Assembly: GCF_020524285.1 (NCBI RefSeq)
Contig: NZ_JAIVKX010000003.1
Coordinates: 186,001 to 250,000 of the forward strand
Origin: Alloyangia pacifica
Lineage (GTDB): Bacteria > Pseudomonadota > Alphaproteobacteria > Rhodobacterales > Rhodobacteraceae
Length of the DNA: 64,000 nt
Reading direction: 5' to 3'
Shown here one piece after another: positions 1 to 64,000 of this stretch (positions are counted from its first letter, which is position 1; every line of letters starts with the position of its first letter). Made by a program: the position numbers and the translations under genes. A model generated the notes under the pieces. It was not told the DNA's origin, searched no databases, and was given only the letters and a program-made list of their open reading frames with translations.

Positions 1-370
1 CCACAAAGAGGCCTGTCCGTCTAGCCGCAAGATTTTTCGGGATTTCTGCCGCGAGCGACCAAGCGCCTCCCGCGCCCATCGCGTGACGCACCTGCGCAAT
101 GGCGCGGGGAGTCCCACGCCGACGCGCCTCTCTCTTGCATGAAGACAATGGCGGGAATTCGGACCCAATAAGACCCCACTAAGGCGCGGTCTGCGAGAAT
201 GCCGCCCGGATGTCTCCCTGGCACCCTTGCACCCTTGCACCCTTGCACCCTTGCACCCTTGCACCCAGGATAGCACCCGCCGCCTCTGCGACGAGCGCGC
301 GGCCGAATGGAGAGCTCTGGCCCGCGTTCTCCGAATCGCGCCTCTGCCCCCGCACCGCCCGGCGGCACGA
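1..370. other. Intergenic stretch with no convincing gene
   Basis: I see no coding region here on either strand; the open frames lack recognisable domains or ribosome binding sites. It lies downstream of the minus-strand anti-sigma kinase gene. Its only clear structure is an 8-bp tandem repeat at 221-266, listed separately. The left edge of the window may cut a neighbouring gene or its regulatory region. Confidence 0.5.
221..266. repeat. 8-bp tandem repeat (GCACCCTT, about 5.75 copies)
   Basis: Five perfect GCACCCTT units are followed by GCACCC, with no interruptions. The tract is non-coding, about 100 bp past the stop codon of the anti-sigma kinase gene. An 8-bp unit is not a multiple of three, so copy-number change by slippage would be tolerated only in non-coding DNA, consistent with its position. 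Confidence 0.9.
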
Positions 371-889
371 TCAGCGCAGCCTGTCGGACCCGCCGGAACC
401 CTCCGCTGCGCACTCAGGCTCGCGCGCCACCGCGATCTCAAGGATATTTTCGCCGGCGTCGCGGCGATAGCTCACCTCCGAGGCGAGCCGCCGGATCAGG
501 TACCAACCGAAGCCGCCCTCCGGCAGATCGCCATCGTGCCCCAGAGGTTTCAGCCTCCCCTCGGGCAGGACAAGACCCGGCATGGGCGCCCCACGATCGC
601 GGAGCTGCAGGCAGATCGCGCCGGGCAGCTCCAGCAGCCGGACCTGGATGCGCCCCGCACCCTGCCCCGCGTAGGCGTGTTCGACGATATTGTTCAATGC
701 CTCGGCCAGAACCAGTTCCACGATCCCCCTGAACTGCGGGCCATATCCGCCGCGAACGAGCGCCTCCGTCGCCCGGACGAGGGCCCGGCGCACGTCCATC
801 GGTGAGCTGCCGATCTCCAGAGTCATCTCGGGGCATAGCGGGTGCTGGTTATCGCTCCTCTTTGCGGAACTGAGAGCCATCGCCGCCAT
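371..889 (-). CDS. RsbW/SpoIIAB-type anti-sigma factor kinase (HATPase_c_2)
   Basis: This 172-residue protein looks like a small GHKL-fold serine kinase that would bind a sigma factor or phosphorylate a STAS antagonist. The N-box-like ELVLAEALNNIVEHAY lies near residues 57-72. A degenerate G1 box, LRDRGAPMPG, lies near 96-105, and a glycine segment EGGFGWYLIRRL near 122-133 matches the G2 region. It lies 6 bp downstream of a STAS gene on the same strand, the usual partner arrangement, so the two are probably co-transcribed and part of a partner-switching module. No sigma factor or PP2C phosphatase is visible here; they may lie beyond the left edge or elsewhere. The start at 889 is tentative, with a second ATG at 880. 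Confidence 0.85.
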   Translation of the reverse strand: MAAMALSSAKRSDNQHPLCPEMTLEIGSSPMDVRRALVRATEALVRGGYGPQFRGIVELVLAEALNNIVEHAYAGQGAGRIQVRLLELPGAICLQLRDRGAPMPGLVLPEGRLKPLGHDGDLPEGGFGWYLIRRLASEVSYRRDAGENILEIAVAREPECAAEGSGGSDRLR

Positions 890-895
890 CCCTGA

Positions 896-1270
896 TCAGT
901 GGCCCGGCGCATCCGAGCCGAAGCGGAGCGCCGGCTCGGACAGCGCCGAGGCCTCCGCCGCGGCCAAGGTCGGGAAGAGGACAAAGATCGTTTCCATCCG
1001 GGTGAGCCGGAAGAGCTTGTCCACCATTGGCGTCAGCCCAGCGAGGTCCAGCTGCTGGCCGGGCGCCATAGACTTCTTCACTGCAACGATCGCACCGAGA
1101 CCGCTGGAATCGATGAACTCCACCGCCGAAAGATCGAGGATCACCCTGCGCGCCTCCGGCAACAGCGCCGCGCGCATGGCATCCTTGAACTGGATCGCCG
1201 CCGCTGCGTCGATGCGTGGCGCACCGACGGTGATCACCTGCGGCTCCGTTCCCCGGCACGTCAGTTTCAT
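896..1270 (-). CDS. STAS-domain anti-sigma factor antagonist
   Basis: This 124-residue single STAS domain protein belongs to the SpoIIAA/RsbV family. The signature LDLSAVEFIDSSGLGAIVAV carries the serine (in DSSGLG) that is phosphorylated by the partner kinase in this family. When dephosphorylated such proteins bind the RsbW-like kinase and free its sigma factor. The ATG at 1270 has an AGAGG ribosome binding site about 7 bases upstream; the open frame continues further upstream but that part is low-complexity and overlaps a tandem repeat. The partner kinase gene follows after 6 bp. The C-terminal tail after VLFPTLAAAEAS is short and variable. Confidence 0.88.
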   Translation of the reverse strand: MKLTCRGTEPQVITVGAPRIDAAAAIQFKDAMRAALLPEARRVILDLSAVEFIDSSGLGAIVAVKKSMAPGQQLDLAGLTPMVDKLFRLTRMETIFVLFPTLAAAEASALSEPALRFGSDAPGH

Positions 1271-1288
1271 GTGTGCTACCTCTGACAG

Positions 1289-1354
1289 GTGTCTTTCCCG
1301 AGCCGTGTCTTTCCCCGAACCGTGTCTTTCGCCGAACCGCGTCTTCCACGAACC
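1289..1354. repeat. Imperfect 16-17 bp tandem repeat upstream of the STAS gene
   Basis: Four degenerate units of the form GTGTCTTTCCCCGAACC run head to tail from 1289, with further decay to about 1400. They start 19 bp upstream of the STAS start codon, in the presumed leader or promoter region of the sigma-control pair. Copy number could influence expression, but no palindromic operator is evident. Confidence 0.7.
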
Positions 1355-1556
1355 GCGACAGTCCCCGAAAGGCGACCGACCCCGGAAAGACCCCGGAAAG
1401 GCGTCCGCGCTCAGACGGGCCCCGGACCAGCGCCAACGGCACGCGGAGCGCCCCTGTGCATTGCCCAAGCCCCGACAAGCGCCCATATTCTCGGCAAGCT
1501 AGACGGCAATCCTTACCATTCGGTATTCAGGTGCCGTATCCGTGGGAGGAGAGAGC

Positions 1557-2729
1557 ATGCAGGATGTGGTGATAACCGGTGCCGCGCGCACCGCGATGGG
1601 AGGGTTCCAGGGGATGCTGTCCGGGCTCGGCGCCGCCGAGCTTGGCGGCGCGGCGATCCGCGCGGCCCTGTCCGAGGCCGGACGCCCGGCGGTCGACGAG
1701 CTGCTGATGGGCTGCGTGCTGCCCGCCGGACAGGGCCAGGCCCCGGCCCGGCAGGCCGGCTTCAAGGCCGGGCTCGGCGAGGAGGTCCCGGCTACCACGC
1801 TCAACAAGATGTGCGGCTCGGGCATGAAGGCGGCGATGATGGCCTGGGACCGGCTGGCGCTCGGCCAGGCCGAGGTGATGGTCGCGGGCGGCATGGAGAG
1901 CATGACCAACGCGCCCTACCTGCTGCCGAAGATGCGCGGCGGCGCGCGGCTCGGCCACGGCGAGGTGGTCGACCACATGTTCCTCGACGGGCTCGAGGAC
2001 GCCTACGACAGGGGGCGCCTGATGGGCACCTTCGCCGAGGACTGCGCCGAGGCCTTCCAGTTCACCCGCGAGGCGCAGGACCACTACGCGCTGGCCTCGC
2101 TCTCGAACGCGCTCGACGCCGAGCGCAGCGGCGCCTTCGAGACCGAGATCGCCCCGGTCACCGTGCACGCCCGCACCGGCGAGGAGGTGATCACCCGCGA
2201 CGAGCAGCCCGCCCGTGCCCGGCCCGAGAAGATCCCGCACCTGAAACCGGCCTTCCGGCCCGGCGGCACGGTGACGGCGGCCAACTCCAGCTCGATCTCC
2301 GACGGTGCCGCGGCGCTGGTGCTGACCACCCTCGCCAACGTGGAAAGGACCGGCGCCCTGCCCCGCGCCCGCATCCTCGGCCACGCCAGCCACGCCCAGG
2401 CCCCCGGGCTCTTTCCCACCGCGCCGATTCCCGCCGCCCGCAAGCTGCTCGAGCGCATCGGCTGGAAGCTCTCGGACGTGGACCTCTGGGAGGTGAACGA
2501 GGCCTTCGCCGTGGTGCCCATGGCCTTCATGAAGGAGATGGGCCTGCCGCGCGACGTGGTGAACGTGAACGGCGGCGCCTGCGCGCTCGGCCACCCGATC
2601 GGCGCCTCGGGCGCGCGGATCATGGTCACCCTGCTGAACGCGCTGGAAACCCGCGGCCTGAAGCGCGGCGTGGCGGCGATCTGCATCGGCGGCGGCGAGG
2701 GCACCACCATCGCCATCGAACGGCTCTGA
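1557..2729 (+). CDS. Acetyl-CoA C-acyltransferase (thiolase)
   Basis: This 390-residue thiolase condenses two acetyl-CoA or cleaves 3-ketoacyl-CoA. The nucleophilic cysteine is in NKMCGSGMKA (about C86), GGMESMTN is present, the catalytic histidine is in GACALGHPIGASG (about H346), and the second active-site cysteine is in CIGGGEG near the C-terminus. Length matches the family. The ATG at 1557 follows GGAGGAGA with good spacing; a GTG at 1542 is in frame but lies within that ribosome binding site. The gene stands alone, with a divergent STAS gene upstream and an unrelated pseudouridine synthase downstream. Biosynthetic (PhaA/AtoB) and degradative roles cannot be separated from sequence; a second thiolase lies at 39710-40921. 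Confidence 0.93.
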   Translation: MQDVVITGAARTAMGGFQGMLSGLGAAELGGAAIRAALSEAGRPAVDELLMGCVLPAGQGQAPARQAGFKAGLGEEVPATTLNKMCGSGMKAAMMAWDRLALGQAEVMVAGGMESMTNAPYLLPKMRGGARLGHGEVVDHMFLDGLEDAYDRGRLMGTFAEDCAEAFQFTREAQDHYALASLSNALDAERSGAFETEIAPVTVHARTGEEVITRDEQPARARPEKIPHLKPAFRPGGTVTAANSSSISDGAAALVLTTLANVERTGALPRARILGHASHAQAPGLFPTAPIPAARKLLERIGWKLSDVDLWEVNEAFAVVPMAFMKEMGLPRDVVNVNGGACALGHPIGASGARIMVTLLNALETRGLKRGVAAICIGGGEGTTIAIERL

Positions 2730-2856
2730 GCGATCCCGGGCGGCTCTGGGCCGCCTGCCAGCGCCCCACCGCCCCGCCCTGCGGCCTCCTACCGCGCCGC
2801 CCTGCGGCGGTGCAGCCCCTTGCGGCCAGCACCGCCGCCTGCCATGAGCACGCCCC

Positions 2857-3504
2857 ATGAGCGCTGATTACAATCCTCCGCAGGGCGAGATCCCGATCCT
2901 GCACGCGGACCACGAGATCCTCGTGGTCGACAAGCCCGCCGGGCTGCTCTCGGTGCCCGGCAAGGGCCCGGAGCTGGCCGACTGCCTGATCGAGCGCCTC
3001 AAGCAGGCCTTCCCGCAGGTGCTGCTGGTGCACCGGCTCGACCGCGACACCTCGGGCGTCATGGTCTTTGCCCTGACGCCGCACGCGCAGCGCCACATCG
3101 GCCAGCAGTTCGAGCACCGCCGCACCAAGAAGACCTACCTCGCCCGGGTCGCCGGAAAGCTCGAGCCGAAGAATGGCCATATCGACCTGCCGCTGATCGT
3201 CGACTGGCCGAACCGGCCCAAGCAGATGGTCTGCCACGAGACCGGCAAGCCGGCGCAGACCGACTGGCGGGTGATCAAGGCCAGCGAGGAGGAAAGCCGG
3301 GTGCACCTCATGCCGCTCACCGGCCGCAGCCACCAGTTGCGGGTGCACATGCTGGCGCAGGGTCACCCGATTCTCGGCGACCCCTTCTACGCGCCCGAAA
3401 CCGCGGCGAACTACCCGCGCATGATGCTGCACGCCGAGGAACTGCGCCTGCGCCACCCCGACGGTGGCCTCGGCCACAAGTTCCGCGCCCCCGCCCCCTT
3501 CTGA
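2857..3504 (+). CDS. RluA-family RNA pseudouridine synthase
   Basis: This 215-residue enzyme would isomerise uridine to pseudouridine in rRNA and/or tRNA. The catalytic motif HRLDRDTSGVMVFA (residues 59-72) carries the essential aspartate, and LTGRSHQLRVHM with LGDPFY form the other conserved RluA blocks. It is short, lacking an N-terminal S4 domain, which fits the RluA subtype (23S U746 / tRNA U32 in E. coli) better than RluC or RluD. The start codon lies 127 bp after the thiolase stop. The gene ends 95 bp before the convergent N-formylglutamate amidohydrolase gene. Exact target positions cannot be read from the sequence. Confidence 0.92.
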   Translation: MSADYNPPQGEIPILHADHEILVVDKPAGLLSVPGKGPELADCLIERLKQAFPQVLLVHRLDRDTSGVMVFALTPHAQRHIGQQFEHRRTKKTYLARVAGKLEPKNGHIDLPLIVDWPNRPKQMVCHETGKPAQTDWRVIKASEEESRVHLMPLTGRSHQLRVHMLAQGHPILGDPFYAPETAANYPRMMLHAEELRLRHPDGGLGHKFRAPAPF

Positions 3505-3599
3505 GGACAGAGCGCGGCGTCGGTCGTTTCTGCGTCATCGTCTCTTCCAGGTGAAAAAATCCCCGCCGGATGCGCAGGCCGCGCTGCCGCGGAACGGGA

Positions 3600-4460
3600 T
3601 CACTCGGCCGCCAGGCGCTGCTCTCGGTGGCCGATGGCGGCAACCTCGGCGATCACCCCGCGCAGCAGCTTCCGGAAGGCGTGGAAATTGCCGTTCGGCC
3701 GGATCGCCGCCTCGTCCATGTAGAGCGCCCGGTCGATCTCGATCTGGATCGCGTGCTGACGCCGCGAGGGGCGGCCGTAGTGCATCGTCGTGAAGGCCCC
3801 GGCAAAGGGCGCATTGCGCGCCACCACCAGCCCGGCCCGGGTGAAGGCCTGCTCCACCAGCTCGACGATCTCCGGCGCCGCAGCGGCGCCGAAACGGTCT
3901 CCCAGCACGATCTGCGGCCGCGCGCCGCCCTTGCGCAGCACGCTCTCCACCGCCTCGTGCGGCATCGAGTGGCAGTCGATCAGGATCGATTCCCCGAACT
4001 GCCCCTTGGCCGCGTCGAGCAGCGCCTGCAGCCGGCTGTGATAGGGCTTCCAGTAAAGTCCGATTCGCCGCTCTGCCTCGGCGAGGGGCAGCTTGCCGCT
4101 GTAGATCGCGCGCCCGTTGGCCACGACCCGCGGCACCACCCCGAGCCCGCTGGCCACGCGCGGGTTGTGCCCGGTGCGGCGCACCCCTTCGATCAACGCC
4201 GGATCGAGCTCGTCCGAGGCGCGATTCAGGTCGAGGAAGGCGCGCGGCGCCCCGGCCCGCAAAAGCGGCGCGCCGAATTGCGGTGCACAATCAAAAAGCC
4301 GGTCGACGAAGGCGTCCTCGGACGATCGAATCAAGGTCTCGTCGAGAATCGTGCCGCGCAGGAAGCTCCACGGATAGTCGCGCCCCGAGTGTGGAGAGGC
4401 GAAAACCACCGCCGAACTGGGCGTTTCAGGCAGATCGAGGTGATACGCGACTTTGGGCAT
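3600..4460 (-). CDS. N-formylglutamate amidohydrolase family protein
   Basis: This 286-residue protein of the FGase family would release formate from N-formyl-L-glutamate, the last step of one histidine degradation route, or act on a related N-acyl amino acid. Recognisable blocks are FASPHSGRDYP near the N-terminus (metal/substrate histidine), DLNRASDELDP, ILIDCHSMPH and EIDRALYMDE. The ATG at 4460 has an AAGGAG site five bases upstream, which decides it over an in-frame start 21 bases earlier. There are no hut genes nearby, so the physiological substrate is uncertain. It is divergent from the tRNA-Val/bL36 unit. Confidence 0.88.
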   Translation of the reverse strand: MPKVAYHLDLPETPSSAVVFASPHSGRDYPWSFLRGTILDETLIRSSEDAFVDRLFDCAPQFGAPLLRAGAPRAFLDLNRASDELDPALIEGVRRTGHNPRVASGLGVVPRVVANGRAIYSGKLPLAEAERRIGLYWKPYHSRLQALLDAAKGQFGESILIDCHSMPHEAVESVLRKGGARPQIVLGDRFGAAAAPEIVELVEQAFTRAGLVVARNAPFAGAFTTMHYGRPSRRQHAIQIEIDRALYMDEAAIRPNGNFHAFRKLLRGVIAEVAAIGHREQRLAAE

Positions 4461-4513
4461 ACGGGCTCCTTGCAGAAACACGATAGCCTAATTCCTATTT
4501 CTGCCAAAAGCCC

Positions 4514-4542
4514 TTGATCCCCCCTCCGACTCCTTTTATAGA
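4514..4542 (+). promoter_or_regulatory. Predicted promoter of tRNA-Val and bL36
   Basis: A -35-like TTGATC (4514-4519) and a -10-like TATAGA (4537-4542) are separated by exactly 17 bp. Transcription would start near 4549, about 70 bases before the tRNA. The same -35 hexamer and spacing occur in the predicted rpsA promoter. Confidence 0.6.
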
Positions 4543-4619
4543 GCCCTCCACCGGCGCTGCTCACCGCGGACCTCGCCAGAGGGAAACGGAGCGAAAGCAA
4601 AGAAAAGCGCAGGCCATAC

Positions 4620-4694
4620 GGGCGGTTAGCTCAGCGGTAGAGCACTACGTTGACATCGTAGTGGCCACTGGTTCGATCCCAGTACCGCCCACCA
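4620..4694 (+). tRNA. tRNA-Val (anticodon GAC)
   Basis: The 75-base sequence folds as a full cloverleaf: 7-bp acceptor stem GGGCGGT/ACCGCCC, D arm containing AGCTCAGCGGTAGAGC, anticodon stem CTACG/CGTAG with loop TTGACAT (anticodon GAC at 4652-4654), a T arm with GGTTCGATCC, and an encoded 3' CCA at 4692-4694. It reads the valine codons GUC and GUU. It lies 80 bp upstream of the bL36 gene in the same direction and probably shares its promoter. No integrase or direct repeat of the tRNA 3' end is visible, so it is not serving as an obvious attachment site in this window. Confidence 0.97.
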
Positions 4695-4774
4695 TTATTC
4701 ACCGCTTCGGGATACGTCCCGGGGCACAACGCAACGCCAGGCGCTCGCGCGCCGCGAAAGAGGAGAGACTTGAT

Positions 4775-4900
4775 ATGAAAGTCGCAAACTCGCTCCGCTC
4801 GCTCAAACAGCGCCATCGCGACTGCCGCGTCGTGCGTCGTAAGGGCCGCGTCTATGTGATCAACAAGACCCAGCGCCGTTTCAAGGCCCGTCAGGGCTAA
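4775..4900 (+). CDS. rpmJ: 50S ribosomal protein bL36, zinc-free type
   Basis: This 41-residue protein has the bL36 pattern of conserved basic residues, ending in the conserved RRFKARQG. It has only one cysteine (C17 in HRDCRVV), so it lacks the four-ligand zinc ribbon of the canonical form and belongs to the C-minus type. The ATG at 4775 follows an AGGAGAG site; longer reading upstream would run through the tRNA and is rejected. Two strong hairpins follow the stop codon. In bacteria with both types, the zinc-free paralogue is often induced under zinc limitation, but no Zur-like operator is evident here, and this may be the only copy. Confidence 0.96.
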
Positions 4901-4928
4901 ACGAAGCGCAGGACTTGATCCGGCTGAG

Positions 4929-4953
4929 GGCCGCCCGCTTGGGTGGCCTTTTT
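4929..4953 (+). terminator. Rho-independent terminator after bL36
   Basis: The hairpin GGCCGCCC / GGGTGGCC (one G-T pair, 4-base loop) is followed by five T. It is 28 bp after the bL36 stop codon. Confidence 0.85.
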
Positions 4954-5006
4954 GCTTTTCTGGCCCTGTTTTCTTGAGGGCCGCCGCGCCCACCTGAAAC
5001 CGGCCC

Positions 5007-5043
5007 AAAGAAAAAGCCCCGCGCTCTGCGGGGCTTTTTCTTT
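5007..5043. terminator. Bidirectional terminator between bL36 and trpF
   Basis: A perfect 16-bp inverted repeat with core GCCCCGC / GCGGGGC and a 5-base loop is flanked by A-rich and T-rich arms. It can therefore end transcription from both directions: the bL36 unit on the plus strand and trpF on the minus strand, whose stop codon is about 20 bp away. Confidence 0.88.
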
Positions 5044-5064
5044 TGTCCTTATGCAGGCCAAGGA

Positions 5065-5733
5065 TCAGAGCCGCGGCACGGCGGGCTCCGCCCCCGCCGC
5101 CTGCGCCGCCCGGACGAAGGCGCGAATCAGCTCCGGCGATTTCTTGCCGGGCGCGCTCTCGACACCCGAGGAGACGTCCACCTGGCGCGCCCCGGTGAGC
5201 CGCACCGCCTCGCCCACTTTCTCCGGCGTCAGCCCACCTGCCAACATCCACGGCACCGGCCAGCGGCGACCGGCGACAAGCCGCCAGTCGAAGGCCAGCC
5301 CGTTGCCGCCCGGCAGCACCGAATCCTTCGGCGCCTTGGCATCGACCAGCAGCTGGTCCGCCACCTTGCCATAGGCCTCCAGCGCGGGCAGGTCGGCGTC
5401 AGAGGAGACCCCCACCGCCTTCATCACCGGCAGCCCGTAGCGGGCGCGAATCTGCTGCACCCGCTCCACGCTCTCGCGGCCGTGGAGCTGCAGCATGTCG
5501 AGCGGCACCTCCGCGACGATCTCGTCGAGCAGAGCGTCGCCCGCATCCACCACAAGCGCCACCTTGGCGAGCCCCACGGGCGCGGAAAGCGCCAGGCTGC
5601 GCGCCTGCGCCACATCCACCGCACGCGGGCTCTTGGGGAAGAAGACGAAGCCCGCGTAGCGCGCCCCGGCCTCGGCCACGACGGCCACGTCCTGTGGCGT
5701 GCGCAGCCCGCAAATCTTCACCTGAATGTCCAT
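5065..5733 (-). CDS. trpF: Phosphoribosylanthranilate isomerase
   Basis: This 222-residue TIM-barrel enzyme converts N-(5'-phosphoribosyl)anthranilate to the ribulosyl form in tryptophan synthesis. Diagnostic blocks are [11 protein letters not shown] at the N-terminus (catalytic cysteine), [25 protein letters not shown] (catalytic aspartate), AGGLTPEKV and DVSSGVES. In related genomes trpF usually leads directly into trpB; here it is followed by a bidirectional terminator and there is no trpB in the window. A terminator-like hairpin separates it from lapA upstream, so it probably has its own promoter in the 122-bp gap. Confidence 0.96.
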
Positions 5734-5801
5734 GTCGGCCCTCCAGCTCGCGTAGCAGTTCCTACCGCGTAAATATCCCCGACAGACACGAGCGCAAGCA
5801 A

Positions 5802-5821
5802 AAGGGGGCTCGCGCCCCCTT
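5802..5821 (-). terminator. Terminator-like hairpin after lapA
   Basis: A perfect 8-bp stem, AAGGGGGC / GCCCCCTT, has a 4-base loop. On the minus strand it ends in a short T run. It lies about 35 bp past the lapA stop codon and separates ihfB-lapA from trpF. Confidence 0.65.
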
Positions 5822-5855
5822 CCCGTCTACCCAGCGATGCAACACGAAGCGCCGC

Positions 5856-6206
5856 TCAGGCGCTCTGGTCGAGGATCGCAAGAACCTCGTCCTTGTCCTT
5901 GTCGCGTTCGTCCTGGGTCTTCTTGAGCTGGCGCTCGAGGCGCTTCACCTCGGTCTTGCGCTGCGCTGCCACGGCGCGGTGCTTGTGCTCGCGCAGCCAC
6001 TCCCAGACGAAGCCGATCAGCAGCCCGGCGATGATCCCGCCAAGAATGACGATGAACACCGGCACGGTCGCCGAGTACTGGAAGTTCAGCAGCTCGGCCA
6101 TGTCGCTGGGCAGCAGGTTGAGCGTCACCGGGCCGCGGTTGGCCAGCGAGACGCAGATCAGCACCACGGCCAGGACGGCCCAGAAGGCGTAGCGAATGTA
6201 TTTCAT
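5856..6206 (-). CDS. lapA: LapA-family (DUF1049) inner-membrane protein
   Basis: This 116-residue protein has two membrane helices (about residues 5-23 and 46-68) and a highly charged C-terminal coiled coil rich in K, R and E. That is the LapA architecture. In E. coli LapA works with LapB in controlling LPS synthesis through LpxC turnover; in alphaproteobacteria the role is less certain. The ATG at 6206 begins MKYIRYAFW; a longer in-frame start would read back into ihfB. It starts only 5 bp after ihfB, so the two are co-transcribed. No lapB is present in the window. Confidence 0.85.
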   Translation of the reverse strand: MKYIRYAFWAVLAVVLICVSLANRGPVTLNLLPSDMAELLNFQYSATVPVFIVILGGIIAGLLIGFVWEWLREHKHRAVAAQRKTEVKRLERQLKKTQDERDKDKDEVLAILDQSA

Positions 6207-6211
6207 CGAGG

Positions 6212-6493
6212 TCACTTCCCGTTCAGTCGATCCCGCAGGAGCTTGCCAGTCTTGAAGAACGGCACGCATTTCTCCTCGACGTCAACGGCTTCGCCGGTGC
6301 GGGGGTTCCGCCCCTGCCTAGCATCCCGCTGCTTGACGGAGAAGGCCCCGAAACCGCGCAGCTCGACCCGGTTGCCCTGGGCCATGGCGGCGGTGATCTC
6401 TTCGAAGATCGTGTTAACGATCCTCTCGACGTCTCGTTGGTAGAGATGCGGGTTCTCCTCCGCGATCTTCTGGATCAATTCCGATCTGATCAT
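6212..6493 (-). CDS. ihfB: Integration host factor subunit beta
   Basis: This 93-residue protein has the IHF/HU fold. It starts [17 protein letters not shown], has the dimerisation helix [14 protein letters not shown], the DNA-inserting arm with [10 protein letters not shown] (proline at the tip), and the C-terminal [12 protein letters not shown]. With the IhfA subunit it bends DNA sharply at specific sites in transcription, replication and recombination. It is followed by lapA after 5 bp, and rpsA lies upstream on the same strand with chaC in between. Beta is preferred over alpha because of the ihfB-lapA-trpF neighbourhood. Confidence 0.95.
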
Positions 6494-6759
6494 CCTCGTC
6501 CATCCCTATATCGCGTTTTCAGCGGCTTACTCCGTTGTACGACCAATGCCGGGCTCTCGCCAAACGGAAACCGCGCGAATCGCCGAAAAACCCATGAAAA
6601 GCAGCGTATTGCGCGGCTTCATGCCGGTCTGGACCCGCCTGGACCCATCCGAGGCGCCATTGCTGCATCGCGGCTATGCCAAAGGATAGGCGGCGATTCG
6701 CGCCGCGCAATGGCCCAAAGCGCGCCCGGAGCCGCCCCATGCGGCCCCGCGTGCGCCGC

Positions 6760-7458
6760 CTAGTCCAGCGCGTCGATCTCCGCCGCCACAAGTTGCTGCA
6801 ACCGCCAGAGATTCGCGTCGTGGATGCCCTGCGCCGCCAGCGAGGTCACCGTCCGGTGCAGGTACTCGGTGTTCGAACCGGCATGGCCGCAGGCCCGCGC
6901 GATGATCGCCGCGGTCTCCTCGAGCGTAAGGTCCGTGCGCAGCCGTTCGCCCGCTGGCGGGGCATAGAAGGTGAGCGCGCGGACCGGGCCTGTCTCGGCC
7001 TCCACCTCGACCCAGGCGTAGGAGGAGGCAAGCTCCTCGTAGGGCATCTCGCGGCGCACCAGCGCCTCCATCGCGGCCTCGACCTCGGCCTCGGCGATCT
7101 CCTGCAGCAGCGCGGTGCAATCGCCGCCCGGCAGCAGCGCCATCATCAGCCCCGGCGCCTCGGGGGTGCCGCGCCAGGAGGTGAGCTCAATGCAGAAGGC
7201 GCGGTGCCAGCCAAGCGCCCGGCCGGGCCGCGAGGCGACGGGACGGAACTCCGGCTTCCACAGCAGCGAGCCATAGGCGAAGACCTGGAGCGGCCCCTCG
7301 GGGCGCTGCGCGAGGATCTCGCGCGCCTTGGCGGAGATCGCGGCATCGTCCAGCCGGGTCCAGCCCCAATGCGCGGCGTCATCGCCTTCGGGAATGTCAC
7401 GGAACACGCGGGTCACGTGCGCCTCGGTAAGATGAAGATCGGTATCCATGATGTGCAT
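6760..7458 (-). CDS. ChaC-like gamma-glutamylcyclotransferase
   Basis: This protein of about 232 residues matches the ChaC family, which breaks glutathione into 5-oxoproline and Cys-Gly. The substrate loop VFAYGSLLWKPEF and the downstream RALGWHRAFC and WRGTPEAPGL blocks are present, with a glutamate-rich middle that would hold the catalytic Glu. The start at 7458 follows GGGTGA; an alternative is 7449, and the open frame further upstream is low-quality sequence overlapping the rpsA terminator. It lies between rpsA and ihfB, which are usually closer neighbours, so it looks inserted. The rpsA terminator implies a separate promoter. Confidence 0.87.
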   Translation of the reverse strand: MHIMDTDLHLTEAHVTRVFRDIPEGDDAAHWGWTRLDDAAISAKAREILAQRPEGPLQVFAYGSLLWKPEFRPVASRPGRALGWHRAFCIELTSWRGTPEAPGLMMALLPGGDCTALLQEIAEAEVEAAMEALVRREMPYEELASSYAWVEVEAETGPVRALTFYAPPAGERLRTDLTLEETAAIIARACGHAGSNTEYLHRTVTSLAAQGIHDANLWRLQQLVAAEIDALD

Positions 7459-7580
7459 ATCGTCACCCGGGGCCACCGGGCGCAAGGGACCGGGGCGCCC
7501 TGCACAGCCCCCTGTGCACCGCCGCGCCGACCTCTGCCGCAAGAGCGGGCAGCAGGGCGGCCCGAGGCGCCCGCGCAAAC

Positions 7581-7608
7581 GAAAAAGGCCCCGGTCTCCC
7601 GGGGCCTT
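7581..7608 (-). terminator. Rho-independent terminator of rpsA
   Basis: A perfect 10-bp stem, AAGGCCCCGG / CCGGGGCCTT, with a 4-base loop runs into TTTTT on the minus strand, 24 bp after the rpsA stop codon. Confidence 0.9.
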
Positions 7609-7631
7609 CCTCAATCCTGCAAGCGCAAGGC

Positions 7632-9308
7632 TTACTCGTCGCGCTTCAGAGCTGCGCCGAGGATGTCGCCCAGCGATGCGCCGGAGTCGGAGGAACCGTA
7701 CTGTTCCACGGCCTCTTTCTCTTCGGCGATCTCGCGTGCCTTGATCGACAGGCCCAGACGACGGGTCTTGCTGTCGATGTTGGTGACGCGGACGTCGAGC
7801 TTGTCGCCGACCGAGAAGCGCTCGGGGCGCTGCTCTGCGCGGTCACGCGACAGGTCGGAGCGGCGGATGAAGGACTTCATGCCTTCGTATTCCACCTCGA
7901 TGCCGCCATCTTCGATCGCGGTCACTTCGACGGTCACGATCGAGCCGCGCTTCACGCCGCCAACCGCGTCAGCGAACTTGTCGCCGCCGAGTGCCTTGAT
8001 CGAGAGCGAGATGCGCTCCTTGTCGGTGTCCACTTCGGTGACAACGGCCTTGACCACGTCGCCCTTGCGGTACTCCTGGATGGCTTCCTCGCCGCGCTGA
8101 TCCCACGACAGGTCCGAAAGGTGAACCATGCCGTCGATCTCGCCGGGCAGGCCGATGAACAGACCGAATTCGGTGATGTTCTTGACCTCGCCCTCGACCT
8201 CGGTCCCTTCCGGGTGGGTCTCGGAGAACACTTCCCACGGGTTGCGCATGGTCTGCTTGAGGCCGAGCGACACGCGACGCTTCGCGGGGTCGATCTCGAG
8301 AACCATGACGTCGACTTCCTGCGAGGTCGACACGATCTTGCCCGGGTGGACGTTCTTCTTGGTCCAGGACATTTCCGACACGTGAACCAGACCTTCGACG
8401 CCCGGCTCCAGCTCCACGAAGGCGCCGTAGTCGGTGATGTTGGTCACGCGGCCGGTGTGCACCGAGCTCAGCGGGTACTTCACGGCCACCAGATCCCACG
8501 GATCTTCCTGCAGCTGCTTCATGCCCAGGCTGATACGGTGGGTCTCTTTGTTGATCTTGATGACCTGGACCTTGACGGTCTCGCCGATCGACAGGATCTC
8601 GGACGGGTGGTTCACGCGGCGCCATGCCATGTCGGTGACGTGCAGCAGGCCGTCGACGCCGCCCAGGTCAACGAACGCACCGTATTCGGTGATGTTCTTG
8701 ACCACGCCGTCGACCGTCTGGCCTTCGGTGAGGTTGGCGATGACTTCCGCACGCTGCTCGGCGCGCGATTCCTCGAGGATTGCACGGCGCGAGACAACGA
8801 TGTTGCCACGGCGACGGTCCATCTTGAGGATCTGGAACGGCTGCTTGAGACCCATGAGCGGGCCGGCGTCGCGCACGGGGCGGACGTCGACTTGCGAGCC
8901 GGGCAGGAAGGCCACGGCGCCGCCGAGGTCGACGGTGAAGCCACCCTTGACGCGGCCGAAGATCGCGCCTTCGACGCGGGCGTCGTCGGCGTAGGCCTTC
9001 TCGAGACGGTCCCATGCCTCTTCGCGGCGGGCCATCTCACGGCTGATCACGGCTTCGCCGCGGGCGTTTTCTGCTGCGCGCAGGTAAACCTCGACTTCGT
9101 CGCCGACCGAGATCTCGGGGGCTTCGCCGGGGTTTGCGAATTCTTTCAGCTCGACGCGGCCTTCCATCTTGTAGCCGACGTCGATGATGGCCTGGCCCGC
9201 TTCGATCGCGATGACCTTGCCTTTAACAACGGACCCCTCTTCGGGGGTGTCCATTTCGAAGCTTTCGGAAAGGAGGGCTTCGAACTCCTCCATGGTTGCG
9301 TTTGCCAT
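7632..9308 (-). CDS. rpsA: 30S ribosomal protein S1
   Basis: This 558-residue protein has six S1 (OB-fold) repeats and the alphaproteobacterial length. It begins MANATMEEFEALL. Repeats three to six are the most regular, each containing a version of GAFVDLGGVDGLLHVTD or GLVHVSEMSW. S1 binds mRNA on the small subunit and unfolds leaders lacking strong Shine-Dalgarno sites. The ATG at 9308 was chosen over an upstream in-frame start because the added residues resemble no S1 protein. A predicted promoter gives a leader of about 155 bases, long enough for the translational autoregulation known for S1 in E. coli. The cmk gene, usually upstream, is absent here. Confidence 0.97.
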   Translation of the reverse strand: MANATMEEFEALLSESFEMDTPEEGSVVKGKVIAIEAGQAIIDVGYKMEGRVELKEFANPGEAPEISVGDEVEVYLRAAENARGEAVISREMARREEAWDRLEKAYADDARVEGAIFGRVKGGFTVDLGGAVAFLPGSQVDVRPVRDAGPLMGLKQPFQILKMDRRRGNIVVSRRAILEESRAEQRAEVIANLTEGQTVDGVVKNITEYGAFVDLGGVDGLLHVTDMAWRRVNHPSEILSIGETVKVQVIKINKETHRISLGMKQLQEDPWDLVAVKYPLSSVHTGRVTNITDYGAFVELEPGVEGLVHVSEMSWTKKNVHPGKIVSTSQEVDVMVLEIDPAKRRVSLGLKQTMRNPWEVFSETHPEGTEVEGEVKNITEFGLFIGLPGEIDGMVHLSDLSWDQRGEEAIQEYRKGDVVKAVVTEVDTDKERISLSIKALGGDKFADAVGGVKRGSIVTVEVTAIEDGGIEVEYEGMKSFIRRSDLSRDRAEQRPERFSVGDKLDVRVTNIDSKTRRLGLSIKAREIAEEKEAVEQYGSSDSGASLGDILGAALKRDE

Positions 9309-9469
9309 GTGGCTTATATGTCCTTTACATCGATTTTGCTGGCCGGGTGGTTGTCTCCACCGGTCTTCGGATTGGTCTTTCGGGCGCTCCGCATATGACA
9401 AAGAGGGCCGGTGGTCCGACCCTGCCCGTCTCTATGTCCGCGGCGTTGATTGCCTTGCTTGACGCGCGC

Positions 9470-9498
9470 GATATAGCCCCGCACGCCCCGCAGATCAA
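9470..9498 (-). promoter_or_regulatory. Predicted rpsA promoter
   Basis: On the minus strand a -35-like TTGATC (9493-9498) and a -10-like TATATC (9470-9475) are separated by exactly 17 bp. Transcription would begin near 9463, leaving a 5' leader of roughly 155 bases before the rpsA ATG. Confidence 0.6.
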
Positions 9499-9560
9499 GG
9501 CCGAAGGCGCGGCGGCGCCCTGCCACGCCGGCTCCGCCGCCCGTGTTCGGCCTCCGGCGG

Positions 9561-9667
9561 GCGTATTTGGAAAGAGAAGAAGCCCTTCGACGCGCCTGCG
9601 GGTCGCGCCCTTCGTCTAGACCGAAATATCCCGGGGGAGCCGCGCAGCGGCGGGGGCAGAGCCCCCT
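9561..9667. repeat. Dispersed intergenic repeat, copy A
   Basis: The left module GTATTTGGAAAGAGAAG is followed by a spacer, then the right module CTTCGTCTAGACCGAAATA with CCCGGGGG, then two small hairpins: GCCGC/GCGGC and GGGGGC/GCCCCC. The left module is an inverted relative of the right. Related copies occur at 32903-33012, 38672-38970 (two heads), 43597-43700 and 49495-49566. This copy lies between the divergent rpsA and GAF-regulator genes. Confidence 0.88.
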
Positions 9668-9798
9668 CTATTCGCACCGGGTGCCCGCGGGGCGTGGCCG
9701 AATGCCCTCCGCGCCGGTCTGCGTTTCCGGCCTGCCACGAAGGAGAGAGTTGGCGTCGGCGCGCTTTGCTGTATCGTTTCCCCTCGGAGGACACCCGC

Positions 9799-10767
9799 AT
9801 GACCCAATCCCGGCCCTCAGCCGATCGCCACGCGGCCCGCGTCGTCGAGACGGCCACCGACCCCGCCGCCGCCGCCCGCTCGCGGCTCGCCGCCTCCTGG
9901 CGGCGATCGCTGGCGCACCACGGGCTCGACCCGGCGCGGCAGGACGGCGTGCACCGGATCACCGACCAGGCGCTCTCCGAGCGGCGCGAGCAGGCCGAGC
10001 GCCTGTTGCACATCGCCGCGCCGAAGCTCGACGCGCTCTACCAGATGGTCGGCAGTTCGGGCTGCGGCGTGCTGCTCACCGATGCCGCGGGAGTGGTGCT
10101 CGACCTGCGCGCCGGCTCCGGCGATCTCGGGGTGTTCCGCGCCTGGGGGCTCTGCCCCGGCTCGGACTGGTCCGAGGCCTCCGAGGGCACCAATGGCATC
10201 GGCACCTGCATCGCCGAGGCGCGGCGGGTGGTCATTCACCGCGACGAGCATTTCCACGCCCGCAACACCGCGATGAGCTGCATGGACGCGCCGATCTTCG
10301 GCCCCGAGGGCGAGCTCATCGGCGCGCTGGATGTCTCCTCGGCCCGCGCCGACCAGACCGAGGCCTTCAACCGGCTGATCGCCGCAATGGTCGCCCAGAC
10401 CGCCCGGCAGATCGAGGCCGACACCTTCCGTGCCGCCTTCCCCGAGGCGCGGATCATCACCGCCGACGCCGAGGAGAGCGAGGCCTCGGTGCTGCTGGCG
10501 GTGGACGGCGACGACCTGGTGCAGGGCGCCACCCGCGCCGCGCGCCGGTCCTTCGGCCTGGAAAGCAGCGGGCCGCTGGTCGCACGCCCGGCCAGCGATC
10601 TCTTCGGCCGCGAGGATGGCCCCTCGGGGTTCGAGCGCGCCGAACGGGCTGCCATGGTCCGCGCGCTGGCGCGCGCCAGGGGCAATGTCTCGGAGGCCGC
10701 GCGCACCCTCGGCGTCGGGCGGGCGACCTTCTACCGGCGGATGAAGAAACTGGGGCTGTCGCAATAG
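9799..10767 (+). CDS. GAF-domain transcriptional regulator with Fis-type HTH (AcoR-like, lacking AAA+)
   Basis: This 322-residue protein begins with the segment RSRLAASWRRSLAHHGLDP typical of AcoR-type activators, followed by a GAF sensor domain (about residues 70-195, with GSSGCGVLLTDAAG and EGTNGIGTC). It ends in a Fis-type helix-turn-helix (ARGNVSEAARTLGVGRATFYRRM). The central sigma-54-interacting AAA+ module of AcoR is missing: no Walker A or GAFTGA motif is present. The ATG at 9799 follows CGGAGG with 8-base spacing. The aldehyde dehydrogenase gene starts 195 bp downstream, so this is probably its aldehyde- or alcohol-responsive regulator, acting on the repeats at 10815-10862. Confidence 0.9.
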   Translation: MTQSRPSADRHAARVVETATDPAAAARSRLAASWRRSLAHHGLDPARQDGVHRITDQALSERREQAERLLHIAAPKLDALYQMVGSSGCGVLLTDAAGVVLDLRAGSGDLGVFRAWGLCPGSDWSEASEGTNGIGTCIAEARRVVIHRDEHFHARNTAMSCMDAPIFGPEGELIGALDVSSARADQTEAFNRLIAAMVAQTARQIEADTFRAAFPEARIITADAEESEASVLLAVDGDDLVQGATRAARRSFGLESSGPLVARPASDLFGREDGPSGFERAERAAMVRALARARGNVSEAARTLGVGRATFYRRMKKLGLSQ

Positions 10768-10814
10768 GCGCCGTGCCCGGGACCGCCTGCGAGGCACCGG
10801 CATCTTCCATCTCC

Positions 10815-10862
10815 CCCGTCTCACCTGTCTGACCCGTCTCACCTGTCTCACCGCTGAGACAG
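10815..10862 (+). promoter_or_regulatory. Probable operator of the aldehyde dehydrogenase gene
   Basis: Two 18-bp direct repeats (10815-10832 and 10833-10850, one mismatch, form CCCGTCTCACCTGTCTCA) run into a perfect inverted repeat CTGTCTCA-CCGC-TGAGACAG at 10843-10862. They lie just after the GAF/Fis regulator gene and about 100 bp before the dehydrogenase start, as expected for upstream activation sites of that regulator. Confidence 0.65.
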
Positions 10863-10962
10863 TTCCGCCCTCCCGGCCACTTCCCCCCGGCTGACGCGGC
10901 CTGCGCGGGGCGCCACACTCCTTGCATACCCGGTGGAGGACCGGGCCCTGAGGAGGACAGAC

Positions 10963-12480
<1,518 letters not shown>

Positions 12481-12558
12481 TCAGCCTCCCCTGATCTCCC
12501 GGCTTCCCGAGCAGCGCGTCGGCGTATCCCACCCCCCGCGCACGCGCCGCTCAGGGGT

Positions 12559-12598
12559 CTGCCGGCCAGGCCCTCCCGCCTGGCCGGCAGTTCCTTTT
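12559..12598 (+). terminator. Rho-independent terminator of the aldehyde dehydrogenase gene
   Basis: A perfect 12-bp stem, CTGCCGGCCAGG / CCTGGCCGGCAG, with an 8-base loop is followed by TTCCTTTT. Confidence 0.85.
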
Positions 12599-12710
12599 CG
12601 GGCCCTGCCCGCTCGGCCACGCGACACGCCAACCCTTCGCTTGCCCGCCATTTTCCGCGTGCTACCCTCCGCCTCGACGCATCACTGAAGCAAGGCTCGG
12701 GAGACACCCC

Positions 12711-13403
12711 ATGAACATCATCTGGCTCGGACACGGCTCCTTCCGCATCGAGATCGAGGATCAGGTCCTGCTGATCGACCCCTGGGTGAAGGGCAACCCG
12801 GTCTTCCCCGAGGACCGCATCGAGGACGCGCTGAAGGACGTCACGCAAATCCTCATCACCCACGGTCACTTCGACCACACCGACAATGCCGTCGAGGTCT
12901 CGCAGCGTACCAAGGCGCCGCTCTCGGGCATGGTCGAACTGGCCGGTCAACTGCACGGCAAGGGCGCGGTCGAGGGCCATGCCTTCAACAAGGGCGGCAC
13001 GATCAGCTTCGGCAATGTCACCGTCAGCATGGTGCCCGCTTCGCACAGCTCCTCGCTGCCCACCGACGAGGGCCCCAAGTACGCGGGCATGGAGACGGGC
13101 TTCATCATCAAGGGCGAAGGCAAGACCATCTACTTCTCGGGCGACACCGCGATCATGGCCGACATGGCCTGGATCGGGCAGTACTACAAACCCGACATCG
13201 GCATCCTGAGCTGCGGCGGCTACTACACCATGGACATGGAGCAGGCCGCCTGGGCGTCGAAGACCTACTTCGACTTCGACACGGTGATCCCCGGCCACTA
13301 CCGCACCTTCCCGGCGCTGGAGCAATCCGCCGCCAAGCTCGCCGAGGGTCTGGCGGGCGTGCAGGTGATCGAGCCCGAGGTGCTGCTGCCGATCACGCTC
13401 TGA
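12711..13403 (+). CDS. UPF0173-family metallo-beta-lactamase-fold hydrolase
   Basis: This 230-residue protein has the metallo-beta-lactamase fold. It starts MNIIWLGHGSFRIE, contains the metal motif THGHFDHTDN (HxHxDH), then SHSSSLP, YFSGDTAIM (bridging Asp) and IPGHYRTFP (last His). This is the UPF0173/YtkL-like group of predicted metal-dependent hydrolases; the true substrate is unknown. Length agrees with the family. It stands alone between the dehydrogenase terminator and a 431-bp non-coding region. Confidence 0.9.
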   Translation: MNIIWLGHGSFRIEIEDQVLLIDPWVKGNPVFPEDRIEDALKDVTQILITHGHFDHTDNAVEVSQRTKAPLSGMVELAGQLHGKGAVEGHAFNKGGTISFGNVTVSMVPASHSSSLPTDEGPKYAGMETGFIIKGEGKTIYFSGDTAIMADMAWIGQYYKPDIGILSCGGYYTMDMEQAAWASKTYFDFDTVIPGHYRTFPALEQSAAKLAEGLAGVQVIEPEVLLPITL

Positions 13404-13462
13404 GGGCTCTGTGCCGGCCCTGACCTGAACAAGGCGAAGGTGCCGGGCAAGCGCCTACCCGT

Positions 13463-13520
13463 CACACCGAAGGTGCGCGCCCCCAACCGAAGGTGCGCTT
13501 CTCCAACCGAAGGCGTGCAC
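13463..13520. repeat. 20-bp tandem repeat, three units
   Basis: ACCGAAGG recurs at exactly 20-bp steps (13466, 13486, 13506), each followed by a GC-rich variable half (TGCGC or CGTGC). It lies in the 431-bp gap between the UPF0173 gene and the glycosyltransferase-like gene. I see nothing else in the gap (13404-13834) except a hairpin overlapping the third unit. Confidence 0.8.
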
Positions 13521-13539
13521 CTGCATAGGCGCACGCCTT
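13510..13539 (+). terminator. Terminator-like hairpin downstream of the UPF0173 gene
   Basis: A 9-bp stem, AAGGCGTGC / GCACGCCTT, with a 12-base loop ends in a short T run. It lies about 105 bp past the stop codon and overlaps the last unit of the 20-bp repeat. Confidence 0.5.
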
Positions 13540-13834
13540 TGCCGTGCGGGGGGCGCTGGCGCTTTTTGCCATCGCCGCGCAACGCGAGCCGGGCGCGCGC
13601 CTGCCCGTGGGGTGGCGCTGCAACGGTGGAGGTCTGCGCTTTATCCCGGCCAAGTCCGGGCGACCTCTCAACGTTGCACAAACTCACCAGAGCGCCCGGC
13701 GCCTTCGGCTTGCTCCCGGGCGGATCGGTGCGCTGCCCGCAATGCCACAGCCCACCGACGCCACGCCGCCGCCCGCTTCCGGGCGGGGCGCTTCCCGCCT
13801 ATAGTGCCGCAAACAGAGGCGAAGACCGGGCAGA

Positions 13835-14836
13835 ATGACAGGCATCCCCGAGCGCGACGCGCCGCTCAACATCCTCATCGTCGGCCAGTCGGGGCGGCTG
13901 CAGTACGAGGCCGTGCTCTTCGCCCTCTCGCTCAACGCCACCACCCCCGAGGGCCGCGCCCGGCTCTTCGTGGCCGAGCCGCAGCCCGGCCCGCTCTGGG
14001 ACGCGGATCCGCGCATGTTGCCCGAGGCCTGCGACATCCTGCGCGACCTCGGCGCCCGCATCGTGCCCTTCGAGAGTCGCCACTTCGGACAGGCCTACCC
14101 CTATGGCAACAAGATCGAGGCGCTCGTGGCCCTGCCCGCGGACGAGGCCTTCGTCTTCTTCGACACCGACACGCTGATCACCGGCGATCTGTCGGAGGTG
14201 CCCTTCGACTTCGCCCGCCCCACCGCCTCGATGCAGCGCGAGGACACCTGGCCGAAGATCGAACTCTACGGGCCGGGCTACACCGAGACCTGGCGCGCCC
14301 TCTACGACCGCTTCGGCCTCGACTTCCAAAGCTCGCTCGACCTGTCGTGGCCCGACGAGTACTGGCAGCGCTACCTCTACTTCAACGCCGGTTTCTTCTT
14401 CCACGAATGCCCGCATCGCTTCGGCCAGCGGTTCCTCGACTACGCCCTGCAGGTCCGCGACGACCCGCCCGAGGCGCTGGTCTGCCAGAGTCTCGATCCC
14501 TGGCTCGACCAGGTGGTGCTGCCGCTGGTTATCCACAGCTTCGGCGGCGGGCGGCACACCCTGCCCGAAGGGATGCTCGACGGCAGCCATAGCTGCCACT
14601 ACCGCGCCATGCCGCTGCTCTACGCCCGCGAGAGCGACGAGATCATCGGGTTCCTCGAGGCCATCGCCGCGCCCAACCGCATCAAGAAGCTGCTCAAGGA
14701 ACACGAGCCCTTCCTGCGCTACATCTACCAGGGCCGCGGCGCCAAGGTCCGCGCGATGTTCGACCGCGCCGACCTGCCGCGGCGCGAGCAGGGAATCCGC
14801 AACCCGCTCAAGCGCGCCGGGCTCTGGATGCGCTGA
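13835..14836 (+). CDS. Glycosyltransferase-like hypothetical protein
   Basis: I do not recognise a named family for this 333-residue protein. It begins LNILIVGQSGRLQYEAVLFA, a Rossmann-like start. FVFFDTDTLITGDLSEVPF near residues 108-126 has a DTD motif in the setting typical of GT-A fold glycosyltransferases, where it binds metal and nucleotide sugar. YFNAGFFFHECPHRF and QSLDPWLDQVVLP resemble acceptor-side segments of such enzymes. There is no signal peptide or membrane helix, so it is probably cytoplasmic. The next gene, an Asp-box protein, starts 109 bp downstream under its own likely operator. Substrate is unknown. Confidence 0.7.
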   Translation: MTGIPERDAPLNILIVGQSGRLQYEAVLFALSLNATTPEGRARLFVAEPQPGPLWDADPRMLPEACDILRDLGARIVPFESRHFGQAYPYGNKIEALVALPADEAFVFFDTDTLITGDLSEVPFDFARPTASMQREDTWPKIELYGPGYTETWRALYDRFGLDFQSSLDLSWPDEYWQRYLYFNAGFFFHECPHRFGQRFLDYALQVRDDPPEALVCQSLDPWLDQVVLPLVIHSFGGGRHTLPEGMLDGSHSCHYRAMPLLYARESDEIIGFLEAIAAPNRIKKLLKEHEPFLRYIYQGRGAKVRAMFDRADLPRREQGIRNPLKRAGLWMR

Positions 14837-14912
14837 GCCGTTCCACCACCCCGCGCGGAATCCCGCGGCCCCGCCAACAAGCCCCTTCGCGAAGCCGACA
14901 GACTCATGGTAG

Positions 14913-14924
14913 GTTGATATCAAC
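14913..14924. promoter_or_regulatory. 12-bp palindrome upstream of the Asp-box gene
   Basis: A perfect palindrome, GTTGATATCAAC, lies 21 bp before the start codon and just upstream of the ribosome binding site. The position suggests a repressor operator overlapping the promoter. The regulator is not identifiable in this window. Confidence 0.5.
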
Positions 14925-14945
14925 TCAAAGGCCGGAGGAGGTCCC

Positions 14946-16115
14946 ATGAGCACCGCACCCACGCTACTTGTCGGCACCACCAAGGGCGCCTTCCTGCTCT
15001 CCAAGGACGCAGACGGCTGGTCCGCCGAGGGCCCCTTCTGCGACGGCTGGCCGATCAACCACATGGCGGGCGACGCCAAGACCGGCACGATCTGGGCCGC
15101 GGGCGGCAACGAGTGGTTCGGCGCTGGCGTCTGGCGCAGGACCGGCGCCCCGAACGGCGGCCAGTACGCAGAAGGGTGGGAGCTGTCGAAGCTCGCCGGC
15201 GGGCAGATGGACGAGTGGATCGCCAATGACCCCGAGCTCGCCGCGCAGTTCGGCGCCACACCCTCCGGCCCCGCCCCCTACACCGGCCAGTTGCAGGCGA
15301 TCTGGTCGCTGAAGCCCGCCGGCGGTACGCTCTTCGCCGGGGGCAAGCCCGCCGCGCTCTACGCCAGCAGCGACGGCGGCGCGACGTGGGAGGAGGTCGA
15401 GAGCCTGCGCAACCACCCCTCCGCCAGCGACTGGATGCCCGGCGCGGCGGGGCTCACCCTGCACACCATCGTCGCCGATCCCGCGGATCCGAAACGCATG
15501 TGGCTCGCGATCTCCGCCGCCGGGGTGTTTGCCACCGAGGATGGCGGCGCGACCTGGGAGCGCCGCAACCGCCGCTCCAACGCCCCCGCCCATCCCAGCA
15601 GCCACCCCGCCGCGGGCGACGGCCACGAGACCGGGCACTGCGTGCACAACATGGGCCGCGCCGCCGGGGATGGCGACCTGCTCTACCAGCAGAACCACCA
15701 CGGCGTGTACCGCTCCCGCGACGGCGGGCGCAGCTGGGACGAGATCACCGAGGGGCTGCCCTCGACCTTCGGCTTTCCGATCGGACTGCACCCCAGCGAT
15801 CCCGACACGATCTGGACCCTGCCGCTCAACAGCGACATGGACGGCCGCTACCCGCCGGACGCGCAGGCAGCCGTCTGGCGCTCGCGCGACGGCGGTGAGA
15901 GCTGGCAGGACTGCCGCGACGGGCTGCCGCAGAAGGGTTGCTTCTTCACCGTGCTGCGTCAGGCCATGGCGGTGGATGCCGCAGAGCCCGCCGGGGTGTT
16001 CTTCGGCACCAACTCGGGCTCGGTCTTCGGCTCCTTCGACGAGGGCGACAGCTGGCGCGAGCTGGCCCGGCACCTGCCCACCGTGCTCTGCGTCGAGGTC
16101 ATGCCCCGCGCCTGA
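14946..16115 (+). CDS. Asp-box (BNR-like) beta-propeller protein
   Basis: This 389-residue protein carries five Asp-box motifs of the form S/T-x-D-x-G-x-S/T-W: SSDGGATW, TEDGGATW, SRDGGRSW, SRDGGESW and a weaker SFDEGDSW. They are spaced as in the blades of a beta-propeller. This matches the WD40/YVTN/BNR-like group often labelled exo-alpha-sialidase. The sialidase catalytic residues are not evident, and no signal peptide is present, so sialidase activity is unlikely. A GGAGG site precedes the ATG and a palindromic candidate operator lies just upstream. Its cellular role is unknown. Confidence 0.82.
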   Translation: MSTAPTLLVGTTKGAFLLSKDADGWSAEGPFCDGWPINHMAGDAKTGTIWAAGGNEWFGAGVWRRTGAPNGGQYAEGWELSKLAGGQMDEWIANDPELAAQFGATPSGPAPYTGQLQAIWSLKPAGGTLFAGGKPAALYASSDGGATWEEVESLRNHPSASDWMPGAAGLTLHTIVADPADPKRMWLAISAAGVFATEDGGATWERRNRRSNAPAHPSSHPAAGDGHETGHCVHNMGRAAGDGDLLYQQNHHGVYRSRDGGRSWDEITEGLPSTFGFPIGLHPSDPDTIWTLPLNSDMDGRYPPDAQAAVWRSRDGGESWQDCRDGLPQKGCFFTVLRQAMAVDAAEPAGVFFGTNSGSVFGSFDEGDSWRELARHLPTVLCVEVMPRA

Positions 16116-16335
16116 CCGGCGTGCCCGACACCCTGCCCGGACCTTCCGCCCGGCCCCTGCGCCTGAGCGCCGTGGGCGCCCGAAACCCTCTGAAAGTCAG
16201 GAATACCCCGCCCCCCGAAGCCCGATCCGCGGCTTCGGATGACAACCTGCACGTGTTATGTTGTGAAGACCTCGCATGACCAGTCCTGCCCCTTTTTCGC
16301 ACCTCTCCATTCATTTCATTTGCAGGATTTTACCC

Positions 16336-18321
16336 ATGACCCAGAATTTCACCGGCGACCCCTCCGCCCGGAAGTACTTCGCCAAGGCCATCCGCCAGCA
16401 CGCGGCCGAAGTCGCCACCTCCCGCGACCACGCCGAGCACCGCTGCAACGGCGACGAGATGCTGGAAGGCGTGCCGATGAGCTTCACCAAGGGGCTCGAA
16501 CACGACCCCGGCACGCTGATGGTGCAGGACCCCAACCACTTCCACCTGTTCCGTCTCGCCATCGCGCACGGTGTCGTGGACTACTTCACCCTCAGCCTGC
16601 CGCCGCACGTGCTGAACGGCGGCGGCAAGCGCAAATGGGAGGCCCCCACCGCGGGCCATGTCTTCTCGCTGCAGGGCCCCGACCCGCAATCGGTGACCAT
16701 GCCGCCGCCGCCGCGGCTCGGCTCGCAGCAGCTCACCTACGAGATCGCCGAGGTCTACGAGCTGGCCCTGTTGCGCGACGTGCCCTTCGAGCTCTTCACC
16801 GACGGCGCGCTGCCCGCCGGCACGGCCCCCAATGATCCAGGGGTGCAACGGATCGACGATGCGGTGAAACGCCTGAACTCGCTCGGCTACGCCGCGGCGG
16901 GGTACCCCGGCGAGGCCGGCCCGCCGCTCGCGCCGGATGCGCCCAATCAGGCCACCCGCATCGCCGCTGGCGAGCCCGACGATCAAGGGCCGGAGGACAT
17001 CCCCGCCAGGCCCCGTATCCCCGTTCCGGCAAGCGGCAGCCCCGGGCAGGTCAGCCGCGGCACCGTCTTCCGCGGTTCGGCCCCCGGCGTCGGGACCGGC
17101 CCCTACCTGTCGCAGTTCCTGCTGATGGGCAACGCCGTGGTCGGCGGCCCGCAGCAGGCCACCGACGGCCACATCGCCTACGGCGCCCAGCGCATCGACC
17201 AGCGGGTGCCGCGGGCAGAGCCCGTGGACTTCATGATGGACGAGGCGAGCTACTTGAGCGTGCAGAACGGCGAAGACGTGCCGCATGCCGACAAGCAAGC
17301 CTTCAGCGGCGATCACCGTTTCATCACCACCCCGCGCGACATGGCGACCTACGTGCATTTCGACGCGCTCTACCAGGCCTATCTCAACGCCTGCCTGATA
17401 CTGCTCGGCCAGAAAACCCCCTTTGACAAGGGCTTCGATCACCTCTCGGGCATGGGGCCCTACGACAAGTCCGGCACCGGCGGCTTCGCGCTCTGGGGCG
17501 GGCCGCACGTGCTGACTCTGGTGACCGAGGTGGCGACACGGGCGCTCAAGGCGGTGCGCTTCCAGAAGTTCAACAACCACCGCCGCCTGCGTCCCGAGGC
17601 GCTGGCCGCCCGCATCCACAAGGCCGGGGTGATCGAACCCGCCGGCGGCCCCTTCACCAACATGCGCAACGCGCTCGATGCCGCGCCGGATGCGGCGACT
17701 CCGAGCCTGCTCGCGGCGATCGGTGCGCACAATCAGGGGCAGATCGGAACGGCAACGCACCTGCTGCCCATGGCCTTCAAGGAAGGCTCGCCCATGCACC
17801 CGGCCTACGGCGCGGGCCATGCCACCGTCGCCGGAGCCTGCATCACCATCCTCAAGGCCTTCTTCGACACCGATTGCGTGCTCGTGCGGGACGCGGATGG
17901 CGAGGTCGGCTTCCGAAGGGACCCGGACGAGGAGCTGCAGCCCGTGCGCTTCGTGATCGACGACACCGCGGCGGACAACGGTCACGGCCACAAGCACAAG
18001 GGCAAGAAGGGCGACTCGGCATGCGAGTACCCGATCGCCGACCGCCTCGAGGTCGTGGACTCGGACGACCGGCTCACCCTCGAGGGCGAACTCAACAAGC
18101 TGGCCGCGAACATCTCGATCGGGCGCAACATGGCCGGGGTGCACTACTTCACCGACTATTACGACAGCCTGCGCATGGGCGAGAAGATCGCGCTCGGCAT
18201 CCTCGAGGAACAGGCCCTGTGTTACACCAAGGACCTTTTCGAGATGACGGTGCGGGCCTTCGACGAAAGCGCCAAGCCGCATGTCATCACCTCGGGTGGC
18301 GTTCCGCCCTTCTTCAGCTGA
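16336..18321 (+). CDS. Vanadium-dependent haloperoxidase
   Basis: This protein of about 661 residues has the vanadate-binding set of the haloperoxidase/PAP2 fold. K411 and R419 lie in KFNNHRRLRP, H495 in HPAYGAGHATVAG, and R597 with H603 in SIGRNMAGVHYFTD (R-x5-H). Family members oxidise bromide or iodide with hydrogen peroxide to hypohalous acid. Length is typical of the bacterial and algal bromoperoxidase branch. There is no clear signal peptide at the chosen ATG (16336, AGGA site upstream); a start at 16276 adds 20 hydrophobic residues (SHLSIHFICRILP) that might act as a signal, so the location is open. No linked halogenation genes are seen. Confidence 0.9.
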   Translation: MTQNFTGDPSARKYFAKAIRQHAAEVATSRDHAEHRCNGDEMLEGVPMSFTKGLEHDPGTLMVQDPNHFHLFRLAIAHGVVDYFTLSLPPHVLNGGGKRKWEAPTAGHVFSLQGPDPQSVTMPPPPRLGSQQLTYEIAEVYELALLRDVPFELFTDGALPAGTAPNDPGVQRIDDAVKRLNSLGYAAAGYPGEAGPPLAPDAPNQATRIAAGEPDDQGPEDIPARPRIPVPASGSPGQVSRGTVFRGSAPGVGTGPYLSQFLLMGNAVVGGPQQATDGHIAYGAQRIDQRVPRAEPVDFMMDEASYLSVQNGEDVPHADKQAFSGDHRFITTPRDMATYVHFDALYQAYLNACLILLGQKTPFDKGFDHLSGMGPYDKSGTGGFALWGGPHVLTLVTEVATRALKAVRFQKFNNHRRLRPEALAARIHKAGVIEPAGGPFTNMRNALDAAPDAATPSLLAAIGAHNQGQIGTATHLLPMAFKEGSPMHPAYGAGHATVAGACITILKAFFDTDCVLVRDADGEVGFRRDPDEELQPVRFVIDDTAADNGHGHKHKGKKGDSACEYPIADRLEVVDSDDRLTLEGELNKLAANISIGRNMAGVHYFTDYYDSLRMGEKIALGILEEQALCYTKDLFEMTVRAFDESAKPHVITSGGVPPFFS

Positions 18322-18343
18322 CCGTGCACCGAGGACACGCAAG

Positions 18344-18368
18344 GGAAGGCGGCCAGGCGGCGCCTTCC
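18344..18368 (+). terminator. Hairpin after the haloperoxidase gene
   Basis: A stem GGAAGGCG / CGCCTTCC with a 9-base loop lies 22 bp after the stop codon. It lacks a T tract, so it may be a weak or Rho-assisted terminator. Confidence 0.5.
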
Positions 18369-18410
18369 TGCATAGAGCCTCGGGACCGGCAGGGTCCGGG
18401 GCGCGCCCAG

Positions 18411-18473
18411 GCAGACGTCAACTAGGCAGTCGTTAACCATGCAGACGTCAATCACGCAGGCGTTAACGTCTGC
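18411..18473 (+). promoter_or_regulatory. Four 15-bp iterated motifs upstream of the membrane protein gene
   Basis: The element GCAG-N-CGTYAA recurs at exactly 15-bp steps (18411, 18426, 18441, 18456). The last copy is part of a near-perfect 18-bp palindrome with centre CGTTAACG. The array ends about 68 bp before the ATG at 18541. It resembles an array of binding sites for a dimeric regulator on alternating faces of the helix. Confidence 0.65.
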
Positions 18474-18540
18474 TTAACACGCCCGTCCCTGTCCGGCCAA
18501 CGCCCCCGTGCCATGCCCTGCCTAGCCAAAGGAGATCACC

Positions 18541-19659
18541 ATGCCCTTCGGAGCCCTCCTCGAAGCCGCGCTCGGCGTGCTGGCGGTGATGATCCTCTTC
18601 ACCCTGCTCGCCGCGGCGGTCAACGAGGTCATCGCCGACAACCTGCGCAACCTGCGGGGACAGACTCTGGCCGAGGCAATCGGCAACCTGCTTGAAAGGC
18701 AGCAGAACGCCGCGCCGGACACCGCGCCCGCGGCGGGACAGGACAAGCCCGAGTTGGTCCGGCACTTCTTCGGCAAGGCCGAGGTGCAGGCGCTCATGCG
18801 GCCCGGACGGCGCTGGTTCAGCTGGTTCTACCGCGGCGACCACAAGTACCTGCCGGGCAAGGAGCGCCTGCCCTCGGCGATCGAGCCGCGCCGCGTCGCG
18901 CAGACGGTGCTCGAGATGTTCCTCGACCCGGATCGCCTCGAGGAGCTCGAGGCACAGGCGCAGACCGAGCGGGAGGACTATCGCAAGCTCCTGGAGACGA
19001 CCCTCGGCGCGCTGCCGCTCGACGCGCTGCAGAAGGAACTCGCGCTGCGCAAGGTCGGCTCGATCTCGGCGCTCGTCGACCTGCAGCTTTCCGGGCTGCG
19101 CACCTGCCTCGATCTCAAGCGGCAGGAGGTCGAGGCCGAATACGCCGAGGTCGTCGCCCGCGCGCAGGGCTGGTACCTGCGCAGCACCCGCAAGATGCTC
19201 TTCGCCATCGGCCTCGTGCTCGCCGTCGGCTCGAACATCGACATCCTCGGCTATGCCGAACGGCTGATGCTCGAGGAGAACCTGACCGAACGCGCAGAGA
19301 TCGCAAGGAACGTGGTCAGCGGTCTCGGCGAGGACGCAACGGGCGACGTCAGGCTGGCCGCGGAATACCAGAGCCTCATCGCCAATCTCGGCAGGCTGAA
19401 TGTCGAGGTGGGGTGGGTCTGCAACGTCGCCGAACCCGAAGGGGCCGGCCCGCTCGACCTCGTTCCCCTGTCACATATCCCCTGCAAGGCCGCGGCAGGC
19501 ACGATGGGCTATCACTGGCCGTCTCCGAGCCAGGTGATCGGCTGGCTGCTCATCGCCTTCGGCGTCACCCTCGGCGCGCAGTTCTGGTTCGACCTGTTCA
19601 AGAAACTCGTCGACCTGCGCACCGCCGGGCGCACGCTCTCGGCGGCTCCGGGCGCCTGA
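18541..19659 (+). CDS. Unrecognised membrane protein with three predicted helices
   Basis: I do not recognise the family of this 372-residue protein. An N-terminal helix (about residues 8-28, ALGVLAVMILFTLLAAAV) is followed by a large charged, largely helical cytoplasmic region with two EAQAQTERED-like stretches. A second helix lies near 219-236 (MLFAIGLVLAVGS), then an extramembrane loop with two cysteines (VCNVAE and IPCKAA, possibly a disulfide). A last helix lies near 331-350 (VIGWLLIAFGVTLGAQFW) followed by FDLFKKLVDLRTAGR. An AAAGGAG site precedes the ATG. A four-unit 15-bp array upstream suggests regulated expression. The neighbours give no functional clue. Confidence 0.75.
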   Translation: MPFGALLEAALGVLAVMILFTLLAAAVNEVIADNLRNLRGQTLAEAIGNLLERQQNAAPDTAPAAGQDKPELVRHFFGKAEVQALMRPGRRWFSWFYRGDHKYLPGKERLPSAIEPRRVAQTVLEMFLDPDRLEELEAQAQTEREDYRKLLETTLGALPLDALQKELALRKVGSISALVDLQLSGLRTCLDLKRQEVEAEYAEVVARAQGWYLRSTRKMLFAIGLVLAVGSNIDILGYAERLMLEENLTERAEIARNVVSGLGEDATGDVRLAAEYQSLIANLGRLNVEVGWVCNVAEPEGAGPLDLVPLSHIPCKAAAGTMGYHWPSPSQVIGWLLIAFGVTLGAQFWFDLFKKLVDLRTAGRTLSAAPGA

Positions 19660-19693
19660 GAGCCCCCTGCCTGAGAAACCTCTGCCTAAGGGC

Positions 19694-19813
19694 CCCCTGT
19701 CCCCGCGGGGACAGGGGTGGATGGGGTACCAATCGGCGAGAGCGCATCCCCGTCCCCGCGGGGACGCGAGTCAGCTTTGGGGTCTCTCCCCGTGCTGTCC
19801 CCGCGGGGACAGC
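19694..19813. repeat. Three copies of the palindrome GTCCCCGCGGGGAC
   Basis: Perfect palindromes lie at 19694-19717 (24 bp), 19751-19766 (16 bp) and 19794-19813 (20 bp), all sharing the 14-bp core. Their centres are 53 and 45 bp apart. They fill the 156-bp gap between two convergent genes and could act as transcript 3'-end hairpins from either side. None is followed by a T tract. Confidence 0.85.
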
Positions 19814-19815
19814 GC

Positions 19816-20529
19816 TTATTCCGGCGCGCCGTCGAGTTCGAAGACCATGGTGACCTGCGTGCTCACCACCGTCTCTCCCGCCGCCACGGGCACCGCCGAG
19901 GCGCGGGCCATTTCCATCATCGGCGCGGGGGCATGGCCGCCCCCTGCCTCGGCGATCGAGATCACCGGTCCGAGCGTGACCCCGGCGGCCTCGGCCAGCA
20001 CGCGGGCCTTGTCCATCGCGTCGGCGACGGCGGCGCGGCGCGCGTCTTCCATCACCGGCTTTGGCTCCTGCAGGCCGAAGCTCAGGCCGGACAGCTGGTT
20101 GGCGCCATCCTCGAGCACAGCGCCCAGCACGTCGCCGAGCCGATCCAGATCGCGCACCCGCACGCTCAGTTGGTTGCCCGCCTCGAAACCGGTGATCCCG
20201 CGCGCGGTGCCGTCATCGCCGTTCGACCAGACCGGCCGCAGCGAGATGTCCGAGCTCTGCCGGTCCGCCGCCGCGATGCCCAGTTCGTCGAGCCGCGCCA
20301 GCAGCGCCTCGGCCACGCGCGAGGCCTCGTCCATGGCGGCGCCCGCCTCGGCGTTCTCGGCGGTGATGCCGAGCGAGACGGTGGCCATGTCGGGCGCCGT
20401 GGCCACCTCGCCCTCGCCGGTCACGGTGATGCGCGGCAGCGGCGCCTCCTGCGCCTGCGCCAGCGCGGGGGCGGCCAGCGCGAGGCAGGTGGCGGCCATG
20501 AGAGCGGCGCGGCGGGGGATACTGGTCAT
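19816..20529 (-). CDS. SIMPL-domain (DUF541) exported protein
   Basis: This 237-residue protein has a signal peptide (MTSIPRRAALMAATCLALAAPALAQA, cleavage near ALA-QA) and a full SIMPL domain. It contains ITVTGEGEVATAPDMATV, the ending-strand block RVRDLDRLGDVLGAVLEDGANQLSGLSF, and DARRAAVADAMDKARVLAEAAGV. Family members are periplasmic or outer-membrane associated and some are linked to oxidative stress tolerance, with no defined biochemical activity. The ATG at 20529 has AAAGGA upstream and begins the signal peptide, which excludes longer starts. It is divergent from the 950-residue gene at 20695. Confidence 0.9.
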   Translation of the reverse strand: MTSIPRRAALMAATCLALAAPALAQAQEAPLPRITVTGEGEVATAPDMATVSLGITAENAEAGAAMDEASRVAEALLARLDELGIAAADRQSSDISLRPVWSNGDDGTARGITGFEAGNQLSVRVRDLDRLGDVLGAVLEDGANQLSGLSFGLQEPKPVMEDARRAAVADAMDKARVLAEAAGVTLGPVISIAEAGGGHAPAPMMEMARASAVPVAAGETVVSTQVTMVFELDGAPE

Positions 20530-20694
20530 GAGCACATCCTTTGGCTTGGTATTCCGCTCACAATGTCGGTAGGGAGCGGGCAAACGACAAGGCCCGGGCG
20601 GCCCCGGTTCTTCCGCTGAGCAAACTCCTGCTGTAGGCTGCGCGGAAGGAGCCGGAGACTCCCTTGGCTCCACGAGCAGTGCTAGAGACCGCGC

Positions 20695-23547
20695 ATGACA
20701 CCAGATTTCGCGCTTTCGCTTTCATCCGACGGGCTGACCCTGCTGCGCCGCGAGGCCGGCGGCTGGCTTGCCCTGGCCGATGGCGATCTTTCCGCCGACG
20801 GCTTCGACGCGATGCGCGAGCGCGCGCAGGCGCTTGGCCCCACGGGGACGCAGGTTGCGCTGTTCCTGCCCAACGACCAGGTGCGCTACGTCGAGCTGCC
20901 CGATCCCGGCACCGACGACGGCCGCCGCGCGGCGCTCGAGGCGGCGCTCGACGGGGCGACGCCCTACCCGGTCGCGGAGCTTGTGCTGGACTGGTCGCTG
21001 TCCGGCACCACGCTGCTCGGCGCCGCCGTGGCGCGGGAGTCGCTGGAGGAGGCCGAGGGCTTCCTGCGCGACCGCGGATTCTCGCCGGTCTATTTCGCCG
21101 CCATCCCGCCCTCTGGCACCTTCCGGGGCACCGCCTATTTCGGCCCCGCCGGAAGCTGGCAGGGGCCGGCGCCGGAGCGTCCGGGCAAGGTCGTGCTGCT
21201 GCCGCTCGACGAGGCGGAAGAGCCCGAGGTGCGCGCCGCCGTGGCGCGGGCCGACACGCAGTCCGTGTCCGACCCCGAGGAGCCGTCTGCCCCCGATGCA
21301 GAGGCCGCGCCGCGCGTCGAGTCGGACCCCGAGACGGCGCAGGCCGCTGTCCCAGTAGAGCCCCCCGTTGCCGAGGCAGCGCCCGCCGCTGTCGCAACAC
21401 CGGCCCCCGAGGCACCCGACGCCCAGACGCCCGCCGAAGCCGCGCGGGCGGCAAGCGACTCCGCACCGGCAGAGACGCCGGTCCGTGCCGAGGCTCGGCA
21501 GCGTCAGGCCAGCCTCGCCTTTGACACGCCGCCCCCAGCCCCGGCACCCGAGGCAGACGCGGCGCCGGAACCCGCGCATGCGCCCTTCCCCGAGGCCCCG
21601 CCGCCGGTGCCCGCCCCCGCCGCGTTGAGCGCCCCGACCGCGCAACCCGCCGCGCCGAGCTTCACCAGCGTCCGTGCCAGCCGCAGCCCGGCGCCTGCCG
21701 CCCCCGCCGCCGCACCACGCCTCAGCATGGGGCGCGAGACGCCTGCCGCCACGCGGCCCGCTCCGGCGCCGACACCCGACCCCGCAGCGCCGGCGCCTGC
21801 GGCGCCTGTCGACGCGCCTCTGCCGGGCCCGGCGGCCGTTTCCGAAGGGACACCCGGGGCCCAGTCCCCTTCCCAGTCACAAGCCCCTTCACAGGCACAG
21901 GCACAGGCACAGTCCGGCAAACGCCGCCCCTTCGGCTTCGGCAAGCGCCGCGAGAAGATCGAGCCCGCCGCGCCGATTGCCCCGCCGACACCGCCGCGCA
22001 CGCCGGAAGAGCCCGAAACCGGCTCCGGCACGACGCAGGGCATCAAGCAGGTCACCCCGCGCCCGCCGGTCTCGCATCCGCTGGATCCCTCGGGCAGCGC
22101 CCCGGTGTCCGGGCAGGCGCGCGTCGCCGCGCTGCGCCGGGAATCGGGCAATGCCGACAGCCGGGCGCGCCGGGCCGCTGCCTCGCTGACCCCCGAAGAG
22201 GAGCGCGAGCGCCTGACCGTCTTCGGTGCGCGCGGCGGGCAGAAGGTCGGCGGCAAGCCGCGCTTCCTCGGCCTGATCCTGACCGTGCTCCTGCTGCTCT
22301 TCCTGGCGGCGGTAGCGGCCTTTTCCTCGGTCTTCCTCGGCGAGGAGATCTCGCGGCTCTTCAGCCCTGCGGAGGAGGACACGGCGGCGCTGAGCGCCAC
22401 GGAGGAAATCACCGCGCCGATCCCGGCAGCCGCCGTTCTGCCCGAGGCGGAGGCGGACCCCGAGGAAGACGCCGACAGCGTGCTCGCCGCGCTGGAGCTG
22501 CCGCCCGCCGAGAGCGAAGGCTTCGAGGAGGTGCCCGCGCCGCAGGTCAGCGCGCGGAACCTGATGACCAGCGACGAGGCCGCCTCGACTTACGCGGTCA
22601 CCGGCATCTGGCAGCGTGCACCGACCCCGCCCGACCGCCCGCCGCAGACCAATGCCGAGGATGTCTACGTCGCCTCGATCGATCCCGAGGTGCAGCAGTT
22701 CGACGCCGTCGCCCTGCCCGATCTCGATGCCGGGCCACGCGATGACCTGAGCCTCGAGCCGGTGCGCCTGCCGCCCGGTCCCGGCGTGCGCTTCGACCTT
22801 GACGACCGTGGGCTGGTGAGCGCCTCGCCCGAGGGCACGGTGTCGCCCGACGGGGTACGCATCTTCAGCGGGCTGCCGCCGCAGACCCCGCCGTTGCGCG
22901 ACCCCGCCCCCGAGGCGGCGCCGGAGACGCCCGCCGACCCGGCCGCCGCCACCGAGGGCGAGAGCGCCGACGGCGCCGCGCCCGAGCAGACCGAGGAGAC
23001 CGCCGCCGATCCCGCGCTGGCGGATTTCCGTCCGCGCGGACGTCCGGGCGACCTGATCGAACAGACCGAACGCGCGGTGCTGGGCGGTGTGTCGCTGGCC
23101 GAGCTCGAGCAGATGCGCCCCGAGATGCGCCCGCTCACCGCACAGGAAGAGGCGGCGGCGCTGGACCTGCCGGTGACCGATCAGGCGATCGGCGCCTCGC
23201 TCACCCCGCTGCCGCGGCCGCGCAGCATGGAGGCGATCGTCGCGGAGGCGGCCAAGCAGGCCTCGAATGCGCCGGCCATCGCGCCCGGCCCGAGCATCCC
23301 GCAGAACGCCAACGTGGCGAAGAACGCCACCCTGAGCGATCAGATCGACCTGCGCGACGTCAGCCTGATCGGCATCTACGGCAAGGACTCGGACCGCCGC
23401 GCGCTGATCCGCCTGCCCTCGGGCAAGTACCAGAAGGTGCAGGTCGGCGACCGTATCGACGGCGGGCGCATTGCCGCCATCGACGATGACGAGCTGCGCT
23501 ACGTGAAGGGTGGCCGCAACGTCGTGCTGAAGATGCCGCGCAGCTGA
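20695..23547 (+). CDS. 950-residue bitopic protein with GspL/PilM-like N-terminus and GspC/PilP-like C-terminus
   Basis: The first 160 residues resemble the actin-like cytoplasmic domain of GspL/PilM: VALFLPNDQVRYVELP and RRAALEAALDGATPYPVAELVLDW. Residues of about 180-480 are a very Ala/Pro/Glu-rich linker. One transmembrane helix lies at about 524-546 (FLGLILTVLLLLFLAAVAAF). A second acidic Pro-rich stretch follows, and the last 70 residues (VSLIGIYGKDSDRRALIRLPSGKY and VQVGDRIDGGRIAAID) resemble the periplasmic domain of GspC/PilP. This layout would link cytoplasm and periplasm, but no other secretion or pilus genes are nearby. It is 135 bp upstream of glyS. Assignment is by pattern only. 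Confidence 0.72.
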   Translation: MTPDFALSLSSDGLTLLRREAGGWLALADGDLSADGFDAMRERAQALGPTGTQVALFLPNDQVRYVELPDPGTDDGRRAALEAALDGATPYPVAELVLDWSLSGTTLLGAAVARESLEEAEGFLRDRGFSPVYFAAIPPSGTFRGTAYFGPAGSWQGPAPERPGKVVLLPLDEAEEPEVRAAVARADTQSVSDPEEPSAPDAEAAPRVESDPETAQAAVPVEPPVAEAAPAAVATPAPEAPDAQTPAEAARAASDSAPAETPVRAEARQRQASLAFDTPPPAPAPEADAAPEPAHAPFPEAPPPVPAPAALSAPTAQPAAPSFTSVRASRSPAPAAPAAAPRLSMGRETPAATRPAPAPTPDPAAPAPAAPVDAPLPGPAAVSEGTPGAQSPSQSQAPSQAQAQAQSGKRRPFGFGKRREKIEPAAPIAPPTPPRTPEEPETGSGTTQGIKQVTPRPPVSHPLDPSGSAPVSGQARVAALRRESGNADSRARRAAASLTPEEERERLTVFGARGGQKVGGKPRFLGLILTVLLLLFLAAVAAFSSVFLGEEISRLFSPAEEDTAALSATEEITAPIPAAAVLPEAEADPEEDADSVLAALELPPAESEGFEEVPAPQVSARNLMTSDEAASTYAVTGIWQRAPTPPDRPPQTNAEDVYVASIDPEVQQFDAVALPDLDAGPRDDLSLEPVRLPPGPGVRFDLDDRGLVSASPEGTVSPDGVRIFSGLPPQTPPLRDPAPEAAPETPADPAAATEGESADGAAPEQTEETAADPALADFRPRGRPGDLIEQTERAVLGGVSLAELEQMRPEMRPLTAQEEAAALDLPVTDQAIGASLTPLPRPRSMEAIVAEAAKQASNAPAIAPGPSIPQNANVAKNATLSDQIDLRDVSLIGIYGKDSDRRALIRLPSGKYQKVQVGDRIDGGRIAAIDDDELRYVKGGRNVVLKMPRS

Positions 23548-23682
23548 TCCGCGGCCGGGCCACCCCGATCCACCCGCCACCACACCGACCCGACGCGCAT
23601 CTGCCAAAGCTTTCCCGCAAACGGCTGGACGCCAGCGCCTTACGGGTCTATCCCCGCATCCGAACTTTGCTTTGGTGAGACC

Positions 23683-25905
23683 ATGCCCGACCTGCTGATC
23701 GAACTCTTTTCCGAAGAAATCCCGGCCCGGATGCAGACCCGCGCCGCCGAGGACCTGAAGAAGCTCGTCACCGACGGTCTGGTGGAGGCCGGTCTGACCT
23801 ACGCGGGCGCCGCCGCCTTCTCGACGCCGCGCCGTCTGACGCTGACCGTTCAGGGCCTGCTGGCCGCCTCCCCCGCCACCCGCGAAGAGCGCCGCGGCCC
23901 GAAGGTCGACGCGCCCGAGAAGGCCATCGAGGGCTTCCTGCGCGGCGCCGGGGTGAGCCGCGAACAATGCGAGGAGCGCGAGGACAAGAAGGGCCGCGTG
24001 CTCTTCGCGATCATCGAGAAGCCGGGCCGCCCGGCCGCCGAGATCGTCGCAGAGGTGCTGGAAAAGACCGTCCGCAACTTCCCCTGGCCGAAGTCGATGC
24101 GCTGGGGCGCCGGCACCTTGCGCTGGGTGCGTCCGCTGCATTCGATCATCTGCCTGCTCTCCGACGAGCAGGGCGCCGAGGTCGTGCCGCTGGAGATCGA
24201 CGGGATCGCCGCGGGCAAGACCACGCGCGGCCACCGTTTCATGGGCGACGAGGCCTTCGAGGTCAGCTCCTTCGACGATTACGAGGCCAAGCTGAAGCAC
24301 GCCAAGGTGGTGCTGAATCCTGCCGAGCGCGCCGACACCATCTGGCATGACGCCACCAACCGCGCCTTCGCCGCCGGTCTCGAGGTGGTGGACGACCGCG
24401 GCCTGCTGGCCGAGGTCTCGGGGCTGGTCGAATGGCCGGTGGTGCTGATGGGCGAGATCGGCGAGGAATTCCTGCAGCTGCCGCCCGAGGTGCTGCAGAC
24501 CTCGATGAAGGAGCACCAGAAGTTCTTCTCGGTGAAGAACGCTGCGTCCGGCCAGATCGAGCGTTTCGTCACCGTGGCGAACATCGAGACCGCCGACGAT
24601 GGCGCGACGATCCTCGCCGGCAACCAGAAGGTGCTCTCGGCCCGCCTGTCGGACGCCAAGTTCTTTTGGGAGAACGACCTGCGGGTCGCCAAGTCGGAGG
24701 GGCTGACCGCCTGGACCGAGCGGCTCGGCAACGTGACCTTCCACAACAAAATGGGCAGCCAGAAGGCGCGCATCGAGCGCATTGCCGCGCTGGCCCGCGA
24801 GATCGCGCCGATGGTCGGCGCCGATGCGGCGCTGGCCGAGCAGGCGGCGCTTGTGGCCAAGGCCGACCTGTCCTCCGAGATGGTCTACGAATTCCCCGAG
24901 CTGCAGGGCCTGATGGGCCGTTACTACGCCGAGGCCGCCGGCCTGCCGGGCGAGGTGGCCGCCGCCTGCCAGGAGCACTACTCGCCGCTCGGCCCGTCCG
25001 ACGACGTGCCCGCCGCGCCGGTCTCCGTGGCCGTGGCGCTGGCCGACAAGCTCGACACGCTGACCGGCTTCTGGGCGATCGACGAGAAGCCCACCGGCTC
25101 GAAGGACCCCTTCGCCCTGCGCCGCGCCGCGCTCGGCGTGATCCGGCTGGTGCTGAACAACGGCCTGCGCCTGCATCTCGACCGGCTGATCGACGCGCAA
25201 CTTCTGCGCCACCAGATCGACGCCAACGGCGACCGCGAGCAGGCGCTGCTCGAAGACATGCTGCGCGAGGTCGCGCAGCACGGTGTCTTCGGCTCGGCCG
25301 TGCGCGCGGTGATCGACCAGTTCGAGGGCGACTCGCCGGAGTGGCTCGCGCAGGTGGAAAACCACTCGCCCGATCTCAGCGACGACCTGCTGTCGTTCAT
25401 CCATGACCGCCTGAAGGTGCACCTGCGCGACGAGGGCATCCGGCACGATGTGATCGACGCCTGCCTCGCCATGCCGAACCGCGACGACCTGGCGCTGCTG
25501 GTGACCCGCGCCACGGCGCTGAGCGAGACGCTGGCGACCGAGGACGGCGGCAACCTGGTGCAGGGCTTCAAGCGCGCCAACAACATCCTGACGCAGGCCG
25601 AGGAGAAGGACGGGGTCGAATACAGCTTCGGCGCCGACCCCAAGTTCGCCGAGAGCGACGAGGAAAAGGCGCTCTTCGCCGCGCTGGACAAGGCAGAGGC
25701 CGAGATCAAGCCGGCGATGGAGGCGGAGGATTTTGCCGCGGCCATGGCCGCCATGGCCGCGCTGCGCGGGCCGATCGACGCCTTCTTCGAGGCGGTGCAG
25801 GTGAACTCGGACAACCAGGTGGTGCGCCGCAACCGCCTGAACCTGCTGTCGCGGATCCGCCAGATCTGCCTGCAGGTGGCCGACCTCACCCGCGTCGAGG
25901 GCTGA
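23683..25905 (+). CDS. glyS: Glycine-tRNA ligase beta subunit
   Basis: This 740-residue protein is the beta subunit of the bacterial heterotetrameric glycyl-tRNA synthetase. It starts MPDLLIELFSEEIPARMQ and contains FPKSMRW-type (here WPKSMRWG), LQTSMKEHQKFF, FWENDL, KMGSQKARIERI and the HD-like C-terminal region with ADKLDTLTGFWAIDEKPTGSKDPFALRR. It binds tRNA-Gly, while catalysis needs the alpha subunit. glyQ, which usually lies close by, is not in this window. A PPDK-like gene follows 161 bp downstream. Confidence 0.97.
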   Translation: MPDLLIELFSEEIPARMQTRAAEDLKKLVTDGLVEAGLTYAGAAAFSTPRRLTLTVQGLLAASPATREERRGPKVDAPEKAIEGFLRGAGVSREQCEEREDKKGRVLFAIIEKPGRPAAEIVAEVLEKTVRNFPWPKSMRWGAGTLRWVRPLHSIICLLSDEQGAEVVPLEIDGIAAGKTTRGHRFMGDEAFEVSSFDDYEAKLKHAKVVLNPAERADTIWHDATNRAFAAGLEVVDDRGLLAEVSGLVEWPVVLMGEIGEEFLQLPPEVLQTSMKEHQKFFSVKNAASGQIERFVTVANIETADDGATILAGNQKVLSARLSDAKFFWENDLRVAKSEGLTAWTERLGNVTFHNKMGSQKARIERIAALAREIAPMVGADAALAEQAALVAKADLSSEMVYEFPELQGLMGRYYAEAAGLPGEVAAACQEHYSPLGPSDDVPAAPVSVAVALADKLDTLTGFWAIDEKPTGSKDPFALRRAALGVIRLVLNNGLRLHLDRLIDAQLLRHQIDANGDREQALLEDMLREVAQHGVFGSAVRAVIDQFEGDSPEWLAQVENHSPDLSDDLLSFIHDRLKVHLRDEGIRHDVIDACLAMPNRDDLALLVTRATALSETLATEDGGNLVQGFKRANNILTQAEEKDGVEYSFGADPKFAESDEEKALFAALDKAEAEIKPAMEAEDFAAAMAAMAALRGPIDAFFEAVQVNSDNQVVRRNRLNLLSRIRQICLQVADLTRVEG

Positions 25906-25999
25906 GCGCTCCCGGCCCGGGTCTGCCCCGGGGTGGTCATTCCGGTGCCGGTGCCGCCTCGTTACGCCCCGTTACGGCCGTCCAAGACACCGGGCCTTT

Positions 26000-26029
26000 G
26001 AAAAGGTATTAGTGCGGTACACCCTTTTC
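26000..26029. promoter_or_regulatory. Inverted repeat upstream of the PPDK-like gene
   Basis: GAAAAGG and CCTTTTC face each other across 16 bp (with GGTATTAGTGCGGTACACC inside), ending 37 bp before the start codon. The position suits an operator overlapping the promoter. No regulator is assigned. Confidence 0.4.
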
Positions 26030-26066
26030 GGGATAGGCTGCACTGCGGATATACAGGGGCGCAGCC

Positions 26067-28631
26067 ATGCCCGACACCTACCGGAAAGACATGCAGGCCG
26101 ATGACCCGCATGTCACGCTCATCACCCCCTCGGCGCCGATCGCGACGCCGAGCCACGGCGGACGTGCGAAATGCCTGCAGCGGCTGGTGCGGCTCGAGCT
26201 GCCGGTGCCGCGCACCGTCGCGCTCAGCTTCGACACGGTGCACCGCATCGCGCAGGGCGAGGTGCCCCCGCCCGCGCTGATCCTCGGCCAGTTCGCGCCC
26301 GGCACGCTGCTCTGCGTGCGCCCGTCGTCCGAGGACCCCGACTGGGGCGGGCCGGGCTCGGTGCTCAACATCGGCATGAACGATGCCACCTTCGTCGAGT
26401 ATTCCGACCGCATCGGGGCCGAGGCCGCCTCGGCGCTCTACATGCGCTTCGTCATGGGCTACGCGATCCACGTGGCGCGGCTCGACCCGGATGTCTTCGA
26501 AGAGATCGACACGGTGGGCCAGCAGGGCCTGTCGGACGCGCTGCGCGCCTACGAGGAAGAGGCCGAGGAGCCCTTCCCGCAGGATCCCGCGGTGCAGCTC
26601 ACCGCCGTGCTGCGCACCATGGCCCGCGCCTGGGAGGGCACCACGGCCCGGCTGCTGCGCCAGGCCAAGGGCGCACCGGTCGATGCCGGGCTGGGGCTGA
26701 TCGTGCAGGAGATGGCGCTGGGGCTCGGCACCGGCGAATGCGGCTCCGGCGTGCTGCAGCTGGTGAACTCCGACACCGGCCTGCCGCAGATCACAGGGCG
26801 CTACATGCACCAGAGCCAGGGCCGCGACGCCCTGCATGACGAGAGCAAGTCGCTGTTCCTCGAGCGCGATCCGCGCGGGCCATCCCTGGAAGAGCTGGCG
26901 CCCGAGGCCTTCGAGCAGCTCAAGGCGCACGCGCGGCTGATGCGCCAGCGCCTGCGCGCCGAGATGCAGATCGAGTTCACTATCGAGAACGGCCGCGTGC
27001 ATATCCTTGACGGGGTTCGGGTGAAGCGCTCGCCCCGCGCTGCGCTGCGCATCGCCGTGCAACTGGCCGAGGACGGCATCATCACGCCCGAAGAGGCGCT
27101 GATGCGGGTCGAGCCGCGCGGCCTGTCGGAACTGCTGCACCGCCAGGTCTCGCCCGAGGCCGAGCGCGACGTGATCGGCCGCGGGGTCGCCGCCTCGCCG
27201 GGCGCCGCCACCGGCAAGATCGTCTTCAGCGCCGCCGAGGCGCAGGCCTCGGCCGCGCGCGGCGAGCCCTGCGTGCTGGTGCGTCGCGAGACCTCGCCCG
27301 AGGACGTGCGCGGCATGCATGTGGCCGCCGCGGTGCTGACCGAGCGCGGCGGGATGACCAGCCACGCGGCGGTGATCGGCCGCGGGCTCGGCCTGCCATC
27401 GGTGGTGGGCGCCGCCAACATGGGCTTCCGGCTGAACGACAAGGTGTTAATTTCGCAGGATGGTCGCCGGTTCCGCGAGGGTGACACCATCACCGTCGAC
27501 GGCTCTTCCGGGCAGATCCTCGCGGGCGCCCCGGCGATGGTCGAGGCGGCGCTCGACGACGCCTTCCGCACCTTCATGTCCTGGGCCGATGACGCCCGCG
27601 ACATCGGCATCCGCGCCAATGCCGACACCCCCGCCGATGCCGCCACCGCGCGCAACTTCGCGGCGCAGGGGATCGGGCTGTGCCGCACCGAGCACATGTT
27701 CTTCGAGGCGGATCGCATCACCCCCATGCGCGAGATGATCTTCGCCGACAGTCCCGAGGACCGGAAAGCCGCCCTCGCCCGGCTCCTGCCAATGCAACGC
27801 GCTGATTTCACAGAGCTTTTCCGGATCATGGAGGGTATGCCCGTGTGCATCCGCCTGTTCGATCCGCCGCTGCACGAGTTCCTTCCGACCGACCGCGCCG
27901 GGCTGCGCGATCTGGCCGAGGCGCTCGACCTGCCGGTCAGCGACGTGACCCGCCGGGTCGAGGCGATGGGCGAGTACAACCCGATGCTGGGCATGCGCGG
28001 CGTGCGGCTCGGCATCGCCGTGCCCGAGATCTACGACATGCAGGCGCGCGCCATCTTCGAGGCGACGATCGACGCCTCGGAGGACGGCGCGCCGGTCGAG
28101 CCCGAGATCATGCTGCCGCTGGTCTCGGCGATGAAGGAGGTCGAACTGGTCAAGACCCGCATCGACGCGGTGGCCGCCGCGGTGCGCAACGAACGGGGCC
28201 GGGCCTTCGAGTATTCGCTCGGCGTCATGGTCGAGACCCCCCGCGCCTGCCTGCGCGCCGATGAGATCGCCCAGCACGCGCATTTCATGTCCTTCGGCAC
28301 CAACGACCTCACGCAGATGACCTACGGGCTGTCGCGCGACGACGCCGGGCGCTTCATGTCACATTACGTGCAGCAGGGTGTCTTTGCCGAGGACCCGTTC
28401 CACCGGCTCGACCCCGAGGGGGTCGGCGAGCTGATCAAGATCGGAGTGGAGCGCGGAAGACACGGCAACCGCGGAATCATGCTCTCGATCTGCGGCGAGC
28501 ATGGCGGCGACCCTGATTCGATTGCATTCTGTCGGGAGGCCGGAATCGACTACGTGAGCTGCTCTCCGTTCCGCGTTCCGGTTGCGCGACTTGCCGCTGC
28601 GCAACTCGCGCTTAAAGAGAAAATCGGATAG
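26067..28631 (+). CDS. ppdK: Pyruvate phosphate dikinase-like PEP-utilising enzyme
   Basis: This 854-residue enzyme has the PPDK domain order. The central phosphohistidine domain carries LTERGGMTSHAAVIGRGLG. The C-terminal PEP/pyruvate barrel has CRTEHMFF, GMRGVRLGI, FGTNDLTQMTYGLSRDD and the catalytic cysteine in SICGEHGGDP. The N-terminal nucleotide-binding domain is divergent: the usual GGKGANLAEM-type start is replaced by SHGGRAKCLQRLV, and the total is shorter than typical PPDK (about 870-890). The reaction would interconvert pyruvate + ATP + phosphate with PEP + AMP + PPi, supporting gluconeogenesis, but the divergent domain leaves the phosphoryl donor open. Confidence 0.85.
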   Translation: MPDTYRKDMQADDPHVTLITPSAPIATPSHGGRAKCLQRLVRLELPVPRTVALSFDTVHRIAQGEVPPPALILGQFAPGTLLCVRPSSEDPDWGGPGSVLNIGMNDATFVEYSDRIGAEAASALYMRFVMGYAIHVARLDPDVFEEIDTVGQQGLSDALRAYEEEAEEPFPQDPAVQLTAVLRTMARAWEGTTARLLRQAKGAPVDAGLGLIVQEMALGLGTGECGSGVLQLVNSDTGLPQITGRYMHQSQGRDALHDESKSLFLERDPRGPSLEELAPEAFEQLKAHARLMRQRLRAEMQIEFTIENGRVHILDGVRVKRSPRAALRIAVQLAEDGIITPEEALMRVEPRGLSELLHRQVSPEAERDVIGRGVAASPGAATGKIVFSAAEAQASAARGEPCVLVRRETSPEDVRGMHVAAAVLTERGGMTSHAAVIGRGLGLPSVVGAANMGFRLNDKVLISQDGRRFREGDTITVDGSSGQILAGAPAMVEAALDDAFRTFMSWADDARDIGIRANADTPADAATARNFAAQGIGLCRTEHMFFEADRITPMREMIFADSPEDRKAALARLLPMQRADFTELFRIMEGMPVCIRLFDPPLHEFLPTDRAGLRDLAEALDLPVSDVTRRVEAMGEYNPMLGMRGVRLGIAVPEIYDMQARAIFEATIDASEDGAPVEPEIMLPLVSAMKEVELVKTRIDAVAAAVRNERGRAFEYSLGVMVETPRACLRADEIAQHAHFMSFGTNDLTQMTYGLSRDDAGRFMSHYVQQGVFAEDPFHRLDPEGVGELIKIGVERGRHGNRGIMLSICGEHGGDPDSIAFCREAGIDYVSCSPFRVPVARLAAAQLALKEKIG

Positions 28632-28792
28632 AAAAGGCCGATTTTCGCCCAATTTGGCGCGTTTTCCACAAGGAGCGCGGCCCCTAGCCTTTTGCCTCGT
28701 CACACTCGGGTGGACGAATTGGTGACTTTTTTGTAAGTCGCCTCCGATTTCGGCATCCGAAGGGGTGCCCCCCCGAGCTGTGAGAGCCCTTA

Positions 28793-29434
28793 ATGTTTCG
28801 TGCCACCGCGATCGCCATCGCCGCATGCTTTGCGGCGCTTCCCGTCCGCGCTGACATCCAGCATGACAGCATCCGTCACCTCGTCAAACTCGAACAGAGC
28901 GCCCTTCGTTCCGCAAATACTTCACATTTGCGCAGCATGATCACGCCGGTCTCTGCCGGCAACGCCAAGGTGCCCCATTACGACCGCGCCTGGCTAGCCG
29001 CCCAGCCCAAGGCCACCGGCGGCGCGCAGTTCCAGTGCCTGGCCGAGGCGCTCTACTTCGAGGCCCGCGGCGAAAGCCTGCAGGGCCAGTTCGCCGTCGC
29101 CGAGGTGATCATGAACCGCGTCGACAGCCCGCGCTTTCCCGGCTCGATCTGCGGCGTGGTGAACCAGGGCACCGGCCGGCTGCACGCCTGCCAGTTCTCC
29201 TACACCTGCGACGGCCGCCCCGAGCACGTCAGCGAGAAGGCCGCCTGGGACCGCGTGGCCAAGGTCGCCAAGGCGGTGATCTCCGGCGCGCCGCGGGCGC
29301 TGACCCAAGGCGCCACCTACTACCACACCCGCGCGGTGCGTCCGAGCTGGGCCCGCAAGTTCACCAAAACCGCCACCATCGGCGCGCATTACTTCTACCG
29401 CGGCGCGAACTACCGCATCAGCACCAGCAACTGA
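28793..29434 (+). CDS. SleB-type cell wall hydrolase
   Basis: This 213-residue exported protein has a signal peptide (MFRATAIAIAACFAALPVRA) and a Hydrolase_2/SleB domain. The conserved CLAEALYFEARGESLQGQ block (about residues 83-100) contains the catalytic-type glutamate, followed by VAEVIMNRVDSPRFP, CQFSYTCDG and TYYHTRAVRPSW. Such enzymes cut glycan strands of peptidoglycan; in non-sporulating proteobacteria they are thought to act in wall remodelling. It lies between the PPDK-like gene (161 bp upstream) and folB, with no obvious functional link to either. Confidence 0.9.
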   Translation: MFRATAIAIAACFAALPVRADIQHDSIRHLVKLEQSALRSANTSHLRSMITPVSAGNAKVPHYDRAWLAAQPKATGGAQFQCLAEALYFEARGESLQGQFAVAEVIMNRVDSPRFPGSICGVVNQGTGRLHACQFSYTCDGRPEHVSEKAAWDRVAKVAKAVISGAPRALTQGATYYHTRAVRPSWARKFTKTATIGAHYFYRGANYRISTSN

Positions 29435-29530
29435 GCGCCGCTTTTCTGCCCCGGCACGCCGTTGTCGGGGTCGCCCCGGCGTCAGCCCCCTGCTAGAGAG
29501 GCGGCACTTTTCGCATCCGGAGCCGCTGCC

Positions 29531-30460
29531 ATGGCCGATGAAATCCGTCTCGCCTTCGCCCATCCCGACGAACGCGCCATCGCCACCGCGGACGAAACGC
29601 CGCGCGATCGCATCTCGCTGCGCGACCACGTGGTCGAGGTCGAGATCGGCGCCTTCCAGGCCGAGCGCGGCCATCGCCAGCGCGTGCGCTTCAACGTTGT
29701 CGTCGAGGTGGCCCCCGGCAAGGGCGCGCTGGAAGATGACGTCGACCTGATCCTCTCCTACGACAAGGTCACCGAGGCCATCGCCGCCGAGCTCGAGGCC
29801 GAACGGCTGAACCTTCTGGAGACCCTGGCCGAGCGCATCGCCGAGCGCATCCTGCTCGAGCCGCAGGCGCTGCGGGTCTTCGTGCGCATCGAGAAGCTCG
29901 ACCGCGGCCCCGGTGCGCTCGGGGTGGAAATCGTCCGCGCCCGCGACGGCGAGCCGGTGGGCGCGGCGCAGGATGCCGCCCGCGAACGGCCGCACCCGCG
30001 GGTGATCTACCTGTCGAATGCCGCCATTGCCAATGCCGCGCTCCCCGGCTGGCTCGACCAGGCCGAGGCCCTGGGCGCGCCGGTGATCCTCTGCGTCGGC
30101 CTGCCCGAGGGCGCCCGCCCCCAGGCCAGCCACCCGCTGGCGCAGCGCCGCATCGACCTGCTGGCGATCGAGCAGAACGCCTGGATGCTGGCCGCCCGCG
30201 ATCCGCGCGCCAAGGTCGTCGCCACCCGCACCGAGCTCGACTGGGCGATGAAGAACGGCCAGAGCTGCATCTGGGCGCCGTCGAAGATCGTGCTCGACAC
30301 CCCCGCCGGGCAGCAGGCCCACCCCGAGGACCCCGCCGAGCTGGCGGCCTGGTTCGCCGGGCTGATGGAAGCCTGCGAGCTGGTGATGATCGGCGAAGAG
30401 CCGCCCGCCGGGCTGACGGTTCCGGCGCGGGCTGTAACAGTCGGAAATACCACGCTCTGA
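29531..30460 (+). CDS. folB: Dihydroneopterin aldolase with a long C-terminal extension
   Basis: Residues of about 20-140 form a FolB domain: ISLRDHVVEVEIGAFQAERGHRQRVRF holds the conserved Glu in QAERG, YDKVTEAIAAELEAERLNLLETLAERIA follows, and IEKLDRGPGALGVEIVR provides the lysine. It cleaves dihydroneopterin to 6-hydroxymethyldihydropterin and glycolaldehyde in folate synthesis. The remaining 170 residues (from HPRVIYLSNAAIANAALPGW) are not part of standard FolB and I do not recognise the domain. It is not HPPK: the GxNLG motif is absent. folP follows after 52 bp. The ATG at 29531 has GGAG upstream. Confidence 0.87.
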   Translation: MADEIRLAFAHPDERAIATADETPRDRISLRDHVVEVEIGAFQAERGHRQRVRFNVVVEVAPGKGALEDDVDLILSYDKVTEAIAAELEAERLNLLETLAERIAERILLEPQALRVFVRIEKLDRGPGALGVEIVRARDGEPVGAAQDAARERPHPRVIYLSNAAIANAALPGWLDQAEALGAPVILCVGLPEGARPQASHPLAQRRIDLLAIEQNAWMLAARDPRAKVVATRTELDWAMKNGQSCIWAPSKIVLDTPAGQQAHPEDPAELAAWFAGLMEACELVMIGEEPPAGLTVPARAVTVGNTTL

Positions 30461-30512
30461 GCCGGCCGCCGCCCGGCTTGCCAAGCTGGCGCGCATCGGG
30501 CACAGACGGTCA

Positions 30513-31517
30513 ATGACTGCCCGATACCGCCCCCTTGTCCAGTCCGGACACGCCCGCCCCGACGCCGCCCTGCCGCTCGCCGGAGGCCCCCACTGGTTCA
30601 ACCAGTGCGCCCGGCACGCCCGCGGCGAGGCGGTGACGGTGGTGCCCGTATCCGAGGTGCCGCAGGACGTGCTGGCGCGGCTCACCGCGCCGCGCGAGCC
30701 CGTCGCGGGCCTCACCATGGACGGCACGCGGATCATGGGCATCCTCAACGTCACCCCCGACAGCTTCTCGGATGGCGGCACCGATGCCTCGGCGCAGGAC
30801 TCCATCGCCCGTGCCCGGCAGATGCTGCAGGACGGCGCCGAGATCCTCGACATCGGCGGCGAGAGCACCCGCCCCGGCGCCCCCGAGGTGCCGGTGGAGG
30901 AAGAGATCGCACGGGTGGTGCCGGTCACCGCGGCGCTGAAAGGCGTGCCGATCTCGGTCGACACCCGCAAGGCCGCCGTCGCCCGCGCCGCCGCCGAGGC
31001 CGGCGCCACGCTGATCAACGATGTCTCGGGCCTCGTCTTCGACCCCGAGATGACCGAGTTCTGCGCCTCCGCGCGACTGCCGGTCTGCGTCATGCACATG
31101 CGCGGCACCCCCGAGACGATGCTGACCCAGACCGACTACGAGGACGTGCTGCTCGACGTCTACGACTTCCTCGAGACCCAGATCCACGCGCTGGAACACG
31201 CCGGTCTGCCGCGCGGGAAGATCGTGGTCGATCCCGGCATCGGCTTTGCCAAGACGCTGGAGCAGAACCTCGCGCTGCTGCACGGGCTGTCGCTCTTCCA
31301 CGGGCTTGGCTGCGCGATCCTGCTCGGCGTGTCGCGCAAGGGCTTCATCGGCAAGCTCTCGGGCGAGAGCGACGCCGCGAAACGTTTCCCCGGCTCCGTC
31401 GCCGTTGCCCTTGCGGGCGTGGCGCAGGGAGCCCAGATCATCCGCGTTCACGACGTCGCGGAGACCCGCCAGGCGCTGACGCTCTGGCAGGCCGTCGAAG
31501 AAGGAGGCCAGGAATGA
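30513..31517 (+). CDS. folP: Dihydropteroate synthase
   Basis: This 334-residue enzyme joins 6-hydroxymethyldihydropterin pyrophosphate to p-aminobenzoate. Family blocks in order: [69 protein letters not shown] and [13 protein letters not shown]. About 65 residues precede the first block, longer than in E. coli FolP. It forms an operon with folB upstream, and its stop codon overlaps the glmM start (ATGA), the same folP-glmM pairing known in enterobacteria. Confidence 0.96.
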
Positions 31518-32860
31518 CCCGCAAGCTGTTCGGCACCGACGGGGTGCGCGGCACCGCCAACATGCATCCGATGACCGCCGAGATGGCGCTGGCCATCGGC
31601 GCCGCCGCCGGGCGCTACTTCCGCCGCGAGGCGGGCGGCACGCACCGCGTGGTGATCGGCAAGGACACCCGGCTCTCTGGCTACATGTTCGAGACCGCGC
31701 TGACCGCCGGGCTGACTTCGACCGGCATGTCGGTGCTGCTGCTCGGCCCGGTGCCGACTCCCGCCGTGGGGCTGCTGACGCCCTCGATGCGCGCCGATGT
31801 CGGGATCATGATCTCGGCCTCGCACAACCCGGCGCATGACAATGGCATCAAGTTCTTCGGCCCCGACGGGTTCAAGCTGTCGGACGAGGCGGAGGGCGAG
31901 ATCGAGGCGCTGGTCGAATCCGGTGTCGAGCCCGCGCAGGCCGGCAACATCGGCCGCGCCAAGCGCATCGACGACGGCCGCTTCCGCTACCAGGAGCGGG
32001 TGAAGTCGAGCTTCCCGCACGGCATGCGGCTCGACGGCATGAAGGTGGTGATCGACTGCGCCAATGGCGCCGCCTACCGCGCCGCCCCCGAGGTGCTCTG
32101 GGAGCTGGGCGCCGAGGTGATCCCGGTGGGCACCCATCCCAACGGCCTCAATATCAACGACCAATGCGGCTCGACCAAGCCGCAGACCGCCGCCGAGACC
32201 GTGGTCGCGCACGGCGCCGATGTCGGCATCTGCCTCGACGGCGACGCCGACCGGGTGATCCTGATCGACGAGAAGGGCACCGTGGCCGACGGCGACCAGA
32301 TCATGGCGCTGATGGCCGGCCGCTGGGCCGAGGAAGACCGGCTCGCGGGCGGCACGCTGGTCGCCACGGTGATGTCGAACCTCGGGCTCGAGCGCTACCT
32401 CGGCGATCGCGGGCTGACCCTCGCCCGCACCAAGGTCGGCGACCGCTACGTGGTCGAGATGATGCGCGCCAAGGGCTTCAACCTCGGCGGCGAGCAGTCG
32501 GGGCATATCGTGATGACCGATTTCGCCACCACCGGCGATGGTCTCATGGCGGGGCTGCAGTTCCTCGCCGAGATGGTCCGCACCGGTTTGCCCGCCAGCC
32601 GCCTCGCGCGCAACTTCGAGCCGGTGCCGCAGCTTCTGAAGAACGTGCGCTTCGGCGCCGGGCAGACGCCGCTCGACGCCGCCAGCGTGCAGGGCGCCAT
32701 CGCCGAGGCCGAGGCCACGCTCTCGGGCCGCGGCCGCCTGCTGATCCGCAAGTCGGGCACCGAGCCGCTGATCCGGGTCATGGCCGAATGCGAGGACGAG
32801 GCGCTGCTCAGCCAGGTGGTCGACGGCATCGTCGCCGAGGTCCAGGCCGCCGCCGGCTGA
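31514..32860 (+). CDS. glmM: Phosphoglucosamine mutase
   Basis: This 448-residue enzyme converts glucosamine-6-phosphate to glucosamine-1-phosphate for UDP-GlcNAc, feeding peptidoglycan and LPS. It starts [16 protein letters not shown]. The phosphoserine loop is [12 protein letters not shown], the metal loop is [11 protein letters not shown], the sugar-binding loop GGEQSGHI and the phosphate-binding loop [12 protein letters not shown]. The start codon overlaps the folP stop by four bases, implying translational coupling. Its stop codon is followed by dispersed repeat copy B and then the convergent MATE gene. Confidence 0.97.
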
Positions 32861-32902
32861 GCCTCTCCCCCGGCACCCTGCCCCGCGGCACGCGCCGGAG
32901 AG

Positions 32903-33012
32903 GCGTATTTGGAAAGAGAAGAAGCCGGAGGTGCGCGCCGCCCCCGGCTTTTCTTCTAGGCGGAAATATCCCGGTGGAGAGGCGCGCAGCGCCTCGGGGG
33001 CAGAGCCCCCTC
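32903..33012. repeat. Dispersed intergenic repeat, copy B
   Basis: It has the left module GTATTTGGAAAGAGAAG and a right module containing CTTCTAGGCGGAAATATCCC, then hairpins GGCGC/GCGCC and GGGGGC/GCCCCC. The spacer contains GCCGG / CCGGC followed by TTTTCTTCT, so this copy can double as a terminator for glmM. It lies between the convergent glmM and MATE genes. Confidence 0.88.
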
Positions 33013-33034
33013 CGGAAGACGCCGGGCCTGCTCG

Positions 33035-34360
33035 TCAGCCGCCCTTCGCAACCCAGCGCTCCAGCGCCGGGTAGCGCAGCGCCAATGTCAGCCCGCGCGC
33101 CAGGAAGGATACCTGGAAGGCCAGCCAGAGCCCGTGGTTGCCCATGACCGGCAGCGCGAGCAAGAGCACCGCCGCGTAGATCGCCGCCGAGACCGCCATC
33201 ATGTTGCGCATGTCCGACGAGCGCGTGGCGCCGATGAAGATGCCGTCGAGCATGAAGGGCAGCACCTGCAGCAGCGGCGAGACGACCATCCACGGCAGGA
33301 AGGCGATGGCGGCGGCGCGCACCGCCTCGTCTGCGGCGATGCCGCGGATCAGCATCGGTCCGACCAGCAGGAACAGCGCCGCCAGCAGCAACGCGACGAC
33401 GCCGCACCAGAAGCCCGAGAGCCGGGCGCTGCGCCGCAGGTGCGCGACATTGCGCGCGCCCACCGCCTGCCCCACCAGCGCCTCGGCGGCGAAGGCGAAG
33501 CCGTCCATCGTATGCGCGGTGATCATCATGAACTGCATCAGCACCTGGTTCGCCGCGAGCGTCACGTCGCCGAAACGACCGCCGACCAGCATGAAGGAGA
33601 CGACGATGGCCTGCAGCAGCAGCGAGCGGATCAGGATGTCGCCGTTGAGCGCGGCCATGCGGCGCAGCCGCGCCGGATCGAAGACCCGCGCGCGGTTGCG
33701 CCAGCCGGCCTCGGCAAAGCCGTGACGGCAGAGCCAGAGGCCAAGGCCGAGTCCGGACCACTCGGCGACGAAGGTGGCCAGCGCCACGCCCTCGACCCCC
33801 ATGCCCACCCAGAGCACCAGCGCCAGGTCGAGCACCACGTTGACGAGATTCATGCCCAGCTGCAGCACCAGCACCGCCCGGGTGCGCTCCTGTGCGATCA
33901 GCCAGCCGGTCAGCCCGTAGATCGCCACCGCCGCCGGGGCCGACCAGATGCGGATCTGCATGTAGCTCTGTGCCATCTGCTCGACCGCCTCGGAGGCCGG
34001 GGAGAGGGCAAAGGCGACCTGGAAGATCAGCGCCTGCAGCACGATCAGCAGAACGCCCCCGGCGAGGCCGATGAGCAGCGCCCGCGCCAGCAGCGCCGAA
34101 ACCTCGCAGCGGTCGGTCTCGCCCAGGGCCTGGGCGGTGAGCCCGGTGGTGCCCATGCGCAGGAAGCCGAAGATCCAGTAGATCGCCGAGAGCACCACCG
34201 CGCCGACGCCCACCGCGGCGATCGGCTCGGGCATGGGGATCTGGCCGACAACGGCGGTGTCCACCGCGCCGAGGATCGGCACCGTCGCATTCGACAGCAG
34301 GATCGGCAGCGCGATCTTCAGCACGCGGCCATGGGTGAGCGGGAGAATTCGGGAGGACAT
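33035..34360 (-). CDS. MATE-family efflux transporter (DinF type)
   Basis: This 441-residue protein has about twelve membrane helices in two homologous halves. The first half starts VLKIALPILLSNATVPILGAVDTAVVG, the classic MATE N-terminus with the Asp of the DinF-type cation site. The half-repeat continues LQAIVVSFMLVGGRFGDVTLAANQVLMQF. MATE proteins export cationic drugs or metabolites in exchange for H+ or Na+. The ATG at 34360 is preferred to a GTG six bases upstream; neither has a strong ribosome binding site. Two thioesterase genes precede it on the same strand (80-bp gap), so it may be the last gene of that operon. Confidence 0.9.
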   Translation of the reverse strand: MSSRILPLTHGRVLKIALPILLSNATVPILGAVDTAVVGQIPMPEPIAAVGVGAVVLSAIYWIFGFLRMGTTGLTAQALGETDRCEVSALLARALLIGLAGGVLLIVLQALIFQVAFALSPASEAVEQMAQSYMQIRIWSAPAAVAIYGLTGWLIAQERTRAVLVLQLGMNLVNVVLDLALVLWVGMGVEGVALATFVAEWSGLGLGLWLCRHGFAEAGWRNRARVFDPARLRRMAALNGDILIRSLLLQAIVVSFMLVGGRFGDVTLAANQVLMQFMMITAHTMDGFAFAAEALVGQAVGARNVAHLRRSARLSGFWCGVVALLLAALFLLVGPMLIRGIAADEAVRAAAIAFLPWMVVSPLLQVLPFMLDGIFIGATRSSDMRNMMAVSAAIYAAVLLLALPVMGNHGLWLAFQVSFLARGLTLALRYPALERWVAKGG

Positions 34361-34439
34361 GGTCACACTGCAGGGGCTGGCGGGGCTTGAACGGGAAAGG
34401 CAGGGGCAGGCGCGGCGGGAACCGGACGGTCGGGCGCGC

Positions 34440-34949
34440 TCACCTGTCGTCCCACGGCATCAGGAAATGCCCCACGGCCTGCACGACGGGCTTGTCGCGG
34501 TTGTCCTGCCAGGCCTCGGCATGAACCGACGCATAGCGCCGCCCGGAGCGGGTGACCCTTGCGCGGGCGTAGGCGTCGCGCGGCAGGCCGGGGCGCAGGT
34601 AGTCGATGGCGAAATCGATGGTCTTGGGCAGGCGCGGCAGCCGGCCCTGTTCGAGCGAGGCCAGGTCGAGCCGGCCGGATTCGACCTCGTCCCAAAGGCT
34701 CATCCAGCTCAGGGTGATGATCGAGGTCACCTCGAGGAAGGCCGCGGTCACCCCGCCGTGCAGCGCCGGCAGGTCGGGGTTGCCGATCAGCTTCTCGTCG
34801 AAGTTGAGCACGCCGGTCAGCTCGTCGCCGCGGCGGTCGAAGGTGATGCCGAGGAAATTCACGTAGGGCACGCCCCCCGCGAGCGCGCGGAGCGCGGTGT
34901 CGCGGCGCTGCTTGACCACCTGCACGGGCTCGGGCTTGCGATGGCTCAT
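34440..34949 (-). CDS. PaaI-family hot-dog thioesterase
   Basis: This 169-residue protein has a single hot-dog domain of the PaaI/YdiI type. PYVNFLGITFDRRGDELTGVLNFDEKLIGNPDLPALHGGVTAAFLE has the LHGG motif in the usual position (the catalytic Asp or Glu lies nearby on the long helix), and the last strands run IDFAIDYLRPG. It would hydrolyse an acyl-CoA thioester. The start overlaps the end of a second PaaI-like gene by four bases, so the pair is coupled and may form a hetero-oligomer. The substrate is unknown. Confidence 0.85.
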   Translation of the reverse strand: MSHRKPEPVQVVKQRRDTALRALAGGVPYVNFLGITFDRRGDELTGVLNFDEKLIGNPDLPALHGGVTAAFLEVTSIITLSWMSLWDEVESGRLDLASLEQGRLPRLPKTIDFAIDYLRPGLPRDAYARARVTRSGRRYASVHAEAWQDNRDKPVVQAVGHFLMPWDDR

Positions 34950-35410
34950 GCCGCGCCCTCCGGCGCCTCGCCGCGCAGCTGCGGCACGGTGAAGGTGCCG
35001 GTGGCCATGGCGACCGGGCGCGCCGCGTCCTCGTCCAGCGCCACGGCGCGCACGAAGGCGACCGAGCGGGTGACATGGTGGCACTCGGCCCGGGCGGTGA
35101 TCCCCTGCCCCGGCGTGGCGGCGCGCAGGTAGTCGATGCGCAGGCTGATGGTGGCGGTGTGCCCCGCGACCAGCGGATGCGCCATGACCGCGGCGCCGCC
35201 GCAGGTGTCCATCAGGGTCGAGACCGCGCCGCCGTGGATCACCCCGGTCTCGGGGTCGCCCACCAGCTGCGCGGCGAAGGGCATGTGGATCTCGGCGCGG
35301 CCGTCGCCGGTGCTGACGATCTCGAGCCCCAGCGCCCGCGCCTGCGGCAGGCGCAGGATCAACTCATTCGAAAGCGCGAGGTCGACCCCGGCGGTCGCAT
35401 CCGTGGACAT
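34946..35410 (-). CDS. PaaI-family hot-dog thioesterase
   Basis: This 154-residue hot-dog protein contains AEIHMPFAAQLVGDPETGVIHGGAVSTLMDTCGGAA. The HGG turn and the Asp of the central helix (STLMDTC) match catalytic PaaI thioesterases more closely than the downstream paralogue does. The ending strands are SLRIDYLRAATPGQGI and a hydrophobic TGTFTVPQL. It is the first gene of a three-gene minus-strand run (two thioesterases, then the MATE exporter). It is divergent from the first MerR gene, 117 bp away. Confidence 0.87.
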   Translation of the reverse strand: MSTDATAGVDLALSNELILRLPQARALGLEIVSTGDGRAEIHMPFAAQLVGDPETGVIHGGAVSTLMDTCGGAAVMAHPLVAGHTATISLRIDYLRAATPGQGITARAECHHVTRSVAFVRAVALDEDAARPVAMATGTFTVPQLRGEAPEGAA

Positions 35411-35526
35411 GCCGATATCCCTTTCTGTCTTGCGCCTTTATGCGGCGACAGATCGCGCACCGCAAGCCGGGCAGCCATTGCCCTTGCCGCGGTGCCGCAT
35501 TAGTTTCCCGCACGTCAGGAGGTCCC

Positions 35527-35898
35527 ATGAGCGAGACACGTCTCAGCTTCAAGGAAATGTGCGGACGGTTCGACGTCACCCCGCGCACCTTGCGCTATTA
35601 CGAGTATATCGAGCTGCTCACCCCCGAGCGCGAGGGGCGCGCGCGCTGGTACGGCGCGCGCGAGGTGGCGCGGATGACGCTGATCCTGCGCGGGCGGAAG
35701 TTCGGCTTCCAGCTCGAGGAGATCCGGCAATGGCTGCAAATGTACGAGCGCGACGGCACCGAGGCGCAGATGCGGACCTGGGTCGAGATGGCCGACAAGC
35801 AGCTCGTGCAGCTCAACGATCAGCGCGCGCAGCTCGACTCGGCCATCGAGGAGCTCAAAGCGCTTCGGGACCTGACCGCGAAGGAGCTTGGCGAGTAG
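35527..35898 (+). CDS. MerR-family transcriptional regulator (first of two)
   Basis: This 123-residue protein starts with a MerR helix-turn-helix (FKEMCGRFDVTPRTLRYYEYIELLTPEREGRARWYGAREVARMTLI) followed by the dimerisation coiled coil and no metal-binding C-terminal cysteines. Its sequence is close to the MerR protein 260 bp downstream. An AGGAGG site precedes the ATG at 35527. Given the beta-oxidation genes downstream, control of acyl-CoA degradation is a reasonable inference. MerR-type LiuR-like regulators of this size are known in proteobacterial acyl-CoA catabolism. Confidence 0.87.
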   Translation: MSETRLSFKEMCGRFDVTPRTLRYYEYIELLTPEREGRARWYGAREVARMTLILRGRKFGFQLEEIRQWLQMYERDGTEAQMRTWVEMADKQLVQLNDQRAQLDSAIEELKALRDLTAKELGE

Positions 35899-36036
35899 TC
35901 CGAATCACCACCCCTGCCGCGCTCGAAACGCTTTGGTTCCGTATCCGGCTGCATACATTCGAGGCCTGGAATGGCTGCACGGCTCTGCAACCAGAGAAAG
36001 AAAGTTCTAAGGGCCGTCGCGTGACGCTTAATGAAG

Positions 36037-36044
36037 TTACGTAA
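36037..36044. promoter_or_regulatory. TTACGTAA palindrome between the two MerR genes
   Basis: It is the only notable symmetric element in the AT-rich 260-bp gap. MerR-type regulators of acyl-CoA catabolism often recognise TTTACGT-like sequences, which this resembles, but the site is short and the claim is weak. Confidence 0.35.
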
Positions 36045-36158
36045 TTCGCAAAATGACGTCGCGTACGAGTCTCAAAAGGATAGGGGGCAGTTGTAGGATT
36101 GTCATGAAAGGCGCAGTTCACCCGTCATCTTGACGCGAAGTGAGGTAGAAGACCTGAC

Positions 36159-36554
36159 ATGAGTGACGACCAGTTGATGACGATCCGTGAAATGTGTGAC
36201 CTGTTTGAGGTGACGCCGCGGACTCTCCGTTTTTACGAGCAGAAGGAACTGCTCTTCCCCATCCGTGAGGGGCAGAAGCGCCTCTTCACCCGGCGCGACC
36301 GGGCCCGGCTGAAACTGATCCTGCGTGGAAAACGCTTTGGATTCAGCCTTGAAGAGATCCGCCAGCTGCTGGAGCTCTACGACAAGGGCGACCAGCAACG
36401 CACCCAGATCGCGCGCAGCTACGAGATCGGCCAGGAACGTCTTGCCGAGATGATCCGCCAGCGCGATGATCTGACCATGGCGATCGAGGAACTGAAAGAA
36501 CAGCTTGCATGGGGCGAACAGATGCTCGGCGAGCTGGAGCGCAAGGCCGGCTGA
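36159..36554 (+). CDS. MerR-family transcriptional regulator (second of two)
   Basis: This 131-residue paralogue of the preceding gene shows IREMCDLFEVTPRTLRFYEQKELLFPIREGQKRLFTRRDRARLKLI and the shared LRGKRFGFSLEEIRQLLELYDKGD. Like the first it lacks effector-binding cysteines. It is followed after 48 bp by acyl-CoA dehydrogenase, so it probably leads that operon. The 260-bp region upstream (35899-36158) is notably AT-richer than its surroundings and contains the palindrome TTACGTAA at 36037-36044, a candidate operator. Confidence 0.88.
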   Translation: MSDDQLMTIREMCDLFEVTPRTLRFYEQKELLFPIREGQKRLFTRRDRARLKLILRGKRFGFSLEEIRQLLELYDKGDQQRTQIARSYEIGQERLAEMIRQRDDLTMAIEELKEQLAWGEQMLGELERKAG

Positions 36555-36602
36555 TCCGACAGCGGACCATCGCAGGCCTTGGCGGGCGGGAGAGGAGGCC
36601 CC

Positions 36603-38381
36603 ATGCCAGGCGCAATGCAAAGTACACTGCCCGAGTATACCGCCCCGGTCGCGGATCTGCTGTTCGTCCTTTGCGACGTGCTGCGGATCGACCGGGGCGT
36701 TTTTGACTCTCTGGACCGCGACGCCTGCGCCGCGGTCCTCACCGAGGTGGCGCGGCTCGCCGAAGACCGGCTCGCGCCGCTCAACCGATCCGGCGACCTG
36801 CAGGGCTGCCGTCTCGAGAACGGCGTGGTCCGCACCCCCGAGGGCTTTGCCGAGGCCTTCGCCGAGGTCTGCGCCGGCGGCTGGTACGGGCTCGACTGCG
36901 CGCCCGACCATGGCGGCCAGGGCCTGCCCCACATGCTGCACAGCGCGGTGGGCGAGATCCTCTCGGGGGCCAACATGGCCTTCCACATCCATGCCGGGCT
37001 GACCCATGGCGCCTATAGCGCCATCGCCACCCACGGCAGCGCGGCGCAGCAGGCGCTCTACCTGCCGAAGCTGGCCAACTGCCGCTGGACCGGAACGATG
37101 AACCTGACCGAGCCGCAATGCGGCACCGACCTCGGGCTGATCCGCACCCGTGCCGAGGCGATCCCCGGCGCCGAGGGGCGCTACAGGCTCTTCGGCACAA
37201 AGATCTACATCTCCGCCGGGGATCACGATCTTGCCGAGAACATCGTGCACCTGGTGCTGGCGCGGCTGCCCGATGCCCCCGACGGCGTGAAGGGGCTGTC
37301 GCTCTTCATCGCGCCGAAATTCCTGCCCGCCGAGGACGGCAGCCCGGGCACGCGCAACGGCGTCAGCGCGGTGCGCCTCGAGTCGAAGATGGGCCTGCAC
37401 GGCAATGCCACCTGCGAGATGCTCTACGACGGCGCCGAGGCAGAGCTTCTGGGCGCGCCGCATCAGGGGCTGGCCGCGATGTTCACCATGATGAACGAGG
37501 AGCGGATCAGCGTCGGCCTGCAGGGCTACGCCCAGGCCGACCGCGCGCTGCAGGGCGCGCTGGCCTTCGCCCGCGCGCGGCGGCAGGGCCGCGCGCTCGG
37601 CCCCGCCGCGGACCGGGAGGCGCCGGCCGACCCGATCCTGCTGCACCCGGACGTGCGCCGCATGCTGCTCGACCAGCAGGCCTTTACCGAGGGCGCCCGG
37701 GCGCTGACCCTCTGGGGGGCGGAGCTGGTGGATCTCGCGCGGGCGGGCGATGCAGCCGCCGCCGCGCGCCTCTCGCTGGTGACGCCGGTGATCAAGGGCT
37801 TTCTCACCGACAAGGGCGTGGAAAGCTGCCTCGTGGCGCAGCAGGTGCTGGGCGGCGCGGGCTATATCGAGGAGATGGGCCTGTCGCAGATCCTGCGCGA
37901 TGCGCGGGTGACGACGATCTACGAGGGCACCAACGGCGTGCAGGCGCTCGACCTGGTGGCCCGCAAGCTCGGCGCCGGCGGCGGCGCGGCGATCATGGCG
38001 CTGCTTGCCGAGATCGCCGGATTCGCCGGCGAAAGCGCCCCCGAGGAGATCGAGGCGGAGTTCCTTGCTCCGCTGCGCGCCGCGCTGGCCGACCTGCAGA
38101 CCGCGCTGCTGCGCCTGCAGGCCTTCGGCACCACCGACCCCGAGGCGGCGCTTTCCGGCGCCAGCGATGTGCTGCACCTCTTCGGCCACGTCTGTCTCGG
38201 CTACATGTGGGCCCGCATGGCCCGCGCCGCGGACGCCCTGCCCGCCCCAGCCCGCCGCGCCAAGCTGGCCGCAGGCCGCCACTACATGTCCCGCCACCTG
38301 CCCGCCACCGCGCTGCACCTCGCACGGATCGAAGCCGGTGCCGTGGCCGGCTTGCCACTGGACGCCGAGGCCGCGGAATGA
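36603..38381 (+). CDS. Acyl-CoA dehydrogenase (long form)
   Basis: This flavoenzyme of about 592 residues introduces the alpha-beta double bond into acyl-CoA. It belongs to the long (about 590-600) proteobacterial branch with an extra C-terminal domain. Motifs are MNLTEPQCGTDLG (FAD site), KIYISAGDHD, RLESKMGLHGNATCEMLYDGAEA, MMNEERISVGLQG, LVAQQVLGGAGYIEEM and IYEGTNGVQALDLVARKL, which includes the position of the catalytic base. The ATG at 36603 lies four bases after GGAGG. It is translated directly after the second MerR gene and followed by a 70-residue gene, suggesting one transcript. Confidence 0.94.
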   Translation: MPGAMQSTLPEYTAPVADLLFVLCDVLRIDRGVFDSLDRDACAAVLTEVARLAEDRLAPLNRSGDLQGCRLENGVVRTPEGFAEAFAEVCAGGWYGLDCAPDHGGQGLPHMLHSAVGEILSGANMAFHIHAGLTHGAYSAIATHGSAAQQALYLPKLANCRWTGTMNLTEPQCGTDLGLIRTRAEAIPGAEGRYRLFGTKIYISAGDHDLAENIVHLVLARLPDAPDGVKGLSLFIAPKFLPAEDGSPGTRNGVSAVRLESKMGLHGNATCEMLYDGAEAELLGAPHQGLAAMFTMMNEERISVGLQGYAQADRALQGALAFARARRQGRALGPAADREAPADPILLHPDVRRMLLDQQAFTEGARALTLWGAELVDLARAGDAAAAARLSLVTPVIKGFLTDKGVESCLVAQQVLGGAGYIEEMGLSQILRDARVTTIYEGTNGVQALDLVARKLGAGGGAAIMALLAEIAGFAGESAPEEIEAEFLAPLRAALADLQTALLRLQAFGTTDPEAALSGASDVLHLFGHVCLGYMWARMARAADALPAPARRAKLAAGRHYMSRHLPATALHLARIEAGAVAGLPLDAEAAE

Positions 38382-38417
38382 AACCCTGACTTCGACCAGA
38401 CCGGAAAGGACCCGCCC

Positions 38418-38630
38418 ATGCCCAAGCGCTTTCGCCTCACCCGACGTTTCTCGGTCGCGATGACCGAGGACGGCTACCGCGGCCTGCGCAGCTTCTCGGC
38501 GGCGGCGGGGCTCGACGAGGGCGAGGCGCTGTCCTTCCTTTTCGAGAATTTCGACAGCGTGACAGACAGCGAGGTGCTGTCCCACCGGCTGCGGCTGTTC
38601 AACGCCGAGCTCGAGGCGCGCAAGCGGTGA
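38418..38630 (+). CDS. Small conserved-looking hypothetical protein (70 aa)
   Basis: It starts 36 bp after the acyl-CoA dehydrogenase with an AAGGA site seven bases before the ATG. The 70 residues are basic at the N-terminus (MPKRFRLTRRF), have a plausible helix-turn-helix-like middle (EDGYRGLRSFSAAAGLDEGEALSFLFENFD) and end EARKR. I do not recognise it. It may be a small partner or regulator of the operon. It ends just before dispersed repeat copy D. Confidence 0.7.
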   Translation: MPKRFRLTRRFSVAMTEDGYRGLRSFSAAAGLDEGEALSFLFENFDSVTDSEVLSHRLRLFNAELEARKR

Positions 38631-38671
38631 GGCGGTGCGCCCCCTCCTCGCGCCGCGCAGGCGGCCTGCAA

Positions 38672-38727
38672 GGGACCGGGGGTTTCACACCCCCGGTCCC
38701 CCGTGGGATATTGGGGTCTAGACGAAG
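38672..38727 (-). repeat. Dispersed intergenic repeat, head D1 (minus orientation)
   Basis: On the minus strand CTTCGTCTAGACCCCAATA with ATCCCACGGGGG is followed by a strong hairpin: 11-bp stem GGGACCGGGGG / CCCCCGGTCCC with a 7-base loop. It follows the 70-residue gene and may serve as its terminator. It faces a second head at 38916. Between them (38728-38915) I see no gene. Confidence 0.8.
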
Positions 38728-38915
38728 CAGTGGCACCGCACATCGGGTCCGGATCGAAAAGGACTGCACTCGGTCCACCCCGCCGCGATCGCCGCACACT
38801 GCATGCCGCGCGGCGGGGCTTCGCCCAGAGCGGTCATCGGCTTCCCAGCCTGTACCGCGCCGCCATCCTGCGCGCGTCCTGGTTAAGGTCCGCTTATCAC
38901 GCCATCGCCGAGCCT

Positions 38916-38970
38916 CTTCGTCTAGATACAAATATCCCGCGGGGGTGCGGGGGCGCGAAGCCCCCGCCGC
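38916..38970 (+). repeat. Dispersed intergenic repeat, head D2 (plus orientation)
   Basis: The right-module core CTTCGTCTAGATACAAATA with TCCCGCGGGGG is followed by a hairpin, GCGGGGGC / GCCCCCGC, 37 bp before the GST gene. D1 and D2 point away from each other and bracket 188 bp of non-coding DNA, unlike copies A-C where the spacer is 20-50 bp. Confidence 0.8.
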
Positions 38971-39006
38971 GGCCCGCGCCACAAAGATCAGGGAAAGTCC
39001 TCTCGC

Positions 39007-39645
39007 ATGACCATCAAGCTCTACTGCTTCGGAGAATCCGGAAACGCCTACAAGGCCGCGCTGCCGCTGCAGCTCTCGGGGCTGGACTGGGCGCCGGTGA
39101 AGGTGGATTTCTTCAATGGCGCCACGCGCACGCCCGAGTACCGGGCCGAGGTCAACGAGATGGGCGAGGTGCCGGTGCTGGTCGATGGCGACATGTCCCT
39201 CACCCAGTCCGGGGTGATCCAGCACTACATCACCGAGAAGACCGGAAGGTTCGGCGGCGCCAGCCCCGAAGAGGCGCGCGAGGTGCTGCGCTGGCAGTTC
39301 TGGGACAACCACAAGCTCAGCAGCCAGGCCGGGATGACCCGTTTCCTGATGAATTTCCTGCCCGAGGAGAAGCGCCCGGCCGAGGTCATCGCCTTCACCC
39401 AGGGGCGGCTGAAGGCGGCTTACCAGGTGCTGGACGCTCACCTCGCGGGCCGCGACTGGATCGTCGGCGACGGCCCGACCCATGCGGATTTCTGCTGCTG
39501 CGGCTACCTGTTCTACCCCGAGCCCTTCGGCTTTGTCCGCGGCGACTGGCCGAACATCGACCGCTGGCTAGGTGGTATCGAGGCGCTGCCGGGCTGGAAG
39601 CACCCCTATGATCTGATGCCCGGCTCGCCCGCCGACCGGGCCTGA
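39007..39645 (+). CDS. Glutathione S-transferase family protein
   Basis: This 212-residue protein has a thioredoxin-like N-terminal domain (KLYCFGESGNAYKAALPLQLSGL, candidate catalytic Ser in GESGN; GEVPVLVDGDMSLTQSGVIQHYI, the cis-Pro and glutathione contacts) and an all-helical C-terminal domain with GPTHADFCCCGYLFYP. It would conjugate or reduce substrates using glutathione. Its position in front of the fadA-cupin-fadJ run, 64 bp upstream, suggests a role connected with acyl-CoA or toxic intermediate metabolism, but this is inference. Confidence 0.9.
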   Translation: MTIKLYCFGESGNAYKAALPLQLSGLDWAPVKVDFFNGATRTPEYRAEVNEMGEVPVLVDGDMSLTQSGVIQHYITEKTGRFGGASPEEAREVLRWQFWDNHKLSSQAGMTRFLMNFLPEEKRPAEVIAFTQGRLKAAYQVLDAHLAGRDWIVGDGPTHADFCCCGYLFYPEPFGFVRGDWPNIDRWLGGIEALPGWKHPYDLMPGSPADRA

Positions 39646-39709
39646 GCGGGCGCGCCGCCACCCCGGCCCGCCACCCGGCGCAGATCGCCCGACCATGGAA
39701 GGAGGAGCC

Positions 39710-40921
39710 ATGACCGAGGCCTATATCTTTGACGCGATCCGCACCCCGCGCGGGCGGGGGCGGCCCGATGGTGCGCTGCACGAGGTCACCGCCCTGCGGC
39801 TCTCGGCGCTGCTGCTGGACGGGCTGCGGGACCGGAACGGCCTCGACGGGCCAGAGCTCGAGGACGTGATCTGGGGCAATGCCACGCAGGTCGGCGAACA
39901 GGGCGGCTGCCTCGCGCGCTCCGCGGTGCTGGCGTCGGGGCTCGACGCGAGCATCCCGGGCCTGTCGATCAACCGCTTCTGTGCCTCGGGGCTGGAGGCG
40001 GTGATGCTCGGCGCCGCGCAGGTGCAGGGCGGTTTGGGGCAGGCCTATATCGCCGGGGGCGTCGAGATGATGAGCCGGGTGCCCATGGGCTCGGACGGGG
40101 CGGCCATCGCGGTCGACCCGTCGCTCGCCATGGCGCGGCACTTCGTGCCACAGGGCATTGCGGCGGACCTCATCGCCACCAAGTACGGGATCAGCCGCGA
40201 GGCTGCCGATGCCTATGCGGTGGAGAGCCAGACGCGCGCCGCCCGGGCCTGGGAGGAGGACCGCTTTGCGCGCGCGATCCTGCCGGTCACGGATATCAAC
40301 GGGCTGCCCATCCTCGCGCGCGACGAGGCGCTGCGGCCCGGCACCGACCTGCAGGCCCTCGCGGCGCTGAAACCCTCCTTCAGGGAGATCGGCACGCAGA
40401 TGCCCGGCTTCGACGCGGTGGCGCTGATGCGCTATCCCGAGCTCGAGCGGATCGAGCACATCCACCACGCGGGCAACAGCTCGGCCATCGTCGACGGTGC
40501 CGCCGGCGTGCTGGTGGGCTCCGAGGGGTTCGGCGAGGCCATGGGGCTGAAGCCCCGCGCCCGCATCCGCGCCATGGCCCGCATCGGCAGCGAGCCGACG
40601 ATCATGCTCACCGGCCCGATCCCGGTCACCGAGCGCGTGCTCCGGCAGGCGGGGATGGAGATCGGCGACATCGACCTTTTCGAGGTGAACGAGGCCTTCT
40701 CGGCGGTCGTGCTGCGCTTTCTGCAGGCCTTCGAGGCGGACCCGGCGAAGGTCAACATCAACGGCGGCGCCATTGCCATGGGCCATCCGCTCGGCGCCAC
40801 CGGGGCGATGCTGCTCGGCACCTTGCTCGACGAGCTGGAACGCACGGGCAAATCCACCGGCCTCGTCACGCTCTGCGTCGCCTCGGGCATGGGCGTGGCC
40901 ATGATCGTCGAGAGGGTGTGA
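39710..40921 (+). CDS. fadA: Acetyl-CoA C-acyltransferase (FadA-type thiolase)
   Basis: This 403-residue thiolase has the active-site cysteine in NRFCASGLEA, the GGVEMMSRVPMG segment, the histidine in GAIAMGHPLGATG and the second cysteine in TLCVASGMGVAM. The long insertion and the MSRVPMG motif place it with degradative thiolases. GGAGGAG precedes the ATG at 39710. Its stop codon overlaps the cupin ATG by one base, and the cupin in turn overlaps fadJ. The three are therefore one translationally coupled unit completing the last two steps of beta-oxidation. Confidence 0.93.
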   Translation: MTEAYIFDAIRTPRGRGRPDGALHEVTALRLSALLLDGLRDRNGLDGPELEDVIWGNATQVGEQGGCLARSAVLASGLDASIPGLSINRFCASGLEAVMLGAAQVQGGLGQAYIAGGVEMMSRVPMGSDGAAIAVDPSLAMARHFVPQGIAADLIATKYGISREAADAYAVESQTRAARAWEEDRFARAILPVTDINGLPILARDEALRPGTDLQALAALKPSFREIGTQMPGFDAVALMRYPELERIEHIHHAGNSSAIVDGAAGVLVGSEGFGEAMGLKPRARIRAMARIGSEPTIMLTGPIPVTERVLRQAGMEIGDIDLFEVNEAFSAVVLRFLQAFEADPAKVNINGGAIAMGHPLGATGAMLLGTLLDELERTGKSTGLVTLCVASGMGVAMIVERV

Positions 40922-41400
40922 TGCCGAAGCTTGATCCCCAACCCGTCACCACCCACCGCGCCAGCCGCCACCGCGTGCTCGGCGACGGCCCCGGCCCCTA
41001 CGGCTGCCGGCTGCTCTCAGACCCCGGCGGGCTGACACAGTTCGGCGCCTTCATCGAGGAGCTGCCGCCCGGCTCGGCCTCCGGCTGGCGGCACTGGCAC
41101 GAGCGCGAGGACGAGATGGTCTACGTGCTGAGCGGCGCGCTGGTGCTGGTCGAGGACGACGAGGTGCCCATGGGCCCCGGCGACTGCGCCTGCTGGCCCG
41201 CCGGACAGGGCATCGGCCACCGGCTGGAGAACCGCTCGGAGGCCCCGGCCCGCTACCTGGTGATCGGCACGCGCAGCGGCGCCGACGTCATCCATTACAG
41301 CGACCACGATCTGGTGACCGAGACCCATGGCGCGGCGCGGGTCTACCGCCGCCGCGATGGCTCGGAACTCAGCCGGCACGACGGGGAGGAACAGACATGA
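40921..41400 (+). CDS. Cupin-domain protein within the fad operon
   Basis: This 159-residue single-domain cupin has motif 1, HWHEREDEMVYVLSGALVLVE (His, His, Glu metal ligands), and motif 2, GPGDCACWPAGQGIGHRLEN (second His). It shares one base with the fadA stop codon upstream and four with the fadJ start downstream, so expression is tied to both. The metal set is complete, but no reaction can be read from the sequence. An accessory role in acyl-CoA metabolism, such as sensing or modifying a side substrate, is an inference from coupling. Confidence 0.85.
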   Translation: MPKLDPQPVTTHRASRHRVLGDGPGPYGCRLLSDPGGLTQFGAFIEELPPGSASGWRHWHEREDEMVYVLSGALVLVEDDEVPMGPGDCACWPAGQGIGHRLENRSEAPARYLVIGTRSGADVIHYSDHDLVTETHGAARVYRRRDGSELSRHDGEEQT

Positions 41401-43562
41401 GCGATTTCTCTGCCAGCACCGAGGGCGGCGTCTGCACCATCGCCTGGGACACGCCCGGCAAGTCGATGAACGTCATGAGCCTCGAGGCGCTCTCCGAGCT
41501 CGACGCGCTGGTCAGCGGCGCGCTGGAGGACAAGAGCGTCCGGGGCATTGTCATCACCTCCGCCAAGCCCGGCAGCTTCGCCGGGGGCATGGATCTGAAC
41601 ACGCTGGCGGCGATGCGCCAGGCCGCCGGGGACGATCCGGCGCAGGGCATCTTCGAGGGGATCATGGGGCTGCACGCGGTGCTGCGCCGGATCGAGCGCG
41701 CCGGAATGGACGCGGCGCATGAGGGCGGCAAACCCATCGCCTGCGCCCTGCCCGGCACCGCGCTCGGCATCGGCTACGAGCTGGCGCTGGCGTGCCACCG
41801 CATCTTTGCTGCGCCGAACCCCAGGGCCAAGATCGGCCTGCCGGAGATCAAGGTCGGTCTCTTTCCCGGTGCCGGCGGCACCACGCGACTGGTGCGCAGG
41901 CTCGGCGCCATGGGCGCGGCGCCCTACCTGCTGGAGGGGACCTTGCTGGCGCCCGAAAAGGCAAAGGCGGCGGGGCTTATCGACGAGATCGCCGAGGATC
42001 CGCTTGCCACCGCGCGCGACTGGGTGCTGCAGGCCGCGCCCGAGGACTTGGTGAAACCCTGGGACCGCAAGGGCTTCAAGCTGCCCGGCGGCGGGCCGTA
42101 TCACCCGGCCGGCTTCATGACCTTCCTCGGCGCCTCGGCCATGGTCAACGGCAAGACCAAGGGGGTCTACCCGGCGGCGAAGGCGCTGGTCTCGGCGGTC
42201 TACGAGGGCGCGCAGGTGCCCTTCGACACGGCGCTCAGGATCGAGGCGCGCTGGTTCACCCATGTGATGCTCGACCCCAGCTCGAGCGCGATGATCCGCA
42301 CGCTCTTCGTCGGCAAGGAGGCGCTGGAAAAGGGCGCGGGACGGCCCGAGGGGGTGCCGCCGCAGAGCGTGAGGAAGCTCGGCGTGCTGGGCGCCGGGAT
42401 GATGGGCGCGGGCATCGCGCTGGTCTCGGCGCAGGCGGGGATCGAGGTGGTGCTGCTCGACCGCACGCAGGAGGCGGCGGACACGGGCCGCGCCCATGCC
42501 GAGGCCTATCTCGACGAGGGCATGAGTCGCGGCAAGACCAGCGCCGCGCAGAAGCAGGCGGTGCTCGAGCGGCTCACAGCCACCACCGAGTTCGACGCGC
42601 TCGCGGGCTGCGACATGATCATCGAGGCGGTCTTCGAGGACCCGGAGGTGAAGGCCGAGGTCACCCGCAAGGCGCTGCGCCATGTGCCCGAGAGCTGCAT
42701 CTTCGCCACCAATACCTCGAGTCTGCCGGTCTCGAAACTGGCCGAAGCCTCGCTGATGCCGGAAAATTTCGTCGGGCTGCACTTCTTCTCGCCGGTCGAG
42801 AAGATGCTGCTGGTCGAGGTGATCAAGGGCGCCCGCAGCGGCCCGCGCGCGGTGGCAAAGGCGCTAGATTTCGCACGAACCATCCGCAAGACGCCGATCG
42901 TGGTCAATGACGCGCGCTTCTTCTACGCCAACCGCTGCATCATCCCCTATCTCAACGAGGGGCTGCGGCTGCTGCGCGAGGGCACGGCCCCGGCGCTGGT
43001 CGAGAACGCCGCCAAGCTGGTCGGCATGCCGCTGGGCCCGCTGCAACTGGTCGACGAGACCTCGATCGAGCTGGGCCTGAAGATCGCCCGGGCTAGCCGC
43101 GCCGCCATGGGCGACGCCTACCGGGATGCCGACGTGGACCAGGTGCTCGAGCGCATGGCCGAGCTCGGGCGGCTCGGGCGCAAGGCCGGTGCGGGTTTCT
43201 ACGCCTACGAGGGCGGCAAAAGGCGCGGGCTCTGGGACGGGCTGGCGACGGAATGGCCCCAAGCCGCGGAGCAGCCGGACCTGCTTGAGGTGCAGCACCG
43301 CCTGCTCTTCGTGCAGGCGCTGGAGGCGGTGCGGGCACTGGAGCGCCACGTGCTGCCGGGCGTGCGCGAGGGCGACGTGGGGGCGGTGCTGGGCTGGGGC
43401 TTCGCGCCCTGGTCGGGCGGCCCGTTCTCGTGGCTCGACATGCTGGGCGCGCCCTATGCCGCCGAGCGCGCGGCAGACCTTGCCGAGCGGTACGGCCGCC
43501 GCTTCGCCTGCCCCGAGACGCTGACCGAGATCGCGCGCACCGGCCGGAGCTTCTACGGCTGA
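41397..43562 (+). CDS. fadJ: Bifunctional enoyl-CoA hydratase / 3-hydroxyacyl-CoA dehydrogenase
   Basis: This 721-residue fusion has an N-terminal crotonase domain (oxyanion hole GSFAGGMDL, PIACALPGTALGIGYELALACH, catalytic Glu in GLPEIKVGLFPGAGGTTR). It is followed by the NAD-binding domain (KLGVLGAGMMGAGIALVSAQAG, NTSSLPVSKLA, GLHFFSPVEKMLLVEV) and the C-terminal helical domains (RFFYANRCIIPYLNEG). It hydrates 2-enoyl-CoA and oxidises the product to 3-ketoacyl-CoA for the adjacent thiolase. It overlaps the cupin gene by four bases. Repeat copy C separates it from the convergent ccr. Confidence 0.94.
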   Translation: MSDFSASTEGGVCTIAWDTPGKSMNVMSLEALSELDALVSGALEDKSVRGIVITSAKPGSFAGGMDLNTLAAMRQAAGDDPAQGIFEGIMGLHAVLRRIERAGMDAAHEGGKPIACALPGTALGIGYELALACHRIFAAPNPRAKIGLPEIKVGLFPGAGGTTRLVRRLGAMGAAPYLLEGTLLAPEKAKAAGLIDEIAEDPLATARDWVLQAAPEDLVKPWDRKGFKLPGGGPYHPAGFMTFLGASAMVNGKTKGVYPAAKALVSAVYEGAQVPFDTALRIEARWFTHVMLDPSSSAMIRTLFVGKEALEKGAGRPEGVPPQSVRKLGVLGAGMMGAGIALVSAQAGIEVVLLDRTQEAADTGRAHAEAYLDEGMSRGKTSAAQKQAVLERLTATTEFDALAGCDMIIEAVFEDPEVKAEVTRKALRHVPESCIFATNTSSLPVSKLAEASLMPENFVGLHFFSPVEKMLLVEVIKGARSGPRAVAKALDFARTIRKTPIVVNDARFFYANRCIIPYLNEGLRLLREGTAPALVENAAKLVGMPLGPLQLVDETSIELGLKIARASRAAMGDAYRDADVDQVLERMAELGRLGRKAGAGFYAYEGGKRRGLWDGLATEWPQAAEQPDLLEVQHRLLFVQALEAVRALERHVLPGVREGDVGAVLGWGFAPWSGGPFSWLDMLGAPYAAERAADLAERYGRRFACPETLTEIARTGRSFYG

Positions 43563-43596
43563 TCAGGCTGCGCGCCCGGCGGATCCGTCCCGCCGT

Positions 43597-43700
43597 GCGT
43601 ATTTTGAAAGAGAAGAAGCGCGGGACGCCCTGCCCTTCTTCTAGGTCCAAATATCCCGGGGGTGAGGCGCGCAGCGCCGAGGGGGCAGCGCCCCCTCTCC
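43597..43700. repeat. Dispersed intergenic repeat, copy C
   Basis: The left module GTATTTTGAAAGAGAAG and a right module with CTTCTAGGTCCAAATATCCC are followed by the hairpins GGCGC/GCGCC and GGGGGC/GCCCCC. It lies between the convergent fadJ and ccr genes, where the hairpins could act as terminators. Confidence 0.88.
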
Positions 43701-43724
43701 TTACCCGGTGCCTTTCCGGCGGGA

Positions 43725-45005
43725 TCAGCCCGCCAGCGCCTCTTCGAAGGTGCGCAGCCCGGTGCGCGGCGCCTGCACCAGCACCGCCATGTTGCCCGGC
43801 TTGTGCTCGTTGCGCAGCATCTTCAGGTGCGCCGCCGGGATCTCCTCCCAAGTGAAGACCTCGGACATGCAGGGATCCAGCCGCCGTTCGATCATCAGCT
43901 TGTTGGCCGCCGACGCCTGCTTGAGATGGGCGAAGTGCGAGCCCTGCAGGCGCTTCTGGTGCATCCACATGTAGCGCACGTCGAAGGTGCAGTTGAAGCC
44001 TGAGGTGCCGGCACAGATCACCACCATGCCGCCCTTCTTGCAGACCAGCGCCGAGACCGGGAAGGTCGCCTCGCCGGGATGCTCGAAGACCATGTCGACG
44101 CTGACGCCCTTGCCGGTGATTTCCCAGATCGCCTTGCCGAACTTGCGCGCCTCCTTGAGCCACTCGTTGTACTCGGGCGTGTTCACCTTGGGCAGCTGGC
44201 CCCAGCACTTGAAGTCGCGCCGGTTGATCACCCCCTTGGCGCCCATCGACATGACGAACTCGCGCTTGTCCTCGTCCGAGATCACCCCGATGGCATTGGC
44301 GCCCGCAGTGTTGATCAGCTGGATCGCATAGGAGCCGAGGCCGCCCGAGGCGCCCCAAACCAGCACGTTCTGGCCGGGCTTGAGCTCATGCGGGTGGTGG
44401 CCGAAGAGCATCCGGTAGGCGGTGGCCAGCGTCAGCGTGTAGCAGGCGCTCTCTTCCCAGGTCAGGTGCTTGGGCCGCGGCATAAGCTGCTGCGCCTGCA
44501 CGCGGGTGAACTGGGCGAAGCTGCCATCGGGGGTTTCGTAGCCCCAGATGCGCTGGCTGGGCGAGAACATCGGGTCGCCGCCGTTGCACTCCTCGTCGTC
44601 GCCGTCGTCCTGGTTGCAGTGGATGACCACCTCGTCGCCGACCTTCCAGCGGGTGACCTTGTCGCCGACCTTCCAGACGATGCCCGAGGCATCCGAGCCG
44701 GCGATGTGGTAGGGTGCGCCATGGCCGTCAAAGGGGCTGATCGGCACGCCGAGCCCGGCCCAGACGCCGTTGTAGTTGACCCCGGCCGCCATGACGAGAA
44801 CCAGCACCTCGGAACTGTCGATCTCCCAGGTGTCGACCACCTCCTTCTGGAAGGACTGGTCGGGCTCGCCGTGACGCTCGCGGCGGATCGCCCAGGCGTA
44901 CATCTGCTTCGGCACATGGCCGAGGGGCGGCATCTCGCCGACCTCGTAGAGGTCCTTCACCGGTGCGTCGTAGGGCGCGATCTCGGTCTTGCTGTCCAGC
45001 GCCAT
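43725..45005 (-). CDS. ccr: Crotonyl-CoA carboxylase/reductase
   Basis: This 426-residue medium-chain dehydrogenase reductively carboxylates crotonyl-CoA to ethylmalonyl-CoA with NADPH and CO2. It is the key step of the ethylmalonyl-CoA pathway for acetyl-CoA assimilation. Supporting motifs are VNYNGVWAGLGVPISPF (substrate/CO2 region), VIHCNQDDGDDEECNGGDPMFSPSQRIWGYETPDGSFAQF, VLVWGASGGLGSYA (Rossmann) and FEHPGEATFPVS. The ATG at 45005 has AAGGAGG five bases upstream; the ATG just before it lies too close. It is divergent from ecm, with a shared 326-bp control region containing 15-bp-spaced half-sites. Confidence 0.96.
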   Translation of the reverse strand: MALDSKTEIAPYDAPVKDLYEVGEMPPLGHVPKQMYAWAIRRERHGEPDQSFQKEVVDTWEIDSSEVLVLVMAAGVNYNGVWAGLGVPISPFDGHGAPYHIAGSDASGIVWKVGDKVTRWKVGDEVVIHCNQDDGDDEECNGGDPMFSPSQRIWGYETPDGSFAQFTRVQAQQLMPRPKHLTWEESACYTLTLATAYRMLFGHHPHELKPGQNVLVWGASGGLGSYAIQLINTAGANAIGVISDEDKREFVMSMGAKGVINRRDFKCWGQLPKVNTPEYNEWLKEARKFGKAIWEITGKGVSVDMVFEHPGEATFPVSALVCKKGGMVVICAGTSGFNCTFDVRYMWMHQKRLQGSHFAHLKQASAANKLMIERRLDPCMSEVFTWEEIPAAHLKMLRNEHKPGNMAVLVQAPRTGLRTFEEALAG

Positions 45006-45072
45006 CATGGCCTCCTTCCTCACTCCTGCGTGGCCCGCGCCGCAGTGCAGAATCGCGGGGCTCCTCCACATC

Positions 45073-45101
45073 GGGATACATTTCAGTGCGCAACATTGCA
45101 A
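45073..45101 (-). promoter_or_regulatory. Predicted ccr promoter
   Basis: On the minus strand a -35-like TTGCAA (45096-45101) and a -10-like TATCCC (45073-45078) are exactly 17 bp apart. Transcription would start near 45066, about 60 bases before the ccr ATG. Confidence 0.5.
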
Positions 45102-45135
45102 CTCAAATGGATCACTTCGAGAAATTTTATAACCT

Positions 45136-45171
45136 CGCGAATGCAGAAACTTCGCGCACTCTTGCCGCGAA
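45136..45171. promoter_or_regulatory. Alternating TTCGCG half-sites between ccr and ecm
   Basis: CGCGAA (45136-45141), TTCGCG (45151-45156) and CGCGAA (45166-45171) lie at exactly 15-bp steps in alternating orientation. They form two overlapping inverted repeats, each with a 9-bp spacer. The cluster ends 34 bp from the predicted ccr -35 and 76 bp from the predicted ecm -35, so one regulator could govern both genes. Confidence 0.6.
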
Positions 45172-45247
45172 ACGCATGTATACTGGGCTTTGGAAGATCC
45201 TGCGCCTGCTGCACTGCAGACCTAGGCTTCCGCCGCGATGCGGCGAA

Positions 45248-45276
45248 TTGACGAGACATTTTATTTCCAATATCCA
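45248..45276 (+). promoter_or_regulatory. Predicted ecm promoter
   Basis: A -35-like TTGACG (45248-45253) and a -10-like TATCCA (45271-45276) are separated by exactly 17 bp. Transcription would start near 45283, about 50 bases before the ATG at 45332. The -10 resembles that of the divergent ccr promoter. Confidence 0.5.
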
Positions 45277-45331
45277 CACCACATCGCAAGATGATTTCCC
45301 GCGAGAGTCTCGCGGCCCGAGGGAGGATGAC

Positions 45332-47308
45332 ATGAGAGACAGCACCAGCCCGCGCCAGCCCGACCGTCCCTGGCTGATCCGCACCTATGCCGGACATTCC
45401 ACGGCCAGCGCCTCGAACGCGCTCTACCGGGCCAATCTCGCAAAGGGGCAGACCGGGCTTTCGGTGGCCTTCGACCTGCCGACCCAGACCGGATACGACA
45501 GCGACCACGTGCTGGCGCGCGGCGAGGTCGGCAAGGTCGGCGTGCCGGTCTGCCACCTCGGCGACATGCGCGCGCTCTTCGACCAGATCCCGCTCGAGCA
45601 GATGAACACCTCGATGACGATCAACGCCACCGCCCCCTGGCTCTTGGCGCTCTATATCGCGGTGGCCGAGGAACAGGGCGCGGATGTCTCGAAGCTGCAG
45701 GGCACGGTGCAAAACGACCTGATCAAGGAATACCTCAGCCGCGGCACCTATATCTGCCCGCCCAAACCCTCTCTGAAGATGATCGGGGACGTGGCCGAGT
45801 ATTGCTACACCCATGTGCCCAAGTGGAACCCGATGAACGTCTGCTCCTATCACCTGCAGGAGGCCGGCGCGACACCGGAACAGGAACTGGCCTTTGCCCT
45901 TGCTACCGCCTGCGCGGTGCTGGACGAGCTGAAACCCCGTGTCGCCGCCGAGGATTTTCCCGCACTTTGCGGACGCATCAGCTTTTTCGTCAACGCCGGC
46001 ATCCGTTTCGTCACCGAGATGTGCAAGATGCGCGCCTTTGTCGATCTCTGGGATGAAATCCTGCTGGAGCGCTATGGCGTCACCGACCCGAAATACCGCC
46101 GCTTCCGCTATGGCGTGCAGGTCAACAGCCTCGGGCTCACCGAGCAGCAGCCAGAGAACAATGTCTACCGCATTCTCATCGAAATGCTTGCGGTCACTCT
46201 GTCCAAGAAGGCCCGCGCCCGCGCCGTGCAATTGCCCGCCTGGAACGAGGCGCTCGGCCTGCCCCGCCCCTGGGACCAGCAATGGTCGATGCGGATGCAG
46301 CAGATCCTGGCCTATGAGACCGACCTTCTGGAATTCGACGATCTCTTCGATGGCAACCCCGCGGTGGACCGCAAGGTCGAAACCCTGAAAGAGGGCGCGC
46401 GGGCGGAATTGGCCAATATCGCCTCCATGGACGGGGCGATTGGCGCCATCGACTATATGAAAGCCCGGCTCGTGGACGCCAATGCCGAGAGGCTCGGGCG
46501 GATCGAGCGCGCGGAAACCACCGTGGTCGGGGTCAATCGCTGGACGGAAGCGGAGCCCTCGCCGCTGGTCGGCGAGGATGGCGGGATCATGGTGGTCGAT
46601 CCCGCGGTCGAAGCCGAACAGATCGGCCGTCTCGAGGGTTGGCGCACGGCGCGGGATGCAGCCGCCGTATCCGCCGCCCTGGCCGAGTTGCGGCGCGCGG
46701 CAACCGCGGGCGAAAATGTCATGCCCGCATCCATCGCCTGTGCAAAGGCCGGGGTGACCACGGGCGAATGGGCCGGTGAAATGCGGGACGTGCATGGCGA
46801 ATACCGCGGCCCCACCGGCGTGGCAAAGGCGGTCTCGAACCGCACGGAGGGGCTCGACGAGTTGCGCGAGGCCGTGGATGCGGTGAGCGACCGGCTCGGC
46901 GCGCGGCTGCGGTTCCTCGTCGGCAAGCCAGGTCTCGATGGCCATTCGAACGGCGCTGAGCAGATCGCCTTCCGGGCGCGCGACTGCGGCATGGAGATAG
47001 ATTACGAAGGAATTCGGTCAACTCCAGAACAGATAGTTGAACAGGCCCGCAATGGCGCGCATGTAATTGGGCTGTCAATTCTGTCGGGAAGTCACGTTCC
47101 CTTGATTCAAGATATAATGCAGCGGCTGCAATCCGAGGGGCTGATACATATCCCGGTTGTGGTCGGAGGCATCATCCCAGACGAAGACGCCAAGCAGCTG
47201 AAGGCACAGGGGGTCGCCCGCGTCTACACACCGAAGAACTTCGAACTGAACAAGATCATGAAAGATATCATTGTTCTGGTCGATCCGGAGTGCGTTGCCG
47301 CGCAATAG
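45332..47308 (+). CDS. ecm: Ethylmalonyl-CoA mutase (coenzyme B12-dependent)
   Basis: This 658-residue mutase rearranges (2R)-ethylmalonyl-CoA to (2S)-methylsuccinyl-CoA. The catalytic barrel contains GLSVAFDLPTQTGYDSDH, MNTSMTINATAPWLLALY and QNDLIKEYLSRGTYI. The B12 domain at the C-terminus has the DxHxxG motif (D536, H538, G541 in GLDGHSNGAEQI), GLSILSGSHV and VVVGGIIPDED. Ecm is distinguished from methylmalonyl-CoA mutase by its shorter length and pairing with ccr. The ATG at 45332 follows GGGAGGA. The 3' part of the gene (about 46990-47120) uses many codons that are rare elsewhere, including ATA and GTA. Confidence 0.95.
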   Translation: MRDSTSPRQPDRPWLIRTYAGHSTASASNALYRANLAKGQTGLSVAFDLPTQTGYDSDHVLARGEVGKVGVPVCHLGDMRALFDQIPLEQMNTSMTINATAPWLLALYIAVAEEQGADVSKLQGTVQNDLIKEYLSRGTYICPPKPSLKMIGDVAEYCYTHVPKWNPMNVCSYHLQEAGATPEQELAFALATACAVLDELKPRVAAEDFPALCGRISFFVNAGIRFVTEMCKMRAFVDLWDEILLERYGVTDPKYRRFRYGVQVNSLGLTEQQPENNVYRILIEMLAVTLSKKARARAVQLPAWNEALGLPRPWDQQWSMRMQQILAYETDLLEFDDLFDGNPAVDRKVETLKEGARAELANIASMDGAIGAIDYMKARLVDANAERLGRIERAETTVVGVNRWTEAEPSPLVGEDGGIMVVDPAVEAEQIGRLEGWRTARDAAAVSAALAELRRAATAGENVMPASIACAKAGVTTGEWAGEMRDVHGEYRGPTGVAKAVSNRTEGLDELREAVDAVSDRLGARLRFLVGKPGLDGHSNGAEQIAFRARDCGMEIDYEGIRSTPEQIVEQARNGAHVIGLSILSGSHVPLIQDIMQRLQSEGLIHIPVVVGGIIPDEDAKQLKAQGVARVYTPKNFELNKIMKDIIVLVDPECVAAQ

Positions 47309-47365
47309 AGGTGCATTTTCGCGCAATAGCTTAACGCGCCGTGCACAGTGAGCAAAAACATCAGG

Positions 47366-47388
47366 CTGCCGACCCCAAATGTCGGCAG
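47366..47388 (+). other. Hairpin in the ecm-hns intergenic region
   Basis: An 8-bp stem CTGCCGAC / GTCGGCAG with a 7-base loop lies 58 bp past the ecm stop codon. There is no T tract; it may mark the ecm transcript end before the hns promoter. Confidence 0.5.
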
Positions 47389-47417
47389 TCAACCGCCTCT
47401 CTATGCGAAAAGTCAAA

Positions 47418-47446
47418 TTGACACAAAGCCAAGTCTTGCGAAATAG
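47418..47446 (+). promoter_or_regulatory. Predicted promoter of hns-deoD
   Basis: A consensus -35 TTGACA (47418-47423) and a -10-like AAATAG (47441-47446) are 17 bp apart, in an AT-rich patch. Transcription would begin near 47452, about 40 bases before the H-NS-like start codon. The -10 is poor. Confidence 0.5.
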
Positions 47447-47489
47447 CTCCGAATAGCCAATTTTGTCGGCATAGAAAACGGAGACGATC

Positions 47490-47801
47490 GTGAATATTGA
47501 CCTTGATACCCTGTCCAAAGAAGAGCTGAAACAGCTCAAAACCGACGTTGAAAAAGCGTTGGTGACCATTGACGCACGCCGCAAGGCAGAAGCGAAACGC
47601 GCAGCAGAGCAGGTAGCTAAGGAATTCGGCTACTCGCTGGACGAAATCATTGCCGCGGGCGGCACCAAGGGCTCAAAGGGCGCCCCGAAATACGCCAACC
47701 CCTCCGATCCGGCGCAAACCTGGACTGGCCGCGGCCGCAAACCCAACTGGGTCATCGAAGCTCTGGACGAAGGCAAGTCGCTCGAAGACCTCGCCCTCTG
47801 A
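47490..47801 (+). CDS. H-NS/HvrA-family nucleoid-associated protein
   Basis: This 103-residue protein has an N-terminal coiled coil ([36 protein letters not shown]) for oligomerisation and the C-terminal H-NS DNA-binding core [22 protein letters not shown], including the AT-hook-like GRGRKP. Homologues such as HvrA/SPB in Rhodobacter modulate photosynthesis and nitrogen genes. The start is GTG at 47490 with GGAGA upstream. The stop codon overlaps the deoD ATG by one base, so translation of deoD is coupled to this DNA-binding protein, an unexpected pairing. Confidence 0.93.
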
Positions 47802-48505
47802 TGACCGTCCATATCGGAGCAAAGCCCGGCGAAATTGCCGAAACGGTTCTGATGCCCGGGGATCCGCTGCGCGCGGAATGGGTGGCGGAAACGTTTCTGG
47901 AAGATGCGCAATGCGTCAACCGGGTCCGGGGCATGTACGGTTTCACCGGTTTCTGGAAAGGAAACCGGGTCTCCGTGCATGGCTCCGGCATGGGAATGCC
48001 CAGCCTGTCGATCTACGCCAATGAGCTGATCCGCGATTTCGGGGCAAGAACCCTGATCCGCATCGGCTCCTGCGGTGCAATGCAGGACAGTGTCGCGGTG
48101 CGCGATGTCATTCTCGCGATGACGGCCAGCAGCCTGTCGACCCCGTCCCGCGGTATCTTCCGGGAGCTGAACTTCGCCCCCTGTGCCGATTACGGCCTGC
48201 TGCGCGCCGCCGCGGACGCCGCCGCGCGCATCGGCGCGACGACTCATGTGGGCGGGATCTACTCTGCCGACGTGTTCTACGATGAACGCCCCGATCTCAA
48301 CGAGATCATGACCCGTCACGGCATCCTCGGCGTCGAGATGGAAGCGGCCGAGCTCTACAACCTCGCCGCCCGCCATGGCGCGCGCGCGCTGGCGGTGCTG
48401 ACGGTCTCCGATCACCTGCTCACGCATGAGGCGCTGCCGGCCGAAGACCGGCAAAGCTCTTTTGCCGAGATGGTCGAAATCGCACTCGAGGCGGCCTTCG
48501 CCTGA
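47801..48505 (+). CDS. deoD: Purine-nucleoside phosphorylase
   Basis: This 234-residue enzyme of the hexameric PNP family (NP-I) splits purine (deoxy)nucleosides with phosphate. It starts [26 protein letters not shown] (phosphate contact in GDPLR), then [32 protein letters not shown] (ribose-binding Glu) and VSDHLL (catalytic Asp). Its start overlaps the H-NS-like stop by one base (TGATG). A palindromic GC-rich hairpin follows the stop. Activity would supply free purine bases and ribose-1-phosphate. Confidence 0.96.
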
Positions 48506-48511
48506 AGGCGC

Positions 48512-48537
48512 GGCGGGGCCGCGGCCCCGCCCTTTCG
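48512..48537 (+). terminator. Terminator-like hairpin after deoD
   Basis: The palindrome GGCGGGGCC / GGCCCCGCC (20 bp overall) begins 7 bp after the stop codon and runs into CTTTCGCTT. It lies just before the convergent DUF1989 gene end. Confidence 0.6.
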
Positions 48538-48574
48538 CTTCGGCGCACAGCCCGCCGTCCTGCCCGCCTGCCCC

Positions 48575-49435
48575 TTACAGCCCGTGGCTGCCGTCGTAGC
48601 CGTTGCGCGCGGGCGAGCTCCAGCCCTTCAGCGCCCCCTCCGGCACCCTCAGGATATCGACCTCCAGCGGCGCGCAGCGCGCCGTGTCCGAGCTGTGCTC
48701 GCTGCCGCAGTCGCCGCCCGGGCAGGCGCTCAGAGCCCCCAGCAGGCCGATCTCGGCAAAGAAGGTCAGGTAGTCGCCGGGACGCACCGGGCTCGCCTTC
48801 ATGAAATACTGGCCGGTGTCGCGGGTGAAGCCGGTGCACATGAAGACGTTCAGCACATCATGCACCTCGCGCGCCGCCGCCTCGACCGTCAGCCCCGTCG
48901 CGTCCACCAGCGCCCGCGTGAGGTTGGAGTGGCAGCAATGGTGATACTGATCGCCGCCGCTCAGCAGGTGATGCGTGTGGGGATCGCAGCGCGTGCCGAT
49001 CACGTCGTGCACAGAGCCGCCGTAGGCGTCGATGCCGTACCAGCCCAGGCTGTCCTCGACGATGGTGGCCATGGGGCGCAGGTGAGGAAAGCTCGACCAC
49101 ATGCGCTCACCGGTGGTCAGATGGGTGCCATGCAACGCCCGCGTCTTGCCCGAATAGAAGCGCTCCGAAAGGTCGTTCGCGTTCCACAGGTTGAGGTCCC
49201 CGACCTGCGGCGCCTCGACGCTTCGGATCCGGAAGAAGCCGCCGGCGGGCACGCGGAAGGCGCAGGCTTCGCGCGGCGCGGCCACCACGGTCTCGACCAG
49301 TTCCGCCTGCGCCAGCGCGGCGGCATAGAGCGCCATGTCGGGCACCGGAAGGGTGTCGTTGGGATAGCAGATCACCGGCGGAACGGCGCGGCGCGCCTCT
49401 GCGTCGGCGGGGGTGTCAACGGGGGCTTGGGTCAT
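48575..49435 (-). CDS. DUF1989-domain (urea carboxylase-associated-like) protein
   Basis: This 286-residue protein belongs to the DUF1989 group. It has the conserved FRVPAGGFFRIRSVEAPQVGDLNLWNANDLSERF, LHGTHLTTGERMWSSFPHLRPMATIVEDSL, a histidine- and cysteine-rich centre (CDPHTHHLLSGG, HHCCHSNLTRAL) and a C-terminal CPGGDC. The Cys and His clusters suggest metal binding. Homologues occur beside urea carboxylase genes, but none is found here, so the function is unknown. The ATG at 49435 has AGAGGAG upstream. Repeat copy E lies immediately upstream of the start. Confidence 0.85.
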   Translation of the reverse strand: MTQAPVDTPADAEARRAVPPVICYPNDTLPVPDMALYAAALAQAELVETVVAAPREACAFRVPAGGFFRIRSVEAPQVGDLNLWNANDLSERFYSGKTRALHGTHLTTGERMWSSFPHLRPMATIVEDSLGWYGIDAYGGSVHDVIGTRCDPHTHHLLSGGDQYHHCCHSNLTRALVDATGLTVEAAAREVHDVLNVFMCTGFTRDTGQYFMKASPVRPGDYLTFFAEIGLLGALSACPGGDCGSEHSSDTARCAPLEVDILRVPEGALKGWSSPARNGYDGSHGL

Positions 49436-49494
49436 GTCACGGCTCCTCTTTGCCGCCAGATGACCCAGCCCGGGGCGGGCGCGCAAGCCCTCCG

Positions 49495-49566
49495 CTTCTT
49501 CTCTTTCCAAATACGCCGGGCCAAATATGCCGGGGGAGGCCGCGCAGCGGACGGGGGCGGAGCCCC
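49495..49566. repeat. Dispersed intergenic repeat, copy E (both heads in the same orientation)
   Basis: The reverse complement of the left module (CTTTCCAAATACGCC) is immediately followed by a right module, CCAAATATGCCGGGGG, then hairpins GGGGGC and GCCCC. Unlike other copies the two heads are direct repeats here, which shows that left and right modules are homologous. It lies between the DUF1989 gene and a small membrane-protein gene. Confidence 0.82.
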
Positions 49567-49585
49567 ATCGGCCGGGAGGCCAGGC

Positions 49586-49789
49586 TCAGCCCTCGCGATC
49601 GGGGCGCAGGCAGATATCCGGTGTCTCGCCGCGCGGGCCCTGCGTGGTGGCACCGCATTGGACGCAGGTCCAACTGCTCTCGCCCGCGCCACGGCGCTCG
49701 CGCCAGCGGCATTTGCGGGTTTCGCCATGCCGGTAGTTGAAGACCAGCAGCAGGATCACCGCAACGAGAAAGACCCCCGCGAAAATCAC
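49586..49789 (-). CDS. Small membrane protein with a possible zinc-ribbon tail (67 aa)
   Basis: The first 17 residues form one hydrophobic helix (IFAGVFLVAVILLLVF), followed by a basic segment (YRHGETRKCRWRERRGAG) and a tail with CVQCG and a further Cys (ICLRP). The four cysteines (one in KCRW, two in CVQCG, one in ICLRP) could form a zinc site. The start is GTG with GAGG upstream. I do not recognise a named family. Confidence 0.6.
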   Translation of the reverse strand: MIFAGVFLVAVILLLVFNYRHGETRKCRWRERRGAGESSWTCVQCGATTQGPRGETPDICLRPDREG

Positions 49790-49872
49790 CGGGGGCCTCG
49801 ATCGGCGTGTCTTGTGCAGAAGTGGGTGCGCATGGCGGAGTACCTAGCGCGCGCCACCACCGGCATCCACCC

Positions 49873-50034
49873 TCAGGCGGCGCGGTAGTAGTCCAGCGTG
49901 CCCAGATCGGCGGTCACGTCCTTGTGCGCGACGTGCACCAGAGCGGGTTCGGGCTGGTAGTAGGCGAAGGCCTGCTCGAGGGCGTCGAGGGCTTCACGGG
50001 CGGTGGTCTCGGTCTTTGCAGCGGTGCTGGTCAT
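49873..50034 (-). CDS. Small hypothetical protein (53 aa)
   Basis: A 53-codon frame begins MTSTAAKTETTAREALDALE and contains QAFAYYQPEPALVH and GTLDYYRAA. An AAGGA ribosome binding site lies eight bases before the ATG at 50034. The codon use is typical of the genome and the protein is rich in Ala and aromatic residues, so it looks real. No domain is recognised. It is preceded by a 211-bp gap to the sdhB end. Confidence 0.65.
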   Translation of the reverse strand: MTSTAAKTETTAREALDALEQAFAYYQPEPALVHVAHKDVTADLGTLDYYRAA

Positions 50035-50181
50035 AGCATCAATCCTTGATCTCTCGATCTCCTCCCGTCTGCTTCCCTACATAGGGCTTTCCGCGCTGCA
50101 GCACACCGGCGGATGCTGCAACCATGCTCTGCGCTGAGCGCAACTGTCCGGCGCGGCAGAGGGCAAAAGAGCCGCAGCAGG

Positions 50182-50218
50182 CAAAAGAAAAGCGCCGCCC
50201 CCGCGCGGGGACGGCGCC
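50182..50218 (-). terminator. Rho-independent terminator of the sdh operon
   Basis: On the minus strand a stem of GCGCCGTCCCC pairing with GGGGCGGCGC (one bulge) runs into TTTTCTTTTGC. It lies 27 bp after the sdhB stop codon. Confidence 0.85.
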
Positions 50219-50244
50219 TTGCATGCCGTGTATCGACAGTCAGA

Positions 50245-51024
50245 TCAGACGTGACGCTCCAGCATCATGTGCTTGATCGACGCGATGGCCTTGGCCGGGT
50301 TCAGACCCTTGGGGCAGGTCTTGGCGCAGTTCATGATGGTGTGGCAGCGGTACAGCTTGAACGGATCCTCGAGGTTGTCGAGACGTTCGCCGGTGGCCTC
50401 GTCGCGGCTGTCGATGATCCAGCGGTAGGCGTGCAGCAGCGCCGCCGGGCCGAGGTAGCGGTCGGAGTTCCACCAGTAGCTCGGGCAGGAGGTCGAGCAC
50501 GAGGCGCACATCACGCACTCGTAGAGACCGTCGAGCTTCTTGCGGTCCTCGATGGACTGCTTCCACTCCTTCTGCGGCCGGTTGGTCTTGGTTTCCAGCC
50601 AGGGCATGATCGAGGCGTGCTGCGCGTAGAAGTGCGTCAGGTCGGGGATCAGGTCCTTGACCACCGGCATGTGCGGCAGCGGGTAGATCTTCACGTCGCC
50701 CTTCACCTCGTCCAGCCCGTAGATGCAGGCCAGCGTGTTGATCCCGTCGATGTTCATCGCGCAGGAGCCGCAGATGCCTTCGCGACAGGAGCGGCGGAAG
50801 GTCAGCGTGGGGTCGATCTCGTTCTTGATCTTGATCAGCGCGTCCAGGACCATCGGACCGCATTTGTCCATGTCGAGGAAATAGGTGTCGACCCGCGGGT
50901 TCTCACCGTCGTCGGGGCTCCAGCGGTAGATCTTGAACGCCCGCACGTTGGTCGCGCCCTCGGGCTTCGGCCAGGTCTTGCCGGTGCGGATCTTGGAGTT
51001 CTTGGGAAGTGTAAATTGAACCAT
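50245..51024 (-). CDS. sdhB: Succinate dehydrogenase iron-sulfur subunit
   Basis: This 259-residue electron-transfer subunit carries three cluster motifs: [2Fe-2S] in [15 protein letters not shown], [4Fe-4S] in [16 protein letters not shown], and [3Fe-4S] in [17 protein letters not shown]. It passes electrons from the flavin of SdhA to ubiquinone at the membrane subunits. It is the last gene of the sdhC-sdhD-sdhA-lipoprotein-sdhB operon, followed by a terminator. Length and motif spacing are typical of alphaproteobacteria. Confidence 0.98.
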
Positions 51025-51033
51025 GTCTCTCTC

Positions 51034-51342
51034 CTATCGGATGAGGGCCGGCAGCCCCTCGGCTGCCAGGCAGGTCAGGGTCTCGGGCTTCGAGACGATA
51101 TCGGAAACAACCTCGACGGTGCTGGCGGTGGGCCCGCCGATGCTGTCGGCGGCCAGCGCGTAGATTTGCGTGGACGAGGCATTGTCGATCACGCAGTCCA
51201 GCGCCGGTTCCACCGGCACGCCGGGATACCTGTCGGCGACGACGCGGGCGACCGTGGATTTCGCGGCTTGCCGCGCAATCTGGTCCTGCGTCTGGGCCGA
51301 ACAGGCCGCCAGCACGAGTACGAGGCCGAGGGCTGCCCGCAT
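51034..51342 (-). CDS. Small lipoprotein between sdhA and sdhB
   Basis: This 102-residue protein starts with a lipoprotein signal ([15 protein letters not shown]; lipobox LAAC, lipidated Cys at residue 14). The mature part has two further cysteines (LDCVID and TLTCLA) that could pair. It starts on the last base of the sdhA stop codon (one-base overlap) and ends 9 bp before sdhB, so it must be produced with complex II. I recognise no domain; involvement in assembling or stabilising succinate dehydrogenase is an inference from position. Confidence 0.85.
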   Translation of the reverse strand: MRAALGLVLVLAACSAQTQDQIARQAAKSTVARVVADRYPGVPVEPALDCVIDNASSTQIYALAADSIGGPTASTVEVVSDIVSKPETLTCLAAEGLPALIR

Positions 51343-53147
51343 CAGAAGGTCCGTGCCTTCGGCGCGATCTTCTTCAGCGAAATGCCGCCCTGATCCTCGG
51401 TGGTCAGCGGATCGAGCACGACCGGGCGGTAGCTGAGCTCCACCTTGTTGCCCTCGACACGGCTGATCGTGTGCACCCGCCAGTTGTCGTCGTCCCGGTT
51501 GGCGAAGTCCTCGTGCGCGTGGGCACCGCGGCTCTCGTGGCGCGCCTCGGCGCCGACGATGGTCGCGATGGCGTTCGGCATGAGATTGGTCAGCTCGAGG
51601 CTTTCCATCAGGTCCGAGTTCCAGATCAGCGAGCGGTCGGTGACCTTGATGTCGCCCAGCTTGCCGGCGATCTCGGTCATCTTTTCCTTGCCGTCCTTCA
51701 GGGTCTCGGAGGCGCGGAACACCGCGGCGTCGGCCTGCATGGTGCGCTGCATCTCGAGGCGCAGCTCGGCGGTCGGGATCGCGCCCGAGGCGTTGCGCAC
51801 ACCGTCGAAGCGGTCGAAGGCCTTGTCGATCTGCGACTTCGGCGCGGTCGGCACGGCACCCGAACGGTCCACCACCTCGCCGGCGCGGATCGCGGCGGCG
51901 CGGCCGAAGACCACGAGGTCGATCAGCGAGTTCGAGCCGAGGCGGTTCGCCCCGTGCACCGAGGCGCAGCCCGCCTCGCCCACGGCCATCAGGCCCGGCA
52001 CGACGGCGTTGGGATCCTCGGCGGTCGGGTTCAGCACCTCGCCCCAGTAGTTCGTGGGAATGCCGCCCATGTTGTAGTGCACGGTCGGCAGAACCGGGAT
52101 CGGCTCTTTCGTCACGTCCACGCCGGCGAAGATCTTCGCGCTCTCGGAGATGCCCGGCAGACGCTCTGCGAGCGCTTCCTTCGGCAGGTGCGAGAGGTTG
52201 AGGTGGATGTGATCGCCATGCTCGCCCACGCCGCGGCCTTCGCGGATTTCCATGGTCATGCAGCGCGAGACGTAGTCGCGGGGCGCGAGGTCTTTGTACT
52301 GGGGCGCGTAGCGCTCCATGAACCGCTCGCCGTCCTTGTTGGTGAGGTAACCGCCTTCACCGCGGGCGCCCTCGGTGATCAGGCAGCCCGAGCCGTAGAT
52401 GCCGGTCGGGTGGAACTGCACGAATTCCATGTCCTGCAGCGGCAGGCCCGCACGGGCCACCATGCCGCCGCCGTCGCCGGTGCAGGTGTGCGCCGAGGTG
52501 GCCGAGAAGTAGGCCCGGCCGTAGCCGCCGGTGGCCAGCACGACCATCTTGGCGTTGAACACGTGGAAGGTGCCGTCGTCGAGCTTCCAGCAGAGCACGC
52601 CCTTGCAGACGCCGTCTTCCATCAGCAGGTCGATGGCGAAGTATTCGATGTAGAACTCGGCATTGTTCTTCAGCGACTGGCCGTAGAGCGTGTGCAGGAT
52701 GGCGTGGCCGGTGCGGTCGGCCGCGGCGCAGGTGCGCTGCACGGCGGGGCCTTCACCGAACTCGGTGGTGTGGCCGCCGAAGGGGCGCTGGTAGATCTTG
52801 CCTTCCTCGGTGCGCGAGAAGGGCACGCCGTAGTGCTCGAGCTCGTAGACCGCGGCGGGCGCCGAACGGGCGAGGTACTCCATGGCGTCGGTGTCGCCGA
52901 GCCAGTCGGAGCCCTTCACCGTGTCGTACATGTGCCACTGCCAGTTGTCCGGGCCCATGTTGGCCAGCGAAGCGGCGATGCCGCCCTGCGCCGCGACGGT
53001 GTGCGAGCGGGTCGGGAAGACCTTGCTCACGCAGGCGGTGCGAAGACCCTGCTCTGCCATGCCGAGGGTGGCGCGCAGGCCGGCACCGCCGGCACCGACG
53101 ACCACGACGTCATAGTCATGCGTCTCGTATTCGTAAGCTGCTGTCAT
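51342..53147 (-). CDS. sdhA: Succinate dehydrogenase flavoprotein subunit
   Basis: This 601-residue protein oxidises succinate to fumarate. It has the FAD-binding start [21 protein letters not shown], the flavinylation histidine in [15 protein letters not shown], the substrate-binding segments [11 protein letters not shown] and the catalytic arginine region near [15 protein letters not shown] (in [14 protein letters not shown]), and the ending [17 protein letters not shown]. It is the third gene of the operon and overlaps the small lipoprotein gene by one base. FAD attachment in alphaproteobacteria needs SdhE, which is not in the window. Confidence 0.98.
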
Positions 53148-53172
53148 CTTTATTGTTCCTCGAGCCGCGAAT

Positions 53173-53544
53173 TCAGAGTGCCAGTTTGACCAGCGCGAAG
53201 AGCGCGCCTGCGATCATCGCCCAGGACAGCGCCTGAACGGCGACAAGCACCAGCTTGCCGAGCGTACCGGGCACGTAGTCGATGACGGCTTCATCGATCT
53301 CGCCCTTGCAGTGCAGGATCACCACCACGGCGGTCAGCGCGGTGACGATGGCCGGGAAGGGACGCGCGAAATAGGCCAGAACGTCCTCGTGGCTGCTGCC
53401 GAGGGCGGCGCCGAAGGTGAAGACGAAGAGCGGCACCAGCACAACCAGCGCGGCCGAGGTGATGATGGCGTTCCAGTGGTGGTGGGTGCCCGTGTGCCCC
53501 GCGCCCAGCCCCTGCGCGAGTTTGCGGTCGGTCAGAAATCGCAT
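53173..53544 (-). CDS. sdhD: Succinate dehydrogenase hydrophobic membrane anchor subunit
   Basis: This 123-residue protein has three predicted helices (about residues 25-45, 63-80 and 92-118) and the [21 protein letters not shown] start typical of SdhD in this group, with a conserved [15 protein letters not shown] loop. It anchors SdhAB and forms part of the quinone site. The start lies 11 bp after sdhC and the end 25 bp before sdhA. Confidence 0.95.
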
Positions 53545-53555
53545 GGGAGGTCTCC

Positions 53556-53945
53556 TTACACCACGATGATCGTGAGAAGCGTCAGGACGGTGGCGCCGAT
53601 GAACATGCCCCAGCCGAGCTTTTCCGAAATCTCGACCTCGATCAGATGTCCGAGATCCCAGATCACGTGACGCAGCCGGCCCAGCATGTGGTACCAGATC
53701 GCCCAGGTCGCGAGCAGCATGAGCAGGTCGCCGATGAAGCTGGTCAGGATGCCATCGACCACCGCGAAGGCCTCGGCCGAACTCGCCGCAGCGATCAGCC
53801 AGCAGACCACGAGGAACGCGAAACCGAAGGTCGCGATTCCGGTGATCCGGACCATGATGGAGGAGATCGACGTCATCTGGGGGCGGTAGTACTGCCCGAT
53901 CATGAAGGGTGAAAGCGGGCGACTGCCCCGGTTCACATCGGCCAT
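53556..53945 (-). CDS. sdhC: Succinate dehydrogenase cytochrome b556 subunit
   Basis: This 129-residue membrane subunit begins RPLSPFMIGQYYRPQMTSISSIMVRITGI, the family signature, with three helices and the heme-binding histidine in WYHMLGRLRHVIWDLGH. It is the first gene of the operon. Its upstream region (53946-54256) carries paired GTGATCAC elements and a direct repeat, described separately. Confidence 0.96.
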   Translation of the reverse strand: MADVNRGSRPLSPFMIGQYYRPQMTSISSIMVRITGIATFGFAFLVVCWLIAAASSAEAFAVVDGILTSFIGDLLMLLATWAIWYHMLGRLRHVIWDLGHLIEVEISEKLGWGMFIGATVLTLLTIIVV

Positions 53946-54066
53946 GGCTTGTCCTTTTCGGTTCCCTTGTGGCCGCGTTCTAGCGCCTCTTGCCCTGCGC
54001 TGTCACGCGGCTGCACGCGGCCTGAGCACGATTTTTCCATCCAATTCCAAAAAATGATCGAAATTC

Positions 54067-54161
54067 GTGATCACACTTCAAAAGGCGTGATCACATTCTC
54101 TGCGCTAACGGAGATTTCCGCAGAGTCGCCTTATTCCTAAGCGTTTAACTCAGATTTCCGC
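54067..54161 (-). promoter_or_regulatory. sdh operon control region: twin GTGATCAC, TGCGCTAACGGA, and a 40-bp-spaced direct repeat
   Basis: GTGATCAC occurs at 54067-54074 and 54087-54094 (20-bp step). TGCGCTAACGGA lies at 54101-54112. TAAC-NN-AGATTTCCGC occurs at 54106-54121 and again at 54146-54161, exactly 40 bp apart. A weak promoter (TTGAAG on the minus strand, 16-17 bp spacing) would place the sdhC-proximal GTGATCAC between -35 and -10. The twin palindrome and the 12-mer recur in front of sucC. Confidence 0.7.
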
Positions 54162-54256
54162 GGTGCGCCACGGCGACTCAGCCGCCGCATCCTTCCCGCG
54201 ACTTGCCCGGGATCAGGCCGAGAACAGGCAAGGATCAGACCGGAATCGGGATGAAA

Positions 54257-55288
54257 TCAGCGCGGGATCAGCACCCAGTAGTCGAGGTCGAGCAGCACGT
54301 CCGGAAGGTATTTTCCATCCTCCCCCTTCAGCGCGAAGGGCGCCCCGCCCCGGGTTGCCACCAGCCGCATCCGCAGCGCGCCGACACCCGGCGCCGGGGT
54401 CTCGGCGCGGTCCAGAACCTCGGACCAGACCCGCATGGTATCTCCTGCAAAACAGGGGTTTGCGTGGGCGCCGCCGTTCAGACCCACGATCATCTGCGCG
54501 TTTGCCAGACCGTTGAAACTGAGCGCCCGCGCCATCGAGATGACATGGCCGCCGTAGATCAGCCGCTTGCCGTCCTCGCGCTGGGTGGCATCGAAATGCA
54601 CCTTGGCGGTGTTCTGCCACAGGCGGGTGGCGAGCATGTGCTCTGCCTCCTCGATGGTCACCCCGTCGACGTGGTCGATCTGCTCGCCAACCGCGTAGTC
54701 GCCCCAGCGATGCCGCTCTCCGGCGAGGGTGAAATCGTAATTGCTGAAGTCCAGCCCCTCGGGGATCAGCAGATCCGCGGGGGCCAGAACCTTTTTCAGC
54801 TCGGGCAGGACCGTCTCGGGCGCGGGCGCCTCGAGATCCTTCTTCCGCACCATCACCCAGCGGCAATACTCCAGCACGGTCTCGCCGCGCTGATTGCTGC
54901 CGCGCGTGCGCACGTAGACGACGCCCGACTTGCCGTTCGAGTTCTGCTTCAACCCGATCACCTCCGAGGAGGACCGCAGGGTGTCGCCCGCGTAGACCGG
55001 CGTCAGCCAGCGCCCCTCGGCATAGCCGAGGTTGGCGACGGCGTTGAGCGAGATGTCCGGCACGGTCTTGCCGAACACCAGGTGGAACGCCGCCAAATCC
55101 TCCAGCGGCGCCGAGGGCAGACCAACGCTCCGGGCGAACTCATCCGAGGAATAGAGCGCGTGCCGGGCCGGGTAGAGCGCATGGTAGAGCGCCCGCTCCC
55201 CGCCCGAGACGGTGCGCGGCACGGCGTGGTCGATGACCTGGCCGATGCGGTAATCCTCGAAGAAGTGCCCGGGGTTGGTCTTGGCCAT
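54257..55288 (-). CDS. mch: Mesaconyl-CoA hydratase (beta-methylmalyl-CoA dehydratase)
   Basis: This 343-residue protein has a tandem MaoC-like (hot-dog) architecture. It begins NPGHFFEDYRIGQVIDHAVPRTVSGGERALYHALYPARHAL, a strong signature of Mch, followed by LPSAPLEDLAAFHLVFGKTVPDISLNAVANLGYAEGRWL and a second hydratase half, HVDGVTIEEAEHMLATRLWQNTAKVHFDA. It interconverts mesaconyl-C1-CoA and beta-methylmalyl-CoA in the ethylmalonyl-CoA pathway. The ATG at 55288 has GGAG upstream and overlaps the DUF1737 stop by one base. It ends an operon of mcl2, nnrU, DUF1737 and mch. Confidence 0.95.
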   Translation of the reverse strand: MAKTNPGHFFEDYRIGQVIDHAVPRTVSGGERALYHALYPARHALYSSDEFARSVGLPSAPLEDLAAFHLVFGKTVPDISLNAVANLGYAEGRWLTPVYAGDTLRSSSEVIGLKQNSNGKSGVVYVRTRGSNQRGETVLEYCRWVMVRKKDLEAPAPETVLPELKKVLAPADLLIPEGLDFSNYDFTLAGERHRWGDYAVGEQIDHVDGVTIEEAEHMLATRLWQNTAKVHFDATQREDGKRLIYGGHVISMARALSFNGLANAQMIVGLNGGAHANPCFAGDTMRVWSEVLDRAETPAPGVGALRMRLVATRGGAPFALKGEDGKYLPDVLLDLDYWVLIPR

Positions 55289-55491
55289 CACTGAGCTCCC
55301 AGTTTCATGTCCGGCGTGTAGGGGGTGTCGATGTCCTTGGTCACGGCCTGGCCGCAGCGCATCACGCCATTGGCCGAGTCGAAGGCGTAGGTCGGGTCGC
55401 CGTAGAGTTCCCAGCCCTTGCTCAGGGCCTCGGACACCTTGTGGCAGAAGGCCGAAGTGTCGTCCTCGGTCAGCAGTCGGTAGATTTTCAT
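55288..55491 (-). CDS. DUF1737-domain small protein
   Basis: This 67-residue protein begins MKIYRLLTEDDTSAFCHKVSEALSKGWELYGDPTYAFD, typical of the DUF1737 fold (KIYRLLTGxDD, GWxLxGxP). It is a small cytoplasmic domain of unknown function. The ATG at 55491 was chosen because the preceding in-frame residues look non-coding and overlap nnrU. It sits between nnrU and mch in the operon, with a one-base overlap with mch. Confidence 0.85.
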   Translation of the reverse strand: MKIYRLLTEDDTSAFCHKVSEALSKGWELYGDPTYAFDSANGVMRCGQAVTKDIDTPYTPDMKLGAQ

Positions 55492-55511
55492 TTGGTCAGT
55501 TCCGGTAGTTG

Positions 55512-56057
55512 TCATCCAAAGGTGGGATAGCCGAGCCAGGTGTGGATCGCGCCGATAACGAAGAGCAACACGAGGCTGGCAGCAAGGAAGATCAGGTCCT
55601 TCTTGACCGGCCCCTTCGCGGGCGGCGTCCACTCGGGTTCGGCGCGGTTGATCGTGCTCATCTCGACCAGCGCCCAGATGCCGAGGCCGCCGAAGAGCAC
55701 GAAGGAGGGCGTGTCACCGTTCACCAGCAGGTGCGCGATGGCCCAGAGCAGGAAGCCGGTCAGCATCGGGTGGCGCATCTTGTGGAAGAGCGCGCCCTTC
55801 TTCGGCCCGGGCGAGGTGAAATAGAGCGCCGCCAGCATCAGCAGGTTGTTGATCCCCACCGTGGCCGGGGTGCGCCCGTAGAAGAACGTGCCGTCGGCCA
55901 TGCGGTAGCCGAAGATCATCAGCAGCACGCTGGCAAGCAGGGCGAGCGCCACGAGGCCCTTACCCTTGTCACCCATCTTCGCCCGCGCCTCGGGGGCGAG
56001 GCGCTTGAACAGATGCGCCGCCCACCAGAGCGCGACGCCGAGAATCAGAAGCAGCAT
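55512..56057 (-). CDS. NnrU-family membrane protein
   Basis: This 181-residue protein has five or six membrane helices and the NnrU pattern: LGVALWWAAHLFKRLAPEAR, LLMIFGYRMADG, FHKMRHPMLTGFLLWAIAHLLVNGD (the conserved RHP...H.L.NGD motif) and a C-terminal pair of helices. NnrU was named for a link to nitric oxide reduction genes, and similar proteins act in carotenoid or isoprenoid chemistry (cf. 15-cis-zeta-carotene isomerase). Here it lies in an operon with mcl2 and mch, without denitrification genes. Confidence 0.9.
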   Translation of the reverse strand: MLLLILGVALWWAAHLFKRLAPEARAKMGDKGKGLVALALLASVLLMIFGYRMADGTFFYGRTPATVGINNLLMLAALYFTSPGPKKGALFHKMRHPMLTGFLLWAIAHLLVNGDTPSFVLFGGLGIWALVEMSTINRAEPEWTPPAKGPVKKDLIFLAASLVLLFVIGAIHTWLGYPTFG

Positions 56058-56096
56058 TGGGGGTCTCCTCTTGCCGGGTTCGCCCCGACCCTGCCC

Positions 56097-56948
56097 TCAA
56101 GCCCCCATGGCGGCAATGGCTTCCGCCTTGGCGAGGACCGACTTCGCCGTGAAAACATGCAGGTTCTCGACAATCTTGCCATCAACGACGGCAACCCCCT
56201 GCCCCGCGGCCTCGGCCTCCTCGAAGGCGTGGATCTGGCGGCGGGCGAGGTCGATCTCCCCCTCGGTCGGGGCAAAGGCGGCATTGGCGATCTCGACCTG
56301 CGCCGGGTGAATCAGCGTCTTGCCGTCGAAGCCCATGTCGCGGCCCTGATCGCATTCGGCCTTCAGCCCCTCGTCGTCCTTGAAGGCATTGTAGACCCCG
56401 TCGACGATCACGCATCCCGTGGCCTTGGCGGCCAGCAGGCAGAGCTGCAGCGAGGTCAGCATCGGCAGCCGGTCGGCGCGGAAGCGCGAGTTCAGCTCCT
56501 TGGCCAGATCATTGGTGCCCATCACCATGCCCGAGAGCCGCGGGTGCGCGCCGATCGCCTGCGCGTTCAGCATGCCCTTCGGCGTCTCCATCATCGCCCA
56601 GAGCGGCTTGTGGGTCAGCTTGGCCAGCGCGTCGAGCTGGCCCGGATCCTCGACCTTGGGCAGCAGCACGGCGTCGCAATCCATGGCATCGGCCGCCTTG
56701 GCATCCGCCGCGCCCCACTCGGTGTCGAGCCCGTTGATCCGCACGATCCGCGTGCGGTTGCCGTAGCCGCCCACGCCCAGCGCCGCGGCCAGCGTCTCGC
56801 GGGCCGCCGGCTTTTCCGCCGGGGCCACCGCGTCTTCGAGATCGAAGATGACCGCATCCACCGCGAGGCCGCGCGCCTTGTCCAGCGCCCGCTCCTTGGA
56901 ACCGGGGATGTAGAGAACCGAGCGATAAGGCCGCAGCGCGAGATCCAT
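56097..56948 (-). CDS. mcl2: (3S)-malyl-CoA thioesterase (Mcl2-like, HpcH/HpaI family)
   Basis: This 283-residue protein of the citrate lyase beta/HpcH family begins MDLALRPYRSVLYIPGSKERALDKARGL. Its family features are FDLEDAVAPAEK (Mg ligand Asp/Glu), RINGLDT, MMETPKGMLNA, TNDLAKEL and FDGKTLIHPAQVEIAN. The short length and PYRSVLYIPGSKERAL start match the Mcl2 thioesterase of Rhodobacter rather than the longer malyl-CoA lyase Mcl1; it hydrolyses (3S)-malyl-CoA to malate, drawing the pathway forward. It is the first gene of the operon that ends in mch. The ATG at 56948 has AAGGA upstream. Confidence 0.88.
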   Translation of the reverse strand: MDLALRPYRSVLYIPGSKERALDKARGLAVDAVIFDLEDAVAPAEKPAARETLAAALGVGGYGNRTRIVRINGLDTEWGAADAKAADAMDCDAVLLPKVEDPGQLDALAKLTHKPLWAMMETPKGMLNAQAIGAHPRLSGMVMGTNDLAKELNSRFRADRLPMLTSLQLCLLAAKATGCVIVDGVYNAFKDDEGLKAECDQGRDMGFDGKTLIHPAQVEIANAAFAPTEGEIDLARRQIHAFEEAEAAGQGVAVVDGKIVENLHVFTAKSVLAKAEAIAAMGA

Positions 56949-57170
56949 ACCTTCATCCTTAGAGCAATAATCTTGCGCTAGTGATGCAATTCTTTTCTGA
57001 AAACTGCAAGGCCATTCGTGCCGCGCTGCAGAAGAAGCACGCATTTTAACCGCGCCCGCAGGCTTAACCACTCCTTCGGACTTGCCGCGCAAGCTCGACA
57101 GTGAAGAGCACAGGCCCCCGCCGCGGGAACTGCCACAGAGCGCGACTCTCCGTTTCGACGGGGCTTCGCC

Positions 57171-57206
57171 AATTCAAGCCAATTCAAGCCAATTCAAGTC
57201 AATTCA
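57171..57206 (+). repeat. 10-bp tandem repeat in the leader of the secreted-protein gene
   Basis: AATTCAAGCC is repeated exactly at 57171, 57181 and (AATTCAAGTC) 57191, with a partial unit to 57206. It ends about 18 bp before the start codon at 57224. The period equals one helical turn, so a protein could bind every unit on the same face. It is AT-rich relative to its surroundings. Confidence 0.8.
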
Positions 57207-57223
57207 CCAGGAAAGGACAGGAG

Positions 57224-57586
57224 ATGACAGCCCCTCCATCCCTCGCCCAGCGCGCCCTGCGAAAGCGACTCCGCCCGCGCAAGTGCGCCGCGCTCATGTT
57301 CTGCGGCGGGCTCGCCGCCATGCTTCCCTCCCCTGGTACAGCCGAGAGCCAGACCTGCGGCCCGCGCGACATCGTCGTGGCCCGGCTGGCCGAAACCTAT
57401 GGCGAGTCGCGCCAGTCCATCGGCCTTGGCAGCAACAACGCGGTGATGGAGGTCTTCGCCTCCGACGAGACCGGAACCTGGACGATCACAGTGACCTCGA
57501 CCAGCGGCGTCACCTGCCTCGTCGCCAGTGGGCTGGCCTTCGAGACGCTCGCCGAAACCCTCCCGCCCAAGGAAAGCGACGCCTGA
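57224..57586 (+). CDS. Small exported protein of unknown function
   Basis: This 120-residue protein has a signal-peptide-like N-terminus with a basic start (RALRKRLRPRK) and hydrophobic core (CAALMFCGGLAAMLPSPGTAES). The mature part has conserved-looking CGPRDIVVARLAETYGESRQSIGLGSNNAVMEVFAS and TWTITVTSTSGVTCLVASG, with two cysteines that may pair. Similar small periplasmic proteins occur in the Rhodobacteraceae, but I know no function. AGGAG directly precedes the ATG and AAAGGA is seven bases upstream. A tandem repeat lies in its leader. Confidence 0.78.
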   Translation: MTAPPSLAQRALRKRLRPRKCAALMFCGGLAAMLPSPGTAESQTCGPRDIVVARLAETYGESRQSIGLGSNNAVMEVFASDETGTWTITVTSTSGVTCLVASGLAFETLAETLPPKESDA

Positions 57587-57718
57587 CAGGCACAACCTGC
57601 TGCCGCAATCTGTCAGGAAAAACCCCCGAAAACCTTGGCCTGCGCCGGTCCTATCCTAGTTTCTCAGCGGAACTCTGTCATACTCGACAGGACGCAACGG
57701 AAGGGAGCCGGACGCGCC

Positions 57719-58636
57719 ATGATCCGCACACATATTTTCGCCGCAGCCAGCCTTGCAGCCGGGCTCGCCACCAGCCTCGCCGGTGCCGCACAGGCCGACA
57801 TCACCGTCTCGTCGAAGATCGACACCGAGGGAGGGCTGCTCGGCAACATGATCGCCCTCGCGCTCGAGGACGCGGGCCTGCCTGTCGAGCGGCGCCTGCA
57901 ACTGGGCGGCACGCAGGTGGTGCGCGAAGCCATCCTCGCGGATCAGATCGACATCTACCCCGAGTATACCGGCAACGCCGCCTTCTTCTTCAACGAGGCC
58001 GATGCCGACCTCTGGAAAGACGCGGCGGCTGCGCATGAACGCGCCAAGGAACTGGACGCCGAGAACGGCATCACCTGGCTCAGCTCCGCGCCCGCCAACA
58101 ACACCTGGGCCATCGCCGTGACCGGCCCCGTGGCCGAAGAGAACGGCCTCGACACGATGAGCGATTTCGGCGCCTGGATCGCGGACGGCGGTGACGTGAA
58201 GCTGGCCGCCTCGACGGAATTCGTCTCCTCCCCCGCGGTGCTGCCCGCCATGCAAGAGACCTATGGCTTTGCGCTGACCGAGGATCAGACCGTGATCCTC
58301 TCGGGCGGCGACACCGCCGCGACGATCCAGGCCGCCGCCCGCGGCACGTCGGGCGTGAATGCCGCGATGGTCTACGGCACCGACGGCGGCGTCGGCGCGA
58401 CCGGGCTCGTGGTGATGAAGGACGACCAGGGCGTGCAGCCGGTCTACGAACCCGCCCCGATCGTCCGCGACGCCGTGCTCGAGGAATATCCCTCGATCCC
58501 CGAGGTGCTGAACCCGATCTTCGAGGGGCTCACCATGGAGACCCTGCAGGAGCTCAACGGCCGCATCCAGGTCGGCGGCGAGCCCGCCGAGGCGGTGGCC
58601 CGCGACTATCTCACCAAATCCGGGGTGCTGGACTGA
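57719..58636 (+). CDS. Glycine betaine-type ABC transporter substrate-binding protein (YehZ/OsmF-like)
   Basis: This 305-residue protein has a signal peptide (MIRTHIFAAASLAAGLATSLAGAAQA) and an OpuAC/QAT domain: ITVSSKIDTEGGLLGNMIALALEDAGLPVERRLQLGGTQVVREAILADQIDIYPEYTGNAAFFF, matching the YehZ family closely. It would capture an osmolyte such as glycine betaine or choline in the periplasm. It opens a four-gene operon of substrate protein, permease, ATPase and permease in the same order as yehZYXW. The next gene appears to begin at CTG overlapping its stop codon. Confidence 0.92.
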   Translation: MIRTHIFAAASLAAGLATSLAGAAQADITVSSKIDTEGGLLGNMIALALEDAGLPVERRLQLGGTQVVREAILADQIDIYPEYTGNAAFFFNEADADLWKDAAAAHERAKELDAENGITWLSSAPANNTWAIAVTGPVAEENGLDTMSDFGAWIADGGDVKLAASTEFVSSPAVLPAMQETYGFALTEDQTVILSGGDTAATIQAAARGTSGVNAAMVYGTDGGVGATGLVVMKDDQGVQPVYEPAPIVRDAVLEEYPSIPEVLNPIFEGLTMETLQELNGRIQVGGEPAEAVARDYLTKSGVLD

Positions 58637-59835
58637 TCTCTCTCGCCTCCGATCAAGGCCGGGATCAGGGCACTGGCGCCGGGTGGGTCCTATCCCCGCC
58701 CGGCCTGCTCTTTGCTGCGCTCGGACTGGCATCGCTCGCCCTGCCCTTCCTCACGCTGCGCGCCAATCGGATCGTCGCGGGCGAGGGCGTGATGCTCTGG
58801 GACTGCGCCCCCACCAGCTCCGTGATCGCCGGCGGACTGGCGCTCGGGGCCGGACTCGCGCTTGGCATCCCCGCCGGAGCGCCCCTGCGCCGGCTTGGCG
58901 GCAGCCTGCTCGGCCTCGCCGGACTGATCTTGCTCCTGGTCCAGGGGGCCAGCGCGCAACTCGAGGGCGCCGGAGACCTTGCACGGGTCTCCCCCGCGGC
59001 GGGCGCCTGGTGCCTGCTGCTGGTGCTGATGCTGCTGATGGCCGACGCGCTCTCGCAACTCCGCCCAGGCCCGCGCGCCCGCGCCGGGCTGCTGGCACTG
59101 CTGCTCGCCGCGCTCGCCGGCCTGCTCTGGTCCGGCGTCCTCTCGGACCTGTCGGTGATGCAGGAATTCGCCAGCCGCAAGGCTGCCTTCCGCACCGCCG
59201 CCCTGCGCCATGTCGCGCTGGCATTCGGCTCGCTCGGCGCCGCGGCGCTGATCGGCTTTCCGCTCGGCATCCTGTGCCACCGCAACGCCAGCCTGCGCGG
59301 CGCGACCCTGCCCGTGCTGAGCTTCCTGCAGACCATTCCCTCGCTCGCCATGTTCGGCATCATGATCCCGATCCTCGGCTGGATCGCGGCGACCTATCCC
59401 GCCGCGCAGGCGCTCGGCATCGCCGGTATCGGCTTCGCCCCCGCCTTCCTCGCGCTGGTGCTCTATTCGCTGCTGCCGGTGGTCGCCAACACCGTCACCG
59501 GCCTCGCCGCCACGCCCCCCGCCGCCATCGAGGCGGCCCGCGGCATGGGCATGACCGGCATGCAGCGGCTCTGGAAGGTCGAGCTGCCGCTGGCCATGCC
59601 GGTGATCCTCGCCGGGCTGCGCATCGTGCTGGTGCAGAACATCGGCCTCGCGGTCATTGCCGGGCTGATCGGCGGTGGCGGCTTCGGCAGCTTCGTCTTC
59701 CAGGGCCTCAACCAGACCGCCACCGACCTCATCCTGCTGGGCGCGCTGCCCACCGTGGTCATGGCCCTCGTTGCGGCGATCGTCATGGACATCCTCGTCG
59801 ACCTCACCCGCCGCATTCCGGAGCGCCAGCCATGA
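58633..59835 (+). CDS. ABC transporter permease (YehY-like), probable CTG start
   Basis: This protein of about 400 residues is the first permease of the transporter. The family landmarks LPFLTLRANRIVAGEG (cf. YehY LPFISYAPNRLVSGEG) lie upstream of the first GTG (58789), so the gene must begin earlier. The open frame contains no in-frame ATG, GTG or TTG above that point. CTG at 58633 shares bases with the preceding TGA stop (CTGA), the same four-base overlap as the next two junctions (ATGA, GTGA). The BPD-transport segment (EAARGMGMTGMQRLWKVELPLAMPVILAGLR) carries the EAA loop. Start position uncertain. Confidence 0.85.
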   Translation: MISLASDQGRDQGTGAGWVLSPPGLLFAALGLASLALPFLTLRANRIVAGEGVMLWDCAPTSSVIAGGLALGAGLALGIPAGAPLRRLGGSLLGLAGLILLLVQGASAQLEGAGDLARVSPAAGAWCLLLVLMLLMADALSQLRPGPRARAGLLALLLAALAGLLWSGVLSDLSVMQEFASRKAAFRTAALRHVALAFGSLGAAALIGFPLGILCHRNASLRGATLPVLSFLQTIPSLAMFGIMIPILGWIAATYPAAQALGIAGIGFAPAFLALVLYSLLPVVANTVTGLAATPPAAIEAARGMGMTGMQRLWKVELPLAMPVILAGLRIVLVQNIGLAVIAGLIGGGGFGSFVFQGLNQTATDLILLGALPTVVMALVAAIVMDILVDLTRRIPERQP

Positions 59836-60767
59836 TCGAGATCGACAAGATCACCAAGCTCTACGGCAGCACCTGCGCCGTCGACGCCGTCTCGCTCACC
59901 GCCGAGACCGGCACGATCACCGCCATCGTTGGCACCTCCGGCTCGGGCAAGACCACGCTGCTTCGGATGATCAACCGCCTGGTGGAACCCAGCTCGGGCG
60001 AGGTCCGCATCAACGGCGAGCCGACCCATGCGGTGAAACCCCACCTGCTGCGTCGGCGCATCGGCTATGCCATCCAGGGCCACGGGCTGTTTCCGCACCA
60101 CACGGTCGCGCGCAACATCGGCGCGGTGCCCGAGCTGCTCGGCTGGCCAAGGGAGAAGATCGCCGCGCGGGTGGACGAGCTGCTGGAGCTCTTCGGCATG
60201 GAGCCCGCCGAGTTCCGGGAGCGTTTGCCACTCGAGCTTTCTGGCGGCCAGCAACAACGCGTCGGCGTGGCGCGCGCGCTGGCCTCGCGGCCGGACCTGC
60301 TGCTGATGGATGAGCCCTTCGGCGCGCTCGACCCGATCATCCGCACCCGCGCGCAGGAGGATCTGCGCGCCATCCAACGCAAGCTCGGCTCGACGATCAT
60401 GCTGGTCACCCACGACATGGACGAGGCGATCCGCCTCGGCGACCGCATCGCGGTGATGGATGGCGGCGAGCTGGTGCAATACGGCCCGCCCGAGGAGATC
60501 GTCGCACAGCCCGCCACCTCCTTTGTCGCCGACATGGTGGGCGATGCCGAGCGGCCGATGCGGCTGCTCTCGCTGATCCCCGTCTCCGCGCTGCTCGAGC
60601 CGGGCACGGCCGAAGGCGCCCCCCTGCCCGCGGAGGCGACCCTGCGCGAGGCGCTCTCGGCCTGCCTCTGGACCGGGCGCGAGGCGATCCCGGTCGAGAC
60701 GGAAGGCACCCCCGCCGGGCGGGTCACGCTGGCCGCCATCCGCGCGCGGGCGGAGCGCCACGCGTGA
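59832..60767 (+). CDS. Glycine betaine-type ABC transporter ATP-binding protein (YehX-like)
   Basis: This 311-residue ATPase energises the transporter. It has the Walker A VGTSGSGKTTLLRM, Q-loop region YAIQGHGLFPHHTV, signature LSGGQQQRVGVARALA, Walker B LLLMDEPFGALD and H-loop THDMDEA. About 90 residues after the nucleotide domain resemble the regulatory tail of OpuA-type ATPases, though CBS domains are not evident. The start ATG overlaps the permease stop by four bases and the end overlaps the next permease (GTGA). Confidence 0.94.
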   Translation: MIEIDKITKLYGSTCAVDAVSLTAETGTITAIVGTSGSGKTTLLRMINRLVEPSSGEVRINGEPTHAVKPHLLRRRIGYAIQGHGLFPHHTVARNIGAVPELLGWPREKIAARVDELLELFGMEPAEFRERLPLELSGGQQQRVGVARALASRPDLLLMDEPFGALDPIIRTRAQEDLRAIQRKLGSTIMLVTHDMDEAIRLGDRIAVMDGGELVQYGPPEEIVAQPATSFVADMVGDAERPMRLLSLIPVSALLEPGTAEGAPLPAEATLREALSACLWTGREAIPVETEGTPAGRVTLAAIRARAERHA

Positions 60768-61501
60768 GACCCGGCATGATCCTGCGCGCGGCGCTGATCG
60801 CGCTGCTGCTGGCACTTGTGCTGCGGCCCGAGGTTTTCACCCCGCTCTTTGCCCCCTTCGCGCCCGAGAACGGGCCGGTGATCTACACCCGCAGCTCGCT
60901 GCTGTCCCTGTCCCTGAGCCACCTCGGCCTCGTCGCTGCAGCCTCTCTGGCCGCAACCGTGGTGGCGGTCACCCTGGCGATCCTCGTCACCCGCCCCGCC
61001 GGAGAGGCCTTCCGCCCGCTCTCGCGCACGATCACCAATGTCGGCCAGACCTTTCCGCCGGTCGCGGTGCTGGCGCTTGCCGTCCCCGCGCTCGGCTTCG
61101 GCGCCGGGCCGACGCTGGTGGCGCTCTTCCTCTACGGGCTGCTGCCGATCTTCGAGAATGCGATGACCGGCCTGTCGACCCTGCCCGCCAGCACGATGGA
61201 GGCGGCCCGCGGCATCGGGCTCGACCGCTGGCAGAGGCTGTGGCGGGTCGAGCTGCCGCTGGCCATGCCGGTGATCCTCGGCGGCTTCCGCCTGTCGGTG
61301 GTGATCGCCCTTGGCACCGCCACCATCGGCTCGACGGTGGCGGCGCGCACGCTGGGCGAGGTGATCATCGCCGGGCTGCTGACCAGCAACACCGCCTTCG
61401 TGCTGCAGGGCGGGCTGATTGTCGGGCTCTTCGCGGTGCTGATCCACGATGCGCTGGTGCAGCTCGAGAAATATCTGGCGCGGCGCAGCGGGCGCGGCTG
61501 A
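60764..61501 (+). CDS. ABC transporter permease (YehW-like)
   Basis: This 245-residue permease has five or six membrane helices and the EAA loop TMEAARGIGLDRWQRLWRVELPLAMPVILGGFRLSVVIALG. The first periplasmic part FAPENGPVIYTRSSLLSLSLSHLGLVA is typical of YehW/OsmW. The GTG at 60764 gives a GTGA overlap with the ATPase stop; an ATG at 60776 is an alternative. It closes the operon. There is no clear terminator in the following 60 bases. Confidence 0.92.
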   Translation: MRPGMILRAALIALLLALVLRPEVFTPLFAPFAPENGPVIYTRSSLLSLSLSHLGLVAAASLAATVVAVTLAILVTRPAGEAFRPLSRTITNVGQTFPPVAVLALAVPALGFGAGPTLVALFLYGLLPIFENAMTGLSTLPASTMEAARGIGLDRWQRLWRVELPLAMPVILGGFRLSVVIALGTATIGSTVAARTLGEVIIAGLLTSNTAFVLQGGLIVGLFAVLIHDALVQLEKYLARRSGRG

Positions 61502-61597
61502 CACCGAAAAGAATCGCCTGATTGCCTGTGAATGCGGCATTTTGCGCGCGCAGGTTGAAGCGATCCGCGTCCCGACAGGTCCAGATGGCCGCAGAAA

Positions 61598-61640
61598 GCA
61601 TACCCTCGCATACCGGCGTTAACACACCGAAACTTAACAC
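61598..61640 (+). promoter_or_regulatory. Short direct repeats upstream of mdh
   Basis: GCATACC occurs at 61598 and 61608 (10-bp step) and TTAACAC at 61619 and 61634 (15-bp step), about 130-170 bp before the mdh start. They may be regulatory half-sites. The GTGATCAC element seen at sdh and sucC is absent here. The rest of the 268-bp gap shows nothing distinct. Confidence 0.4.
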
Positions 61641-61685
61641 ATTTACCGCAACCATGCCGCGTGGTCAGCAATCGAGCTTCCGTGA

Positions 61686-62732
<1,047 letters not shown>

Positions 62733-62768
62733 GCCCTGCCGGTGCCCTCACGGGCACCACGAGACTTC

Positions 62769-62805
62769 GGGCCCCGGCAGCGAAAGCGCCGGGGCCCTTG
62801 CTTTT
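62769..62805 (+). terminator. Rho-independent terminator of mdh
   Basis: A perfect 10-bp stem, GGGCCCCGGC / GCCGGGGCCC, with a 9-base loop is followed by TTGCTTTT, 36 bp after the mdh stop codon. It implies that sucC has its own promoter. Confidence 0.88.
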
Positions 62806-62860
62806 CGGGTATTCCATTTCTGCCTGCCGCCACGGCAGCCTGCTGATTCTTTCGCCGTGG

Positions 62861-62921
62861 TGCGCTAACGGAATCCGACCCGCAGCAATTTTGTGATCAC
62901 GCTTTTTCAGCGCGTGATCAC
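62861..62921 (+). promoter_or_regulatory. sucC control region: TGCGCTAACGGA and twin GTGATCAC
   Basis: TGCGCTAACGGA (62861-62872) is followed by GTGATCAC at 62893-62900 and 62914-62921 (21-bp step), ending 112 bp before the sucC ATG. The twin palindrome with almost the same spacing and the same 12-mer lie in front of sdhC. A shared regulator of TCA cycle genes is therefore likely. Confidence 0.72.
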
Positions 62922-63033
62922 AACGGGCAGAAAATCTCGCAAATCTTCGCCGAAAGCCAAAAATCCCTTCGCGCGGCGGGATCGGGGGGCGTATACCCAC
63001 CCCGAAATCGCAGCAAGACGGGAAGAGTCTTCC

Positions 63034-64000
63034 ATGAACATCCATGAATATCAGGCGAAAGCGCTCCTGCGCGAATACGGCTGCCCGGTTTCGGACGGCC
63101 GCGTCGTGCTCAGCGCCAACGAAGCCAAGTCCGCTGCCGGCGAGCTCGACGGCCCGCTCTGGGTCGTCAAGGCGCAGATCCACGCAGGTGGTCGCGGCAA
63201 GGGCACGTTCAAGGAAGCCGAAGCTGGCGAGAAGGGCGGCGTCCGTCTGGCCAAGTCGGTGGAAGAGGCGGCTGAGGAAGCCAAGAAGATGCTCGGCAAG
63301 ACGCTGGTGACCCACCAGACCGGCCCCGCCGGCAAGCAGGTCAACCGCATCTACATCGAGGACGGCTCGGACATCGAGCGCGAACTCTACCTCGCCCTGC
63401 TGGTCGACCGCGTGACCTCGCGCGTGTCCTTCGTCTGCTCCACCGAGGGCGGCATGGACATCGAGGAAGTCGCAGCCTCGACCCCCGAGAAGATCCTGTC
63501 GTTCTCCGTCGACCCGGCCACCGGCTACCAGCCGTTCCACGGCCGCCGCGTCGCCTTCGCCCTCGGCCTCGAAGGCCCGGCGATGAAGCAGTGCGTGAAG
63601 CTGATGGGTCAGCTCTACAAGGCCTTCATCGAGAAGGACATGGAGATGCTGGAGATCAACCCGCTGATCCTCATGCCCGGCGGCAACCTCAAGGTGCTCG
63701 ACGCGAAGCTCGGCTTCGACGGCAACGCCATGTACCGCCAGCCCGACATCGCCAACCTGCGCGACGAGACCGAGGAAGACGCCAAGGAACTCGAAGCGTC
63801 GAAGTACGACCTCAACTACATCGCGCTCGATGGTGAGATCGGCTGCATGGTGAACGGCGCGGGCCTCGCCATGGCGACCATGGACATCATCAAGCTCTAC
63901 GGCGCAGAGCCGGCCAACTTCCTCGACGTGGGTGGCGGCGCGACCAAGGAGAAGGTGACCGAGGCGTTCAAGATCATCACCTCGGACGACAACGTCAAAG
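63034..64000 (+). CDS. sucC: Succinate-CoA ligase (ADP-forming) beta subunit, 3' end outside the window
   Basis: The visible 322 codons begin [19 protein letters not shown] and contain the ATP-grasp features [48 protein letters not shown] and [23 protein letters not shown] with the start of the CoA-ligase domain ([15 protein letters not shown]). The enzyme makes ATP from succinyl-CoA in the TCA cycle. GGAAGAG precedes the ATG. sucD is expected next but lies beyond the window. The upstream twin GTGATCAC element is shared with sdhC. Confidence 0.97.

Follow-up and report, generated by a model that had tools for sequence, protein, structure and literature searches.

Twin palindromes upstream of sdhC and sucC in Alloyangia pacifica: probable sites of the GntR-type activator AkgR beside a probable CceR/GapR half-site

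Paired palindromes at two TCA operons

Is there a single regulator that ties together the operons beginning with sdhC and sucC in Alloyangia pacifica, and is it already known from other members of the Rhodobacteraceae? The question is raised by a stretch of 64,000 nucleotides (the window; C3:186001-250000 of the genome) in which the palindrome GTGATCAC occurs as a spaced pair, here called the twin, in front of each of the two genes, with a copy of one 12-mer close to each twin. The features concerned are as follows.

53556..53945, minus strand: sdhC, which opens the sdh operon and encodes the cytochrome b556 subunit of succinate dehydrogenase (NCBIfam TIGR02970)
53977..53982, minus strand: TAGAAC, -10-like box for sdhC, following the -35-like box at 18 bp (conservation in the genus judged by eye)
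54001..54006, minus strand: GTGACA, -35-like box for sdhC, lying 60 bp from the twin on its downstream side
54067..54074, no strand: GTGATCAC palindrome, sdhC-proximal half of the twin, probable AkgR site (twin in 20/20 genus and 266/295 family genomes)
54087..54094, no strand: GTGATCAC palindrome, sdhC-distal (step 20 bp, spacer 12; spacer 12 at sdhC in 20/20 genus genomes)
54101..54112, plus strand: 12-mer TGCGCTAACGGA, which reads TCCGTTAGCGCA towards sdhC; core GTTAGCG, probable CceR/GapR half-site (core in 19/20 genus genomes)
62861..62872, plus strand: the 12-mer again, here upstream of the twin of sucC; a probable half-site of CceR/GapR (core in 18/20 genus genomes)
62893..62900, no strand: GTGATCAC palindrome, sucC-distal (from the window count and the genome pair scan)
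62914..62921, no strand: GTGATCAC palindrome, sucC-proximal (step 21 bp, spacer 13; sucC ATG 112 bp further on)
62992..62997, plus strand: TATACC, -10-like box before sucC (both the box and its conservation in the genus judged by eye)
63034..63999, plus strand: sucC, succinate-CoA ligase beta subunit, 5' part, running off the window (NCBIfam NF001913, TIGR01016)

The identities of sdhC, sdhA, sdhB, mdh and sucC were confirmed with NCBIfam models. Within the sdh operon, sdhA and sdhB have between them a reading frame of 102 residues whose start is lipoprotein-like (51034-51342 of the window, minus strand).

GTGATCAC was found six times in the window, at 1230, 2187, 54067, 54087, 62893 and 62914, against a mean of 0.83 in 100 shuffles of the window, none of which reached six. 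These positions and coordinates bear out what an initial annotation of the window had read, namely steps of 20 bp at sdhC and 21 bp at sucC, with lone copies at 1230 and 2187. With a pair defined as exact GTGATCAC twice, 9-16 bp lying between the palindromes, the scan of the whole genome (5,725,348 bases, 49 contigs) returned exact pairs at the two TCA loci only, 54067/54087 upstream of sdhC and 62893/62914 upstream of sucC, and no match to the reversed control pattern.

The arrangement was conserved far beyond this species. In the genus survey each of the 20 genomes had exactly two twins, with a spacer of 12 at sdhC and of 13 at sucC in all 20, and in the family survey (295 genomes, 294 genera) the twin was present in 266 genomes, mostly in exactly two copies, the reversed control being zero in every row. 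We read the sequence around 72 twin places, comprising 70 from among the family matches listed and the two in the window, and found sdhC behind 32, sucC behind 36 and neither behind four. The four remaining places consisted of one at fumC (L027) and one at sucA (L031), both genes being named by eye from their translations, and two inside reading frames (L026 and L060, the spacer-10 pairs of genome G044), which were taken as chance. TCA genes thus follow 70 of the 72 places, in agreement with the targets of the AkgR regulon (sdh, sucCD and 2-oxoglutarate dehydrogenase). At the 68 sdhC and sucC places the spacer was 13 in 64 and 12 in four, the median distance from the end of the twin to the ATG was 111 bp for sucC and 129.5 bp for sdhC, and the flanks leaned to TTT before and AAA after the twin. 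The initial annotation would have been contradicted by a pair at many unrelated promoters or by its lack of conservation upstream of sdhC and sucC in relatives; we found neither.

Two of the places read differ from the rest in the gene that follows. A third exact twin lies upstream of a fumC-like gene at L027:1501-1529 (G042:C16:228293-228321), which suggests that fumarase joins the regulon in some genera. At L031:1501-1529 (G177:C4:93432-93460), a twin lies between mdh and a sucA-like gene, and sucC is away from its usual place, so that the site here keeps its position while the first gene behind it differs.

The regulator of the twin

None of the 57 GntR-domain matches of the genome falls within the window (150 of 164 candidates scored). 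A GntR-type regulator came into question from the literature: the available part of one report places GTGATCAC among the binding sites of the activator AkgR (PMC6365646), and the accessible text of another predicts the GntR protein RSP_0981 for the sdh, sucCD and 2-oxoglutarate dehydrogenase genes (PMC4344238). A second route to the regulator was provided by the GntR matches listed in ten small genomes. One of these genomes, G090, has the pair and only three GntR matches, one of which adjoins lpd at the end of the suc operon and carries a lone GTGATCAC 15 bp before its ATG. When the protein encoded by this gene was searched in the 295 family genomes, 273 gave a match at E <= 1e-30, with identities of about 60-69% among the matches listed. 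The ortholog in the genome of the window is on another contig (match G000:C12:194907-195530, reading frame from 194883), is 62% identical to the G090 protein and has the Pfam domains GntR and FCD; the gene preceding it encodes a YgjP-like metallopeptidase, as in G090. We infer that this ortholog is AkgR, and hence the regulator of the twin is very probably a protein already published. The initial annotation had proposed a single regulator dedicated to TCA genes whose own gene lies beyond the window, which is therefore right but not new: the conservation of the pair, its restriction in this genome to the two TCA operons and its TCA targets support it well, and the part that went with it, the shared 12-mer, probably belongs to a second regulator, as described below.

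Other searches for a GntR gene were less productive. No GntR gene was found beside sdh at E <= 1e-4 in 20 regions of 11 kb around or downstream of sdhC, searched with 59 GntR queries. The presence of GTGATCAC near the GntR genes of the genome itself was discarded as a lead, as it was seen at five of 30 loci (of the 57 matches) and the copy at L100 sits inside coding sequence. Two GntR genes near contig ends, G000:C16:2524-2712 and G000:C23:1180-1368 (L095 and L096), have equal domain scores and frame lengths and probably represent a duplicated or repeated segment.

Ortholog and pair occurred together in most genomes. At E <= 1e-30, the 295 genomes comprised 263 with both, 10 with the ortholog only, three with the pair only and 19 with neither, that is, 13 discordant genomes (Fisher p 7e-20, kinship ignored); two of the 22 genomes without an ortholog at this threshold (G256 and G264) were assigned by elimination. 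At E <= 1e-60, the corresponding numbers were 259, 6, 7 and 23. The three genomes with a pair and no ortholog detected at E <= 1e-30 are 77, 93 and 77% complete. Among the six genomes with a strong ortholog and no exact pair, two have a twin with one mismatch at sucC and four have no true sucC start assembled. The true sucC locus was present in 23 of the 29 pair-less genomes and could be scored in 21. Four of these 21 have an ortholog at 1e-30. In G040 and G291 the one-mismatch twin lies 108 and 95 bp before the sucC ATG, respectively; G195 and G281, whose orthologs are weaker (1e-58 in G281), have no twin at sucC; and in the 17 scorable genomes without an ortholog the region upstream of sucC is three to seven mismatches away from the twin, the nearest including G017, with a three-mismatch twin-like stretch 130 bp before sucC. 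In G157 (L246; 80% complete, no AkgR detected), a twin-like stretch with four mismatches was observed at the usual 109 bp from the sucC ATG and looks like a twin remnant.

On a SucC tree of 54 rows (four loci gave no SucC), which is poorly resolved, we counted eight changes for AkgR and nine for the pair, with G195 and G054 (weak matches) scored as ortholog-free and G040 and G291 (one mismatch) scored as twin-bearing. Only one independent pair falls on well-supported branches, so that repeated joint loss of regulator and site is neither proved nor disproved by this tree, whose resolution is too low for it to serve as a correction of the Fisher value for relatedness.

The palindrome also precedes the regulator gene itself. 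In 79 of 80 orthologs (the best 80 of 553, among which R. sphaeroides is not found), GTGATCAC lies within 120 bp upstream of the start, mostly 8-30 bp before it, the distance being taken from the position homologous to the first residue of the query. A further ortholog set had GTGATCAC upstream of the match in 23 of 30 cases. No copy was found upstream of akgR in the species of the window (L225 near 3384, G000:C12) or in Alloyangia mangrovi (L336), whose AkgR is 100% identical to that of the window species.

The twin might instead be bound by some other regulator that merely occurs together with AkgR, either another GntR protein or a CRP/FNR-like protein reading GTGA/TCAC. The GTGA/TCAC half-sites do resemble those of CRP-type proteins, and the protein found here is a presumed ortholog of AkgR of R. 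sphaeroides. However, CRP sites have six bases between their half-sites and GTGATCAC has none; the ortholog was singled out among just three GntR matches of a genome by where it lies and by the GTGATCAC that it carries, it tracks the pair across genera, and the same 8-mer stands before its own gene in nearly all of the best orthologs. Since, in addition, the available text of PMC6365646 names GTGATCAC as a motif among AkgR sites, we regard another regulator as very unlikely and continue with AkgR as the protein that probably occupies the twin.

The 12-mer, the promoters and helical phase

The exact 12-mer TGCGCTAACGGA occurs in the whole genome at 54101 and 62861 only. Because the two genes lie on opposite strands, sdhC on the minus and sucC on the plus, its orientation relative to sdhC is the reverse of that relative to sucC, as first described, which means little if the site to which it belongs is palindromic. 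The weight that the initial annotation had laid on the exact 12-mer did not hold: it is present in one of the 20 genus genomes at each locus, and as a shared element it was rejected. Only the 7-base core, GTTAGCG, is conserved: on one strand or the other it accompanies the sdhC twin in 19 of 20 genus genomes and the sucC twin in 18 of 20, and at each locus it mostly keeps a single position. That the match between the two loci runs to 12 bases in this species is probably due to chance.

GTTAGCG is one half of GTTAGCGCTAAC, which is the probable operator of the LacI-type regulator CceR/GapR. In the genome, GTTAGCGCTAAC has five matches with no more than one mismatch, including one each before zwf, gap and pyk (reversed control, two). 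At both window sites the GTTAGCG half is intact and the AAC half of the operator is degenerate. In other genera, palindromes with no more than three mismatches were present near 12 of 32 sdhC twins (shuffles, 3.2; coding control, 2/32) and near five of 36 sucC twins (shuffles, 1.5; coding control, 0/36). According to the accessible portions of earlier reports, the LacI protein RSP_1663 is predicted with GTT-N6-8-AAC for sdh, zwf and others (PMC4344238), the same protein (CceR) has been called GapR, with a putative site before gapB in Roseobacter (PMC4052901), and CceR responds to 6-phosphogluconate (PMC4419725). For Paracoccus denitrificans, the TCA genes are placed outside the CceR regulon in the available part of a further report (PMC11323563), a result that fits a half-site present in a minority of genomes and at the same time counts against a general role of CceR.

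The nearness of the 12-mer to the twin, no more than 24 bp at both loci, and the retention of its core in nearly all genus genomes could also mean that it is a second recognition element of the twin's own regulator. That reading is unlikely in our judgement, given that GTTAGCGCTAAC (at no more than one mismatch) also stands before zwf, gap and pyk, where no twin exists, and that, unlike the twin, the exact half-site was infrequent and found on either side of the twin in the wider sample of 394 genomes, taken almost throughout as one genome per genus. There, CGCTAAC at 5-35 bp behind a twin was matched 44 times, in 42 genomes, and GTTAGCG at the same range 42 times, in 41 genomes, the reversed control being zero for both. 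The 12-mer thus probably lies outside the site of the twin's regulator, and its core probably belongs to a second regulator, the LacI-type CceR/GapR.

The distances in these matches were not evenly spread. Between the centre of the palindrome implied by the half-site and the centre of the nearer GTGATCAC we found 11-13 bp in 18 matches, 19-24 bp in 35, 28-34 bp in 31 and 40-41 bp in two, and distances of 14-18, 25-27 and 35-39 bp in none of the 86 matches. The vector strength was 0.68 at a period of 10, the largest among the periods listed being 0.69, at 9.5, and none of 20,000 uniform draws attained the best value for periods of 10-11 (relatedness ignored). A similar pattern was seen in the sdhC promoter. 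GTGAC occurred 35-95 bp downstream of the twin at 27 of 32 sdhC loci (200 shuffles: mean 1.9, largest 6), at 57-60 bp in 23 of the 27 and at 48, 69, 78 and 79 bp in the others; the -35 box of sdhC thus moves by about one or two whole turns. The distance from the twin to the ATG had no clear helical phase. These spacings suggest that the sites of the second regulator and the promoter tend to keep to the same face of the helix as the twin.

Another source of a 10-bp pattern, in place of selection for helical phase, would be descent from a few common promoter layouts, and the null used here, which draws uniform gaps and ignores relatedness, is open to it; at the sdhC promoter, moreover, most positions form one unshifted class (the 23 of 27 at 57-60 bp). 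We nevertheless think ancestry an improbable explanation, because the sample holds nearly one genome per genus, several separate distance classes came out with two half-site patterns that have just two palindrome bases in common, and in the four cases where the -35 box lies elsewhere its shift is close to one or two whole turns. A preferred helical phase is accordingly kept in what follows.

Proposed mechanism and known systems

Taking together the computed conservation of the twin, its targets, its co-occurrence with the GntR ortholog, the GTGATCAC upstream of the regulator gene in relatives and the near whole-turn spacing, we are confident that the best explanation is one in which the twins are AkgR activator sites and the 12-mer core is a degenerate CceR site on a preferred helical phase. 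Each palindrome would take up one AkgR dimer, and the two dimers would share a face of the DNA at a distance of two helical turns, possibly with cooperativity. They would stand about 60 bp upstream of the -35 box at sdhC, and at a similar distance by eye at the sucC promoter, and AkgR would in this species, too, activate a promoter whose -35 box (GTGACA) is weak. The 12-mer core may be a degenerate site for a LacI-type protein, presumably CceR (GapR in RegPrecise), whose preferred phase would let both regulators act together. Since CceR is reported to respond to 6-phosphogluconate, such an arrangement would let sugar status tune the respiratory genes through the CceR half-site by the twin. One may go further and picture a composite enhancer, in which a rigid platform formed by an AkgR tetramer, a mobile CceR site and the core promoter share one face, sites are gained, lost or moved only by whole turns, and the sugar-sensing regulator is an interchangeable co-activator of respiratory genes; for this wider model we would put the case for and against about level.

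AkgR, its motif and its predicted targets are already in print. The primary report on AkgR is that of Imam et al. (mBio, 2015). It was outside the literature that we searched, so that the lack of any description of the twin, its whole-turn spacing or the akgR site in the portions of the papers covered by that search carries little weight.

Among known systems, the AkgR (RSP_0981) regulon of Rhodobacter sphaeroides is the closest, sharing the GTGATCAC motif and an activator, as stated in the available part of PMC6365646, and a GntR-family protein with sdh, sucCD and 2-oxoglutarate dehydrogenase as predicted targets, as stated in that of PMC4344238. Beyond the regulon as described there, our data add the strict twin at a step of 20-21 bp, the near whole-turn placement of the promoter and the lone site at akgR, over many genera. 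The CceR/GapR system (RSP_1663, LacI family; central carbon metabolism in the Rhodobacteraceae) is similar in its GTT-N6-8-AAC operator and in having zwf and sdh among its predicted targets (PMC4344238, available text), whereas the TCA operons in the window each have one intact half of the operator and one degenerate half. PS417_07240, from the deoxyribonate cluster of Pseudomonas simiae, is a GntR-type protein 32% identical to AkgR, and its own gene carries GTGATCAC at -47 to -40; in the accessible portion of that report it differs from the present case in having a single site and a different pathway, with no twin reported (PMC6365646). Set beside these systems, the present analysis connects a bare sequence pattern with a named regulator and reveals one arrangement of sites before the genes for succinate dehydrogenase and succinyl-CoA synthetase in most of the family, and the natural variation of spacing near whole turns offers a ready-made test of how a GntR-family activator, with a LacI-family partner, acts on RNA polymerase.
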